A stretch of DNA of 64,000 bases from Luteimonas marina. Lineage in GTDB: Bacteria > Pseudomonadota > Gammaproteobacteria > Xanthomonadales > Xanthomonadaceae. Below, in pieces: positions 1 through 64,000 of this stretch (within the stretch, counting starts at the first letter, position 1; each line of letters begins with the position of its first letter). The translations under genes were made by a program, and so were the position numbers. The notes under the pieces were generated by a model that made no database searches, was not told where the DNA came from, and saw only the letters and a program-made list of their open reading frames with translations. The DNA lies in NCBI RefSeq assembly GCF_007859325.1, contig NZ_VOHK01000004.1, positions 186,001 to 250,000 of the forward strand. Direction: 5' to 3'.

Positions 1-880
1 CCCAGAAGTGGTCGGCGCCGATGTGCATGTCGCTGATGTCGTCGACCAGCGGGCTGTCGATGCGGAACGGTCCCCAGCCGGGACGGCGCTCGTCGGCCTC
101 GTAGCCCATGCCCGGGCTGCCCATGGCGATGATGTCGTCGACGGCCAGGCCCTCGCCCGCCATCGCGTCGGCGGTGCCGACCACGGTCGAACCGTAGGAG
201 TGGCCGATCACGGTCACGCGCGCGTCGGGACCCTGGTGCGCCTCGCGCAGGCCGAAGGTGAAATCGCGCAGCGCCGGCGCGCCGTCCTTCGCGTAGCCGG
301 CGCCGAGGGCATCGGGGAAGATGTCGTCGGGCGCGTCGTAGCCCAGCCAGACGATGGTGGAGGTCTCGCCCGAACCGGGCACGGTTTCGGCCTGCGCCTG
401 CAGGTCGGCCATGCGGTCGATGTTGCCGCCGAGGCTGCCGACGTCGGTGCCGGTGCCGGGCACGAAGATCGCGACGTTGTCGGCGGTGTCGGGATTGCTG
501 ATGGCGACGATGGCCTGCGCATCGCTGCCGCCGGCCTTGGGCTGGAAGCCGAGCAGCAGGAGGCGGTCGCTGGCGGGACCGGACTGCGAGGACTCGATAC
601 GATCCAGCAAGGCCTGCGAGGCCTGGCGATCCTCGCCGTGTTCGGCATCGTGGCGCAACATGGCCAGGTTGGCCTCGTGCCGCACTTCCGCCGGCAGGCC
701 GTCCATGCCGCCGATCTGCGGGCCGTAGCTGGCGAGGTAGTTGGACTGTTCCTGCGCCGACAGGCCGTTCCACCACTGCGCCTGCTCCTGCGCGCTGCCC
801 GACGGCGGTGCGCCCGCGGGACAGGCGTTGGGCTGGGGCAGGTCGAGCTGCGTGGATACCGGTCCGATGGTCGGGCTCAT
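1..880 (-). CDS. Alpha/beta hydrolase, DUF1023-like (3' part missing)
   Basis: The frame reads 293 residues from an ATG at 880 and runs off the left edge, so the C-terminus is missing. About residue 228 there is a nucleophile elbow, GHSYGS, preceded by VTVI; upstream is VAIFVPGTGTD, which fits the oxyanion strand of the DUF1023 (PF06259) alpha/beta hydrolases. The N-terminal 60 residues are Gln/Pro/Ala-rich with no clear signal peptide. The substrate is unknown; family members are uncharacterised serine hydrolases. It follows the helicase gene in the same direction with a 64-bp gap. The acid and His of the triad would lie outside the window. The family call is from the motif and overall pattern only. 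Confidence 0.75.
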   Translation of the reverse strand, partial: MSPTIGPVSTQLDLPQPNACPAGAPPSGSAQEQAQWWNGLSAQEQSNYLASYGPQIGGMDGLPAEVRHEANLAMLRHDAEHGEDRQASQALLDRIESSQSGPASDRLLLLGFQPKAGGSDAQAIVAISNPDTADNVAIFVPGTGTDVGSLGGNIDRMADLQAQAETVPGSGETSTIVWLGYDAPDDIFPDALGAGYAKDGAPALRDFTFGLREAHQGPDARVTVIGHSYGSTVVGTADAMAGEGLAVDDIIAMGSPGMGYEADERRPGWGPFRIDSPLVDDISDMHIGADHFW

Positions 881-944
881 GCGGCGCTCCGGCGGGCATG
901 CTGGCGATGCCGGAAGCCTGCGCGAGGCGCGAGGCCGTGGAAAG

Positions 945-2957
945 CTAGGGCAGACCCTTGGCCGGCGCCGCATCCGCGGCGAAGAAGGCTTCCACGTCGC
1001 CCACGTCGCGCGTGGTCGCGAACGGCGGCAGCGAGTCGAGGAACACGCCGCCGTAGGACTTCTGCGTGAGCCGCGGATCGCACAGCACCAGCACGCCGCG
1101 GTCGGTCTCGGTCCGGATCAGGCGGCCGACGCCCTGCTTGAGCGCGATCACGGCCTGCGGCAGCTGTTCGTCGCGGAAGGGATTGCCGCCGGCGCGGCGG
1201 ATCGCCTGCAGCCGCGCCTCGAACACCGGATCGTCCGGCGCGGCGAACGGCAGCTTGTCGATCACCACCACGCTCAGCGCCTCGCCGGCGACGTCGACGC
1301 CTTCGCGGAAACTCGCCGCGCCGAGCAGCACGCCGTTGCCCGACTCGCGGAAGCGCTGCAGCAGCACGTGGCGCGGCGCCTCGCCCTGCACGAACAGCGG
1401 CCAGTCGCCGGCCTCGCGCAGCAGTTCGGCGGCCTCGCGCAGCGCGCGGTGCGAGGCGAACAGCACGAAGGCGCGGCCGCCGGAAGCCTGCAGCACCGGG
1501 CGGACGGCTTCGACCACGGCCCAGGTGTAGTCGCGGTCCGAGGGCTGCGGCAGCCGCGGCGGCAGGTAGCAAAGCGCCTGCCGAGGCCAGTCGAACGGGC
1601 TGGGCACGAGCAGCGTTTCGGGCGCGTCCAGGCCCAGGCGCGTGGCGATGTGGCCGAAGGCCTCGTCGACCGCAAGCGTGGCCGAGGTGAACACCCAGGC
1701 CGCGCGCGAGTGCTCGCGGTGCGCGCGCAGCGGACCGGACACGTCCAGCGGCGTGCGCTGCAGGCGGAAGCCGCGCGGGGAGAGTTCGTACCAGCGCACG
1801 TCGTCGTCCGGGCCGCCGCCGTGCGCATCGTCGAGGCCGGCGTCGAGGCCGCGCTCGACGTGCCAGCGCGCCAGCCGCGACATCATGTCCTGCGCGCGCG
1901 CATGGCAGGCGTCGAAGCCGGGGGACGCTTCGCGCAGCGGCGCCAGCGCGTCGCGCAAGGCCGCGACGGACTCGGCGAGCGCACGCAAGGCGGCGTCGAA
2001 CGCGGGCCACTGCAGCGCCCGTGCCTGGGTGCCGCGCGCCGGCAGGCCCTCCATCGCCGCGCGCAGCGCGCGCGCGGCCTGCTCCAGGTCGCGCGCGGGC
2101 TGCTGCACGAGCGCCAGCGAACCCTGCACGTCCTTGCACTCGCCCAGCGCGTCGCGCCCGAGTTCGACCAGGGGCCGCGCCGACAGGCCTTCGCCGAAGA
2201 ACTGCGCGGCAAGCTCCGGCAGCTGGTGCGCCTCGTCGACGACGAACGCCTGCGCGCCGGGCAGGATCTCGCCGAAGCCTTCCTGCTTGAGCGCCAGGTC
2301 GGCCAGCAGGAGATGGTGGTTGACCACGACCAGGTCGGCCGACTGCGCCCGCTGGCGCGCCTGCACGACGAAGCAGTCGGTCCACATCGGGCATTCGCTG
2401 CCGAGGCAGTTCTCGGCGGTCGAGGTCACCATCGGCAGCAGCGGCGAATCCTCGGGCAGCGCCTCGATCTCGGCGAGGTCGCCCATCTTCGTGCGTCCGC
2501 TCCAGGCGACGATGCGCTGGAACTGCGCGATCTGCTCGCGCGAGCTGAAGCGCGGCTCGCCCTTCGCGCGTTCGAGCCGGTAGCGGCACAGGTAGTTGGC
2601 GCGGCCCTTGAGCAGCGCGGTCCTGAGCCCGGTGCCGAGCGCGTCGCGCACGCGCGGCAGGTCGCGGTGGTAGAGCTGGTCCTGCAGCGCGCGGGTGCCG
2701 GTGGAGACGATCGCCTTCTGCCCGGACAGCAGCAGCGGCACGAGGTAGGCGAAGGTCTTGCCGGTGCCGGTGCCGGCCTCGGCCAGCAGGGTGCCGCGCG
2801 CGTCCAGCGCCCCGGCCACCGCGCCGGCCAGGCGCTGCTGCGCGTCGCGCACGACGAAGGCGGGGATGCGCTGCGCCAGCAGGCCGCCGTCGGCGAGCGC
2901 GGCGATGCTGCGCGCGGCCAGCGTCTCCCCGTCGATCGCGCCCCCCTGGTCGGACAT
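945..2957 (-). CDS. yoaA: ATP-dependent DNA helicase, DinG/YoaA (XPD-like) family
   Basis: A 670-residue superfamily 2 helicase. Walker A AGTGTGKT is at residues 61-68, and the DEAH box appears as VVDEAHQL. Four cysteines between the two (in YLCRYR, ENCLGSEC and MWTDC) match the Fe-S cluster of the XPD/DinG family. Motif VI is QGVGRLIR near the C-terminus. Such enzymes unwind 5'-3' and act in DNA repair; YoaA in E. coli works with the HolC clamp-loader subunit. The ATG at 2957 is chosen because the lipoprotein gene upstream stops at 2959, one base away, so the two genes are probably co-transcribed and translationally coupled. YoaA is preferred over DinG on length and context, but the two are hard to separate by eye. 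Confidence 0.88.
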   Translation of the reverse strand: MSDQGGAIDGETLAARSIAALADGGLLAQRIPAFVVRDAQQRLAGAVAGALDARGTLLAEAGTGTGKTFAYLVPLLLSGQKAIVSTGTRALQDQLYHRDLPRVRDALGTGLRTALLKGRANYLCRYRLERAKGEPRFSSREQIAQFQRIVAWSGRTKMGDLAEIEALPEDSPLLPMVTSTAENCLGSECPMWTDCFVVQARQRAQSADLVVVNHHLLLADLALKQEGFGEILPGAQAFVVDEAHQLPELAAQFFGEGLSARPLVELGRDALGECKDVQGSLALVQQPARDLEQAARALRAAMEGLPARGTQARALQWPAFDAALRALAESVAALRDALAPLREASPGFDACHARAQDMMSRLARWHVERGLDAGLDDAHGGGPDDDVRWYELSPRGFRLQRTPLDVSGPLRAHREHSRAAWVFTSATLAVDEAFGHIATRLGLDAPETLLVPSPFDWPRQALCYLPPRLPQPSDRDYTWAVVEAVRPVLQASGGRAFVLFASHRALREAAELLREAGDWPLFVQGEAPRHVLLQRFRESGNGVLLGAASFREGVDVAGEALSVVVIDKLPFAAPDDPVFEARLQAIRRAGGNPFRDEQLPQAVIALKQGVGRLIRTETDRGVLVLCDPRLTQKSYGGVFLDSLPPFATTRDVGDVEAFFAADAAPAKGLP

Positions 2958-2958
2958 C

Positions 2959-3483
2959 TCAGAAACGGTTCGGTCCCGCGACCTTGCAGCCGTCGACCTG
3001 CCGTTTCGCCGAGGCCGCGCCTTCGGCATCGCCGGCGACCAGGCGCACCTGTTCGATCGTCGCCCAATGGCGTCGGCACAGCGGTCCGACCTGCGCGCCG
3101 AGCGCGAACGCGCGTTCGGCCAGCTGGCCGGCGCGCTCGAAGTCGCGCTGCAGCAGCGCCGTTTCCGCACGCTCCTGCAGCAGCGCCGGGTCGTCGGCCA
3201 CGATCGCCAGCGCCCGCTCCAGCGCCGCGGCCGCATCGTCGTGGCGGCCCTGCGCGCGCGCCTGCTGCGCCTGTTCGCGCACGTCCTCGACCATCGGATC
3301 GCGCAGCGGCTGTACCGCGAGTTCGCCTTCGCCGTCGCCGGCGGCGGCATCGATCGCGGCGACCATCTGTTCGGGCGTGGCTGCGGTCAGCGGTGCGGGC
3401 GCGGCGGGCTGCGGCGGCGCGCTGGCGCAACCGGCGACGAGCACGACGGCGGCCAGCACCGCGATGGCGGGAATCGACTTCAT
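2959..3483 (-). CDS. Small lipoprotein with TPR-like helices
   Basis: 174 residues. A signal peptide ends in a lipobox, LVAGC (Cys19), followed by an Ala/Pro linker and then an alpha-helical region (about 60-165) with spacing like tetratricopeptide repeats (DDAAAALERALAI, then ERAGQLAERAFALG). It is probably anchored in the outer membrane, facing the periplasm. No specific function is recognised. It lies between the PBP1b gene (6-bp gap) and the helicase gene (1-bp gap), so the three form one tight transcription unit. An accessory role for the synthase is possible by analogy with lipoprotein activators such as LpoB, but there is no sequence match to LpoB that I can see. Confidence 0.8.
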   Translation of the reverse strand: MKSIPAIAVLAAVVLVAGCASAPPQPAAPAPLTAATPEQMVAAIDAAAGDGEGELAVQPLRDPMVEDVREQAQQARAQGRHDDAAAALERALAIVADDPALLQERAETALLQRDFERAGQLAERAFALGAQVGPLCRRHWATIEQVRLVAGDAEGAASAKRQVDGCKVAGPNRF

Positions 3484-3489
3484 GGCTTG

Positions 3490-5904
3490 CTACTCGCTGG
3501 GTGGGGGGCTGGGTTGCGACGGCGCTGGCTCGGCCGGCGCCTCGCGACGACCGAACCCGAACCACTCGCGCCAGCCGCGCGACGGCGCGTCCTCCGGTTC
3601 GCCGAATGCATCGGGCTGCGCGTAGACGCAAGGCTGGTGCGGCGGCGCGAAGCCGGCGACGAAGGCGAAGCGGCGCGCGCCCGGGCATTCGGCATCGGTG
3701 GCGTTGGACTGCAGCACCCACTGCCAGTCCAGGCCCTGGTTGCCGACCTTGAGTGGCGCGCTCGGCAGGTGCGAGAACAGCCCCGACCACACCCGCATCG
3801 CGCCGGTGGCGCCGTACAGGCCGGTCTGCTCGTTCTGGTCGTTGCCGACCCAGGCCACGGCGAGGTGGTCGCCGGTCCAGCCGGCGAACCAGCTGTCGCG
3901 GCCGTCGTTGCTGGTGCCGGTCTTGCCGGCGGCGCCGAGCCGGCCGAGGCCGTCGTTGACCAGCTGGCGGCCGGTGCCCGAGGTCACCGCGTGCTGCAGC
4001 GCCAGCGTCACCAGGCGCGCGGCGATCGCGTCGCCCTCGGTCGCGGGCGCGGGATCCTTGTCGTAGCGCTTGACCACGCGGCCTTCCGGATCGAGCACGC
4101 CGCGCACCGCGTGCAGCGGCTGGATCTCGCCGCCGGAGGCGAGGAACTGGTAGAGCTGCGCCATCGCGTACGGGCTCTGGTCCATCGCGCCGAGGATCAG
4201 CGCGGGATTGGCGCTGGCCTGGATGCCCGCCAGCGTGCGCACCAGGTCCGCCAGCCGCTCCGGCTCGACCTGCATGCCGATGCGCACCGTGGCCTGGTTG
4301 TACGACTGCGCCAGCGCGTCGATCGCGCGCACGGTGCCGTGGCTGCGGCCGTCGGAGTTGCCCGGCGACCACTTGCGCCCGTTGTCGAGCGTCACCGTCA
4401 CCGGCGAATCGTCGACCCAGGTCGCCAGCGACCAGTTGCGCGGGCTGGCCAGCGCCAGCAGGTAGACGAAGGGCTTGAGCAGCGAACCGACCGGGCGCTG
4501 CGCCTCGACCGCGCGGTTGAAGCCGTGGCGCGTGGGCTCGCGGCTGCCGACCACGGCGATCACTTCGCCGTCGTGCACGTCGGTCACCACCAGTCCGGTC
4601 TCCAGCGGCGGGCGCTTGCCGGTCTGCAGCGACTTGAGCGTGCGCACCACCGAGGCTTCGGCATAGGCCTGCGCGGACGGCGACATGCCGGTCATCACGC
4701 TCAGCCCAGCGCCCTGCAGCGCGTCGGCCGGATAGTCGCGCGCCAGCTGCCGGCGCACGAGGTCGACGTAGGCGGGGAAGCGGTTCGCGGCGATGCTGCC
4801 GGGCACGCTGGTCACGCCCAGCGGCGCCTTGACCGCGCGGTCGTGCGCGGCCTGGTCGATCAGCCCGGTCTGGAGCATGTTCGCCAGCACGAAGTCGCGG
4901 CGTTCCTGCGCGCGCTCCGGGTTCCGCCGCGGGTCGTAGTACGAGGGTCCGCGGACCATGCCGACCAGCAGCGCCACGTGTTCGACCTCGAGGTCCTCCA
5001 GCCGGCGCCCGAACCAGAACTCCGCGCCCGCCGCGATGCCGTGGATCGCCTGCGCGCCGCGCTGGCCGAGGTAGACCTGGTTGAGGTAGGCCTCGAGGAT
5101 CGTGCCCTTGTCGTAGCGCGCCTCCATCAGCAGCGCGTACAGGATCTCGTTGAACTTGCGGCTCCAGGTCTGCTCGCGGCCGATGCCGAGCAGGCCGCTG
5201 CGCGCGAGCTGCTGGGTCAGGGTGCTCGCGCCCTGCTTCTTGTCGCCGGCCTTGAGGTTGACGAAGGCCGCGCGCGCCATGCCGCTGAAGTCGATGCCGA
5301 TGTGGTGGGCGAAGTCGCGGTCCTCGACCGCCTGCAGCGTGTCGGTGACCAGCGGCGGCACGTCCTCGACCCGCACCAGCCGGCGCTCCTCCTGCCTCTG
5401 CCCGTACAGCGTCGCGATGCGCGCAGCGTCCAGGCGCGCGGCCTTGATCGCCTTGTCGCCGGCGAGGTCCTTCAGCGCGCCCACCCGCCCGCCCGAGAGC
5501 GTGGCCTCGATGCGGCTGGGGCCGACCGCGCCGTCGAGGTCGCGGAAGCCACGGCTGGAGATCGTCCAGCGGCCGCCGTCGCGCTGGTAGGTGCCGGCGC
5601 GCACGCCGTCGCCCTCGCGGTACGAAGCCGCATCGAGCTCGGTCTTGAGCGTCTGCGCGTCCATCGCCAGCCCCGGCGCCAGCCGCAGCGGGCGCGCGTA
5701 GACGCGGGTCGGCAGTTGCCAGCGCAGTTCGCCGAAGCGCTCGCTGATCTGGTGGTTCAGGTACAGCGTGTAGGGGACCAGGAAACCGATGCCGAGGCCG
5801 ATCGCCGCCAGCGCCCAGGTCACCAGCCGGCGGCGCCAGTCGCTGCCGGAGGCGCCGTGGGCATCGTCGTCGTGGTCGTCTTCGTCGTACTCGATGCGGG
5901 CCAT
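3490..5904 (-). CDS. mrcB: Penicillin-binding protein 1B, bifunctional transglycosylase/transpeptidase
   Basis: 804 residues from the ATG at 5904; an in-frame GTG six codons upstream is possible but adds nothing recognisable. There is an acidic cytoplasmic tail (EYDEDDHDDD), one membrane span (about 27-48) and a UB2H-like region. The GT51 domain has catalytic Glu194 in AVEDRDF and the QGASTLTQQ motif. The transpeptidase domain has SxxK at 474-477 (GSLLKP), SYN at 534-536 and KTG at 661-663. It polymerises lipid II and cross-links peptide stems in the periplasm. The C-terminal Pro/Ser-rich tail is low-complexity. The glycosyltransferase gene starts 126 bp away on the other strand, so the two promoters share the intervening gap. 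Confidence 0.95.
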   Translation of the reverse strand: MARIEYDEDDHDDDAHGASGSDWRRRLVTWALAAIGLGIGFLVPYTLYLNHQISERFGELRWQLPTRVYARPLRLAPGLAMDAQTLKTELDAASYREGDGVRAGTYQRDGGRWTISSRGFRDLDGAVGPSRIEATLSGGRVGALKDLAGDKAIKAARLDAARIATLYGQRQEERRLVRVEDVPPLVTDTLQAVEDRDFAHHIGIDFSGMARAAFVNLKAGDKKQGASTLTQQLARSGLLGIGREQTWSRKFNEILYALLMEARYDKGTILEAYLNQVYLGQRGAQAIHGIAAGAEFWFGRRLEDLEVEHVALLVGMVRGPSYYDPRRNPERAQERRDFVLANMLQTGLIDQAAHDRAVKAPLGVTSVPGSIAANRFPAYVDLVRRQLARDYPADALQGAGLSVMTGMSPSAQAYAEASVVRTLKSLQTGKRPPLETGLVVTDVHDGEVIAVVGSREPTRHGFNRAVEAQRPVGSLLKPFVYLLALASPRNWSLATWVDDSPVTVTLDNGRKWSPGNSDGRSHGTVRAIDALAQSYNQATVRIGMQVEPERLADLVRTLAGIQASANPALILGAMDQSPYAMAQLYQFLASGGEIQPLHAVRGVLDPEGRVVKRYDKDPAPATEGDAIAARLVTLALQHAVTSGTGRQLVNDGLGRLGAAGKTGTSNDGRDSWFAGWTGDHLAVAWVGNDQNEQTGLYGATGAMRVWSGLFSHLPSAPLKVGNQGLDWQWVLQSNATDAECPGARRFAFVAGFAPPHQPCVYAQPDAFGEPEDAPSRGWREWFGFGRREAPAEPAPSQPSPPPSE

Positions 5905-6030
5905 GCACTCCGGAACCTGCACCGGCAGTCAGCCGCGGAATGCGACAATCGGCGCGATGCGCAGTCTAGCCCACCCCCACGGCCCCGGACCGGCCACCGC
6001 AACCCCGTGGTCAGCTGGAGTTGCAGGGAC

Positions 6031-8133
6031 ATGACGTTCTCCCTGGCCGATGCCAGGCTGCTGCTGGTGCGGACGACCGGCCTCGTCCGTCGCGGGCTGG
6101 CGAGCCTGCGCACGCGCGGCTGGCGGCACAGCTGGGAACGGGTGAAGCTGCAGTTCGCGCGCGCGGCCATGCCGGCGCGCGGCGCGCTCGTCGCCGCCGA
6201 TCGCGGCCCGTTCGCACCGTTCGCGGTCCCGCGCAGCGACGCCCCCGTCGCCAGTGTCGTGATCCCGGTGCACGGGCACTGGCCGCACACCCTCGCCTGC
6301 CTGCGCGCGATCGCCGCGCATCCGCCGGCGCGCGCGGTGGAGGTGATCGTGGTCGACGACGCCTCGCCGGACGAAACCGCGACCCTGCTGCCGCGGATCG
6401 ATGGCCTGCGGGTGGTATCACGCGCGGAGAACGGCGGCTTCATCGCCGCCTGCAACGACGGCGCGGCGGCCGCGCGCGGCGACTTCCTCGTGTTCGTCAA
6501 CAACGACACCGTGCCGCAACCCGGCTGGCTCGATGCGCTGCTGGACACCTTCGACGCGCACCCGGACACCGGTCTGGCCGGCGCGCAACTGCTGTATCCC
6601 GACGGCCGCCTGCAGGAAGCCGGCGGCGTGGTGTTCGCCGACGGCGGCGCATGGAACTACGGCCGTTTCGAATCACCGCAGGACCCGCGCTTCGCCTACG
6701 TGCGCGACGCGGACTACCTGTCGGGCGCAGCGATCGCGATCCCGCGCGCATTGTTCGAGCGGATCGGCAGCTTCGATCCGCGCTATGCGCCCGCGTACTA
6801 CGAGGACACCGACCTCGCCTTCGCCGTGCGCGAGGCCGGCCTGCGCGTGCGCTACCAGCCCGCGGCGCGCGTGGTGCACGACGAGGGCACCACCGCGGGC
6901 ACCGATCCGGCGAACGGCGTCAAGGCCTACCAGGCCCGCAACCGGGCGATCTTCGCCGCGCAGCGCGCCGCCGCGCTGGCCTCGCACCTGCCCGCCGGCA
7001 GCGTGCCGTCGCCGGCGCTGCTGCATCGCGACCGGCGGCAGGTGCTGGTGGTCGACGCGACCACGCCCAGGCCGGATCGCGATTCGGCCTCGCTGCGGCT
7101 GGTCAACCTGATGCGCCTGCTGCGCGAGGAAGGCGCGCACGTGGTGTTCCTGCCCGCCGACCTCGCCCATGCCGGCCCGTATACCGAAGCGCTGCAGTCA
7201 CTCGGCATCGAAACCTGGCACGCGCCCTACGCCAGGCGCCTGCCGGCATGGCTGCGCGAACACGGCCCGCGGTTCGACGCGGCCATGGTCAGCCGCCACT
7301 ACGTGCTGCGCGAGCTGCTGCCGCTGCTGCGCGTGTCGGCGCCGCAGGCACGGCTGGTGTTCGACAGCGTCGACCTGCACTTCGTGCGCGAAGCGCGCTC
7401 GGCACAGCTGGCCGGCGACGCCACCATGGCGCGCAACGCGGCGCGCACGCGGACGCTGGAGCTCGACATCGTGGCGCGCAGCGATGTCACCACCGTGGTC
7501 AGCGCGGACGAAGGCGCCGTGCTCGCGCGCGAAGCGCCGGGCGCGCGCGTGGAAGTGCTGTCGAACGTGCACGAGGTCGCCGGCGCTGGGCTGCCGTTCG
7601 CGCAGCGCCGCGATCTGGTGTTCGTCGGCGGCTTCCGCCATCCGCCAAACGCGGACGGCGTGCGCTGGTTCTGCGAAACGGTCTTTCCGAAAGTGCGCGC
7701 GCGCCTGCCCGAGGTGCGCTTCCACTGCATCGGCGACGGGCCGACGCCCGAGATCCGGGCGCTGGCGCAACAGGACGGCGTGCTGGTCCACGGCTACGTG
7801 CCCGACCTCGCGCCCTACATGGACGGCTGCCGGATCGCGGTGGCGCCGCTGCGGGTCGGCGCCGGGGTCAAGGGCAAGATCAACCTGAGCATGGCGCACG
7901 GACAGCCGGTGGTGGCGACCTCGATCGCCGCCGAAGGCATGCACCTGCGCGACGGCATCGACGTGCTGATCGCCGACGATGCCGATGCGTTCGCCGACGC
8001 GATCGTGCGCCTGCACGGCGATGCGACGCTGTGGATGGAACTGAGCCTCAACGGCCACGGGAACATCGCGCGGCATTTCTCGCCGGATGCGGCGCGCGGC
8101 GCGGTGCGGCGGATTTTTTTCCAGGACGCGTAA
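6031..8133 (+). CDS. Two-domain glycosyltransferase (GT2 + GT4-like)
   Basis: 700 residues. After about 70 basic N-terminal residues comes a GT-A family 2 domain: SVVIPVHG, IVVDDASPDET, ENGGFIAACNDG, then the metal-binding region VFVNNDTVPQPGWLD and the ED motif in YYEDTDLAF. From about residue 330 a second GT-B/GT4-like domain follows (VDATTPRPDRDSASLR, then FVGGFRHPPNADGV and the RVGAGVKGKINLSMAHG loop). This pairing is typical of enzymes building O-antigen or capsule-type glycans. The ATG at 6031 follows an SD-like GGAG. No other sugar gene is nearby, so the polymer it serves is unknown. It stands alone on the plus strand, divergent from mrcB. Confidence 0.9.
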   Translation: MTFSLADARLLLVRTTGLVRRGLASLRTRGWRHSWERVKLQFARAAMPARGALVAADRGPFAPFAVPRSDAPVASVVIPVHGHWPHTLACLRAIAAHPPARAVEVIVVDDASPDETATLLPRIDGLRVVSRAENGGFIAACNDGAAAARGDFLVFVNNDTVPQPGWLDALLDTFDAHPDTGLAGAQLLYPDGRLQEAGGVVFADGGAWNYGRFESPQDPRFAYVRDADYLSGAAIAIPRALFERIGSFDPRYAPAYYEDTDLAFAVREAGLRVRYQPAARVVHDEGTTAGTDPANGVKAYQARNRAIFAAQRAAALASHLPAGSVPSPALLHRDRRQVLVVDATTPRPDRDSASLRLVNLMRLLREEGAHVVFLPADLAHAGPYTEALQSLGIETWHAPYARRLPAWLREHGPRFDAAMVSRHYVLRELLPLLRVSAPQARLVFDSVDLHFVREARSAQLAGDATMARNAARTRTLELDIVARSDVTTVVSADEGAVLAREAPGARVEVLSNVHEVAGAGLPFAQRRDLVFVGGFRHPPNADGVRWFCETVFPKVRARLPEVRFHCIGDGPTPEIRALAQQDGVLVHGYVPDLAPYMDGCRIAVAPLRVGAGVKGKINLSMAHGQPVVATSIAAEGMHLRDGIDVLIADDADAFADAIVRLHGDATLWMELSLNGHGNIARHFSPDAARGAVRRIFFQDA

Positions 8134-8213
8134 TCGGCAGAACGACCGGATGCCTGACATGGTGGTCCGCGAGGCCTGGAACATCGAGACCGTTGCGAAT
8201 GAACGCCTGGAGT

Positions 8214-8341
8214 TGTCATCCCGAACGCAGTGAGGGATCTGCTTTTGCAGGCACCCGGCAGCAGGTATCCCACGGCACAGTCGAAAGACGCTGGGTCCCC
8301 GCCCCCCGCCTTCGCGAGGGCAGGCTTCGCGGGGATGACGA
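8214..8341. repeat. Imperfect palindromic intergenic repeat, GTCATCCC family
   Basis: The 267-bp gap between the glycosyltransferase and the TPR gene (convergent) carries two half-elements facing each other. The left one begins GTCATCCCGAACGCAG; the right one ends CTTCGCGGGGATGAC. The right half contains a duplicated stretch (CCCCCCGCCTTCGCGAGGGCAGG). No gene is seen in the gap. The element could act as a bidirectional terminator between the converging genes. Confidence 0.7.
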
Positions 8342-8400
8342 CATCGCGACACCGACAACCGTGAGCATGGGGCAGCCGCTGCGGGAGGCGCGCCGACGGC

Positions 8401-9996
8401 TCAGTCGGCAGACCCGGACGCCCTGCGCAGCCGGCGACCAAACTCGGCCAGCCCCGGCGTCGACGGGTCCAGCGCGCCCGCAGTAGCCAGCGCCTCTTGC
8501 GCCGTCGACAACTGCCCGCCTGCGAGGCGTTCGTCGCCGATCGCCAGCCAGCGCTGCGCCAGCCGCCGCCTTGCCTGGGTGAGCGCGGCGGCGTCCTCGC
8601 CCAGCGATTCGCGCGCGTCGAGGCAGCTGCGGGCGCGGGCGAGGTCGTTGGCGCTGAGGCCGCGCTCGAAGCAGGCGCGGGCCGAGGGCAGCAGGCGCGC
8701 CACCGCGCGCTGCACCTCGGGATCGCGCGGCGCCGCGGCCTGCGCGGCGCGCAGCTTGTCGTAGGCGCTCTCGCCGGGGGGCGTCAGCAGGTCGCCGCGC
8801 GCCTGTGCCGCGGCCGCCTGGCGCAGCAGTTCGGGAACGCGGCCTGCGCGGTCGCGGCCCGAGCCGGCCGCCTCCAGCTGTGCGTGCCGGCGCTGCGCGC
8901 GTTCGACCGCGGTGCGTGCGGCCGCCACCGCGGCGGCGTCGGGCGCCAGCGCGCGGGCCCGGGTCAGCGCCGCGTCGGCATCGGCGAAGCGGAAGTCCGC
9001 GGCCAGCCGCTGCGCCTGCTGCGCGAGCGCGTCGGCGGCGCGGCGCAGGCCGTCGCGGGCGCCGGCATCTTCCGGGTCGTACTGCAGCAGGCGCTGCCAG
9101 GTCGCGACCGCGGCGTCGACGCGGCCGCGGCGCAGGTCGGCGTCGGCGCGGCGGCGCAGCGCGTCGAGTTCCTCGGTGAAGCGCGCCTGCGTGTCGGGCA
9201 GGTCGACGTGGCCCGCGTCGTAGCGGCGCGCGGCGGCGATGGCCGCGGCGGCCGCGGGGATGTCGCCGCCGCGCAGGTCGTTGCGCGCCTGTTCGAGCAG
9301 CGCGCTCAGGGCGTCCTCGCGCCCGCGCAGGGCGTCCGCGCGCCCGGGCTGCAGTTCAAGCACGCGCGCATACAGCGGCAGCGCCGCCTCGTCATCGCCC
9401 TGCAGGCGCCCGGCGATGCGCGCCGACTCCGCCCGCGCCACGAGGCCTTCCAGTCCCGCATGCGCCGCCTCGCGCGTGCGCAGTTGCACGGCCACGGCAT
9501 CGGCCTGTTCGCGCGGGACCGAGAGCTCGCGCGCCAGGCGCAACTGCGCGTGGGCGTCGGCGAAGCGGTCCTGCGCGGTCGCCTCACGCGCCTGCGCCAG
9601 CGCCGCCTCGGCCACCCGGGCGAGGCCGGCGCGGGGCTCGCTGCGGTCCGGGTCGATCGCCATCGCCGCTTCATAGAGTTCGCGTGCGCCGCTGCCGTCG
9701 ACGGCGCTGAGGTGGCCGCGCGCCAGCGCCTGCGCCGCTTCCGCGGTCAGCTGGTGCACCCGCGCCTGCGGCCACAGCCGCTCCGCCAGCGGTTCGCGCC
9801 ACAGCGCGGCCGCAAGCACCAGCGCCGACAGCAGGGCCAGACCGCCGATCCACCAGCCGCGTGCAGGCGGCGTCGGCGCTCGCCGCGCGCGCGGGGCACG
9901 CGCCTCGAAGCGCAGCCCCCGCAGGTCGCCGACCACGGGCTCACGCCGGCCGTCCCGCGCCGCGCCGTCTCCCGTCGAAGTGTGTTCCCGGCCCAC
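8401..9996 (-). CDS. Membrane-anchored TPR-repeat protein
   Basis: 531 residues from a GTG at 9996; no in-frame ATG gives a sensible start. The N-terminal 45 residues are cytoplasmic and Arg-rich. A single membrane span follows (about 47-67, GGLALLSALVLAAALW). The rest is a long Ala/Arg/Glu-rich helical array with repeated TPR-like units such as ALPLYARVLELQPGRADAL and AVATWQRLLQYDPEDAGA. It is probably a periplasm-facing scaffold. No enzymatic motif is seen. It is downstream of relA in the same direction, separated by the 300-bp nested hairpin at 10074-10371. The specific function is unknown. Confidence 0.8.
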   Translation of the reverse strand: MGREHTSTGDGAARDGRREPVVGDLRGLRFEARAPRARRAPTPPARGWWIGGLALLSALVLAAALWREPLAERLWPQARVHQLTAEAAQALARGHLSAVDGSGARELYEAAMAIDPDRSEPRAGLARVAEAALAQAREATAQDRFADAHAQLRLARELSVPREQADAVAVQLRTREAAHAGLEGLVARAESARIAGRLQGDDEAALPLYARVLELQPGRADALRGREDALSALLEQARNDLRGGDIPAAAAAIAAARRYDAGHVDLPDTQARFTEELDALRRRADADLRRGRVDAAVATWQRLLQYDPEDAGARDGLRRAADALAQQAQRLAADFRFADADAALTRARALAPDAAAVAAARTAVERAQRRHAQLEAAGSGRDRAGRVPELLRQAAAAQARGDLLTPPGESAYDKLRAAQAAAPRDPEVQRAVARLLPSARACFERGLSANDLARARSCLDARESLGEDAAALTQARRRLAQRWLAIGDERLAGGQLSTAQEALATAGALDPSTPGLAEFGRRLRRASGSAD

Positions 9997-10073
9997 CCGC
10001 GCAGCTTACGGACGGCGGCTGAACGCACGCGTGAAACCACTGGGCCAGGAATCGCGTCGACAAGCGCCAGCTT

Positions 10074-10371
10074 GTGGGAGCGACCTTGGTCGCGATGCTT
10101 TTTCGGAGGGCTGAGGGCTAAGAGCCTGTTCAAAGTCTCTATGGCGGTCTGTGCCGGATCGTCGTCCCGGCGAACGCCGGGATCCAGTTTTCGCCTGCAG
10201 AGACAGGACTGCCGCCGAACGGAAGGCTGGATCCCGGCGTTCGCCGGGATGACGAGCGAGGTTCGGGACGTTGAACAAGCTCTAAGGGCCGGAAAGCGGG
10301 AAGTGCGACGCTTCTGCTTTTCAGCCCTCAGCCGCCGAACATCCCCCATTCGCGCCCAAGGGCGCTCCCAC
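10074..10371. repeat. Composite nested hairpin with heptamer arms
   Basis: This element fills most of the 406-bp gap between relA and the TPR gene and is built like Russian dolls. The outermost arms are GTGGGAGCGACCTTGG... (10074-10096) and its near-complement at 10348-10371. Next come heptamer arms GAGGGCT-GAGGGCT (10106-10119), with the 11-bp GGCTGAGGGCT (10109-10119) exactly complementary to 10323-10333. Next are AGAGCCTGTTCAA (10121-10133) and TTGAACAAGCTCT (10271-10283). The core is a GTCGTCCCGGCGAACG...CGTTCGCCGGGATGACGA palindrome. No gene is seen inside. Confidence 0.8.
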
Positions 10372-10402
10372 GGGGCATCGCCACCCTGGATCGGGACCCG
10401 CC

Positions 10403-12580
10403 CTACTCCCGGCGCGCCTGCTCCACGCCGGGCAGGCTGTCGAGCCTGGCCAGCAGACGCGACAGCTGTTCGTAGCCTTCCACCCGCAGGCGCAGCCGCA
10501 GGCGGACGCGGCCGTGGCGTCCGGCGTCGCTGCGGATCGCGACCACGTGCGCATCCTCCTGCGCGATCAGGTTGCTCACGTCCTTGAGCAGGTGCTTGCG
10601 GTCGACTGCATCGACCACCGCGGTCGCCTCGTGCACGCCGCCCTCGCGGCCCCAGTCGACCGGCAGCACGCGCTGCGGCTCCTTCGCCGCCAGCCGCGCG
10701 AAGGCCGCGCAGTCCGCCCGATGCACGCTGACCCCGCGCGTGCGCGTGAGATAGCCGGCGATCGCCTCGCCCGGCAGCGGCTGGCAGCAGCGCGCGATCT
10801 GCACCAGCAGGTTGCCGACGCCGACCACGGTGAACACCGACTTCGACGGCTTGGGCACCCGCCGCTGCGGCGCGGGCACGGCCGGCGCGACCTCGTCCGG
10901 ACGCGCCTGCGCACGTTCGTGGTCCTGCAGCGCGCGCCCGACCTGGTGCGGGCCGACGTCGCCGAGCGCGACCAGCACCAGCAGTTCGTCGGCGGCGGCG
11001 ACGTTGAACTTCGCCAGCACCGGCTGCAGGTCCGCGCCCAGCAGGCCCATGCGCCGCAGCTCGCGCTCGAGCATCTCGCGGCCGGCCTGCAGGTTGCGCT
11101 CGCGATCGAGCTTGTGGAACCAGCTGCGCACCTTCTCCCGCGCGCGCGGGCTGGCGAGGAAGCCGTTGGCCGCGACCAGCCAGTCGCGCCGCGGCTCGGG
11201 TTCCTTCGCGGTCAGGATCTCGACCCGGTCGCCGCTGCGCAGCCTGTGGTCGAGCGGCACGATGCGGCCGTCGACCTTGGCGCCGCGGCAGCGGTGCCCG
11301 ACCATCGTGTGCACGTGGTAGGCGAAATCCAGCGGCGTCGCGCCGCGCGGCAGGTCGACCACCTCTCCCGCCGGCGTGAGCACGTAGATGCGGTCCTCGA
11401 CCAGTTCGGTGTCGAAGCCGCGCGCCAGCGCGACCTCGTCGTCGCCCTCGCCGTGCGATTCGAGCAGGCGGCGCATCCACTCGATCTTGCGCTCGAGCGC
11501 GGCGTTGCCGGCGGCCGAGCGCTGCGAGCCGCCCGTCTCCTTGTAGCGCCAGTGCGCGGCGACGCCGAGTTCGGCCTGCTCGTGCATCTCGCGGGTGCGG
11601 ATCTGCACCTCCAGGGTCTTGCCTTCCGGCCCGACCACCGCGGTGTGCAGCGAGCGGTAGTCGTTGTTCTTCGGCCGCGCGATGTAGTCGTCGAACTCGC
11701 CCGGCACCGGCGCCCACAGCGCGTGCACCGCGCCCAGCGCGGCGTAGCAGGCCGGGATGTCGTCGACCAGCACGCGCACCGCGCGCAGGTCGTACAGCTC
11801 GCCGATCGGTACGTCCTTCTTCCGCATCTTCTTCCAGATGCTGTAGATGTGCTTGGGCCGGCCGGCGATGTCGGCGGCGATGCCCTGCGTGCGCAGCGCC
11901 TCGCCGAGCAGGCCCTTGACCTGCTCGATGTAGCGCTCGCGGCCGGCACGGTTGTCGTCGAGCAGCGCGGCGATGCGGCGGTAGGTGTCGGGTTCGAGAT
12001 GGCGGAAGGCGAGGTCCTCCAGCTCCCATTTCAACTGCCAGATGCCGAGCCGGTTCGCCAGCGGCGCATGGATGTCGCGGGTGAGCTGCGCCAGCGCGCG
12101 GCGCTCGTCCTCCGGCAGCGCGCCGGCGTGCCGCATCCGCGCCAGCTGGCGTGCGAGCAGGATCGGCACCACGCGCAGGTCGCGCACGATCGCCAGCAGC
12201 AGCCGGCGCAGGCCCTCGGTGTTGCCCTGCCGCGGGCGCTCGGCGTGCAGGGTCCAGACCTGGTTGGCGGCGCGCTGGCCGTCGAGCAGGGCGGCAACGG
12301 CGGCGTGCCGGGGCGGAAGCGCGGCCTCGACGCGCTCGGCCAGCGCCGGCAGTTCGAACAGGATCGCGGCGGCAATCGAGTCGCCATCGGCCTCCAGCAG
12401 CGCCAGCGCCGCGAGCGTGTCGTCCAGCACCGCGGGCGATGGCGGCGTCGCCTGCGCTTCGGGCAGGTCCGCGGCCGCCTGGCGCAGCACCTCGCGCAGC
12501 GCCGGCGCGATCGCCGATGCCGCGGGTGATGCCAGCCATGAATCGAGGCCGGTGGATCCTGCTGCCGACACGCGCGTCAT
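10403..12580 (-). CDS. relA: (p)ppGpp synthetase RelA
   Basis: 725 residues from the ATG at 12580. The order is a degenerate hydrolase domain (about 30-190; the metal-binding HD pair of SpoT is absent), the synthetase domain (YDLRAVRVLVDD, then GEFDDYIARPKNNDYRSLHT and EVQIRTREMHEQAELG), TGS (DRIYVLTPAGEVVDLP), a helical/zinc-finger region (ARCCQPLPGE ... HRADC) and a C-terminal ACT domain. The EFDD motif in the synthetase loop is the signature of synthesis-only RelA rather than bifunctional SpoT. It makes pppGpp/ppGpp on stalled ribosomes during amino-acid starvation. The reading frame stays open far upstream, but that region belongs to hrpA in another frame. Confidence 0.95.
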   Translation of the reverse strand: MTRVSAAGSTGLDSWLASPAASAIAPALREVLRQAAADLPEAQATPPSPAVLDDTLAALALLEADGDSIAAAILFELPALAERVEAALPPRHAAVAALLDGQRAANQVWTLHAERPRQGNTEGLRRLLLAIVRDLRVVPILLARQLARMRHAGALPEDERRALAQLTRDIHAPLANRLGIWQLKWELEDLAFRHLEPDTYRRIAALLDDNRAGRERYIEQVKGLLGEALRTQGIAADIAGRPKHIYSIWKKMRKKDVPIGELYDLRAVRVLVDDIPACYAALGAVHALWAPVPGEFDDYIARPKNNDYRSLHTAVVGPEGKTLEVQIRTREMHEQAELGVAAHWRYKETGGSQRSAAGNAALERKIEWMRRLLESHGEGDDEVALARGFDTELVEDRIYVLTPAGEVVDLPRGATPLDFAYHVHTMVGHRCRGAKVDGRIVPLDHRLRSGDRVEILTAKEPEPRRDWLVAANGFLASPRAREKVRSWFHKLDRERNLQAGREMLERELRRMGLLGADLQPVLAKFNVAAADELLVLVALGDVGPHQVGRALQDHERAQARPDEVAPAVPAPQRRVPKPSKSVFTVVGVGNLLVQIARCCQPLPGEAIAGYLTRTRGVSVHRADCAAFARLAAKEPQRVLPVDWGREGGVHEATAVVDAVDRKHLLKDVSNLIAQEDAHVVAIRSDAGRHGRVRLRLRLRVEGYEQLSRLLARLDSLPGVEQARRE

Positions 12581-12690
12581 CCGGGGGAAGAGCGTCCTAC
12601 AGTAGCGGCGGCGCGCGCCGGCGAACAGACGCGCGGGTGGCACGATCGATCGCGGCAGACGGAACAGGTCGGGCCTGCAGGTGTTCTTGT

Positions 12691-12768
12691 CGTCATCCCC
12701 GCGAACGCGGGGATCCATTTTTGCGCTGACGCCAAAGACACTGGGTCCCCGCCTTCGCGGGGATGACG
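12691..12768. repeat. Palindromic repeat, GTCATCCC family
   Basis: Lies in the 242-bp gap between hrpA and relA. The left arm GTCATCCCCGCGAACGCGGG and right arm CCCCGCCTTCGCGGGGATGAC are complementary around a short spacer. Same family as the copies at 17.5, 25.6, 29.7 and 46.5 kb. No gene is seen here. Confidence 0.85.
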
Positions 12769-12822
12769 ATCGTTCCACATCTCGAGTCAACGCCCGGCGC
12801 GGGTGCGAGCGCAGGGACCGGG

Positions 12823-15800
12823 TCAGCCTTCCCGCAGCGCCGCCAACCGCGTCGCCAGCTTCTTCGGCGACACGCCGCCCTTCGCGCCGAGCTCCTGCGC
12901 GAACAGCGACACGCGCAGTTCCTCCAGGTCCCAGCGCAGCGCCTGCCACGCCGGATCCTGCGCGCGCCCGGCCGCGGCTGCCTCGTTCAATGCATCCATG
13001 AACGGCTTGACGTCCAGCATCCGCTGCTGGTCGCGCAGCGGGTCGCGCAACGCGCGCTCGGCGCGCAGCGACAGGGCCTTCAGGTAGCGCGGGTAGTCCT
13101 TCAACGCCTCGGCCGGGACGTCGCGCAGGAACCCCGGCGGCGCCAGCGCGGCGAGCTGCGCGTGCATGTCGTCGAGGTTGGCCCTGGCCCAGCCGACCAG
13201 CTTCGAGTCCAGCCGCCCGCGCACTTCGGCGACCAGGTCGAGAATCGCCTCGGCCTGGCGCAGGCGCTGCATCGCCTCGCCGAACAGGGCGCGGCCGGCG
13301 GCGTCGCGGCGCGCGGCAAAGGCCTCGGCATCGCGGATGTCGCCGAGACCTTCGGCCAGCAGCGCGGCCAGCGCGCCGTCGACGAGGTCCTCGCGCAACC
13401 GGTCGCCGCGGCCGCGCGCGTCGCGCCCGGCATCGCCCGTCGATTCGATCGCCGCGTACAGCAGTGCGGTCTTGGGCTGCACCGGCAGTTGCTTGCGCGC
13501 CTGCTTCGCGCGGTCCTGCAACGCGATCACGAGCAGGCGGCGCACGCCCTGCGGGTGCAGGCGGCGGGCCTTGCCGCGGTCGGCGTGGACGGCCAGCGAG
13601 GCGCTGTCGCCGGCATCCTCCAGCGCCGGATACGCCGGCACGCCGCCGGCGCCCGGAACCGATTCGGGGATCGGCGCCGCCGGGAATTCGCGCAGGCCCG
13701 CCTGCGCCAGTCCCTCGGCGGCGCGCGCGGAAAAGGCCTCGGCGGCGCGCGTGCCGAAGCGTTCGCGCAAGGCATCGAGGTCGCGCGATTCGGCGAGCAC
13801 GTGGCCGTCGCCGCGACCGGGCACGTCGACCAGGCGCAGGTTCGCGCGCAGGTGCGGCTCCAGCACGGATTCGTCGAAATCGGTGGCGACGACATCCACG
13901 CCGGTCATGCGCTTGAGGAAGCGCGCCAGCGTGCCGGCGAAGGCATCCGGCTCGTCGGCGCCGTGCGCTTCGGCGAACGTGCGCGCAAAATCGGGCGCCG
14001 GCACGAAATTGCGGCGCAGCGTCTTGGGCAGGGCGCGGATCATGGCCGCGGCCTTGTCGGCGACGAAGCCCGGGGCCAGCCATGACAGGCGCACGGGATC
14101 CAGCGCATTGAGCAGGTGCAGCGGCACCGAGACCGTCATGCCGTCGTCCGGCGCGCCCGGCTCGAAGCGGTAGCGCACCGCGAGGCGCGTGTCGCCCAGG
14201 GCGATGAAGGCCGGGAAGCGGAACGCGTCGGCGCCCTCGCCCGTCAGCAGTTCGTCGCGCGACCATTCCAGCGCCTGCTTCGCCTCCGCGGGCAGCTTGC
14301 CGTACCAGGCGTCCAGCGAGCGCGCGTCGACGAGTTCGGCGGGAATGCGATCGGCATACCACTGCCGCATCCAGTCCTCGTCGACAACCAGCCCCGCCCT
14401 GCGCTGCTTGGCCTCCTCCTCGCGCGCGGCCTCGAGCGTCTTCAGGTTGCGCGCGACGAACGGGCTGCGCAGGTTGACCTCGCCGGCGACGAGTGCGTCG
14501 CGCAGGAACAGCTCGCGCGCCTCCAGCGGATACAGCCGGCCGTAGTCGACCGGCTTCTTCGGCGCCAGCACCAGCCCGAACAGGCTGACCTGCTCGCTGC
14601 CGAGCACGCGTCCCTGCGAACGCGACCAGCGCGGGTCGTGGTGGCGGCGTGCGAGCAGGTGCGGCAGTTCGGCGATGACCCAGTCCGGCTCGATCGCGGC
14701 GTTGGTGATCGCCCAGACCTTCTCGGTGTCGAGCAGGGTCGCCGACAGCACCCACGGCGGCGGCTTGCGCGCCAGCGCCGAGCCCGGGAACAGCTGGAAG
14801 CGGCGTCCGCGCGGGCCTTCGTAGAGGCCGCGTTCGGTGAGATGGCCAAGCTGGGTCGGCAGGCCGGCGACGAGCGCGCGGTGCAGCAACGCGTATTGCC
14901 TTGCGCCCTCCCCCGCTTGCGGGGGGTGAGGATGGCCCGTCAGTCCCGGCCATAGCTCCCCGCACTGCAGCTTCAGCTGCCGATGCAGCTCGCGCCACTC
15001 GCGCATGCGCAGGAAACCGAGGAAATGCTTCTCGCACCACTTGCGCAGCTGCGACTGGGTCAACGCCTCGTGCACCTCGCGGTAGGCCTCCCAGAGCTTG
15101 AGGATGCCGACGAACTCCGACTTCGGGTCGGCGAACAGCGCGTGCGCGTTGTCGGCCGCGGCGCGCTGGTCGGCGGGGCGCTCGCGCGGGTCCTGGATGC
15201 CGAGGAAGGACGCGATCGCCAGCATCTCGTGCAGGCAGCCGTGGCGCTGCGCGGCGATCAGCATCCGCGCCAGCTTCACGTCGACCGGCAGCTTCGCCAT
15301 GGTGCGGCCGATGTCGGTGAGCCTGCGCTGCGCGTCGACCGCGCCGAGTTCGGACAGCTGCTGCCAGCCGTCGGCCACCGCGCGCGGGTCGGGCGGTTCG
15401 ACGAAGGGGAAGGCGTCGATGTCGCCCAGCCCCAGCGACAGCATCCGCAGGATCACCCCCGCCAGCGCGGCGCGGCGGATTTCCGGATCGGTGTAGGGCG
15501 GGCGCGACAGGAAGTCCGCTTCCGAATACAGCCGCAGGCAGGTGCCCGGCGCGATGCGCCCGCAGCGGCCCTTGCGCTGGTCGGCGCTGGCCTGCGACAC
15601 CGGTTCGACGTGCAGCCGGTCGAGCTTCTGCCGCGGGCTGTAGCGCTTGACCCGCGCCAGCCCGGGATCGACCACGTAGTGGATGCGCGGCACCGTCAGC
15701 GAGGTCTCGGCGACGTTGGTCGCCAGCACGATGCGCCGCTGCGGGCCGGGGTTGAACACGCGGTCCTGGTCGCGCGCCGACAGCCGCGCGTACAGCGGCA

Positions 15801-16767
15801 CCACTTCGGTATGCCGGTACTTGCGCCGCTCCAGCGCCTGGTGGGCGTCGCGGATCTCGCGCTCGCCGGGCAGGAACACCAGGGTGTCGCCGGTGCCGCG
15901 CTCGCGCATGATCTCGTCGCAGGCGGCGACGATGCCGTCGAGGGCGCTGCGTTCGCCCTCGTCCTCCCCTTCGCCCTCGAGCGGGCGCCAGCGCACCTCC
16001 ACCGGATAGCCGCGCCCCTCCACGTCCACCACCGGCGCATCGTCGAAGTGCTTCGAGAAACGCTCGGTGTCGATGGTCGCGGAGGTGACGATCAGTTTCA
16101 GGTCGCGACGCCTGCGCAGCAGCTGCTTGAGGTAGCCCAGCAGGAAGTCGATGTTGAGGCTGCGCTCGTGCGCCTCGTCGACGATGATCGTGTCGTAGCG
16201 CGAGAGCCAGCGGTCCGAGGCGATCTCGGCCAGCAGGATGCCGTCGGTCATGAACTTGACCGCGGTGTCCTCGCCGACGCTGTCGTTGAAGCGCACCTGG
16301 AAGCCGACCAGCCCGCCCACCGGCACCTGCAGTTCCTCGGCCACGCGCCGCGCGACCGCGCGCGCGGCGATCCGCCTCGGCTGGGTGCAGCCGATCATCC
16401 CCGCCGCGCCGCGCCCGGCGGCCAGGCACAGCTTCGGCAACTGGGTGGTCTTGCCCGAGCCGGTCTCGCCGGCGACCACCACCACCTGGTGCGCGCGCAG
16501 CAGCTCGACGATGCGCTCCGCGTGCGCGGCGATCGGCAGCTCCGGCGCGACCTGCGCGGCCGGCAGCCGCGCGGCGCGGGCCTCGCGCGCGGCCACCGAC
16601 GCCTGCAGCGCGGTCGCGAAGGCCTCCTGCGCGGCGGACCGCGCCGGATCGGCGTTCCAGCGCGCCCACAGCCCCGCCAGCCTGCCCCGATCGCGCGACA
16701 GGGCGCCGTCGATCGCCCGGCGGGCCTGCTTTAACGCCGCCGTCGCGGGGCCGCGCCTAGAATCCAT
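12823..16767 (-). CDS. hrpA: ATP-dependent RNA helicase HrpA (DEAH box)
   Basis: 1314 residues from the ATG at 16767. The DEAH/RHA core carries Walker A AGETGSGKTTQLPKL, TQPRRIAARAVARRVAEE, the DEAH box IIVDEAHERSLN, SAT in IVTSATIDTERF, and motif VI QRKGRCGRIAPG. Winged-helix, ratchet and OB-fold regions follow, then the long HrpA-specific C-terminus (DUF3418). HrpA resolves collided ribosomes in E. coli. Length matches the family (about 1300). A C-rich palindrome fragment is translated in frame near residues 611-622 (see 14904-14936). It diverges from dps with an 86-bp shared upstream region. Confidence 0.95.
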   Translation of the reverse strand: MDSRRGPATAALKQARRAIDGALSRDRGRLAGLWARWNADPARSAAQEAFATALQASVAAREARAARLPAAQVAPELPIAAHAERIVELLRAHQVVVVAGETGSGKTTQLPKLCLAAGRGAAGMIGCTQPRRIAARAVARRVAEELQVPVGGLVGFQVRFNDSVGEDTAVKFMTDGILLAEIASDRWLSRYDTIIVDEAHERSLNIDFLLGYLKQLLRRRRDLKLIVTSATIDTERFSKHFDDAPVVDVEGRGYPVEVRWRPLEGEGEDEGERSALDGIVAACDEIMRERGTGDTLVFLPGEREIRDAHQALERRKYRHTEVVPLYARLSARDQDRVFNPGPQRRIVLATNVAETSLTVPRIHYVVDPGLARVKRYSPRQKLDRLHVEPVSQASADQRKGRCGRIAPGTCLRLYSEADFLSRPPYTDPEIRRAALAGVILRMLSLGLGDIDAFPFVEPPDPRAVADGWQQLSELGAVDAQRRLTDIGRTMAKLPVDVKLARMLIAAQRHGCLHEMLAIASFLGIQDPRERPADQRAAADNAHALFADPKSEFVGILKLWEAYREVHEALTQSQLRKWCEKHFLGFLRMREWRELHRQLKLQCGELWPGLTGHPHPPQAGEGARQYALLHRALVAGLPTQLGHLTERGLYEGPRGRRFQLFPGSALARKPPPWVLSATLLDTEKVWAITNAAIEPDWVIAELPHLLARRHHDPRWSRSQGRVLGSEQVSLFGLVLAPKKPVDYGRLYPLEARELFLRDALVAGEVNLRSPFVARNLKTLEAAREEEAKQRRAGLVVDEDWMRQWYADRIPAELVDARSLDAWYGKLPAEAKQALEWSRDELLTGEGADAFRFPAFIALGDTRLAVRYRFEPGAPDDGMTVSVPLHLLNALDPVRLSWLAPGFVADKAAAMIRALPKTLRRNFVPAPDFARTFAEAHGADEPDAFAGTLARFLKRMTGVDVVATDFDESVLEPHLRANLRLVDVPGRGDGHVLAESRDLDALRERFGTRAAEAFSARAAEGLAQAGLREFPAAPIPESVPGAGGVPAYPALEDAGDSASLAVHADRGKARRLHPQGVRRLLVIALQDRAKQARKQLPVQPKTALLYAAIESTGDAGRDARGRGDRLREDLVDGALAALLAEGLGDIRDAEAFAARRDAAGRALFGEAMQRLRQAEAILDLVAEVRGRLDSKLVGWARANLDDMHAQLAALAPPGFLRDVPAEALKDYPRYLKALSLRAERALRDPLRDQQRMLDVKPFMDALNEAAAAGRAQDPAWQALRWDLEELRVSLFAQELGAKGGVSPKKLATRLAALREG
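14904..14936. repeat. C-rich palindrome fragment inside hrpA
   Basis: Within hrpA the plus strand reads GCCCTCCCCCGCTTGCGGGG followed by GGTGAGGATGG. This is the same CCCTCCCCCGC(T/A)TGCGGGGGAG core seen in the intergenic elements at 40.9 and 55.7 kb. It is read in frame as HPHPPQAGEGA, a Pro/Gly-rich patch unlike the flanking helicase sequence. The insertion does not disrupt the frame. Confidence 0.7.
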
Positions 16768-16775
16768 GCGCAACC

Positions 16776-16805
16776 TTGCAAAGGCGCGCGCAGGTCGCAT
16801 ATTCG
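16776..16805 (+). promoter_or_regulatory. Candidate dps promoter
   Basis: TTGCAA (16776-16781) and TATTCG (16800-16805) are spaced 18 bp and lie 49 bp before the dps start, inside the hrpA-dps divergent gap. They fit a sigma-70-type promoter moderately well. No clear OxyR box was recognised. Confidence 0.35.
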
Positions 16806-16853
16806 TTCTGCATCGGCCTATTGTCGCCAAAACCAACCGACCCGAGGTCCCCC

Positions 16854-17447
16854 ATGTCGAAGACCAAGACCAAGCCCGCGAAAACCGCCAGGGCGGCCAA
16901 GCCGTCGAAGGACGCCAAGCCCGCCCTGACCATCACCCCCGTCGCCTCGCCCGCGGCCCGCGACGGCGGTCCCGCGATCGACATCGGCATCTCCGACAAG
17001 GATCGCAAGCAGATCGCGAAGGAGCTGTCGAAGTTCCTGGCCGACAGCTACACCCTGTACCTGAAGACCCACAACTTCCACTGGAACGTCACCGGCTCGA
17101 TGTTCAACGCCCTGCACAACATGTTCGAGGCGCAGTACACCGAGCAGTGGACTGCGCTCGACGAGATCGCCGAACGCATCCGCGCGCTGGGCTACAACGC
17201 GCCCGGGTCGTACGCGGAGTTCGTCAAGCTGTCCTCGATCAAGGAAGAGCCCGGCGCCACCGAAGCGCCCGACTGGCGCGAGATGGTGCGCCAGCTGGTC
17301 GTCGGCAACGAAGCGGTTTGCCGCACCGCGCGCAAGGTGCTGGACGTGGCCGACGACGCCGACGACGCGCCCACCGAGGACCTCGCCACGCAGCGCCTGC
17401 AGACCCACGAGAAGTACGCCTGGATGCTGCGCTCGCTGCTGCAGTAG
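16854..17447 (+). CDS. dps: Dps-family ferritin-like DNA-protection protein
   Basis: 197 residues. The N-terminal 35-40 residues are Lys/Ala-rich (TKTKPAKTARAAKPSKDAK), a tail likely to bind DNA, as known for several Dps proteins. The ferritin-like four-helix core carries the inter-subunit ferroxidase pattern THNFHWNVTG...ALHNMFEAQYTEQW..LDEIAERIRALG. It oxidises Fe(II) with H2O2 and coats DNA under stress. The ATG at 16854 follows GAGGTCCCCC. It is single-gene; the palindrome downstream (17493-17589) probably ends transcription. Confidence 0.95.
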   Translation: MSKTKTKPAKTARAAKPSKDAKPALTITPVASPAARDGGPAIDIGISDKDRKQIAKELSKFLADSYTLYLKTHNFHWNVTGSMFNALHNMFEAQYTEQWTALDEIAERIRALGYNAPGSYAEFVKLSSIKEEPGATEAPDWREMVRQLVVGNEAVCRTARKVLDVADDADDAPTEDLATQRLQTHEKYAWMLRSLLQ

Positions 17448-17492
17448 GACTCGGGACCGAGGGCCGGGGCCGGGAAAACCTCCCCCCGGCAT

Positions 17493-17589
17493 CGTCATCC
17501 CGGCGAAAGCCGGGATCCATTTTGATCCTGTCCCTGCCCGCGACGGTGAAGGCAACCGCCAATGGATCCCGGCTTTCGCCGGGATGACG
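17493..17589. repeat. Palindromic repeat, GTCATCCC family
   Basis: Between dps and recQ. The arm starting CGTCATCCCGGCGAAAGCCG is matched by CGGCTTTCGCCGGGATGACG about 50 bp on; both arms also contain an inner GGCGAAAGCC/GGCTTTCGCC palindrome. The long stem could terminate dps transcription. Confidence 0.85.
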
Positions 17590-17706
17590 AATCGCGAGGA
17601 ACCCGGCACATCGGACCGCCCCGAACCGGCAGCTGCCGGTATCCGCCGATCCCGCGCAAGGCGGTTTCCCTACAGCCGCCCTCGCCCGCGACGGTATCCT
17701 GAGCAC

Positions 17707-19536
<1,830 letters not shown>

Positions 19537-19590
19537 CCGCGGCCGGCCCGCTGCAGGACAGGACGCCACACCGCTGGAATATCCCCGCGG

Positions 19591-19731
19591 CTACAGCACG
19601 TTGCAGGTGAACTGCAGCGTCAGCGAAGCGCCCGGTTGCAGCGTTCCCAGGACAAGGCCACCTGCGGACGTCAGCGCACCCACGGTAAGCCCGGAACCCG
19701 GGCACGCGCCCGCGGGTCCGCCGGCGACGTC
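19591..19731 (-). pseudogene. C-terminal remnant of a repeat-domain (DUF11-like) surface protein
   Basis: Reading the minus strand gives 46 codons before a TAG: a Gly/Ala/Ser/Thr-rich strand pattern with GLTVGALTSAGGLVLGTL then QPGASLTLQFTCNVL. This looks like the last beta-strand unit of DUF11/conserved-repeat cell-surface proteins, which end in such a Gly-to-Cys segment. An in-frame stop precedes it immediately, no start or signal is present, and nothing upstream extends the frame. It appears to be a decayed tail. The assignment is by pattern only. Confidence 0.35.
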
Positions 19732-19734
19732 TCA

Positions 19735-20119
19735 CCGGTAGAGTTCGAAAGGCGCTACGCGCAAAGCGGCCGGTGAGTGTCTATGAAACTCTGGGCGGTC
19801 CAGTCGAGCACGGCCGACTCATGAACAGAATCACGTTTTACGCCGATCTCCGTCACATTCTGACATATCCCGCCCCTCTTCTTGGGAAACACCCCCCAAC
19901 TTTGGGCGAGTGTTGACCATCCGGCCTGGCTGAAACCGTCGACCGGAGCCGAGGCCACGCCTTCGGAAACACCCCACCTGCGGGCGAGCGGTCCGCTCCT
20001 TCCGGGCACCCGGGCAACCCTTCTGCTGCCGGAATCCCCGTAGCTGGAACACGGATGCCGCTGGCAGGGGTCCCTTCCCTTCCCCGCGCCCGACGCAAGC
20101 AGCCTTCCGGGCTCACCGG
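19735..20119. other. Intergenic stretch without a convincing gene
   Basis: About 385 bp between the recQ-side remnant and the mntP leader. It is less GC-rich than its surroundings in its first half. Two related motifs, GGGAAACACCCCCCAACTTT and GGAAACACCCCACCT, both followed by GGGCGAG, occur near 19885 and 19970. Open frames on the minus strand have no recognisable domain. It may be eroded foreign DNA. Confidence 0.4.
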
Positions 20120-20125
20120 TACAAT
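20120..20125 (+). promoter_or_regulatory. Candidate -10 box of mntP
   Basis: TACAAT sits about 35 bp before the conserved start of the manganese riboswitch. No good -35 is visible at 17 bp, so the promoter may depend on an activator or on other contacts. Confidence 0.3.
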
Positions 20126-20136
20126 CACGACACGGG

Positions 20137-20276
20137 CCGCATCCACCGCGCCCGATACCCCTCTGGGGAGTAGCCTGCATCCGGATCTCCGGATGCCCTT
20201 CCGCCAACAGACCTGGCCTGAACCGGCCGTGGCGGAAGCGACCTGACGGTTGGCGAGACCATGGGCCATGCACGCG
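20137..20276 (+). ncRNA. yybP-ykoY manganese riboswitch
   Basis: The two invariant blocks of this class are present: CTCTGGGGAGTAGCC (20161-20175) and CCTGACGGTTGGCGAGACCA (20242-20261). Pairing arms lie between them (GCATCCGGATCTCCGGATGC and the GGCCGTGGCGG region). In known members Mn2+ bridges the two internal loops and turns on exporter expression. It lies directly upstream of mntP, the expected regulon member. There is no obvious T-run terminator before the start codon, so control of ribosome access is more likely than attenuation. Boundaries are approximate. Confidence 0.9.
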
Positions 20277-20339
20277 CTTCCCGCCGGGCGCGCGCATGGG
20301 CCTGTCGCGTCCCGATACCGGCCAGCCAGTCAGCCCCCC

Positions 20340-20903
20340 ATGCCCTTCCTGTCGATCCTCTTCCTCGGTCTCGCCATGTCCACCGACGCCTTCGCCGCGG
20401 CGATCGGCAAGGGGGCGGCGATGTCGCGTCCACGCTGGCCGGATGCACTGCGCACCGGGCTGGTCTTCGGCAGCGTCGAGGCGATCACGCCGGTCATCGG
20501 CTGGCTGCTCGGTTCGGTGGCCTCGCGCGCGATCGAGGACTGGGACCACTGGATCGCATTCGCGCTGCTGGCCCTGCTCGGGCTGCACATGATCTTCAAG
20601 GCGCTGCGCCAGGGCGAGGAGGCCACCGAAGCCGCGCCCGGGAACGGGCTCTGGTCGATCGCGGTGGCGGGCCTGGCCACCAGCATCGACGCGTTGGCGG
20701 TCGGCGTGGGCCTGGCCTTCGTGGACGTGAACATCCTCCTGGTTGCCGCGGTGATCGGCCTGTGCACCTTCACCATGGTGACCGCGGGCGTGATGGCGGG
20801 CCGCGCACTGGGCCAGCTGATCGGAAAGCGCGCGGAGATCGCCGGCGGCGTGATCCTGATCCTCGTCGGCGCGCTGATCGTCTACGAGCACGTCTTCGCA
20901 TGA
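20340..20903 (+). CDS. mntP: Manganese efflux pump MntP
   Basis: 187 residues with six predicted membrane helices. The two internally homologous halves each carry the family's aspartate motif: [16 protein letters not shown] near the N-terminus and [17 protein letters not shown] in the middle. These Asp residues are known to be important for Mn2+ export. The start at 20340 is set by family homology ([16 protein letters not shown]). An in-frame ATG at 20268, just after the riboswitch, would add 24 unconserved residues. The start has no strong SD. The riboswitch upstream confirms the manganese role. Confidence 0.95.
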
Positions 20904-20918
20904 CCGCATCGCCGGAAA

Positions 20919-20952
20919 CCGTGATGGATTCGAACCGCACGCATCGGACTTT
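20919..20952. repeat. tRNA-Lys gene fragments
   Basis: CCGTGATGGATTCGAACC (20919-20936) is an exact 18-bp copy of 21043-21060, the T-arm/acceptor end of the tRNA-Lys gene. GCATCGGACTTT (20941-20952) is an exact 12-bp copy, in opposite orientation, of the D-arm/anticodon-arm segment (complement of 21077-21088). The fragments lie between mntP and the intact tRNA. Confidence 0.75.
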
Positions 20953-20995
20953 CCCGTCCACGTGGTTCCGGAACGCGCTGCGACGAAAGACCCGG

Positions 20996-21025
20996 AAACG
21001 AAAACACCCGGCCGAAGCCGGGTGT
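20996..21025 (-). terminator. Rho-independent terminator of tRNA-Lys
   Basis: On the minus strand, a 9-bp stem ACACCCGGC/GCCGGGTGT with a TTCG-type tetraloop (21004-21025) is followed by TTTTCGTTT. It sits 10 bp past the tRNA 3' end. Confidence 0.8.
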
Positions 21026-21035
21026 CCCGCAGAAC

Positions 21036-21111
21036 TGGTGGGCCGTGATGGATTCGAACCATCGACCAGCGGATTAAAAGTCCGATGCTCTACCGACTGA
21101 GCTAACGGCCC
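21036..21111 (-). tRNA. tRNA-Lys (anticodon TTT)
   Basis: 76 nt on the minus strand. The 7-bp acceptor GGGCCGT pairs with ACGGCCC, the discriminator is A, and the 3' CCA is encoded. The D-arm begins TAGCTCAGTCGG. The anticodon loop is CTTTTAA with anticodon TTT at positions 34-36. The T-loop reads TTCGAAT. All cloverleaf stems pair. Confidence 0.97.
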
Positions 21112-21167
21112 GAGGTCCCCCGGCCTTGCACCGGGGAAAGCCGGATGCGCATTCTATCGCATCGCCA

Positions 21168-21836
21168 TCAGGCCACGTAGCGCGTCGGGTCGGCGATTCC
21201 GGCCGCGACGAAGCCATCGGCGCGGAGCCTGCAGGCGTCGCAATGGCCGCAGGCGCGTCCGTCGGCATCGGCGCGGTAGCACGAGACGGTCGCGGCGAAA
21301 TCGACGCCCAGGCGCTGCCCTTCGCGCACGATGTCCGCCTTGCCCATGCGCAGCAGGGGCGCGTGCACGCGGATGCCCGCGCCTTCCACGCCGGCCCTGG
21401 TCGCGAGGTTGGCGAGGCGTTCGAATGCTTCGATGAACTCGGGGCGACAGTCGGGGTAGCCGGAATAGTCGACGGCGTTGACGCCGCAGAACAGGTCGTT
21501 CGCGCCCAGCACCTCGGCCCAGCCGAGCGCGAGCGACAGCATGATGCTGTTGCGCGCGGGCACGTAGGTCACGGGGATGCCGGGGCCGCCGGCCTCGGGC
21601 ACGTCGATGTCGTCGGTGAGCGCGGAGCCGCCGAACGCGCGCAGGTCGACCTGCACGGTCTTGTGCTCGAGCGCGCCCAGCGTCCGCGAGACGCGGTCGG
21701 CGGCCTCCAGCTCGGAGGTGTGGCGCTGGCCGTAGCTCACGCTCAGCGCATGTACCGCAAAGCCCTGCTCGCGCGCGATCGCGAGGACGACAGCGGAATC
21801 CATGCCGCCGGAGACGAGGACGACTGCTTTTTTCAT
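21168..21836 (-). CDS. queC: 7-cyano-7-deazaguanine (preQ0) synthase QueC
   Basis: 222 residues. The N-terminal PP-loop SGGMDS binds ATP. The zinc site is formed by Cys residues near the C-terminus ([20 protein letters not shown]). [17 protein letters not shown] and [18 protein letters not shown] are family blocks. It converts 7-carboxy-7-deazaguanine and ammonia to preQ0 for queuosine biosynthesis. queE, which makes the substrate, is immediately upstream in the same direction. The ATG at 21836 has no SD: the leader directly before it is a 7-bp tandem repeat (21839-21901). Confidence 0.95.
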
Positions 21837-21838
21837 GG

Positions 21839-21951
21839 GATTCGTGATTCGTGATTCGTGATTCGTGATTGGTGATTCGTGATTCGTGATTGGTGATTCG
21901 GGAAAGCAACGACTCCTGCCTTTCCGAACCACCAATCACCAATCACCAATT
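21839..21951. repeat. Heptamer-arm hairpin, unit GATTCGT/GATTGGT
   Basis: The left arm, 21839-21901, is nine 7-bp units: GATTCGT x4, GATTGGT, GATTCGT x2, GATTGGT, GATTCGG. The right arm, 21920-21951, carries ACCAATC-ACCAATC-ACCAATT. The inner stem GATTGGTGATTCGGGAAAG pairs with CTTTCCGAACCACCAATC around a 13-nt loop. The element fills the whole queE-queC gap and ends two bases before the queC start codon. Confidence 0.9.
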
Positions 21952-21960
21952 ACGGCTTCC

Positions 21961-22641
21961 CTAGCGCCCGGGCTCGTCGTTCCACAGCAGCTTGTGCAGC
22001 TGCATCTGGAACTTGACCGGCAGGCGGTCGGCGACGATCCAGTCGGCCAGGTCGGTCGGCGACAGCTCCGACTTGCTCGGCGAGAACAGCACGTCGCAGC
22101 GCGCGTGCAGCGCGCGCGCGTGCACCACCTCGCGCGCCCATTCGTAGTCGGCGCGGCTGCAGACGACGAACTTGACCTGGTCGTGCGGGGTCAGCAGCGG
22201 GATGTTCTCCCAGCGGTTGCGCGCGACCTCGCCGGAGGCCGGGGTCTTGACGTCGAGCACGCGCGAGACGCGCGCATCGACTCCTGCGATGTCGATCGCC
22301 CCGGAGGTTTCCAGCGAGACGACATGGCCGGCATCGCACAGGCGCGAGAGCAGGCCGAGGCAGCGCTTCTGCGCCAGCGGTTCGCCGCCGGTCACGCAGA
22401 CGTGGCGCACGCCGTGCCTGGCCACTTCGGCGAGGATGCCGTCGATGCTCCACCATTCGCCACCGTGGAAGGCGTAGGTGGTGTCGCAGTAGCCGCAGCG
22501 CAGCGGGCAGCCGGTCAGGCGCACGAACACGGTCGGCCAGCCCGCGTCGCGGGCTTCGCCCTGCAGCGAGAGGAAGATTTCGGTGATCCTGAGCCGATCC
22601 GCCGTCGATGCGGCGGTCGCATCGGGCGCGACGGCGTGCAC
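21961..22641 (-). CDS. queE: 7-carboxy-7-deazaguanine synthase QueE
   Basis: 226 residues from a GTG at 22641. The radical SAM cluster motif is CPLRCGYC (Cx3Cx2C). TEIFLSLQGEA at the N-terminus and VTGGEPL are family signatures. It rearranges CPH4 to CDG in the queuosine pathway, feeding QueC. It begins 8 bp after the cpoB stop, so it is read through from the tol-pal cluster. An ATG start is not available near the conserved N-terminus. Confidence 0.95.
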   Translation of the reverse strand: MHAVAPDATAASTADRLRITEIFLSLQGEARDAGWPTVFVRLTGCPLRCGYCDTTYAFHGGEWWSIDGILAEVARHGVRHVCVTGGEPLAQKRCLGLLSRLCDAGHVVSLETSGAIDIAGVDARVSRVLDVKTPASGEVARNRWENIPLLTPHDQVKFVVCSRADYEWAREVVHARALHARCDVLFSPSKSELSPTDLADWIVADRLPVKFQMQLHKLLWNDEPGR

Positions 22642-22649
22642 GTGGATGC

Positions 22650-23465
22650 CTAGCGCGTCACGCGCGCAAGCTGGATCGCATGCAGGCGATCCTCGGCGGT
22701 GCGCGCCGCGTCGGTGCCGGGGAACTGCGATGCGACCTTCGACAGGGTCGCCTCGGCGCCGTCGAGGTCGCGCAGGCCGTACTGCGACAGGCCGACCTTG
22801 AGCAGGGCGCCCGGGGTCTTGTCGTGGGTAGGGTAGCGCTCGATCAGCGCCTGGAACTGCTCGCGCGCGAGTTCGTAGTTCTGGGTGACGTAGTAGCTCT
22901 CGCCCAGCCAGTAGCGCGCGTTCGGCGCGTAGACGCCTTCGGGATGCGCCTGCAGGAAGCCTTGGAACAACTGCGCCGACTCCGCGTAGCGGCCGCCCTT
23001 GAGCGCGTCGAAGGCGGTTTCATAGGCGCCGCGCTCGTCGGCGCTGTTGGCCAGCAGGCCGGGATCACCATGGACCGACGGCTGCGTGTCGCGGGGCGCG
23101 GGCGTCGTCGCGGCAGGCGCCGTCGAGGACGTGGCCGGGACTTCTCCGATCGCCGGCGGCAGCGTGCCGCCGCCCTCGATCCGGTTCAGGCGGCCGTCGA
23201 GGTCGAGGTACTGGCTGCGGCTGGTCGACTTGAGCTGCTCGTTCTGCTGCTGCAGTTCCTCGATCTGCGAACGCAGCGCCTGCACTTCCGAACGCAGCTG
23301 GGTCAGCTGGTTGAGCAGGTCGACGTTGCCCTGGTTGTCCGCGGCGCGCTGTTCGAGCACGGCCACGCGATCGGCCAGACTGGCGCGCTGCGCCTGCGCC
23401 GGCACGGCGGCGAAGAGGCACGTGGCGACGGCGAGCGGCAGCAGGAACGGACGATACGGGCGCAT
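22650..23465 (-). CDS. cpoB: Cell division coordinator CpoB (YbgF)
   Basis: 271 residues. A signal peptide ends at PAQAQ (about residue 25). An N-terminal coiled coil follows (VAVLEQRAADNQGNVDLLNQ onward, with heptad QQQNEQL), then a Pro/Thr-rich linker and three TPR-like units (AYETAFDALKGGRYAESAQLF, ARYWLGESYY, GALLKVGLSQYGL). It sits in the periplasm and couples PBP1B activity to Tol-mediated outer-membrane constriction; mrcB is also in this window. It is downstream of pal, with the 23475-23538 hairpin in between. Confidence 0.93.
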   Translation of the reverse strand: MRPYRPFLLPLAVATCLFAAVPAQAQRASLADRVAVLEQRAADNQGNVDLLNQLTQLRSEVQALRSQIEELQQQNEQLKSTSRSQYLDLDGRLNRIEGGGTLPPAIGEVPATSSTAPAATTPAPRDTQPSVHGDPGLLANSADERGAYETAFDALKGGRYAESAQLFQGFLQAHPEGVYAPNARYWLGESYYVTQNYELAREQFQALIERYPTHDKTPGALLKVGLSQYGLRDLDGAEATLSKVASQFPGTDAARTAEDRLHAIQLARVTR

Positions 23466-23474
23466 CTTGATTCT

Positions 23475-23538
23475 TGGGTGGGTGGTGGGTGGCGGGTAGT
23501 TGGTGGCCGGACTGCGAACCACCAACTACCCACTCGCC
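23475..23538. repeat. Heptamer-arm hairpin, unit GGTGGGT-like
   Basis: The left arm reads in 7-bp steps: GGGTGGG-TGGTGGG-TGGCGGG-TAGTTGG-TGGCCGG. The right arm AACCACC-AACTACC-CACTCGC is complementary, with the perfect core GGTAGTTGGTGG/CCACCAACTACC. It occupies the pal-cpoB gap. Confidence 0.8.
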
Positions 23539-23545
23539 TTGCCGC

Positions 23546-24073
23546 TTACTTCGCCGTGTAGACGATCTCGACGCGGCGGTTGCGGGCCCAGCAGTCCTCG
23601 CTGGACTCGGTGCAGGTCGGGCGCTCCTCGCCGTAGCTGACCACGGTCAACTGGGCGCCGGAACCACCGTTGGCCTGCAGGGCCGACGACACGGCATTGC
23701 CGCGGCGCTCACCCAGGCCGAGGTTGTACTCGCGGCTGCCGCGCTCGTCGGCGTTGCCTTCGAGCGTGATGCGGGACGACGGGCGGTCGCGCAGGTACTT
23801 GGCGTGGCAGGACATCGCGGCCTGGAACTCGGGACGCAGCGCGTCCTGGTCGAGGTCGAAGTACACCACGCGCTGGCGCAGGCAGGCGTCGGTGTCGAGG
23901 TCGGACGGGCCATACGCGCCCGGCGTGGTCGGACCGGGGTCGGTCACGCCACCGGTGGACGGGCCGGTCTCGGGCGGGGTTTCCTTGACCTTCTTCGAAC
24001 AGGCGGCGGCAGCCACGCACATCAGCGCGATCAGCAGCACCTTGCCAACCACGGCGGTCTTGTTGGTATTCAT
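23546..24073 (-). CDS. pal: Peptidoglycan-associated lipoprotein Pal
   Basis: 175 residues. The lipoprotein signal ends at AAAC-SKK (Cys25). A Pro/Gly/Thr linker leads to the OmpA-like domain (about 65-173) with VVYFDLDQDALRPE, GNADERGSREYNLGLGERRGNAV and a C-terminal NRRVEIVY. It anchors the outer membrane to peptidoglycan and binds TolB. The 62-bp gap to tolB holds nothing notable. Confidence 0.96.
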   Translation of the reverse strand: MNTNKTAVVGKVLLIALMCVAAAACSKKVKETPPETGPSTGGVTDPGPTTPGAYGPSDLDTDACLRQRVVYFDLDQDALRPEFQAAMSCHAKYLRDRPSSRITLEGNADERGSREYNLGLGERRGNAVSSALQANGGSGAQLTVVSYGEERPTCTESSEDCWARNRRVEIVYTAK

Positions 24074-24135
24074 CTCGTCGATCCTCGGGCGTTGAAACGG
24101 ACGTTCAGGTTGATGGACTGGCTGTGCAGATCATG

Positions 24136-25455
24136 TCAGCGCTGGGAACGGTAAGGACCCCAGGCCGGTTCGCGCACGTCGCCGTCCGCGAGGACGAGGC
24201 GCTGACGGACGCGACCATCGGCCGAAACAGCATACAGGACGCCCCTGCGTCCTTCACGCGCCGCATACAGGATCATGCTGGCATTGGGGGCGAAGCTCGG
24301 CGATTCGTCCAGAGAACCGGGGGAAATCGTCGACCAGCGGGGCGAGCCCATGCTGCGGTCCATCACCGCGATCCGGTAGGTGTTGCCCGAGCCCTGGGCC
24401 ACGGCGATCTTCTGGCCGTCCCAGGAAATGCTCGGGTCGGCGTTGTAGCTGCCCTCGAACGTGACCCGGGTGGCGCCGCCGCCCGAGGCCGGCGCCTGGT
24501 AGACCTGCGGGCGGCCGCCGCGGTCGGAGGTGAAGTAGAGGCTGTTGCCGTCCGGGCTCCATACCGGGGAGGTGTCGATGCCGAACTGGTTGGTGATCTG
24601 GGTCAGCGCCTTGCTGCCGAGGTTCATCACGTAGATCTCGGGATTGCCGCTGCGCGAGAGCGTCAGCGCCAGCCGGCTGCCGTCGGGCGAAAACGCCGGG
24701 CCGCTGTTGATGCCGCGGAAGCTGGAGACCAGTTCGCGGCCGCCGGTGGTGATGTCCTGGACGTAGATCGAGGAATTGCCACGCTCGAAGCTGACATAGG
24801 CCAGCTTGCGGCCGTCCGGGCTCCAGGCCGGGGACAGCAGCGGCTCGTTCGAGCGCACCACCGTCTGCGGGTTGTAGCCGTCGGCGTCGGCGACCATCAG
24901 CGCGTAGCGGCTGCCGGAACCGGTGCCGGTCGCGGTGACGTAGGCGATGCGGGTCCAGAAGGCGCCGCGCACGCCCAGGATCTTCTCGTAGATCGCGTCG
25001 GCCATCTGGTGGGCGACGTCGCGCATGGCGTTGGCGCGCGCGGTCATCGCCAGCCCGAGCAGGCGCTGCTGCTTGGCGACGTCGAACAGTTCGTACTCGA
25101 CCCGGTAGCTGCCCTCGGCCGCATCGACCACGCGGCCAATGACGAGGAAGTCCTGGCGCAGCGCGCGCCATGCCGGGTAGTCGACCTCGGCGCCGGTGGT
25201 CGGGCGGCTGACCATGTCGCGCTCGGGCAGGGTGCGGAACTGGCCGGAGCGTTCGAGGTCGGCGCGCACCACCGATGCGACGTCGGTCTGCGGCGCAGCG
25301 GCGGAGCCCTGGTAGGGCATCGGTACGACCGCGATCGGCAGCGCCGAAGCGTTGCCGCCGATGATATCGATCTCCAGTCCCTGCTGCTGCGCGGCCGCGG
25401 CGAACGGCAGCAGCAGCGCGAGCACGGCGAGCATCCAGCGTTTGGCGAAAGTCAT
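24136..25455 (-). CDS. tolB: Tol-Pal system beta-propeller protein TolB
   Basis: 439 residues. The signal peptide ends at FAAAAQ. An N-terminal domain (about 25-160) precedes a six-bladed WD40/PD40-type propeller with repeated blades such as PAWSPDGRKLAYVSF, PAFSPDGSRLALTLS, PVWSPDGNSLYFTS and PSISWDGQKIAV. It is a periplasmic partner of Pal and TolA. The ATG at 25455 gives a canonical signal. The gap to tolA (375 bp) is unusually long for this operon and is filled with palindromes. Confidence 0.96.
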   Translation of the reverse strand: MTFAKRWMLAVLALLLPFAAAAQQQGLEIDIIGGNASALPIAVVPMPYQGSAAAPQTDVASVVRADLERSGQFRTLPERDMVSRPTTGAEVDYPAWRALRQDFLVIGRVVDAAEGSYRVEYELFDVAKQQRLLGLAMTARANAMRDVAHQMADAIYEKILGVRGAFWTRIAYVTATGTGSGSRYALMVADADGYNPQTVVRSNEPLLSPAWSPDGRKLAYVSFERGNSSIYVQDITTGGRELVSSFRGINSGPAFSPDGSRLALTLSRSGNPEIYVMNLGSKALTQITNQFGIDTSPVWSPDGNSLYFTSDRGGRPQVYQAPASGGGATRVTFEGSYNADPSISWDGQKIAVAQGSGNTYRIAVMDRSMGSPRWSTISPGSLDESPSFAPNASMILYAAREGRRGVLYAVSADGRVRQRLVLADGDVREPAWGPYRSQR

Positions 25456-25583
25456 CGGAGGTTCCTGGAACGGGTTGGATTGGGGCGGCGACAGCTTGGC
25501 GTCGAATCGTCGCGGGAAGATGAACGGCGGCGGACTTGGCGGGCGCCGGGCACGAGTGAAGGTCAAGTCAACACCTCAACACC

Positions 25584-25798
25584 CGTCATCCCCGCGAAGG
25601 CGGGGATCCAGCGTCTTCGGGCCTCTGACGGGCTTGGCTCCCTGTCATTTCGACCGCAGGGAGAAATCCGGTCTCCGCTGCAGGTGAAAGGAGGATTTCT
25701 CCCTGCGGTCGAAATGACAGGTTTTTTTCGGGCTGCTCCCTCACCCCGGAGAAGAACCTTCTTAAAGACGCTGGGTCCCCGCCTTCGCGGGGATGACG
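25584..25798. repeat. Nested palindromic repeats between tolA and tolB
   Basis: The outer pair is GTCATCCCCGCGAAGGCGGG (25585) and CCCCGCCTTCGCGGGGATGAC (ending about 25797). Inside is a second, different palindrome, 25641-25720: CTGTCATTTCGACCGCAGGG with CCCTGCGGTCGAAATGACAG, followed on the plus strand by GTTTTTTT. No gene is seen in the 375-bp gap. It may weaken read-through from tolA to tolB. Confidence 0.85.
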
Positions 25799-25830
25799 GG
25801 GGATGCGAGGGATCGCGGTCCGGGATCCGG

Positions 25831-26808
25831 TTAGCGGTCCTGCGCGGTGAAGTTGAGGATCAGCGTCCGCTGGAACACCGATTCGAAGCCGGCGTACGGC
25901 AGCGGCTGCGCCTTGAGCACCGCCGCCTCGACCGAACGCCGGCCGAGTTCGTCGTAGGGACAGGAAGGATCGACCTCGGCCGACACCACCTCGCCGCCCG
26001 GGATCTGGCGGATGACGATCCGGCAACGCTGGCCGATCGGCACGGTTTCCGGCCGCGTCCAGTTGCGCAGGATCGCTTCCTGCAGCGCCGCGGCGTAGCG
26101 CGCCGCGAGTCCGGTATCGACGCCCTGGTTGCCCGGCGGCGGCGGCGCCGACGCGGCCGCCTGCTGCGATGCCTGCCGCGCCTCGCGGTCGGCGATCTGC
26201 TGCAGCCGCTCCTGCGCCCGGCGCTGCTCGCTCTCGAGCTTCTCGCGCTCGGCGCGGATCTTCTCGAGCTGCTGTTGCTGCAGCCGGCGCTTCTGCTCGG
26301 CCTCTTCCTGCTTCTTACGTTCGGTCAGGTCGATCTGCTCCTGCCGGCGCTTCTCCTCCTGCTCGCGCTCCACGCGCGCGCGCTCGGCCTCGGCGTCGCG
26401 GCGCACTTCCTCCTGGTCGACCGGGGCAGGTTCGGGCACGCGCTCCTGCGGCGTCGGCTGCTGTTCGACCGGCGCCTCCTGCGGCACCGGCTCGGGGATC
26501 GGCTGCGGCGGTGGCGCGACGTCCTCCACCACGGGTTCGGGCAGCGGCGGCACGATCGGCTCGGGCAAGGGCTCGGGTTCGATCGCCAGCGCGCGCTCGA
26601 CCGCACGCTGGTCGCTGCTGGACACGTCCAGCACCGCTTCCATCGACGGCGCGCCGGCCACGCTGATGCGGTCCGGGTCCCAGCTCAGCAGCGGCGACAG
26701 CAGCAGGATCGCCACCACCAGCAGGTGCACGCCGACGGCCCAGGCCAGCGCGCGGCCCAGGCCTTCGTCCTGCGGCGCGGCAGGACGCTGGAAGGCTTCA
26801 GCGTGCAT
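25831..26808 (-). CDS. tolA: Tol-Pal energising protein TolA
   Basis: 325 residues. One N-terminal membrane span (about 20-40, ALAWAVGVHLLVVAILLLSP), then a Pro/Glu-rich segment (PEPLPEPIVPPLPEP). A long charged coiled coil of Glu/Arg/Gln follows (about 130-215), and a C-terminal TolA/TonB-like domain (about 230-325; YAAALQEAILRNWTRPE, two Cys in CRI and SCPYDE). It transmits proton-motive energy from TolQR to TolB-Pal. Its start overlaps tolR by 11 bp. Confidence 0.95.
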   Translation of the reverse strand: MHAEAFQRPAAPQDEGLGRALAWAVGVHLLVVAILLLSPLLSWDPDRISVAGAPSMEAVLDVSSSDQRAVERALAIEPEPLPEPIVPPLPEPVVEDVAPPPQPIPEPVPQEAPVEQQPTPQERVPEPAPVDQEEVRRDAEAERARVEREQEEKRRQEQIDLTERKKQEEAEQKRRLQQQQLEKIRAEREKLESEQRRAQERLQQIADREARQASQQAAASAPPPPGNQGVDTGLAARYAAALQEAILRNWTRPETVPIGQRCRIVIRQIPGGEVVSAEVDPSCPYDELGRRSVEAAVLKAQPLPYAGFESVFQRTLILNFTAQDR

Positions 26809-27241
26809 TGCTCCCCGAATCCGTCAGGAGGCTGACGTTGCTGACGTTCGCGGCGCGCAGGACGTCCATCGCGTCGAGCACGTTCTGGTAGGGCGCGTCG
26901 CCCTGCGCGGCGACCATCACGCGGAAATCGTTGCCCTGCTGCGCGCGGATCGGCGCCAGCAGCGTTTCCATCTGCGCGGTGTCGATCACGCGCGGCCGCT
27001 CGTCGCCGGGCAGCTTCAGCCCCAGCCGCCCATCCGGATAGGCGATGACGATCACCGGGTCCTGGCGATCCTGGGTGGCGCGCGCCTGCGACGAGGGCAG
27101 CTTGACGTCCACGCTCAGCGTCAGCAGCGGCGCGGTCACCATGAAGATGATCAGCAGCACCAGCATCACGTCGATGTAGGGCACGACGTTGATCTCGGAC
27201 TTCAGCTTGCGCCGCTTGCGGTGGATGATGCCTCCGGCCAT
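26798..27241 (-). CDS. tolR: Tol-Pal proton channel subunit TolR
   Basis: 147 residues of the ExbD/TolR family. Basic N-terminus, SEINVVPYIDVMLVLLIIF membrane span with the conserved Asp (in YIDVM) that carries protons, then a periplasmic domain. It forms the stator with TolQ. It starts 13 bp after tolQ and overlaps tolA. Confidence 0.96.
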   Translation of the reverse strand: MAGGIIHRKRRKLKSEINVVPYIDVMLVLLIIFMVTAPLLTLSVDVKLPSSQARATQDRQDPVIVIAYPDGRLGLKLPGDERPRVIDTAQMETLLAPIRAQQGNDFRVMVAAQGDAPYQNVLDAMDVLRAANVSNVSLLTDSGSNAR

Positions 27242-27254
27242 CGGAATCCCCCGC

Positions 27255-28046
27255 CTACTCGACCGAGCTCTGGCGCTGCAGGATGGTGCTGAACTCCTCG
27301 GAGAAGCTTTCGAAGCGCACCGACAGCCGCTCGACGCGGGTGGTGAAGCGGTTGTACGCCCATACCGCCGGGATCGCGACGAACAGGCCGATGGCGGTGG
27401 CGAACAGCGCTTCGGAAATGCCCGGCGCGACCGCGGCGATGCCGGTCTGCTCGCCGCTGTTGAGCATGTCGTGCATCGTGACCATGATGCCGAACACGGT
27501 GCCGACCAGGCCCACGTAGGGCGCGGTGGAGCCGATGTTGGCCAGCAGTTCGAGGTTGCGTTCGAGCTGGTCGACCTCGCGCGTGTAGCTCACCCGCATC
27601 GCGCGTTGCGCGCCTTCGAGCTGCGCGCGGCCGTCGAAGCCGCGCTTGTCGCGCAGCCGGGCGTATTCGCGGAAGCCCGCCTCGAAGATCGCCTCCAGTC
27701 CGCTGACGCGACGGTTGCGGTCGGTCGCGGCCGAATACAGCTTGCCCAGGTCGGCGCCGGACCAGAACCGGTTCTCGAACTCGTCGGCCTCGCGGTTGGC
27801 GAGCTTGAAGATCCGCGCCTTGCGGAAAATGATCACCCAGCTGATCAGCGACCCGGCCAGCAGCAGCAGCACGATCAGCTGCACGGGCAGGCTGGCCTTG
27901 AGCATCAGGTCGATGTAGTTGATGCCCTCGTGGGCGGTCGCGGCGGCGGCGTTGGCCGTGTCCGCCAGCGTCGTCGTGGTCGCGGCGGCCTCTTCCGGCA
28001 GCGGCTCGATTTCGGTGGCCTGCAGCAGCATCGCGAGGGGGATCAT
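27255..28046 (-). CDS. tolQ: Tol-Pal proton channel subunit TolQ
   Basis: 263 residues of the MotA/TolQ/ExbB family. Three membrane spans: about 52-75 (PVQLIVLLLLAGSLISWVII), and two in the C-terminal half (NIGSTAPYVGLVGTVFGIM, ISEALFATAIGLFVAIPAV). The N-terminal periplasmic extension is Ala/Thr/Glu-rich. It overlaps the end of ybgC (ATGA type), giving translational coupling. MLLQ five codons later is an alternative start. Confidence 0.96.
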   Translation of the reverse strand: MIPLAMLLQATEIEPLPEEAAATTTTLADTANAAAATAHEGINYIDLMLKASLPVQLIVLLLLAGSLISWVIIFRKARIFKLANREADEFENRFWSGADLGKLYSAATDRNRRVSGLEAIFEAGFREYARLRDKRGFDGRAQLEGAQRAMRVSYTREVDQLERNLELLANIGSTAPYVGLVGTVFGIMVTMHDMLNSGEQTGIAAVAPGISEALFATAIGLFVAIPAVWAYNRFTTRVERLSVRFESFSEEFSTILQRQSSVE

Positions 28047-28501
28047 TCGTCTTCGGCTCCGGGTTCGACGAGTCGGGTCAGGTCCTGGTACAGCACATCG
28101 GGGATCGCGCGCGGGCGGAACGTGGACGCCGCCAGCGCCGCGCACCGCACCTGCGCGTCGAGCAGCAGCTCACCGTCGCGCAGGACCTCCTGGGCGAGGA
28201 CGAAGCTGGCCCGACGGCACTGGCGCAGCGCGACGGTGACCTGCAGCGCGTCGTCCAGCCGCGCGGGCCTGCGGAAATCGATCCGCATGTCCCGCACCAC
28301 GAACACCAGGTCGTGCTCCGTGCGCAGCACCTCCTGCCCGTGCCCCAGCGCACGCATCCATTCGGTGCGCGCGCGCTCAAGGAACGCCAGGTACTGCGCG
28401 TGGTAGACCACGCCACCGGCATCGGTATCTTCCCAGTAGACCCTTGTCGGGATGCTGAACGCAGGGGATTGGGGATTCGGGAGACGGGATTCGATGGTCA
28501 A
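28043..28501 (-). CDS. ybgC: Tol-Pal-associated acyl-CoA thioesterase YbgC
   Basis: 152 residues from a TTG at 28501. This is chosen because GGAGG lies 8 nt before it and no in-frame ATG exists upstream of the conserved block. The hot-dog fold thioesterase has catalytic Asp in VYWEDTDAGGVVYHAQYL and FLERARTEWMRALG. Residues from about 4 to 16 (ESRLPNPQSPAFS) are encoded by the heptamer repeat arm at 28465-28492 and have no family counterpart. The first gene of the tol cluster in this order, it overlaps tolQ. Confidence 0.9.
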   Translation of the reverse strand: MTIESRLPNPQSPAFSIPTRVYWEDTDAGGVVYHAQYLAFLERARTEWMRALGHGQEVLRTEHDLVFVVRDMRIDFRRPARLDDALQVTVALRQCRRASFVLAQEVLRDGELLLDAQVRCAALAASTFRPRAIPDVLYQDLTRLVEPGAEDE

Positions 28502-28550
28502 GAGCCCCGCCTCCGGGCCACTGCGACACAAAACGAGGTTCGGGAAGGCA

Positions 28551-29591
<1,041 letters not shown>

Positions 29592-29681
29592 CGCGCTATG
29601 GTCGCATGGCGGTTGGGTGGGTGCATCGGCTGGCAGGCCCCCACCCCGGGCCTCCCCCCGCCGAAGAACCTCTGAACAACT

Positions 29682-29761
29682 CGTCATCCCGGCGAAAGCC
29701 GGAATCCATTTCTCCGACAAGTTGCTGAAAAAGCTGGATCCCGGCTTTCGCCGGGATGACG
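29682..29761. repeat. Palindromic repeat, GTCATCCC family
   Basis: Between napC and ruvB: CGTCATCCCGGCGAAAGCCG pairs with CGGCTTTCGCCGGGATGACG around a 40-bp spacer. Just to its left, at 29637-29666, is a partial C-rich fragment (GCCCCCACCCCGGGCCTCCC). The element may terminate the nap operon. Confidence 0.85.
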
Positions 29762-29785
29762 ATCTCATTACTTGTCAAACCTGCC

Positions 29786-30424
29786 CTATTCGCCAGCCGC
29801 GCCCGCCGGCAACGCCTGCACCCCCTGCGGCACCCCGTCCATGTTCGGCAGCCGGTGCGCGATGCCCTTGTGGCAGTCGATGCAGGTGGCCTGCCCGGTG
29901 CCGAGGTAGGTGCGGTGGACCAGCGCGGCGCGGCCGCCCTGGCGGGTGATGTCCATCGAGTCGTAGTCGTGGCAATTGCGGCACTCCAGCGAATCGTTGG
30001 CCTTGAGCCGCGTCCACTCGTGCGTGGCCAGCACCAGGCGCTCGTCGAGGAACTTCTCGCGGGTGTTGATGGTGCCGAAGATCTTGCCCCAGACCTCCTT
30101 GGAGGCCTGCATCTTGCGCGCGATCTTGTCGGTCCAGTCGTGCGGCACGTGGCAGTCCGGGCAGGTGGCACGCACGCCGGAGCGGTTGCTGTAGTGGATC
30201 GTGGTCTTGAGCTCCTCGAACACGTTGTCGCGCATCTCGTGGCAGCTGGTGCAGAAGGTCTCGGTATTGGTCGCCTCCAGCGCGGTGTTGAAGCCGCCCC
30301 AGAACACGATGCCGGCGATGAACCCGCCCAGGGTCAGGAAGCCCAGGCTCAGCGTCTTCGCCGGCGTGTTGAACTGCCGCCAGAACGTGCCCAGCACGTC
30401 GACCGCCCGGCGCACCGGCTTCAC
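29786..30424 (-). CDS. napC: Membrane-anchored tetraheme c-type cytochrome NapC
   Basis: 212 residues from the GTG at 30424, which overlaps the napB stop (GTGA). One N-terminal membrane span (about 19-41, [19 protein letters not shown]). Four CxxCH heme sites in order: CTSCH, CPDCH, CRNCH, CIDCH. NapC/NirT proteins oxidise quinol and pass electrons to the NapAB complex. The C-terminus is short and Ala/Gly-rich. It is the last gene of the operon; napG/H are absent. Confidence 0.95.
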
Positions 30425-30936
30425 TGCGCGCGCTCCGAGCGCAGCACCTCGTCGATGTCCCGGAAGCCGTTGGCCACCAGCGGCTGCGCATCGGTCTGCA
30501 CCACGTGGCACTGCACGCAGAAGTAGCGCCGCGGCGAGACTTCGGCCAGGAACTGGTCGTCGCGGTCCATGTAATGGGTGACGCTGATCTCCGGCGCCTG
30601 GAACTGCGCGGCGTTGCTGCGCGCGTGGCAGAGCATGCAGCGGTTGGAGTTCAGGTCGACCTGGTAGCCGTCGATGCTGTGCGGGATGGTCGGCGGCTGC
30701 ATCGGGTAGGCGCGGCCGCGGCGGCGGTCGAAGTTCTCCGCCGTGGCCATCGGCAGCGGCGTGATCTCGGTGGTGATCGGCACGTTGCGGCGCAGGTTGT
30801 CGATGTCCTGCGCCGGATTGCCGCGTGCGCCGACCTCCGGCGCCGGCGCGACCACCTGCGGCGGCGGCTCGCCCCCGCCGCAGGCCGACAGCACCAAGAT
30901 CAGCGCGATGGCGAAGCTCTCGAGGATCCGGCGCAT
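30421..30936 (-). CDS. napB: Periplasmic nitrate reductase diheme subunit NapB
   Basis: 171 residues. Two heme motifs, CMLCH and CVQCH, with the family block [20 protein letters not shown]. It relays electrons from NapC to NapA. The N-terminus, [12 protein letters not shown], reads as a lipobox (LSAC) rather than a simple signal peptidase I site, so the protein may be a lipoprotein. It starts 1 bp after the napA stop and overlaps napC by 4 bp. Confidence 0.95.
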
Positions 30937-30937
30937 G

Positions 30938-33436
30938 TCAGGCTCCCACCGCGACGACCCTGGCCGCGCATTTCTTGAAGTCGGTCTGCTTGGAGATCGG
31001 ATCGGTCGCGTCGAGCGTGACCTTGTTGATCAGCTGCGCGGCGTCGAACCAGGGCACGAAGATCACGCCGCGCGGCATCCGGTTGCGCCCGCGCGTCTCC
31101 ACCCGCGTGCGCATCGCGCCACGCCGCGAGGCCACCGACACCTCGTCGCCGCGCTTGAGCCCGCGCGCGCGCGCATCGTCGGGATGCATGAACACCACCG
31201 CCGACGGGAAGCTGCGGTACAGCTCGGGCACGCGCATGGTCATCGAGCCCGAATGCCAGTGTTCAAGCACGCGGCCGGTGACCAGCCACAGGTCGTATTC
31301 CTCGTCCGGCGATTCGGCCGGCGGCTCGTAGGGCAGCGCCCAGATCACCGCCCTGCCGTCGGGGTTGCCGTAGAACTCGAAGCCCTTGCCGGGCTTGACG
31401 TAGGGATCGCTGCCCTCACGGTAGCGCCAGCGCGTCTCCTTGCCGTCCACCACCGGCCAGCGCAGGCCGCGCTCCTGGTGATAGCGGTCGAAGGGCGCGA
31501 GGTCGTGGGCGTGGCCGCGGCCGAACTCGGCGTATTCCTCGAACAGCCCCTTCTGCACGTAGAAGCCGAAGGCCTCCGCCTCGCGATTGGCGTAGCCTTC
31601 CTCGATCTCGTCCACGCCGAAGGCGTCGACCTTGCCGTTGCGGTAGAGCACCTCGAACAGGGTCTTGCCCTTGAACTCCGGGTGTTCGGCGAGGATCTCC
31701 GCCGGCCAGCATTCGTCGGTGGTGAAGCGCTTGGAGAACTCCATCAGCTGCCACAGGTCCGAGCGCGCCTCGCCCGGCGCATCCACCAGCTGGTGCCAGA
31801 AATGGGTGCGGCGCTCAGCGTTGCCGTAGGCGCCCTCCTTCTCCACCCACATCGCCGAGGGCAGGATCAGGTCGGCGGCCTGGCAGGTGACGGTGGGATA
31901 GGCGTCGGAGACGACGATGAAGTTGTCGGGGTTGCGGTAGCCCGGATAGCCCTCCTCCAGGAGGTTCGCGCCCGCCTGCATGTTGTTGTTGACCTGCACC
32001 CAGTAGGCGTTGAGCTTGCCGTCCTTGAGCGCGCGGTTCTGCTCGACCGCGTGGTAGCCGATCTTGTCCTTGATGATCCCGTGCGGGATCTTCCAGATCT
32101 CCTCGGCGTGGTGACGGTGCTCGGGATTGGTCACCACCATGTCCGCCGGCAGGCGATGGCTGAAGGTGCCGACCTCGCGCGCGGTGCCGCAGGCGGATGG
32201 CTGCCCGGTCAGCGAGAACGGGCTGTTGCCCGGCGTGGCGATCTTCCCGGTCAGCAGGTGGATGTTGTAGACCATGTTGTTGGCCCAGGTGCCGCGCGTG
32301 TGCTGGTTGAAGCCCATCGTCCAGAACGACATCACCTTGACCTTGGGGTCGGCGTACAGCTCGGCCAGCTTCTGCAGCCAGCCGCGCTCGACCCCCGTCA
32401 TCTCCACCGCCTTGTCCAGCGTGTACGGCGCGACGAAGCGCGCGAACTCGTCGAAGTCGATCGGCGTGCCGCCGTTGGCGTCGTCGGCGTTCTTCGCGGC
32501 CACCTGCAGCGGGTGCTCGGGGCGCAGGCCGTAGCCGATGTCGTCGTTGCCGCGCTTGAACGTCGTGTACCTGTCGACGAAGTCGCGGTTGACCTTGCCC
32601 GACCTGATGATGTGGTTGGCGATGTAGTTCAGGATCACCAGGTCCGTCTGCGGCTTGAACACCATCGGGATGTCGGCCAGGTCGAAGCTGCGGTGCTCGA
32701 AGGTCGACAGCACCGCAACCCTGACGTGCGGATTCGACAGCCGGCGGTCGGTGACCCGGGTCCACAGGATCGGGTGCATCTCGGCCATGTTCGAGCCCCA
32801 GAGCACGAAGGCATCGGCGGCCTCGATGTCGTCGTAGCAGCCCATCGGCTCGTCCATGCCGAAGGTGCGCATGAAGCCGGTGACCGCGGACGCCATGCAG
32901 TGCCGCGCGTTGGGGTCGATGTGGTTGCTGCGGAAGCCGGCCTTCATCAGCTTGTTGGCCGCATACCCTTCCCACACCGTCCACTGGCCGGAGCCGAACA
33001 TGCCGATGCCGTCGCCGCCCTTGGCCTTGAGCACCGCGCGAAACTTCTCCGCCATCACGTCGAAGGCCTCGTCCCAGCTCACCGGGGTGAAGTCGCCGTC
33101 CTTCGCGTAGACGCCGTCCTTCTTGCGCAGCAGCGGCGTGGTCAGGCGGTCGGCGCCGTACATCACCTTCGACAGGAAGTAGCCCTTGACGCAGTTCAGG
33201 CCGCGGTTGACCTCGGCATGCACGTCGCCGTGGGTGGCGACCACGCGGCCGCTGCGCACCGCGACGTTGATGCCGCAGCCGGTGCCGCAGTAGCGGCAGG
33301 GCGCCTTGCTCCACTTCAGGCCCTTGTCGCCCTCCATCACCACGTCCGCGACCTGCGCGGGCAGCGGCAGTCCCGCGGCGATGGCGGCGCTGGCGATGGC
33401 GCTGTTGCGGATGAATTCGCGGCGGCTGGTGCTCAT
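30938..33436 (-). CDS. napA: Periplasmic nitrate reductase catalytic subunit NapA
   Basis: 832 residues. Twin-arginine signal [19 protein letters not shown]. The [4Fe-4S] ligands are Cys47, 50, 54 and 82 (CRYCGTGC ... NCVKG). The Mo ligand is Cys180 in NARHCMASA, as in NapA rather than Asp as in NarG. It binds bis-MGD and reduces nitrate to nitrite in the periplasm. The start overlaps the napD stop (ATGA), matching NapD's role as its Tat-signal chaperone. Confidence 0.97.
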
Positions 33437-33732
33437 CGCGGCAGCTCCTGTGTTCCGTTTTCCGGTTCGTCGCCGGGCCGCGCCTGCGGCTCGACATGGT
33501 GGTAGACGAGGTTGACCGAGAGCACGCCCGGCACCGCCTGCAGCAGGTCGATGCTCGCCATCAGGCCGGCGGTGCCGTCGCTTTCCTGCAGCAGCACGCT
33601 GCGGGTGTCGTCCTGCATCGCGAGTTCGAGGCCGTCGGCCCCGCCGATCGCGGCGGCGAGCGCGGACAGCGCTTCGCGCCGGTGGCGCACCACCAGGCTG
33701 GCGACGTGCCATTCGCGTGCGGCATCAGGCAT
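33433..33732 (-). CDS. napD: NapA signal-peptide chaperone NapD
   Basis: 99 residues. Ferredoxin-like NapD fold: [15 protein letters not shown], then [19 protein letters not shown] near the C-terminus. It binds the Tat signal of NapA until the cofactor is loaded. The frame is open upstream to 33915, but ATG 33732 matches family N-termini, and the upstream region encodes the napF remnant in another frame. It overlaps napA. Confidence 0.92.
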
Positions 33733-33937
33733 GGGCCGCCTCCCCCCGCGGCGCCGGCGCAGGCGCGATGGCGCCGACAGGAGACGCAGGCACGCGGGCG
33801 CCGCAGCCGGCGCAGGCAACCTCGAATCGGGATTCGTCCGGCGCCCGGCGCGGACGCAGCTTCGACGCTGCCCGCAGGCGACCGTGCCACGGAGTTCCGC
33901 GGCTTCGATCAGCATGAACTGTCGCCGGGGCGGGCAT
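33725..33937 (-). pseudogene. napF: Internally deleted NapF ferredoxin remnant
   Basis: A 70-codon frame in the position napF holds in napEFDABC operons. Residues 10-45 (DRSRGTPWHGRLRAASKL, RPRRAPDESRFEVACAGC) resemble the N-terminus of NapF up to its first Cys pair. Residues 42-60 (CAGCGARVPASPVGAIAPA) resemble NapF's last cluster motif, CxxCGxCxxxCPxxAI, with two Cys replaced by Arg and Ser. The middle, about 95 residues with the other clusters, is missing. Only two Cys remain, so no Fe-S cluster can form. It overlaps napD by 8 bp. The comparison is from memory of the E. coli protein. Confidence 0.65.
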
Positions 33938-33948
33938 GGTGCGACGCC

Positions 33949-34116
33949 TCAGCCGCCCGGCGGCCCGGGCGGTCCGGCGAACATCTGCCAGATCCAGACG
34001 GCGAATCCGTAGCCGCCGACAATCATCACCGACAGCAGCGGGAACAGGACCACGGTAATGAAAAGGAACAGCAGCAGTTCCCGACGTCTGCTTGGCTGGC
34101 CCACCCTTGTCTCCAA
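33949..34116 (-). CDS. napE: NapE membrane protein of the nap operon
   Basis: A short gene of 55 codons from a TTG at 34116 (GGGAG 7 nt before), or 51 from a GTG at 34104 (GGAG 6 nt before). Basic start QPSRRRELLL, one membrane span (LFLFITVVLFPLLSVMIVGG), then YGFAVWIWQMFAGPPGPPGG. This is the typical NapE layout ending in GPPGPPG. Its biochemical role is unknown in the family. It is the first gene of the operon, 11 bp before the napF remnant. Confidence 0.9.
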   Translation of the reverse strand: METRVGQPSRRRELLLFLFITVVLFPLLSVMIVGGYGFAVWIWQMFAGPPGPPGG

Positions 34117-34184
34117 GGCATTGCTCCCGCGAGGGAATCCGGCTTGCTGCGGCCTAGCCTACGCCAGCGCGGTGACAAGTCCAA

Positions 34185-34215
34185 GCGGGGCCTTAGCTTT
34201 TCGCGTAGGCCCCGC
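34185..34215. promoter_or_regulatory. 9-bp inverted repeat upstream of napE
   Basis: GCGGGGCCT and AGGCCCCGC are perfectly complementary across a 13-bp spacer (TAGCTTTTCGCGT), about 70 bp upstream of napE. It could be an operator or a leader hairpin. No clear FNR (TTGAT-N4-ATCAA) or NarP box was found in the gap. Confidence 0.4.
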
Positions 34216-34312
34216 GCCTATTGTGTGGTGCATGCCGCCTGTCCAGCGCACCGGTCCCGAGAGCGCTTCCCGCCGGTCACGATGGCTCGATCGAGGGTTT
34301 TCCGCGATCTTC

Positions 34313-34375
34313 GGTCACGCCTGAAGGCGCTCCTACGGGAGATCCGCGTTCGTAGGAGCGCCTTCAGGCGCGACC
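34313..34375. repeat. GTAGGAGCG-family palindrome overlapping the monooxygenase 3' end
   Basis: Two perfect 20-bp arms, CGCCTGAAGGCGCTCCTACG (34318-34337) and CGTAGGAGCGCCTTCAGGCG (34351-34370), with a 13-nt loop and flanking GGTC/GACC. The loop-proximal part contains the stop codon of the luciferase-like gene, so the right arm is coding. Confidence 0.9.
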
Positions 34376-35394
34376 CGGACCGGCTCAGGCCTGCGACCGG
34401 CCCCCCCCGCCGCCAGTTCGAACGAATGGCGGCGCGCATCATGATCGAAGATGTTGGCGGTCAGCATCAGCTCATCCGGACGATGCCGCGCGACGAACGC
34501 CGCGATGCCCTCGCGCACGTCGTCCGCATCGCCGATCACGGCGCAGGCCAGCGACTGCTCCACCATCGCCTTCTCCTGCGGCGTCCAGAACGCCTCGATG
34601 TCGTCGATCGGCGGCGGGATCAGTCCCGGCGCGCCGCGGCGCAGGCGCACGAAGCTCTGCTGCTGGGTGGTGAACAGCCGCTGCGCCTCGGCCCGCGTGT
34701 CCGCTGCAACGACATTGAGCGCCAGCATCGCGTGCGGTGCGCGCAGGCGCTTCGACGGCTTGAAGTCGCGGTGGTACAGCGCCAGCGCCTCGGTCATCGC
34801 CGCCGGCGCGAAGTGCGAGGCGAACGCGTACGGCAGTCCCAGCGCCGCGGCCAGCTGCGCGCCGAACAGGCTGGAGCCGAGGATCCAGACCGGCACGTCG
34901 ATCCCCGCCCCCGGCACTGCCTGCACCGGCTGCCCGGGCTGCGCCGGTTCGAAATAGCGCAGCAGTTCCATGACGTCCGAAGGGAAGGCGTCGGCGCCGG
35001 CGTAGTAGCGGCGCAGCGCCTGCACCGTCGGCTGGTCGGTCCCCGGCGCCCGGCCGAGGCCAAGGTCGATGCGGCCCGGATGCAGCGAGGCCAGCGTGCC
35101 GAACTGTTCGGCCACCTGCAGTGGTGCGTGGTTGGGCAGCATCACCCCGCCCGCGCCGACGCGGATGGTCGAGGTGCCGCCGGCGATGTGCCCGATCAGC
35201 ACCGCGGTCGCCGCGCTGGCGATGCCCGGCATGTTGTGGTGCTCGGCCAGCCAGTAGCGCGTGTAGCCGAGCGCCTCGGCATGGCGTGCGAGGTCGAGCG
35301 AGTTCGCGAAGGCCTGCGCCGGCGTGCTGCCTTCGCAGACGGGGGCGAGGTCGAGGAGGGAATACGGGATCATCGGGGCGGCGGAAGATGGCAT
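34333..35394 (-). CDS. LLM-class flavin-dependent oxidoreductase (YhbW-like)
   Basis: 353 residues (an ATG seven codons later, [12 protein letters not shown], is the more conserved start). TIM-barrel luciferase-like monooxygenase: [54 protein letters not shown]. It uses reduced FMN and O2; the substrate is unknown. The last dozen residues ([13 protein letters not shown]) are encoded by the palindrome at 34313-34375 and are probably non-native. It lies between kup and the nap operon. Confidence 0.88.
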
Positions 35395-35497
35395 TCGCGC
35401 GACATGGGGACGAGACGGGACGATTCCATGTGGTCGGCGTGGCCCTCAGCGTTCCGGCCTTGGCCCCAACCAGGCCCTGCAGGAGCGGTTGCGGGAT

Positions 35498-37420
35498 TCA
35501 GATCTCGACCTGCGCCCCGAGTTCGACCAGCCGGTTGCCCGGGATCCGGAAGAACTGGTTCGCCGGGGCGGCGTTGCGATGCATCAGCGCGAACAGCTTG
35601 TCGCGCCACACCGGCATGCCGCGCTTGGCGCTGGCGACGATGGTCTCGCGGCTGACGAAGTAGGTCGTTTCCATCGGGTCGAAGCTGAGGTCGCCCTGGT
35701 CGCAGGAGCGCATCAGCGCCAGCGGCACGTCCGGGGTTTCCATGAAGCCGAAACGCACGATCACGCGATGGAAATCGTCGCCGATCGACTCGATCTTCAG
35801 CCGCTTGTCCGCCGCCGCGTACGGCACGCTCAGGGTTTCCGCGGTCAGGAACACGTTGCGCTCGTGCAGCACCTTGTTGTGCTTGAGGTTGTGCATCAGC
35901 GCGTGCGGCACCACGCCCTTGTCGCTGGTCAGGAACACCGCCGTGCCCGGCACCCGCACCGGCGGCGCCAGCATCAGGCCGGGGATGAACGCGTCCAGGC
36001 GGATGCCTTCCTTCTGCACCTCCTCGTGCAGGATCTGGCGGCCGCGCCGCCAGGTGCGCAGCAGGACGAACAGCACGATCCCCAGCACCACAGGGAACCA
36101 TGCGCCCTGCAGCACCTTGGCGCCGTTGGCGACGAGGAACGCCACGTCGATCACCAGGAACAGCCCGCACAGCGGCAGCACCCAGCGCCGCCAGTTCGGC
36201 CACAGCGCGCGCGCGACGACCGCCAGCAGCAGGGTGTCGATCAGCATCGTCGCCGACACCGAGATGCCGTAGGCCGCGGCCAGCGCCGACGAGGTGCGGA
36301 AGCTCAGCACCAGTCCGATGACGATGACCATCATCGTCCAGTTGATCCCGGGGATGTAGATCTGGCCGATGGTGTCGCGCGAGGTGTGCCGGATGCGCAT
36401 CCGCGGGATGTAGCCCAGCTGCATCGCCTGGCGCGCGATCGAATAGCCACCGGTGATCACCGCCTGCGAGGCGATCACGGTCGCCATCGTCGCCAGCACG
36501 ATCATCGGCCAGCGCGCCCAGTCCGGCACGCCGACGTAGAACGGGTTGCGGATCGCGGCCGGGTCTTCCAGCACCAGCGCGCCCTGGCCGAGGTAGTTGA
36601 GCATCAGCGACGGCAGCACGAAGAAGTACCAGGCGTAGCGGATCGGCCTGGCGCCGAAATGGCCCATGTCGGTGTAGATCGCCTCGCCGCCGGTGACCGC
36701 CAGCACCACCGCGCCGAGGATGAAGATGCCGCCCCAGCTGTGCTCGACGAAGAACCGTGCCGCCCACCACGGGTTGATGGCGTGCAGCACCTCGGGCTCG
36801 TGCAGGATGTTCATCACCCCCAGCACCGCGAGCGTGATGAACCACAGCACCGTGATCGGCCCGAACACCTTGCCGACCTTCGCCGTGCCGAAGCGCTGGG
36901 TGGCGAACAGCGCGACCAGCACCAGCACCGTGATCGGCACGATCCAGTGGTGCAGGCCCGGCGCCACGACCTCCAGGCCCTCGACCGCCGACAGCACCGA
37001 GATCGCCGGCGTGATCACGCCGTCGCCGAAGAACAGCGCCGCACCGAGGATGCCGAGGATGCCGACCCCGTACGCGGTGCGCGAATCCTTCGGGAAGCAG
37101 CGCTGGGCCAGCGCCATCAGCGCCATGATGCCGCCCTCGCCGTCGTTGTCGGCGCGCATGATGATGGTCACGTACTTGAGCGTGACCACGATCGTCAGCG
37201 ACCAGAAGATCATCGACAGCACGCCGAGCACGGTGTCGTGGTTGGCGACCAGCCCGTAGTGCGGCGAGAACGCCTGGCGGATGGTGTACAGCGGGCTGGT
37301 GCCGATGTCGCCGAAGACGACGCCGATGGCGCCGACGACGAGCCCGAACAGGCCGATCCTGCCGTGGCCGTGCGGATGGGCGCCGTGTCCCGTGGCGGGC
37401 TTGCCTGCAGCTTGCGACAT
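35498..37420 (-). CDS. kup: Low-affinity potassium transporter Kup
   Basis: 640 residues from the ATG at 37420. KUP/HAK family with about 12 membrane helices; signatures [37 protein letters not shown] and [15 protein letters not shown] soluble C-terminal domain follows (about 480-640). It imports K+ with H+. The N-terminal 20 residues are His/Gly-rich ([10 protein letters not shown]). It is 31 bp downstream of ruvA in the same direction. Confidence 0.96.
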
Positions 37421-37451
37421 GTCGAGGGTCGGCCGGCGACAGTGGGGGCTG

Positions 37452-38042
37452 TCAGCGAAGCGCGGACTGTAGCGCTTTTCGGATGATGGTTTCAGCGCGG
37501 TCGCCGTCGGCCGCGGCGGCCCTGGCCATCTTCTGCGCCTCGGCCGGCTTGTAGCCGAGCTGCTGCAGGGCGACCGTCGCCTCGGACAGCGGGTCGGCCG
37601 GCGCCTGGCCCGCACCGGCCACCGCCGCACCGCCCGTGAAGTCCGCGGCGCGGTCGCGCAGTTCCACCACGATGCGCTCGGCGGTCTTCTTGCCGATGCC
37701 GGGGATCCGGGTCAGCGCCGCGACGTCGCCGGACTGCACCAGCAGCGCGAACTGGCCGACCGAGGCGCCCGAGAGCACCGCCAGCGCGATCTTCGCGCCA
37801 ATGCCGCTGACCTTCTGCACGTCGCGGAACAGGCGGCGCTCGGCCTCGGTGAGGAAGCCGTACAGCGAGACGCTGTCCTCCTTCTGCGCGTAGTGGGTGA
37901 ACAGGGCCACCTCGCGGCCGACGTCCGGCAGGTCGTAGAAGGTGCTCATCGGCGCCTCGAGCTCGTAGCCGACGCCGTGGACGTCGACGACCAGCCAGGG
38001 GGGCTGCTTGTGGATGAGGAGGCCTTTCAAACGTCCGATCAT
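37452..38042 (-). CDS. ruvA: Holliday junction-binding protein RuvA
   Basis: 196 residues. N-terminal OB fold ([20 protein letters not shown]), two helix-hairpin-helix motifs ([31 protein letters not shown]), a Gly/Ala linker and domain III at the C-terminus that contacts RuvB. It follows ruvC, with a palindrome between. Confidence 0.97.
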
Positions 38043-38070
38043 TCGCTATCTCCCCCGTCCTTTTTCCTTC

Positions 38071-38169
38071 CGTCATTCCTGCGAAAGCAGGAATCCCTTT
38101 TCCTTTCCGGGCGCGCGATCGCGACGGGAAGAAAAATCAAAATGGATTCCTGCTTTCGCAGGAATGACG
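38071..38169. repeat. Palindromic repeat, GTCATTCC variant
   Basis: Between ruvC and ruvA: CGTCATTCCTGCGAAAGCAG pairs with CTGCTTTCGCAGGAATGACG around about 55 bp. It differs from the GTCATCCC copies at matching positions in both arms, i.e. with compensatory changes. Confidence 0.85.
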
Positions 38170-38181
38170 GGATTGGGCGAT

Positions 38182-38703
38182 TCATTTCCGGCTCCAGGCC
38201 TGCTGCGTGCTGACGCCCAACCGCCGCGCCGTCGCGCGCACGTGCGCATGGGTGATGGCGATCGCCAGCGCGTCGGCGGCGTCGGCCTGCAGCTTGCCGT
38301 GCAGGTTGAGCATGATCCCGACCATGTGCTGGATCTGCGCCTTCTCGGCGCCGCCGCGGCCGACCAGGGCCAGCTTCACTTCCTTCGCCGCGTACTCGTG
38401 CACCGGCAGGTCGCGCAGCACCACCGCGCTGATCGCGGCGCCGCGCGCCTGCCCGAGCTTGAGCGCCGAATCCGGGTTGCGCGCCAGGAACACGCGCTCG
38501 ATCGCCACTTCCTGCGGCCGCCACTGCTCGATCACTTCCGACAGGCCCAGCAGCAGCCGCTTGAGCCGCACGGAGAAATCGCCATCGCCCAGCAGCACCA
38601 GCGCGGTATTGAACACGTGCGTCGCCCGCCCCGCGTCGTCGACGTCGATGATGCCGATGCCGGTGTGCCGGGAGCCGGGATCGATGCCGAGGATGCGGGT
38701 CAT
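38182..38703 (-). CDS. ruvC: Holliday junction resolvase RuvC
   Basis: 173 residues. RNase H fold with acidic catalytic residues: Asp7 in [15 protein letters not shown], Glu in AIERVF and Asp in [14 protein letters not shown]. It cuts junctions held by RuvAB. The region before the start codon (38705 onwards) is a heptamer hairpin, so no normal SD is seen. Confidence 0.97.
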
Positions 38704-38704
38704 T

Positions 38705-38810
38705 GGCCGGGACCGCGGACCGGGGACCGGGGACCGGGAAAAGCCGGGACAGGCGCACGGGGAAGACCAGGCCTTTCCGGGTCCCCGGTCCCCGGTCCGC
38801 GGTCCCGGCC
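38705..38810. repeat. Heptamer-arm hairpin, unit GGGACCG
   Basis: The left arm (38705-38743) and right arm (38773-38810) are nearly perfectly complementary over about 38 bp, each stepping in 7-bp units (GGACCGC-GGACCGG-GGACCGG-GGACCGG). The element begins 2 bp from the ruvC start codon and ends 1 bp from the yebC stop codon, i.e. it is the whole intergenic space. Confidence 0.9.
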
Positions 38811-38811
38811 G

Positions 38812-39543
38812 TCAGGCATATGCATCCGCGCCCAGCTCGGCATTCGAGTAGACGTTCTGCACGTCGTCCATGTCCTCCAGCCAGCGCAGCAGCTTCACCA
38901 CCTGCTGCGCGGTGTCGCCGTCGACCGCGATGTCGTTGTCGGCGCGCAGGGTCACCTCGGCCAGTTCCGGCGCGAAGCCGGCGGCTTCCATCGCCTGCTT
39001 CACTTCGGCGAACGACTCGGGCGAGGTCAGCACGTCGATCGCGCCGTCCTCGGGGTAGACGATGACGTCGTCGGCGCCGCCCTCGATCGCGGCGTCGGTG
39101 ATCTTCTCTTCGTCCGCGCCCGGGCCGTAGGACAGCACCCCCAGCTTCCTGAACATGAAGGCCACCGAGCCTTCGGTGCCGAGGTTGCCGCCGAACTTGC
39201 CGAAGGCGTGGCGCACGTCGGCCACGGTGCGCACGCGGTTGTCGGTCAGGCAGTCGACGATCACCGCGACGCCGCCGGGCGCATAGCCCTCGTAGCGGAT
39301 CTCCTCGTACTCGACGCCTTCCAGCTCGCCGGTGGCCTTCTTGATCGCGCGCTCGATCACGTCCTTGGTCATGTTGACCGCCAGGCCCTTGTCGATCGCC
39401 GCGCGCAGGCGCGGGTTGCCGCCGGGGTCGCCGCCGCCGGCGCGGGCGGCGACGCCGATCTCGCGGATGATCTTGGTGAAGATCTTGCCGCGCTGCGCGT
39501 CGACGGCGTTCTTGCGTGCTTCGATGGAAGGACCGCGTCCCAT
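38812..39543 (-). CDS. yebC: YebC/PmpR-family protein (TACO1 homologue)
   Basis: 243 residues. [20 protein letters not shown] is the classic N-terminus, with the acidic C-terminal domain ([19 protein letters not shown]). Members act as DNA-binding regulators or as translation factors at proline stretches. The usual yebC-ruvC-ruvA order is kept. Confidence 0.95.
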
Positions 39544-39575
39544 GGATTGGCCAGTTGCGTACGGGAAAGCGCGAA

Positions 39576-40226
39576 TTATACGGTCGGGCGCGGCGGCGGA
39601 TGCTCGAAGTGGCCGTCGCGCAGGAACGCCGCCGCCTGCCGCGCCGCCTCGGGCGAGAGCACCAGCCCGCTGTGGCTCGAGGCCACCAGGCAGTGGTCGC
39701 ACAGGCCGGGCAGCCGGGTTTCCTCGAGGCCCACGGTGCCGTCCGAGGCCGCGTCCACCGCGGCCAGCAGCCGCCCCACCCCGCGCGGCACGTTGCCGGC
39801 CACCATCCCGACCTGCGCCGATCCGTCCCACTGCTCGAAGCCGCGCAGCAGCAGCCCGGCGCTGCGGCCCAGCACCGGCGCCGACCAGCGATGCGCGCCG
39901 AGCACGCGCGCCGTGCCGCTGCCGCGCAGCGGCGAACCGAGGCAGACCACGCGCCGCACCGCCAGGTCGGGCGCGCGCCGCAGCGCTTCCAACGCCATCA
40001 GGCCACCGAGGCTGTGGCCGACGATATCGACCTCCGGTCCGCGCCGCAGCCGCTCGATCAGCGCCGGCAGCGCGCGCTCCGGCCCGCCGACCACGCTGGG
40101 ATAGCCCCAGATTTCGGGCGCGAAGCCTTCCGCGCGCAGGCGCGCGGCCAGCGGCGCCAGCCACAGCTTCGCGTTCCAGATGCCGTGCAGGAGCAGGACC
40201 GGGCGGGCGTCCGGCGGCGATGGCAT
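39576..40226 (-). CDS. Alpha/beta-hydrolase, PGAP1-like/lipase-type
   Basis: 216 residues from the ATG at 40226, preferred because of a GGGGAAC stretch upstream; an ATG at 40250 would add eight residues. VLLLHGIWN oxyanion strand, nucleophile Ser in [15 protein letters not shown], Asp in [10 protein letters not shown] and His in SSHSGLV complete the triad. It is cytoplasmic by the lack of a signal peptide. The substrate is unknown. It is next to yebC with a 32-bp gap. Confidence 0.85.
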
Positions 40227-40333
40227 CGATGTGTTCCGCGGGGAAGGCATGCGCCGATTTGGCCGTGTCGCGACTGCGATGCGCAAGTCCGGCGCGTCAT
40301 TCGCCGCGGCATTCCCGTCGACGTGGCGTACCG

Positions 40334-40852
40334 CTACGCCGCCGGTCGACGCAGGATGAACTCGAGGTCGCGCGTTTCGCCGACCGGGAACAGGTATTCG
40401 CCGACGCGCTCGAACCCGTGGCGCGCGTAGAAGCGCTGCGCGCCGTGGTTCTCCGACCACACGCCGATCCACAGCGTGCGCGGGCCGCCCTGCAGCAGCC
40501 AGTCCATCGCCGCCGCCATCATCCGCGCGCCGTGGCCACCGCCCTGCTCGCCGCGCACGAGGTACAGGCGCTTGAGTTCGCCGTCGCCCGGCGCGACGTC
40601 CGGGTGCGGCAGGCCGCAGGGGCCGGCCGCGGCGTGGCCGATCGCGACACTCCCGCGCTCCAGCAGCCAGACCGCGTAGTCCGGATGCGACAGGATGACG
40701 CGCTGCTTCTCCACCGCGTAGGCGTCGCGCAGGAAGGCGGCGAGGTCCTGCGGCGGGTACAGATGTCCGAAGGTTTCGGTGAAGGTGCGGGCGGCGAGGG
40801 TCGAGAGGGTGTCGGCGTCTTTGATGGTCGCGCGGCGGATGGTTGGCGTCAT
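40334..40852 (-). CDS. GNAT-family N-acetyltransferase
   Basis: 172 residues. GNAT fold: IRRATIKDADTLSTLAARTF at the start, ELKRLYLVRGEQGGGHGARM containing the acetyl-CoA pyrophosphate loop (Q/R-x-x-G-x-G/A), then WSENHGAQRFYARHGFERVG. The acceptor is unknown. It sits between aspS and the hydrolase gene, with a C-rich palindrome upstream. Confidence 0.9.
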   Translation of the reverse strand: MTPTIRRATIKDADTLSTLAARTFTETFGHLYPPQDLAAFLRDAYAVEKQRVILSHPDYAVWLLERGSVAIGHAAAGPCGLPHPDVAPGDGELKRLYLVRGEQGGGHGARMMAAAMDWLLQGGPRTLWIGVWSENHGAQRFYARHGFERVGEYLFPVGETRDLEFILRRPAA

Positions 40853-40858
40853 TCGGTG

Positions 40859-40956
40859 GCCCCCACCCCAGCCCTCCCCCGCAGGCGGGGGAGGGAGTCA
40901 GAAGCCACTGCTTTTAGCCCCCTCCCCCGCCTGCGGGGGAGGGTTGGGGTGGGGGC
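40859..40956. repeat. C-rich palindromic repeat, CCCTCCCCCGC family
   Basis: Ends with GCCCCCACCCC and GGGGTGGGGGC as outer arms. Each arm contains the small palindrome CCCTCCCCCGC(A/C)(T/G)GCGGGGGAGGG. The two halves are joined by about 25 bp. It occupies the aspS-acetyltransferase gap. Confidence 0.88.
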
Positions 40957-40980
40957 AAGCCGACACACGCCTGAACCGCC

Positions 40981-42741
40981 CTACTCGCTCGCCCGCACTT
41001 GCACGTGCACTTCCGCCAACTGCGCATCCGGGATCGGCGACGGCGCGCCGGTCATCAGGCACTGCGCGCCGGTGGTCTTCGGGAAGGCGATCACGTCGCG
41101 GATCGAATCGGTGCCCGCCATCAGCGCCGCGATGCGGTCGATGCCGAAGGCGATGCCGCCGTGCGGCGGTGCGCCGTACTTCAGCGCGTCGAGCAGGAAG
41201 CCGAACTTCAGTTCGGCCTCGTCCTTGCCGATGCCCAGCAGGTCGAACACCGCGCTCTGCATCGAGGAGCGATGGATGCGGATCGAACCGCCGCCGATCT
41301 CGTTGCCGTTGAGCACCATGTCGTAGCCGCGCGAGACCGCGGTGGCCGCGTTCGCGCGCAGGTCGGCCTCGTCGTCGACCGCCGGCGCGGTGAACGGGTG
41401 GTGCAGGGCGACGAAGCGCTGCGCCTCCTCGTCCCACTCGAACATCGGGAAGTCGGTAACCCACAGCGGCCGCCAGCCGGCTTCCACCAGGTTGAAGTCC
41501 TTGCCCGCCTTCAGCCGCACCGCGCCCATGAAGTCGCTGACGGTCGAATACCTGCCGGCGCCGAAGAACACGAGGTCGCCGTTGCCGGCGCCGACGTGGG
41601 CCAGCAGCGCCGAGAACGCGGCTTCGTCGAAGAACTTCTGGATCGGCGAGGCGATTTCGCCGGTTTCCGAGATCTTGACGTACGCGAGTCCCTTCGCGCC
41701 GTACTTGGCCGCGTGCGCGCCGTACTCGTCGATCTGCTTGCGCGACAGCGACGCGCCGCCGGGAATGCGCAGCGCGGCCACGCGGTTGCCCTCGGCGTTC
41801 GCGGCATCGGCGAACACCTTGAAGCCGCTGTCCTTCACCAGTTCGGCCACGTCCACCAGCTCCAGCGCGATGCGCAGGTCCGGCTTGTCCGAGCCGTAGC
41901 GGCGCATCGCTTCCGCATACGTCATGCGCGGGAATTCGGCGGCCAGCTCGACGCCGACGACCTCGCGGAACACGTCGCGCACCATCGCCTCGACCGTGTC
42001 CTGCACGTCGCGCTCGGACACCCATGCGAACTCCATGTCGAGCTGGGTGAACTCCAGCTGGCGGTCGGCGCGCAGCGCCTCGTCGCGGAAGCAGCGCGCG
42101 ATCTGGTAGTAGCGGTCGAAGCCCGCCATCATCAGGATCTGCTTGAACAGCTGCGGGCTCTGCGGCAGCGCGTAGAACTCGCCCGGGTGCATGCGCGCCG
42201 GCACCAGGAAGTCGCGCGCGCCCTCGGGCGTGGCCTTGGTCAGGATCGGCGTCTCGATGTCCTGGAAGCCGCGCGCGTCGAGCCAGTGGCGCAGCGCGCT
42301 CACCAGCTTCGTGCGCGTGCGCATGCGCCGCTGCATCTCCGGGTGGCGCAGGTCGAGGTAGCGGTACCTGAGCCGCGTGTCCTCGCCGGGGTTCTCGTGG
42401 TGGTGGAACGGCAGCGGCTCGGCCTTGTTCAGCACTTCGATGGACTCGGCCACCACTTCCACCTGGCCGGTACGGATCTTCGCGTTGACCGACTGCCGGC
42501 GACGCACGGTGCCGGTGATGCGCAGGCAGTCCTCGTAGCCCACCTTCTCCGCCGCGGCCACGACCCCGGCGTTGCCGGCGGCCTCCGAAGGCTCGGCGAC
42601 CACCTGGACGATGCCCTCGTGGTCGCGCAGGTCGATGAAGCAAACCCCGCCGAGGTTGCGGGCGACGTCGGCCCAGCCGCACAGGGTCACGGTCTGCCCG
42701 ATCAACGTCTCGTCGATCAGGCCGCAGAAATGGGTACGCAT
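40981..42741 (-). CDS. aspS: Aspartyl-tRNA synthetase
   Basis: 586 residues from the ATG at 42741. N-terminal OB anticodon-binding domain ([16 protein letters not shown]), class II motif 1 ([16 protein letters not shown]), motif 2 ([22 protein letters not shown]), the bacterial GAD insertion (about 280-420) and motif 3 ([16 protein letters not shown]). Length is typical of bacterial AspRS (about 590). Divergent from opgB. Confidence 0.97.
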
Positions 42742-42844
42742 GGAACGGGGACTCCGGGGAAGCGGGCCGGCGGGCCGGCAAACGTGCAAGTTTAAGGCGC
42801 TTGGGGGCGGGTGCGGAGGGGATGGAGGCGGGACTGGCGGGGAC

Positions 42845-42895
42845 GGCCCCCACCCCAACCCTCCCCCGCCTGCGGGCAAGGATTGGGGTGGGGGC
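42845..42895. repeat. C-rich palindromic repeat, half-size copy
   Basis: GGCCCCCACCCCAACCCTCC with GGATTGGGGTGGGGGCC around a CCCGCCTGCGGG core, in the 279-bp aspS-opgB divergent gap. This copy has only one central palindrome. No other element is seen in the gap. Confidence 0.8.
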
Positions 42896-43020
42896 CAGCA
42901 ACCCCGGCGTTTCAGGGACGTCGACGCCACATTCAGCAAGATGACAGCACTGTGTCAGCCTGGCCCGATCCAGCCCGTCCGGGCATCGCGCCCGTTCCCG
43001 CCATCCGAGACCCGCGCCGC

Positions 43021-45138
43021 ATGCCGACGATCCTGTTGCTGTCGCTGATCCTGCTGGCCTACCTGCTGGTGGCCTCCGAGAAACTGGCCTGGGCCAAGGC
43101 CGCGCTGCTGTCGCTGCTGCTGCTGGCGCTCAGCGCCTGGTGGCTGGTGGACCGCCTCAGCGGCAACGGCATCGACGCGGCCACGCTGTACCACCTGCAG
43201 GCCGGCATGCCGGGCGCGGGGATCGGCGACTTCAGCGGCTACATCGCGCAGTTCACCGGCCTGGCGCTGCTGTCGCTGCTGCCGCTGGCGCTGGTGCCGG
43301 TCCTGCGCGGGCGCCTGCGGGGCTTCCGCGGGCGCCACCCCGCGCCGGCGGTCAGCGCCACCTTCGCCGCCGCCTTCGTGGCCGCGATCCTCGCCAGTCC
43401 GCTCTACGCCGACGCCAAGCGCCTGCACCGGCAACTGGCCCCGGCCGACGCCGAGGGCGTGGCCGCCGAATACCGGCCCCCGGCGGGTGAACTGGTGCGG
43501 CGCCGGAACATCGTCTGGATCTACGCCGAGAGCCTGGAGCGCACCTATCTCGACGAAACCGTCTTCCCCGGGCTGATGCCCAACATCGCGCGGCTCGCAC
43601 GGGAAGGGATCGACTTCCGCGACATCGGCTCGACCGAGGGCGCCAGCTGGACGATCGCCGGACTGGTCGCCTCGCAGTGCGGCGTGCCGCTCACCACCGC
43701 GCGCGGCGACGAGAACAGCCTGGGCCGGATGCGCGAATTCCTGCCCGGCGCCCATTGCCTCGGCGACTACCTGCAGGCGCAGGGCTACCGCAACGTGTTC
43801 CTGGGCGGCGCCGATGCCGGATTCGCCGCCAAGGGCCGCTTCCTGGAGCGCCACGGCTTCGACGAGGTCCGCGACTTCGCCCACTACCGCGGCGCGGGCA
43901 TCGCCGCGCGGCACTTCTCCAACTGGGGCCTGCACGACGACGTTCTGCTCGACGACGCCTTCGACACCTTCATGACGCTCTCCGCGGCCGGCGCGCCGTT
44001 CATGCTCAACGCGCTGACGATGGACACCCACCACCCGGCCGGGCACCTGCCGGTCGCCTGCCGCGACACGCGCTACGACAGCGCGCTCGGCGACATCGGC
44101 CTGCTGCACGCGCTCAAGTGCACCGACGTGCTGGTCTCGCGGCTGGTCGATCGCATCCGCAGCAGCCCCTACGCCGACGACACCCTGATCGTGCTCGCCT
44201 CTGACCACCTGGCGATGCCCAACCACCTCAGCCACGTGCTCGAAGGCATGCGCCGGGAGAACCTGCTGCTGTTCCTCGCCCCCGGCCTCGAACCGCGGCA
44301 GCTGACCGTCCCCGGCTCCACGCTCGACTCGGGCGCGACCCTGCTGTCGCTGCTCGACCCGGCCCAGGTCGCACTCGGCTTCGGCCGCTCGCTGCTGGCC
44401 CCGGAGGCCGCGGCCAGCGCCACCCGCGCAGCGCTGCATGACGACGGCGCCGGCTTCGCGCCCTACCTCGCCTACGCCCGCAACCTGTGGACCGGCGGCG
44501 ACGTGCGCACCCTGCGCATCGACGGCGACCAGCTCAGGATCGGCCTGCAGCACGTCAAGCCGCCGGTGATGATCGAATACGACGAGGAGTGGGGGCTGGG
44601 CTCGATCACGATGGAGGACGCCCCGCGCCAGTTCGGCATCGACGATCCGGCCAACGTGCGCGCCTACGTTGACCGCTGCCCCGCCTTCGACGAGGACGAC
44701 CTGCGCGGCGAATGGTGCGCGCTGCTGGTCGATGGTCGCGGCAACATGAAGCTGTTCGCCGACGCCGACCTGCAGCAGGGCGTGCGCGTGGACACCCCGC
44801 TCGACGCCGCGACCGGCCCGCGGCCGCGGCCGCGGCGCGCGATCACGCTCAACGAATCGGGCACCCTGGTCGCCGGCCAGTACCAGCTGCGGCTGCGCCC
44901 GCGCGCCCTGCCCAGCCACGGGTTCTGGCTGGAGGCGGTGTCGTCGGACGGGCGCGTGGTGCATGCGCGCCAGTGGATCCGCCCCGGGGACAGCATGCAG
45001 GGGCGGTCGATCCGCCTGCCGGTGGGTCTGGACGCAGAAGTCGACGACCTGCAGATCCGCGCCTGGCTGGACTGGGCCGAATACATGGAGCTCGACAGCG
45101 TGGCGATGGTGCGCACGCGGGTGCCGTCGCGGTCCTGA
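43021..45138 (+). CDS. opgB: Phosphoglycerol transferase I-like protein (OpgB/MdoB)
   Basis: 705 residues. Three N-terminal membrane spans, then a periplasmic sulfatase/LTA-synthase fold: YAESLERTYLDETVFPGLMP, GSTEGASWTIAGLVASQCG (with the Thr expected to be the nucleophile), DTHHPAGH and ASDHLAMPNHLSH as metal-site blocks. A C-terminal beta-rich domain (about 480-705) follows. OpgB transfers phosphoglycerol from phosphatidylglycerol to periplasmic glucans. The match to OpgB over other LTA-synthase relatives rests on the FPGLMPN and SQCGVPL blocks. Confidence 0.9.
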   Translation: MPTILLLSLILLAYLLVASEKLAWAKAALLSLLLLALSAWWLVDRLSGNGIDAATLYHLQAGMPGAGIGDFSGYIAQFTGLALLSLLPLALVPVLRGRLRGFRGRHPAPAVSATFAAAFVAAILASPLYADAKRLHRQLAPADAEGVAAEYRPPAGELVRRRNIVWIYAESLERTYLDETVFPGLMPNIARLAREGIDFRDIGSTEGASWTIAGLVASQCGVPLTTARGDENSLGRMREFLPGAHCLGDYLQAQGYRNVFLGGADAGFAAKGRFLERHGFDEVRDFAHYRGAGIAARHFSNWGLHDDVLLDDAFDTFMTLSAAGAPFMLNALTMDTHHPAGHLPVACRDTRYDSALGDIGLLHALKCTDVLVSRLVDRIRSSPYADDTLIVLASDHLAMPNHLSHVLEGMRRENLLLFLAPGLEPRQLTVPGSTLDSGATLLSLLDPAQVALGFGRSLLAPEAAASATRAALHDDGAGFAPYLAYARNLWTGGDVRTLRIDGDQLRIGLQHVKPPVMIEYDEEWGLGSITMEDAPRQFGIDDPANVRAYVDRCPAFDEDDLRGEWCALLVDGRGNMKLFADADLQQGVRVDTPLDAATGPRPRPRRAITLNESGTLVAGQYQLRLRPRALPSHGFWLEAVSSDGRVVHARQWIRPGDSMQGRSIRLPVGLDAEVDDLQIRAWLDWAEYMELDSVAMVRTRVPSRS

Positions 45139-45225
45139 GGCGGGAACGGCCGGTCTTTCGTTGACGGGGGCTTGTCCGCATCTGCCGGCGCTCGGGCGGT
45201 AAGCGCCCGCGAAAAACCGGAAACC

Positions 45226-45310
45226 TGTCATTCCGAGCGCAGCGAGGAATCTGCTTTCGCCGTTGTTCGCCTCGGCCGGAAGCAGATTCCTCGCTGCGCT
45301 CGGAATGACA
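45226..45310. repeat. Perfect long palindrome, GTCATTCCGAGC type
   Basis: TGTCATTCCGAGCGCAGCGA and TCGCTGCGCTCGGAATGACA are perfect complements; the stem extends through AGGAATCTGCTT/AAGCAGATTCCT to about 32 bp with a short loop. It lies between the convergent opgB and fmdB genes and probably terminates both. Confidence 0.9.
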
Positions 45311-45381
45311 GGCTGTTAGGCGAAGGACAGGCCGTTAGTTGAAGACAGGCTGTTGGTTGAAGGACAGGCCGTCAGTTCAGG
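45307..45381. repeat. Tandem repeat, 4 units of 18-19 bp
   Basis: Units start at 45307, 45326, 45344 and 45363 with the pattern GACAGGC(T/C)GT(T/C)(A/G)G(T/G)(T/C)GAAG. Unit four contains the fmdB stop codon. On the minus strand each unit reads as a CCTGTC-ended block. Confidence 0.8.
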
Positions 45382-45709
45382 CGTCGGCCGCCTTCGTCGG
45401 CGCTGGGGTTTCGGCCGGCTTGGCGGCGGGCTTGGCCGCTTCCGCGGACGATCCCTCGCCGCCCTTCGACTCGCCGCCCTTCGAAGCGCCCTCCCCGCCT
45501 TCGGCGAGGTTGCGCTTCCTGTCGCCGTCCTTCTTGAAGTCGGTCTCGTACCAGCCACCGCCGGCAAGCCGGAACGCGGGCGCCGTCAGCTGGCGCTTCA
45601 CCGAGGCGGCGGCGCAGGACGGGCAGGTCTCCGGATCGGGATCCGACAGCTTCTGCAGCTTGTCGAAACGGTGGCCGCAGGCGGTGCATTCGAAGGCGTA
45701 GATCGGCAT
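45377..45709 (-). CDS. FmdB-family zinc-ribbon protein
   Basis: 110 residues. MPIYAFECTACGHRFDKLQK and CPSCAAASVKRQL form the two CxxC knuckles of the FmdB/CxxC_CXXC_SSSS family, followed by FRLAGGGWYETDFK. The C-terminal 50 residues are low-complexity Lys/Gly/Glu then Ala/Pro. The function is unknown; in many proteobacteria this gene neighbours aspS, here about 4 kb away with opgB on the other strand between. Confidence 0.92.
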   Translation of the reverse strand: MPIYAFECTACGHRFDKLQKLSDPDPETCPSCAAASVKRQLTAPAFRLAGGGWYETDFKKDGDRKRNLAEGGEGASKGGESKGGEGSSAEAAKPAAKPAETPAPTKAADA

Positions 45710-45812
45710 GGGCGCGTAAGAGAAGAAACGTCTGGGCGGAAAGGCGGCTCCAGTGTGGGGCCCGGCTCCGCGGATTCAAGGGATCGATGCCGCCCCCGGC
45801 GGGCGGCGGGCC

Positions 45813-46493
45813 TCAGTGGCCCCAGGGCGTCGGCGGCAGCTCGACCGGCGCGGTGAGGTCGAACTCGACCTTGAACTCGCGGCCGCCCGGGCGCGTGAGT
45901 TCGTACAGGAAGCGCTGGCCCGGCTCGACCTCCATCGCCCAGGTGTTGGTCACCGAGGCGTTGAGCCCTTCGCGCTCGAACATCGCGATCGATTCGGCGT
46001 CGACCGGGAATTCCTGGCGCACGGCGGTGCCGGCGCCGGCGGTGTCGCCGCCGTACATGGTGACCGCGTCGTCGCTGCCGTCCTCGTGGCGATGGTCGTG
46101 CTTCAGGCGCAGGCCGGTCGCCGTGCGGGTGATGACCCAGGTGCGCGAATGGTCGTCGCCGACGTGGAACGGCACCTGCAGTTCCTTCTCCGGGTCGTCG
46201 CAGCCGCGCACGTGCATGACCAGGGGCTTGCCCTCGAAGGCGTCGGGCTCGGGCGACTTCGGCGCGTTGGCGGTGATGCGGCCGGCGAACGCCTGCCCGC
46301 AGTGGCGGGCGAGCGCGGCGAGGAAGGCGTCGGCGGGCGCATCGGCCTCGGCGGCGGGCTCGAAGCCCTCGGCCGCGGCGTCGGCCTGCGCGGCGGCGTT
46401 GTTGCCCGCGCCGTCGCTGTCGTTGATGCGGATGCAGGCGGACAGGGCGACGCAGAGCGCGGTCAACGAGAGTATGTGGAGTGTGGTCTTCAT
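45813..46493 (-). CDS. Lipoprotein of unknown function
   Basis: 226 residues. Signal peptide with lipobox ALSAC (Cys20), an acidic Ala-rich linker (20-55), then a globular domain with GKPLVMHVRGCDDPEKELQVPFHVGDDHSRTWVI cut by features such as RLKHDHRHEDGSDDAVTMYGG. Two or three Cys could form a disulfide. It resembles uncharacterised secreted proteins annotated only in Lysobacter relatives. It is downstream of yheS in the same direction across a palindrome. Confidence 0.82.
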   Translation of the reverse strand: MKTTLHILSLTALCVALSACIRINDSDGAGNNAAAQADAAAEGFEPAAEADAPADAFLAALARHCGQAFAGRITANAPKSPEPDAFEGKPLVMHVRGCDDPEKELQVPFHVGDDHSRTWVITRTATGLRLKHDHRHEDGSDDAVTMYGGDTAGAGTAVRQEFPVDAESIAMFEREGLNASVTNTWAMEVEPGQRFLYELTRPGGREFKVEFDLTAPVELPPTPWGH

Positions 46494-46535
46494 CGGGGCA
46501 CCTTAGAGCATTTTCGCGTCAGTCGCCTACAGTAT

Positions 46536-46625
46536 CGTCGTCCCCGCGCAGGTGGGGACCCGGTGGCTTTGCGCTTTCCAGTGCTGAAGCAAAGACGCTG
46601 GATTCCCGCCTTCGCGGGGATGACG
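46536..46625. repeat. Palindromic repeat, GTCGTCCC variant
   Basis: CGTCGTCCCCGCGCAGGTGG and CCCGCCTTCGCGGGGATGACG face each other around a 45-bp spacer in the 229-bp yheS-lipoprotein gap. The left arm has diverged. To its right, 46625-46722 shows nothing recognisable except a partial GCAGGAGCACCTTCAG motif. Confidence 0.75.
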
Positions 46626-46722
46626 AGATGTAGGCATGGGCGCCGAATGGCGTCCTCGCCCTTGACGATCGACCGCCGCAATCCGCGGGACGCGCGAAGA
46701 CTCAACGGCTGCAGGAGCACCT

Positions 46723-48672
<1,950 letters not shown>

Positions 48673-48739
48673 GGGGCGCGGATTCTACCGGAGCTGCCTT
48701 CCCGCGCCCTTTGCCGGCCGCTTATGCCCTTATGGAATA

Positions 48740-48788
48740 AACATTTGCATTCATGCTCTTTCGTTATTTGTTACAGCATTGTTAATGT
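48740..48788 (+). promoter_or_regulatory. AT-rich promoter/operator region of the TonB receptor
   Basis: An AT-rich island in otherwise GC-rich DNA. TTGCAT (48745-48750) with TTGTTA (48768-48773) at 17 bp is a weak sigma-70 candidate. AACATT (48740) and AATGTT (48783) form an inverted pair around it. It does not match a Fur box well. Confidence 0.3.
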
Positions 48789-48837
48789 TTCCGGCAGACC
48801 CGACATCCCGGTCTCCCCCACCCTGCAGGAGCTCCCC

Positions 48838-51237
48838 ATGACCCGGCACCCCCTTGCCGTCGCCCTCCTGGCCGTCCTGGCCATCCCCGCGGTCCACGCC
48901 CAGACGCCCCAGGATGCCCCCGGCGAGCGCGCCAGCACGCTCGACACCCTGATCGTCACCGGCACCCGCGTCACCGACCGGACGGTCGCCGAATCGCAGT
49001 CGCCGATCGACATCATCAGCGCCGAGGCGCTGCAGGCCACCGGCACCGTCGAGCTGGCCACCGCCCTCGCCCGCGCCCTGCCCTCGCTCAACTTCCCGCG
49101 CCCGGCCCTGACCGATGGCACCTCGGCGATCCGCCCCGCGCAGCTGCGCGGCCTCGCCCCCGACCAGGTGCTGGTGCTGGTCAACGGCAAGCGCCGCCAC
49201 ACCTCGTCCCTGCTCAACCTCAACGGCACCATCGGCCGCGGCTCGTCCCCGGTCGACCTGAACACGATCCCGATCTCGGCGATCGACCGCGTCGAGGTGC
49301 TGCGCGACGGTGCCTCTGCCCAGTACGGCTCGGATGCGATCGCCGGCGTGGTCAACGTGGTGCTCAAGGGCGCCCGCAAGGGCGGCAGCCTGTCGACCTC
49401 CGTCGGCCAGTATTCGGCCGGTGACGGCACCCAGAGCCAGATCGCCGGCGACACCGGCCTGGCGCTCGGCGAAGACCGCGGCTTCCTGCACCTGTCCGCG
49501 CAGCTCGGTCGCCAGGACTCGACCAACCGCGCCCGCCCGTTCGCCGGCACGCCGGGGCCGACCCAGCCGGAAGTCGGTCAGAAGGCCTTCGTGATCGGCG
49601 AGCCCGAGGTCGACTTCGGCGCGGTCGGGTTCAACGCCGACTACGCGATCAACGACACCATCAGCGTCTACGGCTTCGGTACCGCCAGCAACCGCGACAT
49701 CACCTCGTTCGCGTTCTTCCGCGCCCCCGCCAACCCGACCCAGAACGTCCCCTCGATCTACCCGGACGGCTTCCTCCCCGAAATCAACAACATCTCCAAG
49801 GACCGCTCGCTCGTCGCCGGCGTCAAGGGCCACGCCGGCAGCGGCTGGAACTGGGACCTGAGCTACAACTACGGCTACAACCACCTCGAGTTCTACACCC
49901 GCAATACGCTCAACGCGAGCCTCGGCGCGGATTCGCCGACCTCGTTCTACGACGGCGCGCTGGAGACCACGCAGAACATCCTCAACCTCGACGTCAGCCG
50001 CCAGTTCGACTGGGGCCTGGCCTATCCGGCGACGCTGTCGTTCGGGATCGAGGCGCGCAACGAGAAGTGGAACCAGTCGCCGGGCGAACCGGGCTCGTAC
50101 ATCGACGCCGACGGTCCGACGACCGGCCGCGTGGGCGGCGCGCAGGGCTTCGGCGGCTTCGCGCCCGAGGTCTCCGGCGCCTACGACCGCGACAGCTACG
50201 CCGCCTACGCGGGCGTGGAAGCCGACTTCACCGAGAAGTTCTCCGGCGGCATCGCCGCGCGCTACGAGGACTACGACGACTTCGGCAGCCAGGCCTCGGG
50301 CAAGATCTCGGCGCGCTACGCGTTCACCGACGCGGTGGCGCTGCGCGGCACGGTGTCCAGCGGCTTCCGCGCGCCGTCGCTGGCGCAGCAGTACTTCCAG
50401 ACCATCAGCACGGTGTTCCTGCCGGGCATCGCCACGCCGTTCGAGATCCGCACCTTCCCGGCCAGCGGCGCGATCGCGCAGGCCTTCGGCGCCGAGCCGC
50501 TGCAGCCGGAGGAGTCGCTGTCCTACAGCCTCGGCATCGTGCTGCAGCCGGCCCGCAACCTGTACATCACCGCCGACGCCTACCAGATCGACGTCGACGA
50601 CCGTATCGCGCTGTCGTCGAACCTGACCGGCGACGCGGTGCGCGCGCTGCTCGAGTCGCAGGGCGTGTTCGGCGTCAACGGCGGCCGCTACTTCACCAAC
50701 GCCATCGACACCCGCACCCGCGGCATCGACATCGTCGGCACCTGGCGGCTGGACCTGGCGGCGAGCACGCTCGACTTCACCGCCGGCTACAACCACACCA
50801 AGACCGAGGTCACCCGGATCGCGCCGAATCCCGAGGAACTGGAGCAGAGCGGGCTGAGCCTGGAGCGCATCGACCGGGTCGAGATCGGCCGCATCGAGGA
50901 CGGCTTCCCGCGCAACAAGCTGCTGCTCGGCGGCACCTGGACCGGCCAGACGTGGACGCTCGCCGCCAACACCACGCGCTACGGCAGCGTGCGCACGACG
51001 CCGAACAACCCCGCGCTCGACCAGTCCTACGGCGCCAAGTGGCTGCTCGACGTGTCGGCCAGCTACCGCCCGGACGAGCGCTGGACGCTCACCCTCGGCG
51101 CCGACAACGTGCTCAACGAGTACCCGGACGAGAACATCTTCGGCAACTCGACCAACGGCCAGTTCCCGTACAGCAACCTGTCGCCGTTCGGCTTCGGCGG
51201 CGCCTTCGTGTACGGGCGCGTCGGCTACGCGTGGTGA
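48838..51237 (+). CDS. TonB-dependent outer-membrane receptor
   Basis: 799 residues. Signal peptide MTRHPLAVALLAVLAIPAVHA. A TonB-box-like LDTLIVTGTRV is followed by the plug domain (about 55-165; PISAIDRVEVLRDGASAQYGSDAIAGVVNVVLK). A long beta-barrel follows, ending in a Trp (FVYGRVGYAW), as required for BAM recognition. The substrate is not evident; the receptor stands alone without a transporter operon. SD GGAG before the ATG. Confidence 0.93.
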   Translation: MTRHPLAVALLAVLAIPAVHAQTPQDAPGERASTLDTLIVTGTRVTDRTVAESQSPIDIISAEALQATGTVELATALARALPSLNFPRPALTDGTSAIRPAQLRGLAPDQVLVLVNGKRRHTSSLLNLNGTIGRGSSPVDLNTIPISAIDRVEVLRDGASAQYGSDAIAGVVNVVLKGARKGGSLSTSVGQYSAGDGTQSQIAGDTGLALGEDRGFLHLSAQLGRQDSTNRARPFAGTPGPTQPEVGQKAFVIGEPEVDFGAVGFNADYAINDTISVYGFGTASNRDITSFAFFRAPANPTQNVPSIYPDGFLPEINNISKDRSLVAGVKGHAGSGWNWDLSYNYGYNHLEFYTRNTLNASLGADSPTSFYDGALETTQNILNLDVSRQFDWGLAYPATLSFGIEARNEKWNQSPGEPGSYIDADGPTTGRVGGAQGFGGFAPEVSGAYDRDSYAAYAGVEADFTEKFSGGIAARYEDYDDFGSQASGKISARYAFTDAVALRGTVSSGFRAPSLAQQYFQTISTVFLPGIATPFEIRTFPASGAIAQAFGAEPLQPEESLSYSLGIVLQPARNLYITADAYQIDVDDRIALSSNLTGDAVRALLESQGVFGVNGGRYFTNAIDTRTRGIDIVGTWRLDLAASTLDFTAGYNHTKTEVTRIAPNPEELEQSGLSLERIDRVEIGRIEDGFPRNKLLLGGTWTGQTWTLAANTTRYGSVRTTPNNPALDQSYGAKWLLDVSASYRPDERWTLTLGADNVLNEYPDENIFGNSTNGQFPYSNLSPFGFGGAFVYGRVGYAW

Positions 51238-51278
51238 TGCGCTGACGGAAGGCCAGGCCTTCCGGTCAGGCGGGACGA

Positions 51279-51311
51279 ACGCCCCGGCGAAGGCCGGGGC
51301 GTTTCCTGTTT
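51279..51311 (+). terminator. Rho-independent terminator of the TonB receptor gene
   Basis: A perfect 10-bp stem ACGCCCCGGC/GCCGGGGCGT with GAAG loop (51279-51302), followed by TTCCTGTTT, 42 bp after the stop codon. Confidence 0.85.
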
Positions 51312-51431
51312 CCCGCCGACTTCAGCCACGTGGGTGCAGCGGGCGGGATGGCTCAGCGTGTCCGCCGAATTTGCCCGATCCGCCCGCATCCGCCAAACTG
51401 CCTTTCCATACCGCGGGACTGCACGGCCTCG

Positions 51432-53189
51432 ATGCATCATGACACCGACCTGATCAACATCGTCGCAGTCGGCCTTGCCGTTGCCTTCGTGCTCGGTGCG
51501 CTGGCCAACCGGCTGCGCATGTCTCCCCTGGTCGGATACCTGATCGCCGGCATCATCGTCGGCCCCTTCACCCCCGGCTTCGTCGCCGACCAGGAGCTGG
51601 CCAACCAGCTCGCCGAGCTCGGCGTGATGCTGCTGATGTTCGGCGTCGGCCTGCACTTCTCGCTCAAGGACCTGATGGAGGTCAAGGCGATCGCGATCCC
51701 CGGCGCGGTCGCGCAGATCAGCGTCGCCACCGTGCTCGGCTGGGGACTGTCGGCGGTGCTCGGCTGGCCGACCCTGCACGGCATCATCTTCGGCTTCTCG
51801 CTGGCCACCGCCAGCACCGTGGTGCTGCTGCGCGCGATGGAGGAGCGGCGGCTGCTGGAAACCACGCGCGGCAAGATCGCGGTCGGCTGGCTGATCGTCG
51901 AGGACCTGGCCTGCGTGCTCGCGCTGGTGATGATGCCGGTGATGGCCGATGTCTTCATCGGCACGGAGGGCACCGAGGCGCCGACCTTCGGCTCGGTGAT
52001 GACGACCGTCCTATGGACGATGCTCAAGGTCGCAGCCTTCGTGACGGTGATGCTGGTGGTCGGCCGGCGCGCGATCCCGTGGGTGCTCGAGCGCATCGCC
52101 GGCACCGGCTCGCGCGAGCTGTTCACGCTGTCGGTGCTGGCGATCGCGCTCGGCATCGCCTTCGGCTCGGCGATGCTGTTCGGCGTGTCGTTCGCGCTCG
52201 GCGCGTTCTTCGCCGGCATGCTGCTCAACGAGTCCGAGCTCAGCCACAAGGCGGCCAACGATTCGCTGCCGCTGCGCGACGCCTTCGCGGTGCTGTTCTT
52301 CGTCTCGGTCGGCATGCTGTTCGACCCGCTGATCCTGGTGCAGCGCCCGCTGGAGGTGCTGGCGACCGCCTTCATCATCATCGTCGGCAAGTCGGCCGCC
52401 GCCTACTTCATCGTCCGCGCCTTCGGCCATCCCAACACGACCGCGCTGACCATCTCCGCCAGCCTCGCGCAGATCGGCGAGTTCGCCTTCATCATCGCCG
52501 GACTCGGTGTCTCGCTGAAGATGCTGTCGGGCGACGAGCAGGCGCTGGTGCTGGCCGGCGCGCTGATCTCGATCATGCTCAATCCGATGATCTTCCGGCT
52601 GCTCGACCGCCGGCTGGCGACGCAGAAGGCGGCCGCCGATGCCGCGGCCGCCGCGGCGCCGGCCGAGCCGGTGGAGGACGTGATCGACCGCCCGGCGCTC
52701 GACGTCGACGACCACACCATCGTCGTCGGCTACGGCCGCGTTGGACGCCAGCTGGCGCTGCTGCTGAGGGACCGCGGCGTCCCGGTGGTGGTGGTCGAGG
52801 AAGAAAGCGACCTGGTGAGCAAGGCACGCGAGGAAGGCCTGCTGGCGGTGCGCGGCAACGTCGCCTCCGAGGCGGTGATGCACGAGGCCCTGCCCGAGCG
52901 CGCCAAGCTGGCGGTGTTCGCGATCCCGCGCGCGCTCGAGGCCGGCGAGACCATCGAGCGGATGAAGGCGGTCAACCCGATGCTGACCGTGCTCGCGCGC
53001 GCGCACAGCGAGCGCGAGGTGAAGCACCTGCTGGAGCACGGCGCCGACGGCGCGGTGCTGGCCGAACGCGAACTCGCGTTCTCGCTGGCCGAGATGGTGA
53101 TGTCGACGCCGCCCTACCGGCCTGCGCGCAAGCCCGGCGGCGAGGACGATCCGTCGCCGCCGGCGAATCCGGCGCCGCTGGCGGCCTGA
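51432..53189 (+). CDS. CPA2 cation:proton antiporter, KefB/YbaL type
   Basis: 585 residues. About 12 membrane helices in the Na+/H+ exchanger fold (SPLVGYLIAGIIVGPFTPGF, FGVGLHFSLKDLM, GWLIVEDLACVLALV with the ion-binding Asp). A cytoplasmic RCK/TrkA-N domain follows from about 420 (HTIVVGYGRVGRQLALLL, GxGxxG for NAD(H)). Likely K+ efflux with H+. It resembles YbaL more than KefB/C by the GAFFAGMLLNESELSHKAAND block. The ATG at 51432 follows the terminator region. Confidence 0.92.
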   Translation: MHHDTDLINIVAVGLAVAFVLGALANRLRMSPLVGYLIAGIIVGPFTPGFVADQELANQLAELGVMLLMFGVGLHFSLKDLMEVKAIAIPGAVAQISVATVLGWGLSAVLGWPTLHGIIFGFSLATASTVVLLRAMEERRLLETTRGKIAVGWLIVEDLACVLALVMMPVMADVFIGTEGTEAPTFGSVMTTVLWTMLKVAAFVTVMLVVGRRAIPWVLERIAGTGSRELFTLSVLAIALGIAFGSAMLFGVSFALGAFFAGMLLNESELSHKAANDSLPLRDAFAVLFFVSVGMLFDPLILVQRPLEVLATAFIIIVGKSAAAYFIVRAFGHPNTTALTISASLAQIGEFAFIIAGLGVSLKMLSGDEQALVLAGALISIMLNPMIFRLLDRRLATQKAAADAAAAAAPAEPVEDVIDRPALDVDDHTIVVGYGRVGRQLALLLRDRGVPVVVVEEESDLVSKAREEGLLAVRGNVASEAVMHEALPERAKLAVFAIPRALEAGETIERMKAVNPMLTVLARAHSEREVKHLLEHGADGAVLAERELAFSLAEMVMSTPPYRPARKPGGEDDPSPPANPAPLAA

Positions 53190-53291
53190 TCCCGGCGGGC
53201 CTTCACGGCGTCATTGGCAGCGTCATCGGCAGCGGCATCGCCATCCGACCGACCGCGAGCCACCACGCCGGGCGCGTGGAACGCCAACCCC

Positions 53292-54581
53292 TCACACCTG
53301 CGCCAGCGCCTGCTCCAGGTCCGCGATCAGGTCGTCCACGTGCTCGATCCCCACGCACAGCCGCACCGTGTCCTCGCTGACGCCGGCCTTCGCCAGTTCC
53401 TCCGGCGAGAGCTGGCGATGCGTGGTCGAGGCCGGGTGCGTGGCCAGGGAGCGCGTGTCGCCGATGTTCACCAGCCGCGTGAACAGCTGCAGCGCGTCGA
53501 GGAACGTCGCCCCCGCCTCCCGCCCGCCGGGCAGGCCGAAGGTGAACAGGCCCGAGGCGCCGCCGCCGCGCAGGTACTTCTGCGCCAGCGCGTGCTCGGG
53601 ATGCCCCGGCAACCCGGCGTAGTTCACCCACGCCACCTTCGGGTGCGCCTGCAGGTACTGCACGACCGCGAGCGTATTGGCGTTGATCCGGTCCATGCGC
53701 AGCGGCAGCGTCTCGATGCCCTGCAGGATCAGGAAGGCGTTGAACGGAGACAGCGCCGCACCGGTGTTGCGCAGCGGCACCACGCGCGCGCGGCCGATGT
53801 AGGCCGCCGGCCCCAGCGCCTCGGTGTAGACCACGCCGTGGTAGCTCACGTCCGGCTCGTTGAGGCGGCGGAAGCGCGCCTTGTGCTCGGCCCAGGGGAA
53901 GCGGCCCGAATCCACGATCGCGCCGCCGATGCTGTTGCCGTGGCCACCGAGGTACTTGGTCAGCGAATGCACCACGATGTCGGCGCCGAAGTCGATCGGG
54001 CGCAGCAGGTAGGGCGTGGGCACCGTGTTGTCGACGATCAGCGGCACGCCGTGCGCGTGCGCAACCTTCGCCACCGCCTCGATGTCGGTGATGTTGCCCA
54101 GCGGGTTGCCGATGGATTCGACGAATACCGCCTTGGTGCGCTCGTCGATCAGCTTCGCGAACGCGTCCGGCTCGCGGTAGTCGGCCAGGCGCGCCTCGAT
54201 GCCGAACTGCGGCAGCGTGTGCGCAAACAGGTTGTAGGTGCCGCCGTACAGCGCGCTGGAGGAAACGATGTTGTCGCCGGCCTCGGCGATCGTCTGGATC
54301 GCGTAGGTGACCGCGGCCTGCCCCGAGGCCAGCGCCAGCGCGGCGATGCCGCCCTCCAGCGCCGCGACGCGCTGCTCCAGTACGTCGGTGGTCGGGTTCA
54401 TGATCCGGGTGTAGATGTTGCCCGGCACCTTGAGGTCGAACAGGTCGGCGCCGTGCTGGGTATTGTCGAAGGCATAGGCGACGGTCTGGTAGATCGGTAC
54501 CGCGACCGAACGCGTGGTCGGCTCGGGCGTGTAGCCGCCGTGGACGGCGATGGTTTCCGGTTTCCAGTTCGGATTGGACAT
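53292..54581 (-). CDS. metY: O-acetylhomoserine sulfhydrylase MetY
   Basis: 429 residues of the Cys/Met-metabolism PLP family. [20 protein letters not shown] is the MetY N-terminus; [35 protein letters not shown] and the PLP lysine in [16 protein letters not shown] follow. It makes homocysteine from O-acetylhomoserine and sulfide. The C-terminus [20 protein letters not shown] is canonical. It converges with the antiporter gene. Confidence 0.95.
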
Positions 54582-54712
54582 GACGCAGGCACTCGCATGG
54601 GGAGCCGCGGACCATACCCCAGGATCGAAACGCGCGACCGGCCCGTTGCAGCGGAAACCATGTCGATCCGGCATGGCCTCATGCCCGTCGCGCGTCGCCA
54701 TCGACACCATGC

Positions 54713-55621
54713 CTACCGACCGCTGTCGCTGGCGCGGCTCGCTCCTTCCGCCGCCAGCGGCACGAAGACGTCGGCGCGCAACAGCGCTTCGGGCACCGTT
54801 TCCGGATCGTCCAGGAATTCGTAGTGGATCGGCGCGTCGCGCAGCGGGTAGCCGCTCCCGGGCCACCATTCGGCCAGCACGCGATCGACGAGATCCTCCA
54901 GCCCCTCGTAGGCGCCGACGTGGCGCACGCGCGCATGGTCGCCGCCGCCGAGGGTCATCCGGCGCAGCGGTGCCGGCGGGCCGATGTCCGTCGACAGGCG
55001 GATCGCACAATCGAATTCGAACTCCTCGGGTGGCACATCGCGATGATCGCCGAGCGGCACGCCGTGCAGGCCGACGATCGCCTCCGCGGCACCGGCTTCG
55101 GCCGCCCAGCCGAACAGTTCGCCGAACGCGGTATCGAGATCGGCGAAGGCGCCGCGGTTGCGCAGGGCGACGACCTCGAACGGGTCCACCGAGACCACTT
55201 CGACCTGCAGCGGTGTTGCGCCACCGGAGCATACGGGCATGCCCAGCGCCGCGGCAGCGGTGGCGATCCGATCCGGCTGGCCGCGCAATTCGCCGGGGCT
55301 TGCGTCGAACGCGTCGCGGAAGGCGCGCGCGAACGCCTGCGGCGTCTCGTACCCGGCGATACCGGCGACCTCGCCGATCGCGACTTCCGGATCGCCCAGC
55401 AGGTGCAGCGCGCGCAGCAGGCGCAGGCGCGCCACGGTGCGGCCGAGGGTCTCGCCGGTCAGCGCGCGCCAGACGCGGTGGAAGTGGAACGGCGACAGGT
55501 GCGCGACCGCTGCCAGTTCGGGCAGGTCGGGCAGCGGTCCGCCGTCGTCCAGCGCGTGCTGCAGGTGCGCGATCACGGCGTCGATGCGGCGGGCGTAGGC
55601 GTTGCGGGTGGTGGTTTTCAT
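54713..55621 (-). CDS. AraC-family regulator with GyrI-like effector domain
   Basis: 302 residues. N-terminal AraC double helix-turn-helix (about 10-110; HLSPFHFHRVWRALTGETLG and IAGYETPQAFARAFRDAF), then a GyrI/SOB-type small-molecule-binding domain (about 140-295; VEVVSVDPFEVVALRNRGAF). This architecture is that of Rob/SbmC-like regulators. The target and ligand are unknown. It precedes metY in the same direction by 131 bp; co-regulation is not evident. Confidence 0.92.
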   Translation of the reverse strand: MKTTTRNAYARRIDAVIAHLQHALDDGGPLPDLPELAAVAHLSPFHFHRVWRALTGETLGRTVARLRLLRALHLLGDPEVAIGEVAGIAGYETPQAFARAFRDAFDASPGELRGQPDRIATAAAALGMPVCSGGATPLQVEVVSVDPFEVVALRNRGAFADLDTAFGELFGWAAEAGAAEAIVGLHGVPLGDHRDVPPEEFEFDCAIRLSTDIGPPAPLRRMTLGGGDHARVRHVGAYEGLEDLVDRVLAEWWPGSGYPLRDAPIHYEFLDDPETVPEALLRADVFVPLAAEGASRASDSGR

Positions 55622-55670
55622 CGGTGCTCCGGATGAGGGAACGGGACTCTGGTCAAGCGGTTTCGGCTGG

Positions 55671-55767
55671 CCCCCACCCCGGCCCTCCCCCGCAAGCGGG
55701 GGAGAGAGTCGGACGCCGCTGCTTTCAGCTCCCTCCCCCGCTTGCGGGGGAGGGTCGGGGTGGGGGC
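55671..55767. repeat. C-rich palindromic repeat, CCCTCCCCCGC family
   Basis: GCCCCCACCCC...GGGGTGGGGGC outer arms with two internal CCCTCCCCCGC(A/T)(A/T)GCGGGGGAG palindromes. Almost the same as the 40859 copy. It lies between clpB and the AraC-type gene. Confidence 0.88.
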
Positions 55768-55779
55768 AACCCGCGCGAT

Positions 55780-55817
55780 CAACCAAACGAAACGGGGCAT
55801 GCCAAAAAGCATGCCCC
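55780..55817 (-). terminator. Rho-independent terminator of clpB
   Basis: On the minus strand a 9-bp stem GGGGCATGC/GCATGCCCC with loop TTTTTG is followed by GTTTCGTTT, 50 bp after the clpB stop. Confidence 0.8.
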
Positions 55818-55866
55818 ACTCCAGCACCACCCGCGTTTCCGATCTTGCGCAGTTTGCCGCGCCTGA

Positions 55867-58452
<2,586 letters not shown>

Positions 58453-58501
58453 CGGAATCGCCTCGAAAAGGGAGTGGCCGGCCGAACCGGCAATACCCTC
58501 C

Positions 58502-58529
58502 AGATGCGGGTGATGGGCGCGGATACAAG
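58502..58529 (-). promoter_or_regulatory. Candidate heat-shock (sigma-32) promoter of clpB
   Basis: On the minus strand CTTGTAT, 12 bp, then CCCGCATCT. This fits the heat-shock consensus CTTGAAA-N11-15-CCCCATNT with few mismatches. It lies about 50-77 bp before the clpB start codon. Confidence 0.55.
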
Positions 58530-58577
58530 TCCGCGGCGGGCGGCGACTTGCCCCGAAAACCGCGCCGGCCGACCGAC

Positions 58578-59108
58578 TCAGGCCGGCTCCAGCCAACCCT
58601 CGTAGCGGATCACCTCGCCCGCCAGCGGCAGCGAGGCCTGCACTTCGAACCGGTAGCGCCCGTCACGTTCGCACTCGCGGCAGCGCACGCCCTGGAACAG
58701 CGACGCCGGCAGGGGCAGCACGCCGAACAGCCGCACGCCGGCCACCGTCCACCAGATCGCTCCGCCGTTGGCGTGCAGCGCGTGCCGGAACTGCAGCGGG
58801 CCCAGTCGCTCGCGCAGCAGGCCCCGCCTGAGCGCCAGCCGCGTCGTCATCCGCATGCCGCCAAAATCGCGATGCCAGGTCTCGCCGCGCGCATTGGTGA
58901 CGAAGTCGACCGTCACCGACACGTCCCGTCCCGCCTTCGGCAGGCCGGCGATGCGCGCGCACAGCCGCGCCAGCGGATTGCGGCCACGCTCGATGTCCGC
59001 CACGCCCGTCCAGCGCGCGCGCCCGCGCACGCCGTGCAGCTGGCGCAGGCTTTCGGGCAGGCGGAAGAACGACGCGCCGAGTGCCTGCTGGAACAGCGTC
59101 GGATCCAT
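58578..59108 (-). CDS. DUF4166 domain protein
   Basis: 176 residues. [22 protein letters not shown] at the N-terminus, [12 protein letters not shown] and the C-terminal [20 protein letters not shown] match the DUF4166 family (PF13761), which is of unknown function and often fused to or beside sugar-nucleotide or saccharopine-type oxidoreductases. No signal peptide or membrane span. It is upstream of clpB and reads the same way, but clpB has its own promoter. Confidence 0.85.
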
Positions 59109-59248
59109 CGAACCTCCCTTTCCGTCACCCGAATGCATGTTCGTGGTTGCCTTCGTCGCCCTGCAGCACGTCGCGCCCGCATGATGCCTTTCGCCTGTCC
59201 GGCGAGCCATCCCGGAAGACACGGGGCCGCCGGCTCGCGGTTCGATCA

Positions 59249-59277
59249 TTGGCATGTTTGTTGCTAACAAAATTCAT
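59249..59277 (+). promoter_or_regulatory. Candidate promoter with palindromic operator in its spacer
   Basis: In the divergent gap between the DUF4166 gene and the periplasmic protein gene, TTGGCA (59249-59254) and ATTCAT (59272-59277) are 17 bp apart. The spacer holds the perfect palindrome TTTGTT-GCT-AACAAA (59257-59271). The AT-rich block stands out in GC-rich DNA. A repressor bound there would cover the promoter. Confidence 0.4.
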
Positions 59278-59421
59278 GATCGCACAAGGGGGGCGATCCT
59301 GCCTTGCCATCGCGTCGACGCCGCTTCCGTGCGGCCGGCCACCGCGTCCGATCGCCGCCCTCCTGCACTGTCCCCCGCTGCGTCGATGCCGCCATCGGCG
59401 CACTCACTGAAGGAGAACGAC

Positions 59422-60480
59422 ATGACCCGCCGGAATCCCGTCCCGACCACCGTCTTCTGCGCACTCGTCGCCGCCGCGACCGCCGCGCACGCACAGGACG
59501 ACCTCGAGCAGGCCCGCCGTGCCTTCCAGCAGCACGAGTACCCGGCGGTCATCGACATCCTGCTGCCGCAGGAACAGGCCGGCCAACTGGACAAGGCCGA
59601 ACCGCTGATGTGGCTGGCCCTGGCCTGCGAGCAGGCCAAGCTCCCGCCCCGCAACCGTCCCCACGACTGCTTCAAGCGCCGCGCCGAGATCATGGTCAAG
59701 GCCGCCGAACTGGGCAATCCGCACGCCATGTTCGGCGCGTCGATCGGGCTGATGGACACCGGCGCCGGCCGCATCGGCCTGCGCCTGCCCTTCCTCGACG
59801 ACGGCAAGCGCGTGGACGCGCTGATGTGGGCGGCGCTGGCGGCGAACTTCGCCACCGACGACGACCTGCGCGCGAAGGCCAGCGCGCGCGCCGCGCAGCT
59901 GGCGCGACCGCTGTCGCAGGAATGGCGCGGACAGGAAACGCTCGGCCAGCGCGCGATGCGGATGGCCGAAGCGAAGCGGGTGGCCTTCGAGTCTCGGGGC
60001 CTTGCCGCGTACGGACAGCACGCCGCTTCTGCCGGCAACGACTTCGACGACGACGACGAGTACGGCGCCGGCGACGACTACAACATGCACGTCCACGAAC
60101 CCGGCGTGATGGACTGCGGTGCCACACCGCTGCGCCCGGGCGGCAGCCTCCAGGTCAAGCTCGGCGCGGGCCGGCACGCGAAATCCTTCTCGCGCGCGCC
60201 CTTGACCGAACTGTCGATCTGGCGCGAAGGCGCGGACAACAATGCGCACTTCGTGCTGTCGCTGGGCGACCACGATCCCGGGCTCCTGCACGTCACCCCG
60301 CAGCAGTTGTCGAAGGCCTCACACCTGAACATCCCCGCGAACCTGCAGGCGATCGCCTGGGGCCACATGGCGCAGAAGCGGCCCGTGTTCACCAGGCCGG
60401 GCACCTATACGCTGTACCTGACCAGCGCGCTCGAATCGGGCGACGGCGGCTACATCTGCAGCATCGAGTACCGCGGCTGA
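59422..60480 (+). CDS. Exported protein with Sel1/TPR-like N-terminal half
   Basis: 352 residues; start chosen after AAGGAGAA. Signal peptide ending at AAHAQ. The N-terminal half is helical with Sel1-like spacing (QARRAFQQHEYPAVIDILL, MVKAAELGNPHAMFGASIGLM). An acidic stretch FDDDDEYGAGDD (about 214-226) divides it from a beta-rich C-terminal half with SIWREGADNNAHFVLSLGDHDPG and a terminal CSIEYRG. It is probably periplasmic. No family with known function is recognised. Confidence 0.8.
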   Translation: MTRRNPVPTTVFCALVAAATAAHAQDDLEQARRAFQQHEYPAVIDILLPQEQAGQLDKAEPLMWLALACEQAKLPPRNRPHDCFKRRAEIMVKAAELGNPHAMFGASIGLMDTGAGRIGLRLPFLDDGKRVDALMWAALAANFATDDDLRAKASARAAQLARPLSQEWRGQETLGQRAMRMAEAKRVAFESRGLAAYGQHAASAGNDFDDDDEYGAGDDYNMHVHEPGVMDCGATPLRPGGSLQVKLGAGRHAKSFSRAPLTELSIWREGADNNAHFVLSLGDHDPGLLHVTPQQLSKASHLNIPANLQAIAWGHMAQKRPVFTRPGTYTLYLTSALESGDGGYICSIEYRG

Positions 60481-60543
60481 CCGCGCGAATGCCGACCAAT
60501 CGACGCAGCCTGCGCCGCGCATGATCGCGCGGCCGGGCCTGCG

Positions 60544-62142
60544 TCAGTCCCCCGTCCTGCGCCCGGCCTGCAGCGACAGCCCGCCGAGCACGACCGCCAG
60601 CGCCGCATACGCCCCCGCGAACTGCCATGCGATCACCTGCCGCAATCCCTCCAGCGCCCACGGCAGGTACACGCCGCCGCGCGGATCGACCGAATGGATC
60701 ACGCCGAACAGCGTCAGCGCGCCCGCCAGCAGCAGCACCAGCGCCGCGGCGCGCAGCCGCCCTTCGATCATCGCCACCAGCGCGGTCGCCCACAGCATCG
60801 CGGTGATGATGAAGCCGTTGCCCAGGGTCGTGAGCGTGGCCAGTTCCGGCAGACCATGACTGCCGGTCTGCGCATACAGCGCCGTGAAATGCTCCGGCGC
60901 GATCCACGCCGGGTTGCCGAGCTTGATCACCAGCAGGTAGGCCAGCGACGGCAGGAACGCCAGCACCACCGCCGGCGCGTGATGCTCCGACGTGCTGCGG
61001 AACGCCTGCACGGTGATGCCGATGCCGACGTAGACGATGATCGGCGCCAGCACCGCCAGCGGCAGCCACTGCACCAGGCCGGCGACGAGGCCGAGCACGC
61101 CGCCGATGCCGACGAACAGGCCGGCCAGCAGCGTGTAGCCGCTGCGCGCGCCCATCTGCTTGTAGGCCGGCTGGCCGATGTAGGGCGTGGTCTGCGCGAC
61201 GCCGCCGCACACGCCCGCCACCAGCGTCGCCAGCGCCTCCACCAGCAGCACGTCGCGCGTGCGGTAGTCGTCGCCGGCCGCGCGCGCGCTTTCGCTGACG
61301 TTGATCCCACCCACCACCATCAGCAGGCCGAACGGCAGCAGCAGCGGCAGGTACGGCACCGTGTGCGGCAGGCCTTCGAGGAAACCGAGGTTCGGCCACG
61401 GCGGCACGAACACCAGCGGCACCGGATCGGGCACCGCGAAACCCGGGGTGCCCAGCCCCGCCAGCCCCAGCCCGTAGTACAGCGTCGTGCCAACCACGAA
61501 CGCGAACAGCACGCCGGGCACGCGCACCGGCAGGCGCCCCTTCGCGACCAGCACGTACAGCAGCAGCCCCAGCGTCACCAGCCCGACCACCGGATTGCGC
61601 AGCGTTTCCACCAGCGGCAGGAAGCCCAGCAGCGCCAGCGCCGCGCCGCCGATCGAGCCGAGCAGCGCGGCGCGCGGCAGGGTGCGCGTGATCCAGTCGC
61701 CGGCGAAGGACAGCACCGTCTTCAGCACGCCCATCACCACCAGCGAGGCCATGCCGAGCTGCCAGGTGGCGATCGCGGCGGCACGCTCGTCGAGGCCGTC
61801 GGCCTTGAACGCGAGGAAGGCAGGGCCGAGCACCAGCAGCGCCATGCCGATGCTGGTCGGCGCGTCGAGGCCGAGCGGCATCGCGGTCACGTCGTCGCGG
61901 CCGCTGCGCGCGGCGAGCCGGCGCGCCATCCAGGTGTAGGCGAGGTTGCCGAGCAGCACGCCCAGCGCCGTACCGGGGAACATGCGCGTGAACACGATGT
62001 CGGCCGGGACCCCGAAGAGGCCGACCAGCGCCATCGCGATGAAGCCCAGGATCGACAGGTTGTCGACGACCAGGCCGAAGAAGCCGTTGATGTCGCCGGG
62101 GACGATCCAGCGCGGCGTGCGGTGGGTCGGGGTTTGGGTCAT
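60544..62142 (-). CDS. NCS2-type (xanthine/uracil-like) permease
   Basis: 532 residues with about 13 membrane spans. PGDINGFFGLVVDNLSILGF at the start, DDVTAMPLGLDAPTSIGMAL, GGINVSESARAAGDDYRTRDVL and TPYIGQPAYKQMGARSGYTLL resemble the AzgA-like branch of nucleobase/cation permeases, but it is about 100 residues longer than classical AzgA. The substrate is inferred only at class level. It follows a TonB receptor gene 103 bp upstream in the same direction, suggesting a paired outer/inner-membrane uptake route. Confidence 0.82.
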   Translation of the reverse strand: MTQTPTHRTPRWIVPGDINGFFGLVVDNLSILGFIAMALVGLFGVPADIVFTRMFPGTALGVLLGNLAYTWMARRLAARSGRDDVTAMPLGLDAPTSIGMALLVLGPAFLAFKADGLDERAAAIATWQLGMASLVVMGVLKTVLSFAGDWITRTLPRAALLGSIGGAALALLGFLPLVETLRNPVVGLVTLGLLLYVLVAKGRLPVRVPGVLFAFVVGTTLYYGLGLAGLGTPGFAVPDPVPLVFVPPWPNLGFLEGLPHTVPYLPLLLPFGLLMVVGGINVSESARAAGDDYRTRDVLLVEALATLVAGVCGGVAQTTPYIGQPAYKQMGARSGYTLLAGLFVGIGGVLGLVAGLVQWLPLAVLAPIIVYVGIGITVQAFRSTSEHHAPAVVLAFLPSLAYLLVIKLGNPAWIAPEHFTALYAQTGSHGLPELATLTTLGNGFIITAMLWATALVAMIEGRLRAAALVLLLAGALTLFGVIHSVDPRGGVYLPWALEGLRQVIAWQFAGAYAALAVVLGGLSLQAGRRTGD

Positions 62143-62245
62143 GCCTCGGGGTTCCTCGGTAAAGATGTGCTCGCCACGGCGCAAACCCCTCCCCCGCTTC
62201 ACGGGGGGGAAGCTCGGAACGCATTGCGCTGGATCGGGCGGCGAC

Positions 62246-64000
62246 TCAGAACCGCGCGGTGAACTCGACGCCCACCGTGCGCGGCTCGTTGAGGAAGCCG
62301 GTCAGGTTGTTGAAGTCGATGCCGCCGACGATGCGGGTCGTGTCGGTGATGTTGCGTCCAAACGCCGCCACCTCGTAGTCTCCGCCGTTCCAGTTGTAGC
62401 CGACGCGCAGGCCGCCCTCCAGCGAGGATTTGCCGCGGAACTCGACCGATTCGTACAGGAAGAAGTTGACCTCGCTGCGGTAGGCCCAGTCGGTGAACAC
62501 GAAGAACTCGCCGCCGTCGCCCACCGGCACGCCCCAGCGCGCGGTCAGGTTGTGCACCCACTCCGGCGCCTGCGGCAGCGGGTTGCCGTCGATCAGGTAC
62601 AGCCCGGTCGGATCGCCGGTTTCCGGATCAAGCACGGCCGGATCGGTGACCGTGCAGCCGCCGCCGCAGCCCGGCACCGCGAGGTTGCGATCCTTGATCT
62701 GCGTATCGTTGTAGCTGCTGCCGAGCGTCACCAGCAGGCTGTCGGTGACATAGGCCTCCAGGTCCAGTTCGAAGCCCTGGCCCCGACTCTTGTCGGCGTT
62801 GAGCAGGGTGGCGATGTTGCTGCCGCCGCCGACCGCGATAATCTGCTGGTCGTCGACGTCGTAGCGGAACACGTTGAAGCCGATGCGCGCGCGCCGGTCC
62901 CACAGGTCGGCCTTGATGCCGGCCTCGAAGGACACGACCTCCTCGGAATCGGCCGTGGACACGCCGCCGTTCGGCGCGTCCGGCGAGGCGAACGCGAGGC
63001 GGCCCTGGATCGACGGCGCGCGGAAGCCCTTGGCCACGCGCGCATAAAGGTTCACGTCGTCGTTCAGCGCAAACACGCCGCTCAGGTCCCAGCTGACGTC
63101 GCTGGCGTCGGTCTCGACCCGGTACGGTCCGCCGACCGGCGCGCCGAACGGCACCGCCTGGACCACGCTGGCCGAGAAGTCCTTCTTGTCCTTCGTATAT
63201 CGCAGGCCGCCGCGCAGGGTGAAGCGCTCGGTGAGGTCGTAGTCGCCGGACGCGAACACCGCCCAGGCCTTGTTGCGCTGGGTCTGCACGGCGAGGCCGG
63301 TCTGCGGGTTCCCGGGCGCGAGCGAGTCGTAGTTGAAACTGTCGATCGAGATGTCCTCGTCGAACCAGAACACGCCGGCCTGCCACTCGAAGGCGCCGCC
63401 GTAGTCGGACTCGATGCGGAACTCCTGCGTGACCTGGCGGTGGTCCGGCAGGCCGTCGGCGGATTCCGAGGCGAACGGGATGAAGCCCGGACCATAGTTG
63501 CCCTCGCCGAGGAACGCCGCGCCGAAACCGCCGTCGATGTCGCCGCGGTTGAGCGACTCGGCGGTCTCGTAGCCGGTGATGGAATGCAGGTTGTGCTCAC
63601 CAAGGTCCCAGCGCAGGCGCGCGCTGCCGCCCCAGGTGTCCAACTCGGAGAAGTTGACGCCGTCCACCGACACCCGGTCGCGGTCGAATCCCGGCACCGG
63701 ATCGTTGCTGCCCGGCTGGATGATGTTCGCGCGGAACAGCCGCGCGGTGCCGTTGAGGTGGCGCTTGTGCAGGTTGAACAGGCCCTCGAAGGCCTCGCCC
63801 TCGTACAGGAATTGCACGCGCGCAGCGGACTCGTCGTAGCCCTCGAAACCGTCGTTCGGTGCACCGGCCAGGGTGTTGTCGACCGAATCCTCGCGTCGCT
63901 GGTACAGCGCCGACACGCGCGCGGACCAGCGGTCTGTCAGCGGCGCGCCGTAGGCGCTTTCGACGTTCCACATGCCGTCGCTGCCGGCCGCGACGCGCGC
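62246..64000 (-). CDS. TonB-dependent receptor, C-terminal part (5' end outside)
   Basis: 584 residues of beta-barrel are seen, entering from the right edge in frame; the plug and signal peptide lie beyond the window. Barrel signatures include GYETAESLNRGDIDGGFG, RVAKGFRAPSIQGRLAFA and the terminal aromatic in TVGVEFTARF. It has the Caulobacter-type receptor look (W-x-N near loops, long extracellular segments). The permease follows downstream; a joint role in nucleobase-like compound uptake is an inference. Confidence 0.9.
   Translation of the reverse strand, partial: ARVAAGSDGMWNVESAYGAPLTDRWSARVSALYQRREDSVDNTLAGAPNDGFEGYDESAARVQFLYEGEAFEGLFNLHKRHLNGTARLFRANIIQPGSNDPVPGFDRDRVSVDGVNFSELDTWGGSARLRWDLGEHNLHSITGYETAESLNRGDIDGGFGAAFLGEGNYGPGFIPFASESADGLPDHRQVTQEFRIESDYGGAFEWQAGVFWFDEDISIDSFNYDSLAPGNPQTGLAVQTQRNKAWAVFASGDYDLTERFTLRGGLRYTKDKKDFSASVVQAVPFGAPVGGPYRVETDASDVSWDLSGVFALNDDVNLYARVAKGFRAPSIQGRLAFASPDAPNGGVSTADSEEVVSFEAGIKADLWDRRARIGFNVFRYDVDDQQIIAVGGGSNIATLLNADKSRGQGFELDLEAYVTDSLLVTLGSSYNDTQIKDRNLAVPGCGGGCTVTDPAVLDPETGDPTGLYLIDGNPLPQAPEWVHNLTARWGVPVGDGGEFFVFTDWAYRSEVNFFLYESVEFRGKSSLEGGLRVGYNWNGGDYEVAAFGRNITDTTRIVGGIDFNNLTGFLNEPRTVGVEFTARF

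Follow-up and report, generated by a model that had tools for sequence, protein, structure and literature searches.

At positions 10074–10371 of the 64,000-nucleotide stretch of Luteimonas marina DNA analyzed here (hereafter the window) lies a nest of palindromic repeats that was very probably built up in layers, by three or more separate events, with no need to invoke an attraction of the incoming elements to hairpin centres. From the outside in, it consists of a GTAG-type REP dimer (GTGG form), an inverted heptamer (GGGCTGA) element, the ends of an IS5-type mini-transposon and, at the core, a dimer of CGTC-type REPs. The two innermost layers (3 and 4) make up a single mobile unit and arrived together: the unit of 161–162 bp is found a second time in this genome, and other genomes contain CGTC-carrying units with ends of the same family.

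Organization of the nest

An inverted-repeat search identifies four inverted pairs, each inside the next: the outermost pair (10074–10095/10350–10371, arms of 22 nt, 91% complementary), the heptamer pair (10109–10119/10323–10333, 11 nt, 100%), a third pair (10118–10137/10267–10286, 20 nt, 85%, flanking bases included) and the innermost pair (10159–10192/10222–10255, 34 nt, 91%). Folded as single-stranded DNA, the region 10060–10385 has an energy of −111.4 kcal/mol; shuffled versions average −67.4 (z = −10.8), and none of the 100 shuffles folds as well. A sample of 864 kb, made up of the window and 40 stretches of 20 kb (together 22% of the genome), contains 187 inverted pairs with a score of 15 or higher, compared with 4 in one block-shuffled set. 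The nested pairs described in the original prediction, which was made from the sequence of the window, are thus real. The prediction counted three repeat families; there are four repeat kinds, two of which move together, and the sequence of the outer arms is actually GTGGGAGCG, not GTAGGAGCG. The symmetry that it noted holds as far as nesting is concerned, but the layers are not concentric: the mini-transposon borders on the left heptamer arm from the inside, at a distance of 2 nt, whereas the right arm is 40 nt away. The nest is located between genes for a relA/spoT-type protein (with RelA_SpoT, HD, TGS and ACT domains) and a TPR-like protein, both directed leftward. The only Rfam match in the window is one tRNA.

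The outer REP dimer

The outer arms (GTGGGAGCG; 10074–10095 on the plus strand and 10350–10371 on the minus strand), identified by the pair search, the pattern search and the dimer survey, form a GTAG-type REP dimer of the GTGG form, in which a GTAG-like head is followed by a short stem-loop (GTGGGAGCGACCTTGGTCGCGA). The GTAG-type head and the dimeric arrangement resemble those of the GTAG/CGTC REPs as described in the available part of PMC3733652. Genome-wide, the GTGG pattern has 23 + 25 matches (48, overlaps included) compared with 2 + 3 for the reversed pattern, and GTGG and GTAG units are mixed within single dimers, e.g., at L086:15484–15558 and L094:13543–13623. When units with at most one mismatch each and less than 450 bp apart are joined, the 864 kb surveyed yield 20 GTAG-type pairs and 19 units left unpaired; 19 of the 20 pairs span 59–81 bp and carry no large insert, and the focal pair spans 298 bp. 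When the 164 bp of the mini-transposon and one TAA are taken out together with the 62 bp of the heptamer element, 72 bp remain, within the range of the 19 other pairs; without both guests, the focal pair has the length of an ordinary GTAG dimer.

A RAYT gene flanked by REPs is common in the superfamily but does not define every family. The genome encodes a single RAYT-like protein (a Y1_Tnp match), and neither GTAG nor CGTC units were found in the 3.3-kb locus around its gene; the same gene has a TGTCATTTCG-type palindromic dimer no more than a few hundred bases away (L071:8151–8700).

The heptamer element

The second layer has the form GGGCTGA GGGC, a purine-rich stretch, a loop, GCTTTTC and AGCCCTCAGCC. 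Its left arm, GGGCTGA GGGCTAA, occupies 10108–10121 on the plus strand, the final TAA being the left target duplication of the mini-transposon, and the remainder (GGGCC, the purine-rich stretch, the loop, GCTTTTC and the right arm at 10323–10333) occupies 10286–10333. A similar heptamer hairpin stands alone at L092:10725–10774. Other heptamers form convergent array pairs in the genome; the focal arms hold about two units or fewer, and true heptamer pairs exist elsewhere in the genome. Inverted heptamer-array pairs are present at L087:18917–19072, where the pair surrounds another palindromic dimer, at 21839–21950 and 38717–38805 of the window, and at L082:17232–17336. According to the accessible part of PMC4692102, the heptamer arrays of Xanthomonas likewise form convergent pairs of closely spaced arrays, with 70 and 75 cases in two genomes; those arrays consist of GGGAATC, whereas the focal element consists of GGGCTGA with about two copies per arm.

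The mini-transposon and its CGTC dimer

The third and fourth layers make up a composite, non-autonomous mini-transposon of 161 bp (10122–10282) with the ends GAGCCTGTTCAAAG and GAGCTTGTTCAACG, delineated by comparison with its second copy, by the end search and by its IS relatives. Its terminal inverted repeats are contained in the third inverted pair (10118–10137/10267–10286), and it is bordered by a target duplication, TAA, at 10119–10121 and 10283–10285. The sequence AGAGCctgTTCAA is an end of this element, with TAA on both sides of the unit, and the ends GAGCCTGTTCAA belong to the same mini-transposon, which surrounds the CGTC dimer at 10159–10255. The arms of this dimer (10159–10192 on the plus strand and 10222–10255 on the minus strand) show the features given for CGTC REPs in section 6 of PMC3733652, namely a CGTC head, a stem of 8–9 bp starting with AT (here ATCCC), a CCA tail and occurrence as dimers. 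The 864 kb contain 137 CGTC arms and 61 pairs. At 25582–25800 of the window, a second palindrome (a TGTCATTTCGACCGCAGGGAGAAATCC pair) lies within the loop of a CGTC dimer. At L080:11293–11539 (also covered by L003), one CGTC dimer lies inside another, beside an apparent degraded end of the mini-transposon family.

A second genomic copy of the whole inner unit, at C21:79741–79907, is 87% identical over 166 of 169 bases, and the unit measures 161–162 bp at both sites. This copy abuts an apparent TGA stop codon and is flanked by TGA and TGC, an imperfect duplication; in all 8 relatives searched, the unit is absent from the 130 nt read after the upstream gene. Near-full-length matches occur only at these two places among 41 genomes of the genus, 16 of which contain some match, mostly to the CGTC core (at most 20 candidates scored per genome in either case). 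The end pattern, with up to two mismatches, matches 24 times in this genome (12 times when reversed), and these two places are the only ones at which it is paired.

The wider family is represented by 40 end pairs from a stricter end search (a looser search gave 93, many of them chance pairs). Identical 3-nt flanks are present in 18 of the 40, TNA in 17 of these, and the flanks of the other 22 are not identical. At least two CGTC arms are enclosed by 19 end pairs, 6 of which, including the focal one, have identical flanks, all TNA; both pairs with a single CGTC arm, and 10 of the 19 without any, also have identical flanks. The focal TAA fits this TNA target rule. When species genomes are scanned for element ends that precede a CGTC arm, 43 stretches are found, 20 of them in Frateuria sp. 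Soil773 (10), Dyella sp. AtDHG13 (9) and Dyella silvae (1), where the end pattern with up to two mismatches has 97, 61 and 16 matches, respectively; the other 23 stretches appear by eye to be chance or unrelated CGTC repeats. The ends and the CGTC arms are spaced differently here and in Frateuria/Dyella; capture of CGTC dimers may therefore have happened repeatedly.

Related ends (GARCCTGYTCA) without a CGTC dimer are found in two congeners, denoted G024 and G035, and one such element of G024 lies in the orthologous gap. The genome with the most element matches, G035 (21), also contains an 855-bp IS that has related ends and unlike flanks, TAA and TCA, and whose IS5-family transposase is split over two overlapping frames and contains an in-frame stop. 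The transposase pieces match NCBIfam NF033580 (transpos_IS5_3) separately, each below the curated cut-off, and their matches to Pfam PF13340 and PF01609 pass the cut-offs. In Frateuria, IS5-type sequence, interrupted by unread stretches, is likewise found at such ends. A 90-aa transposase query matches one of the 41 genus genomes and gives no match in this genome, nor in G024, although elements are present there. The mobilizing enzyme was therefore not found in this assembly and is missing, lost or too divergent. In several G035 loci (L142, L144, L146 and others), copies of the mini-transposon start exactly at a TGA that resembles the stop codon of the preceding gene.

Origin of the nest

Under the preferred scenario, the base layer would have been a GTAG REP dimer (GTGG form, about 72 bp) between the relA/spoT-type and TPR-like genes, into the spacer of which an inverted heptamer element of about 62 bp probably came next. 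Finally, the 161-bp non-autonomous IS5-type element, with the CGTC dimer already aboard, would have inserted at the TAA that closes the left heptamer arm on its inner side and would have duplicated it, a step supported by the duplication itself, the second copy and the relatives; it was presumably moved by a cut-and-paste reaction of an IS5-family transposase supplied in trans. Because intermediates were not found, sequence support for the order dimer, heptamer, mini-transposon is confined to the last step. From the spacing alone, the heptamer element may be taken to have entered the GTGG dimer, as opposed to two REP units coming to flank the heptamer. The insertion site of the mini-transposon is explained by the heptamer copies, each of which supplies a TNA. 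The near symmetry of the nest is due to the fact that every element is an inverted repeat and each GGGCTGA copy offers a TNA target; inverted-repeat elements between two arms look nested wherever they landed. The layers do derive from different families, as the original prediction held, and the families occur apart (GTAG pairs, the L092 heptamer hairpin and CGTC pairs). Independent entry of every family into the centre of its predecessor, as also predicted, is not supported: the inner two layers arrived jointly, and the mini-transposon lies at an arm edge, not at a loop centre. For the inner half of the nest, the condition that the prediction itself named as refuting it, a single composite element, is thus the observed one.

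Preferential insertion into loops or centres, whereby the single-stranded loops of extruded palindromes would attract later palindromic elements, is the strongest of the competing explanations but is itself unlikely. It draws on the position of the heptamer element, which lies near the middle of the host spacer, 12 and 16 nt from the REP arms, a single case among the 20 GTAG pairs; on the other nests in the 864 kb (window 25582–25800, L080:11293–11539 and L087:18917–19072); and on the mini-hairpins in REP arms and loops discussed below. The nests are nevertheless about as frequent as random insertion into noncoding DNA predicts, with 5 seen and 4.0 expected (P = 0.37; a rough gene mask served here and in the loop count below), even though the sample is tilted toward nests, the window having been chosen for its nest and the stretches L071, L080 and L103 having been placed on already known loci; the excess of centre-in-centre nesting for which the original prediction proposed a genome-wide test is accordingly not significant in this 22% sample, where the power is low. 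Nor are loops significantly preferred to flanks, with 7 features in 4618 bp of loops and 7 in 8872 bp of flanks (P = 0.17), a count from which one of the five nests, a continuous stem at L092:5157, was dropped beforehand and in which the neighbours at L078 enter once from each side, the two L087 arrays lie around a single host and the two L100 arms belong to one dimer. Furthermore, the mini-transposon is off centre, a large insert is missing from 19 of the 20 GTAG pairs, and the mini-hairpin is not among the parts of the focal nest.

Much less probable is that selection built the nest as a transcription terminator or an mRNA-stabilizing structure downstream of the relA/spoT-type gene. The nest does lie directly past the end of this gene, both neighbouring genes are directed leftward and the strand folds strongly; however, none of these layers is seen at the 29 related loci, which were compared by sequence. 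These loci come from a relA-type query that matched 58 of 61 genomes, among which the loci of the best 30, one being this genome, were read. No heptamer match was found among the 29, and the left gene is also missing at 2 of them. Single loose pattern matches occur at L041, L044, L045, L046, L051, L056 and L058; the one at L051 is the G024 element, L041 on re-examination contains no dimer, and the remaining five were judged from 170 nt only. The comparison of strains that the original prediction proposed as a way to reveal intermediate states, carried out here on related species, thus uncovered empty sites and, among the 29 related loci, no intermediate states of the focal nest.

That all four layers constitute a single mobile unit copied whole is least credible of all and was rejected: although the inner two layers do constitute such a unit, only the focal site is matched over the full length of the 298-bp query (among the 40 regions scored out of 195 candidates), the focal pair is the sole 298-bp span in the GTGG pattern search, and GTAG dimers, heptamer hairpins and CGTC dimers are each found without the others.

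A mini-hairpin in REP units

The best support for loop insertion as a general idea, as put forward in the original prediction, is a mini-hairpin of 26–29 nt that lies outside the nest. Frateuria sp. Soil773 contains 186 matches with up to two mismatches. The 31 distinct contexts, taken from 30 loci that are all exact matches at the head of the match list, comprise 18 in the position of the CGTC apical loop, 11 in the tail and 2 others; two of the 31 (one loop, one tail) have no clear upstream CGTC head. Because the carrier units are themselves mobile, many of these copies may share one origin. In the 864 kb of this genome, a strict rule identifies 9 mini-hairpins compared with none in one shuffled set (a looser search gave 20 rows, about half of them chance by eye). 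Eight of the 9 are inside REP arms (L071:16084, L081:17784, L102:13324, L095:248, L065:7709, L084:520, L075:17396 and L100:15125), at a GA^A-like position; one lies in the apical loop and the other seven lie past the stem, and two or more kinds of REP are represented. The sequence of the inner stem varies and its pairing is kept, a pattern that the rule itself partly demands. At L100:14958–15351, the 75-nt arms of an inverted pair surround both a GTAG dimer and a palindrome that contains the mini-hairpin. It is conceivable, at rather less than even odds, that the mini-hairpin is a mobile parasite of palindromes that enters REP units at GA^A, in the apical loop or just past the stem. If so, hairpin-loop insertion would be a valid general mechanism acting on single-stranded hairpins, though not the builder of the focal nest, and the mini-hairpin offers a directly countable test of it.

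Relation to known systems and implications

REP dimers inside other palindromes have already been published: section 7 of Di Nocera et al. 2013 (PMC3733652) describes CGTC-1 dimers of H. neapolitanus within 41-bp palindromes and GTAG-15 dimers of A. variabilis within long palindromes. Compared with the cases in that section, the enclosing palindrome of the focal CGTC dimer is identified as IS5-type ends with TNA duplications, and REP-less relatives of it exist. The unit resembles IS5-family IS and MITEs in its end sequence, the 3-bp TNA duplication and the presence of an IS with related ends in a congener, but differs from them in having a REP dimer as its cargo; searches of the open-licence literature yielded no account of such an IS5-type unit with a CGTC dimer. 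IS elements that target REPs are described in the accessible part of PMC1525189, and that of PMC10969869 places IS1111 in a GTAG REP of QMITE2. The focal nest shares with both the landing of a mobile element in a palindromic repeat; in contrast to the REP-targeting elements as described there, its target rule is TNA, encountered in a heptamer array, and not recognition of the REP.

The CGTC REPs lack a dedicated transposase, according to the available part of PMC3733652. The inner unit indicates that CGTC REP dimers could travel as the cargo of an IS5-type mini-transposon, and the nest as a whole, that a striking symmetrical arrangement is possible without any preference for hairpin centres.
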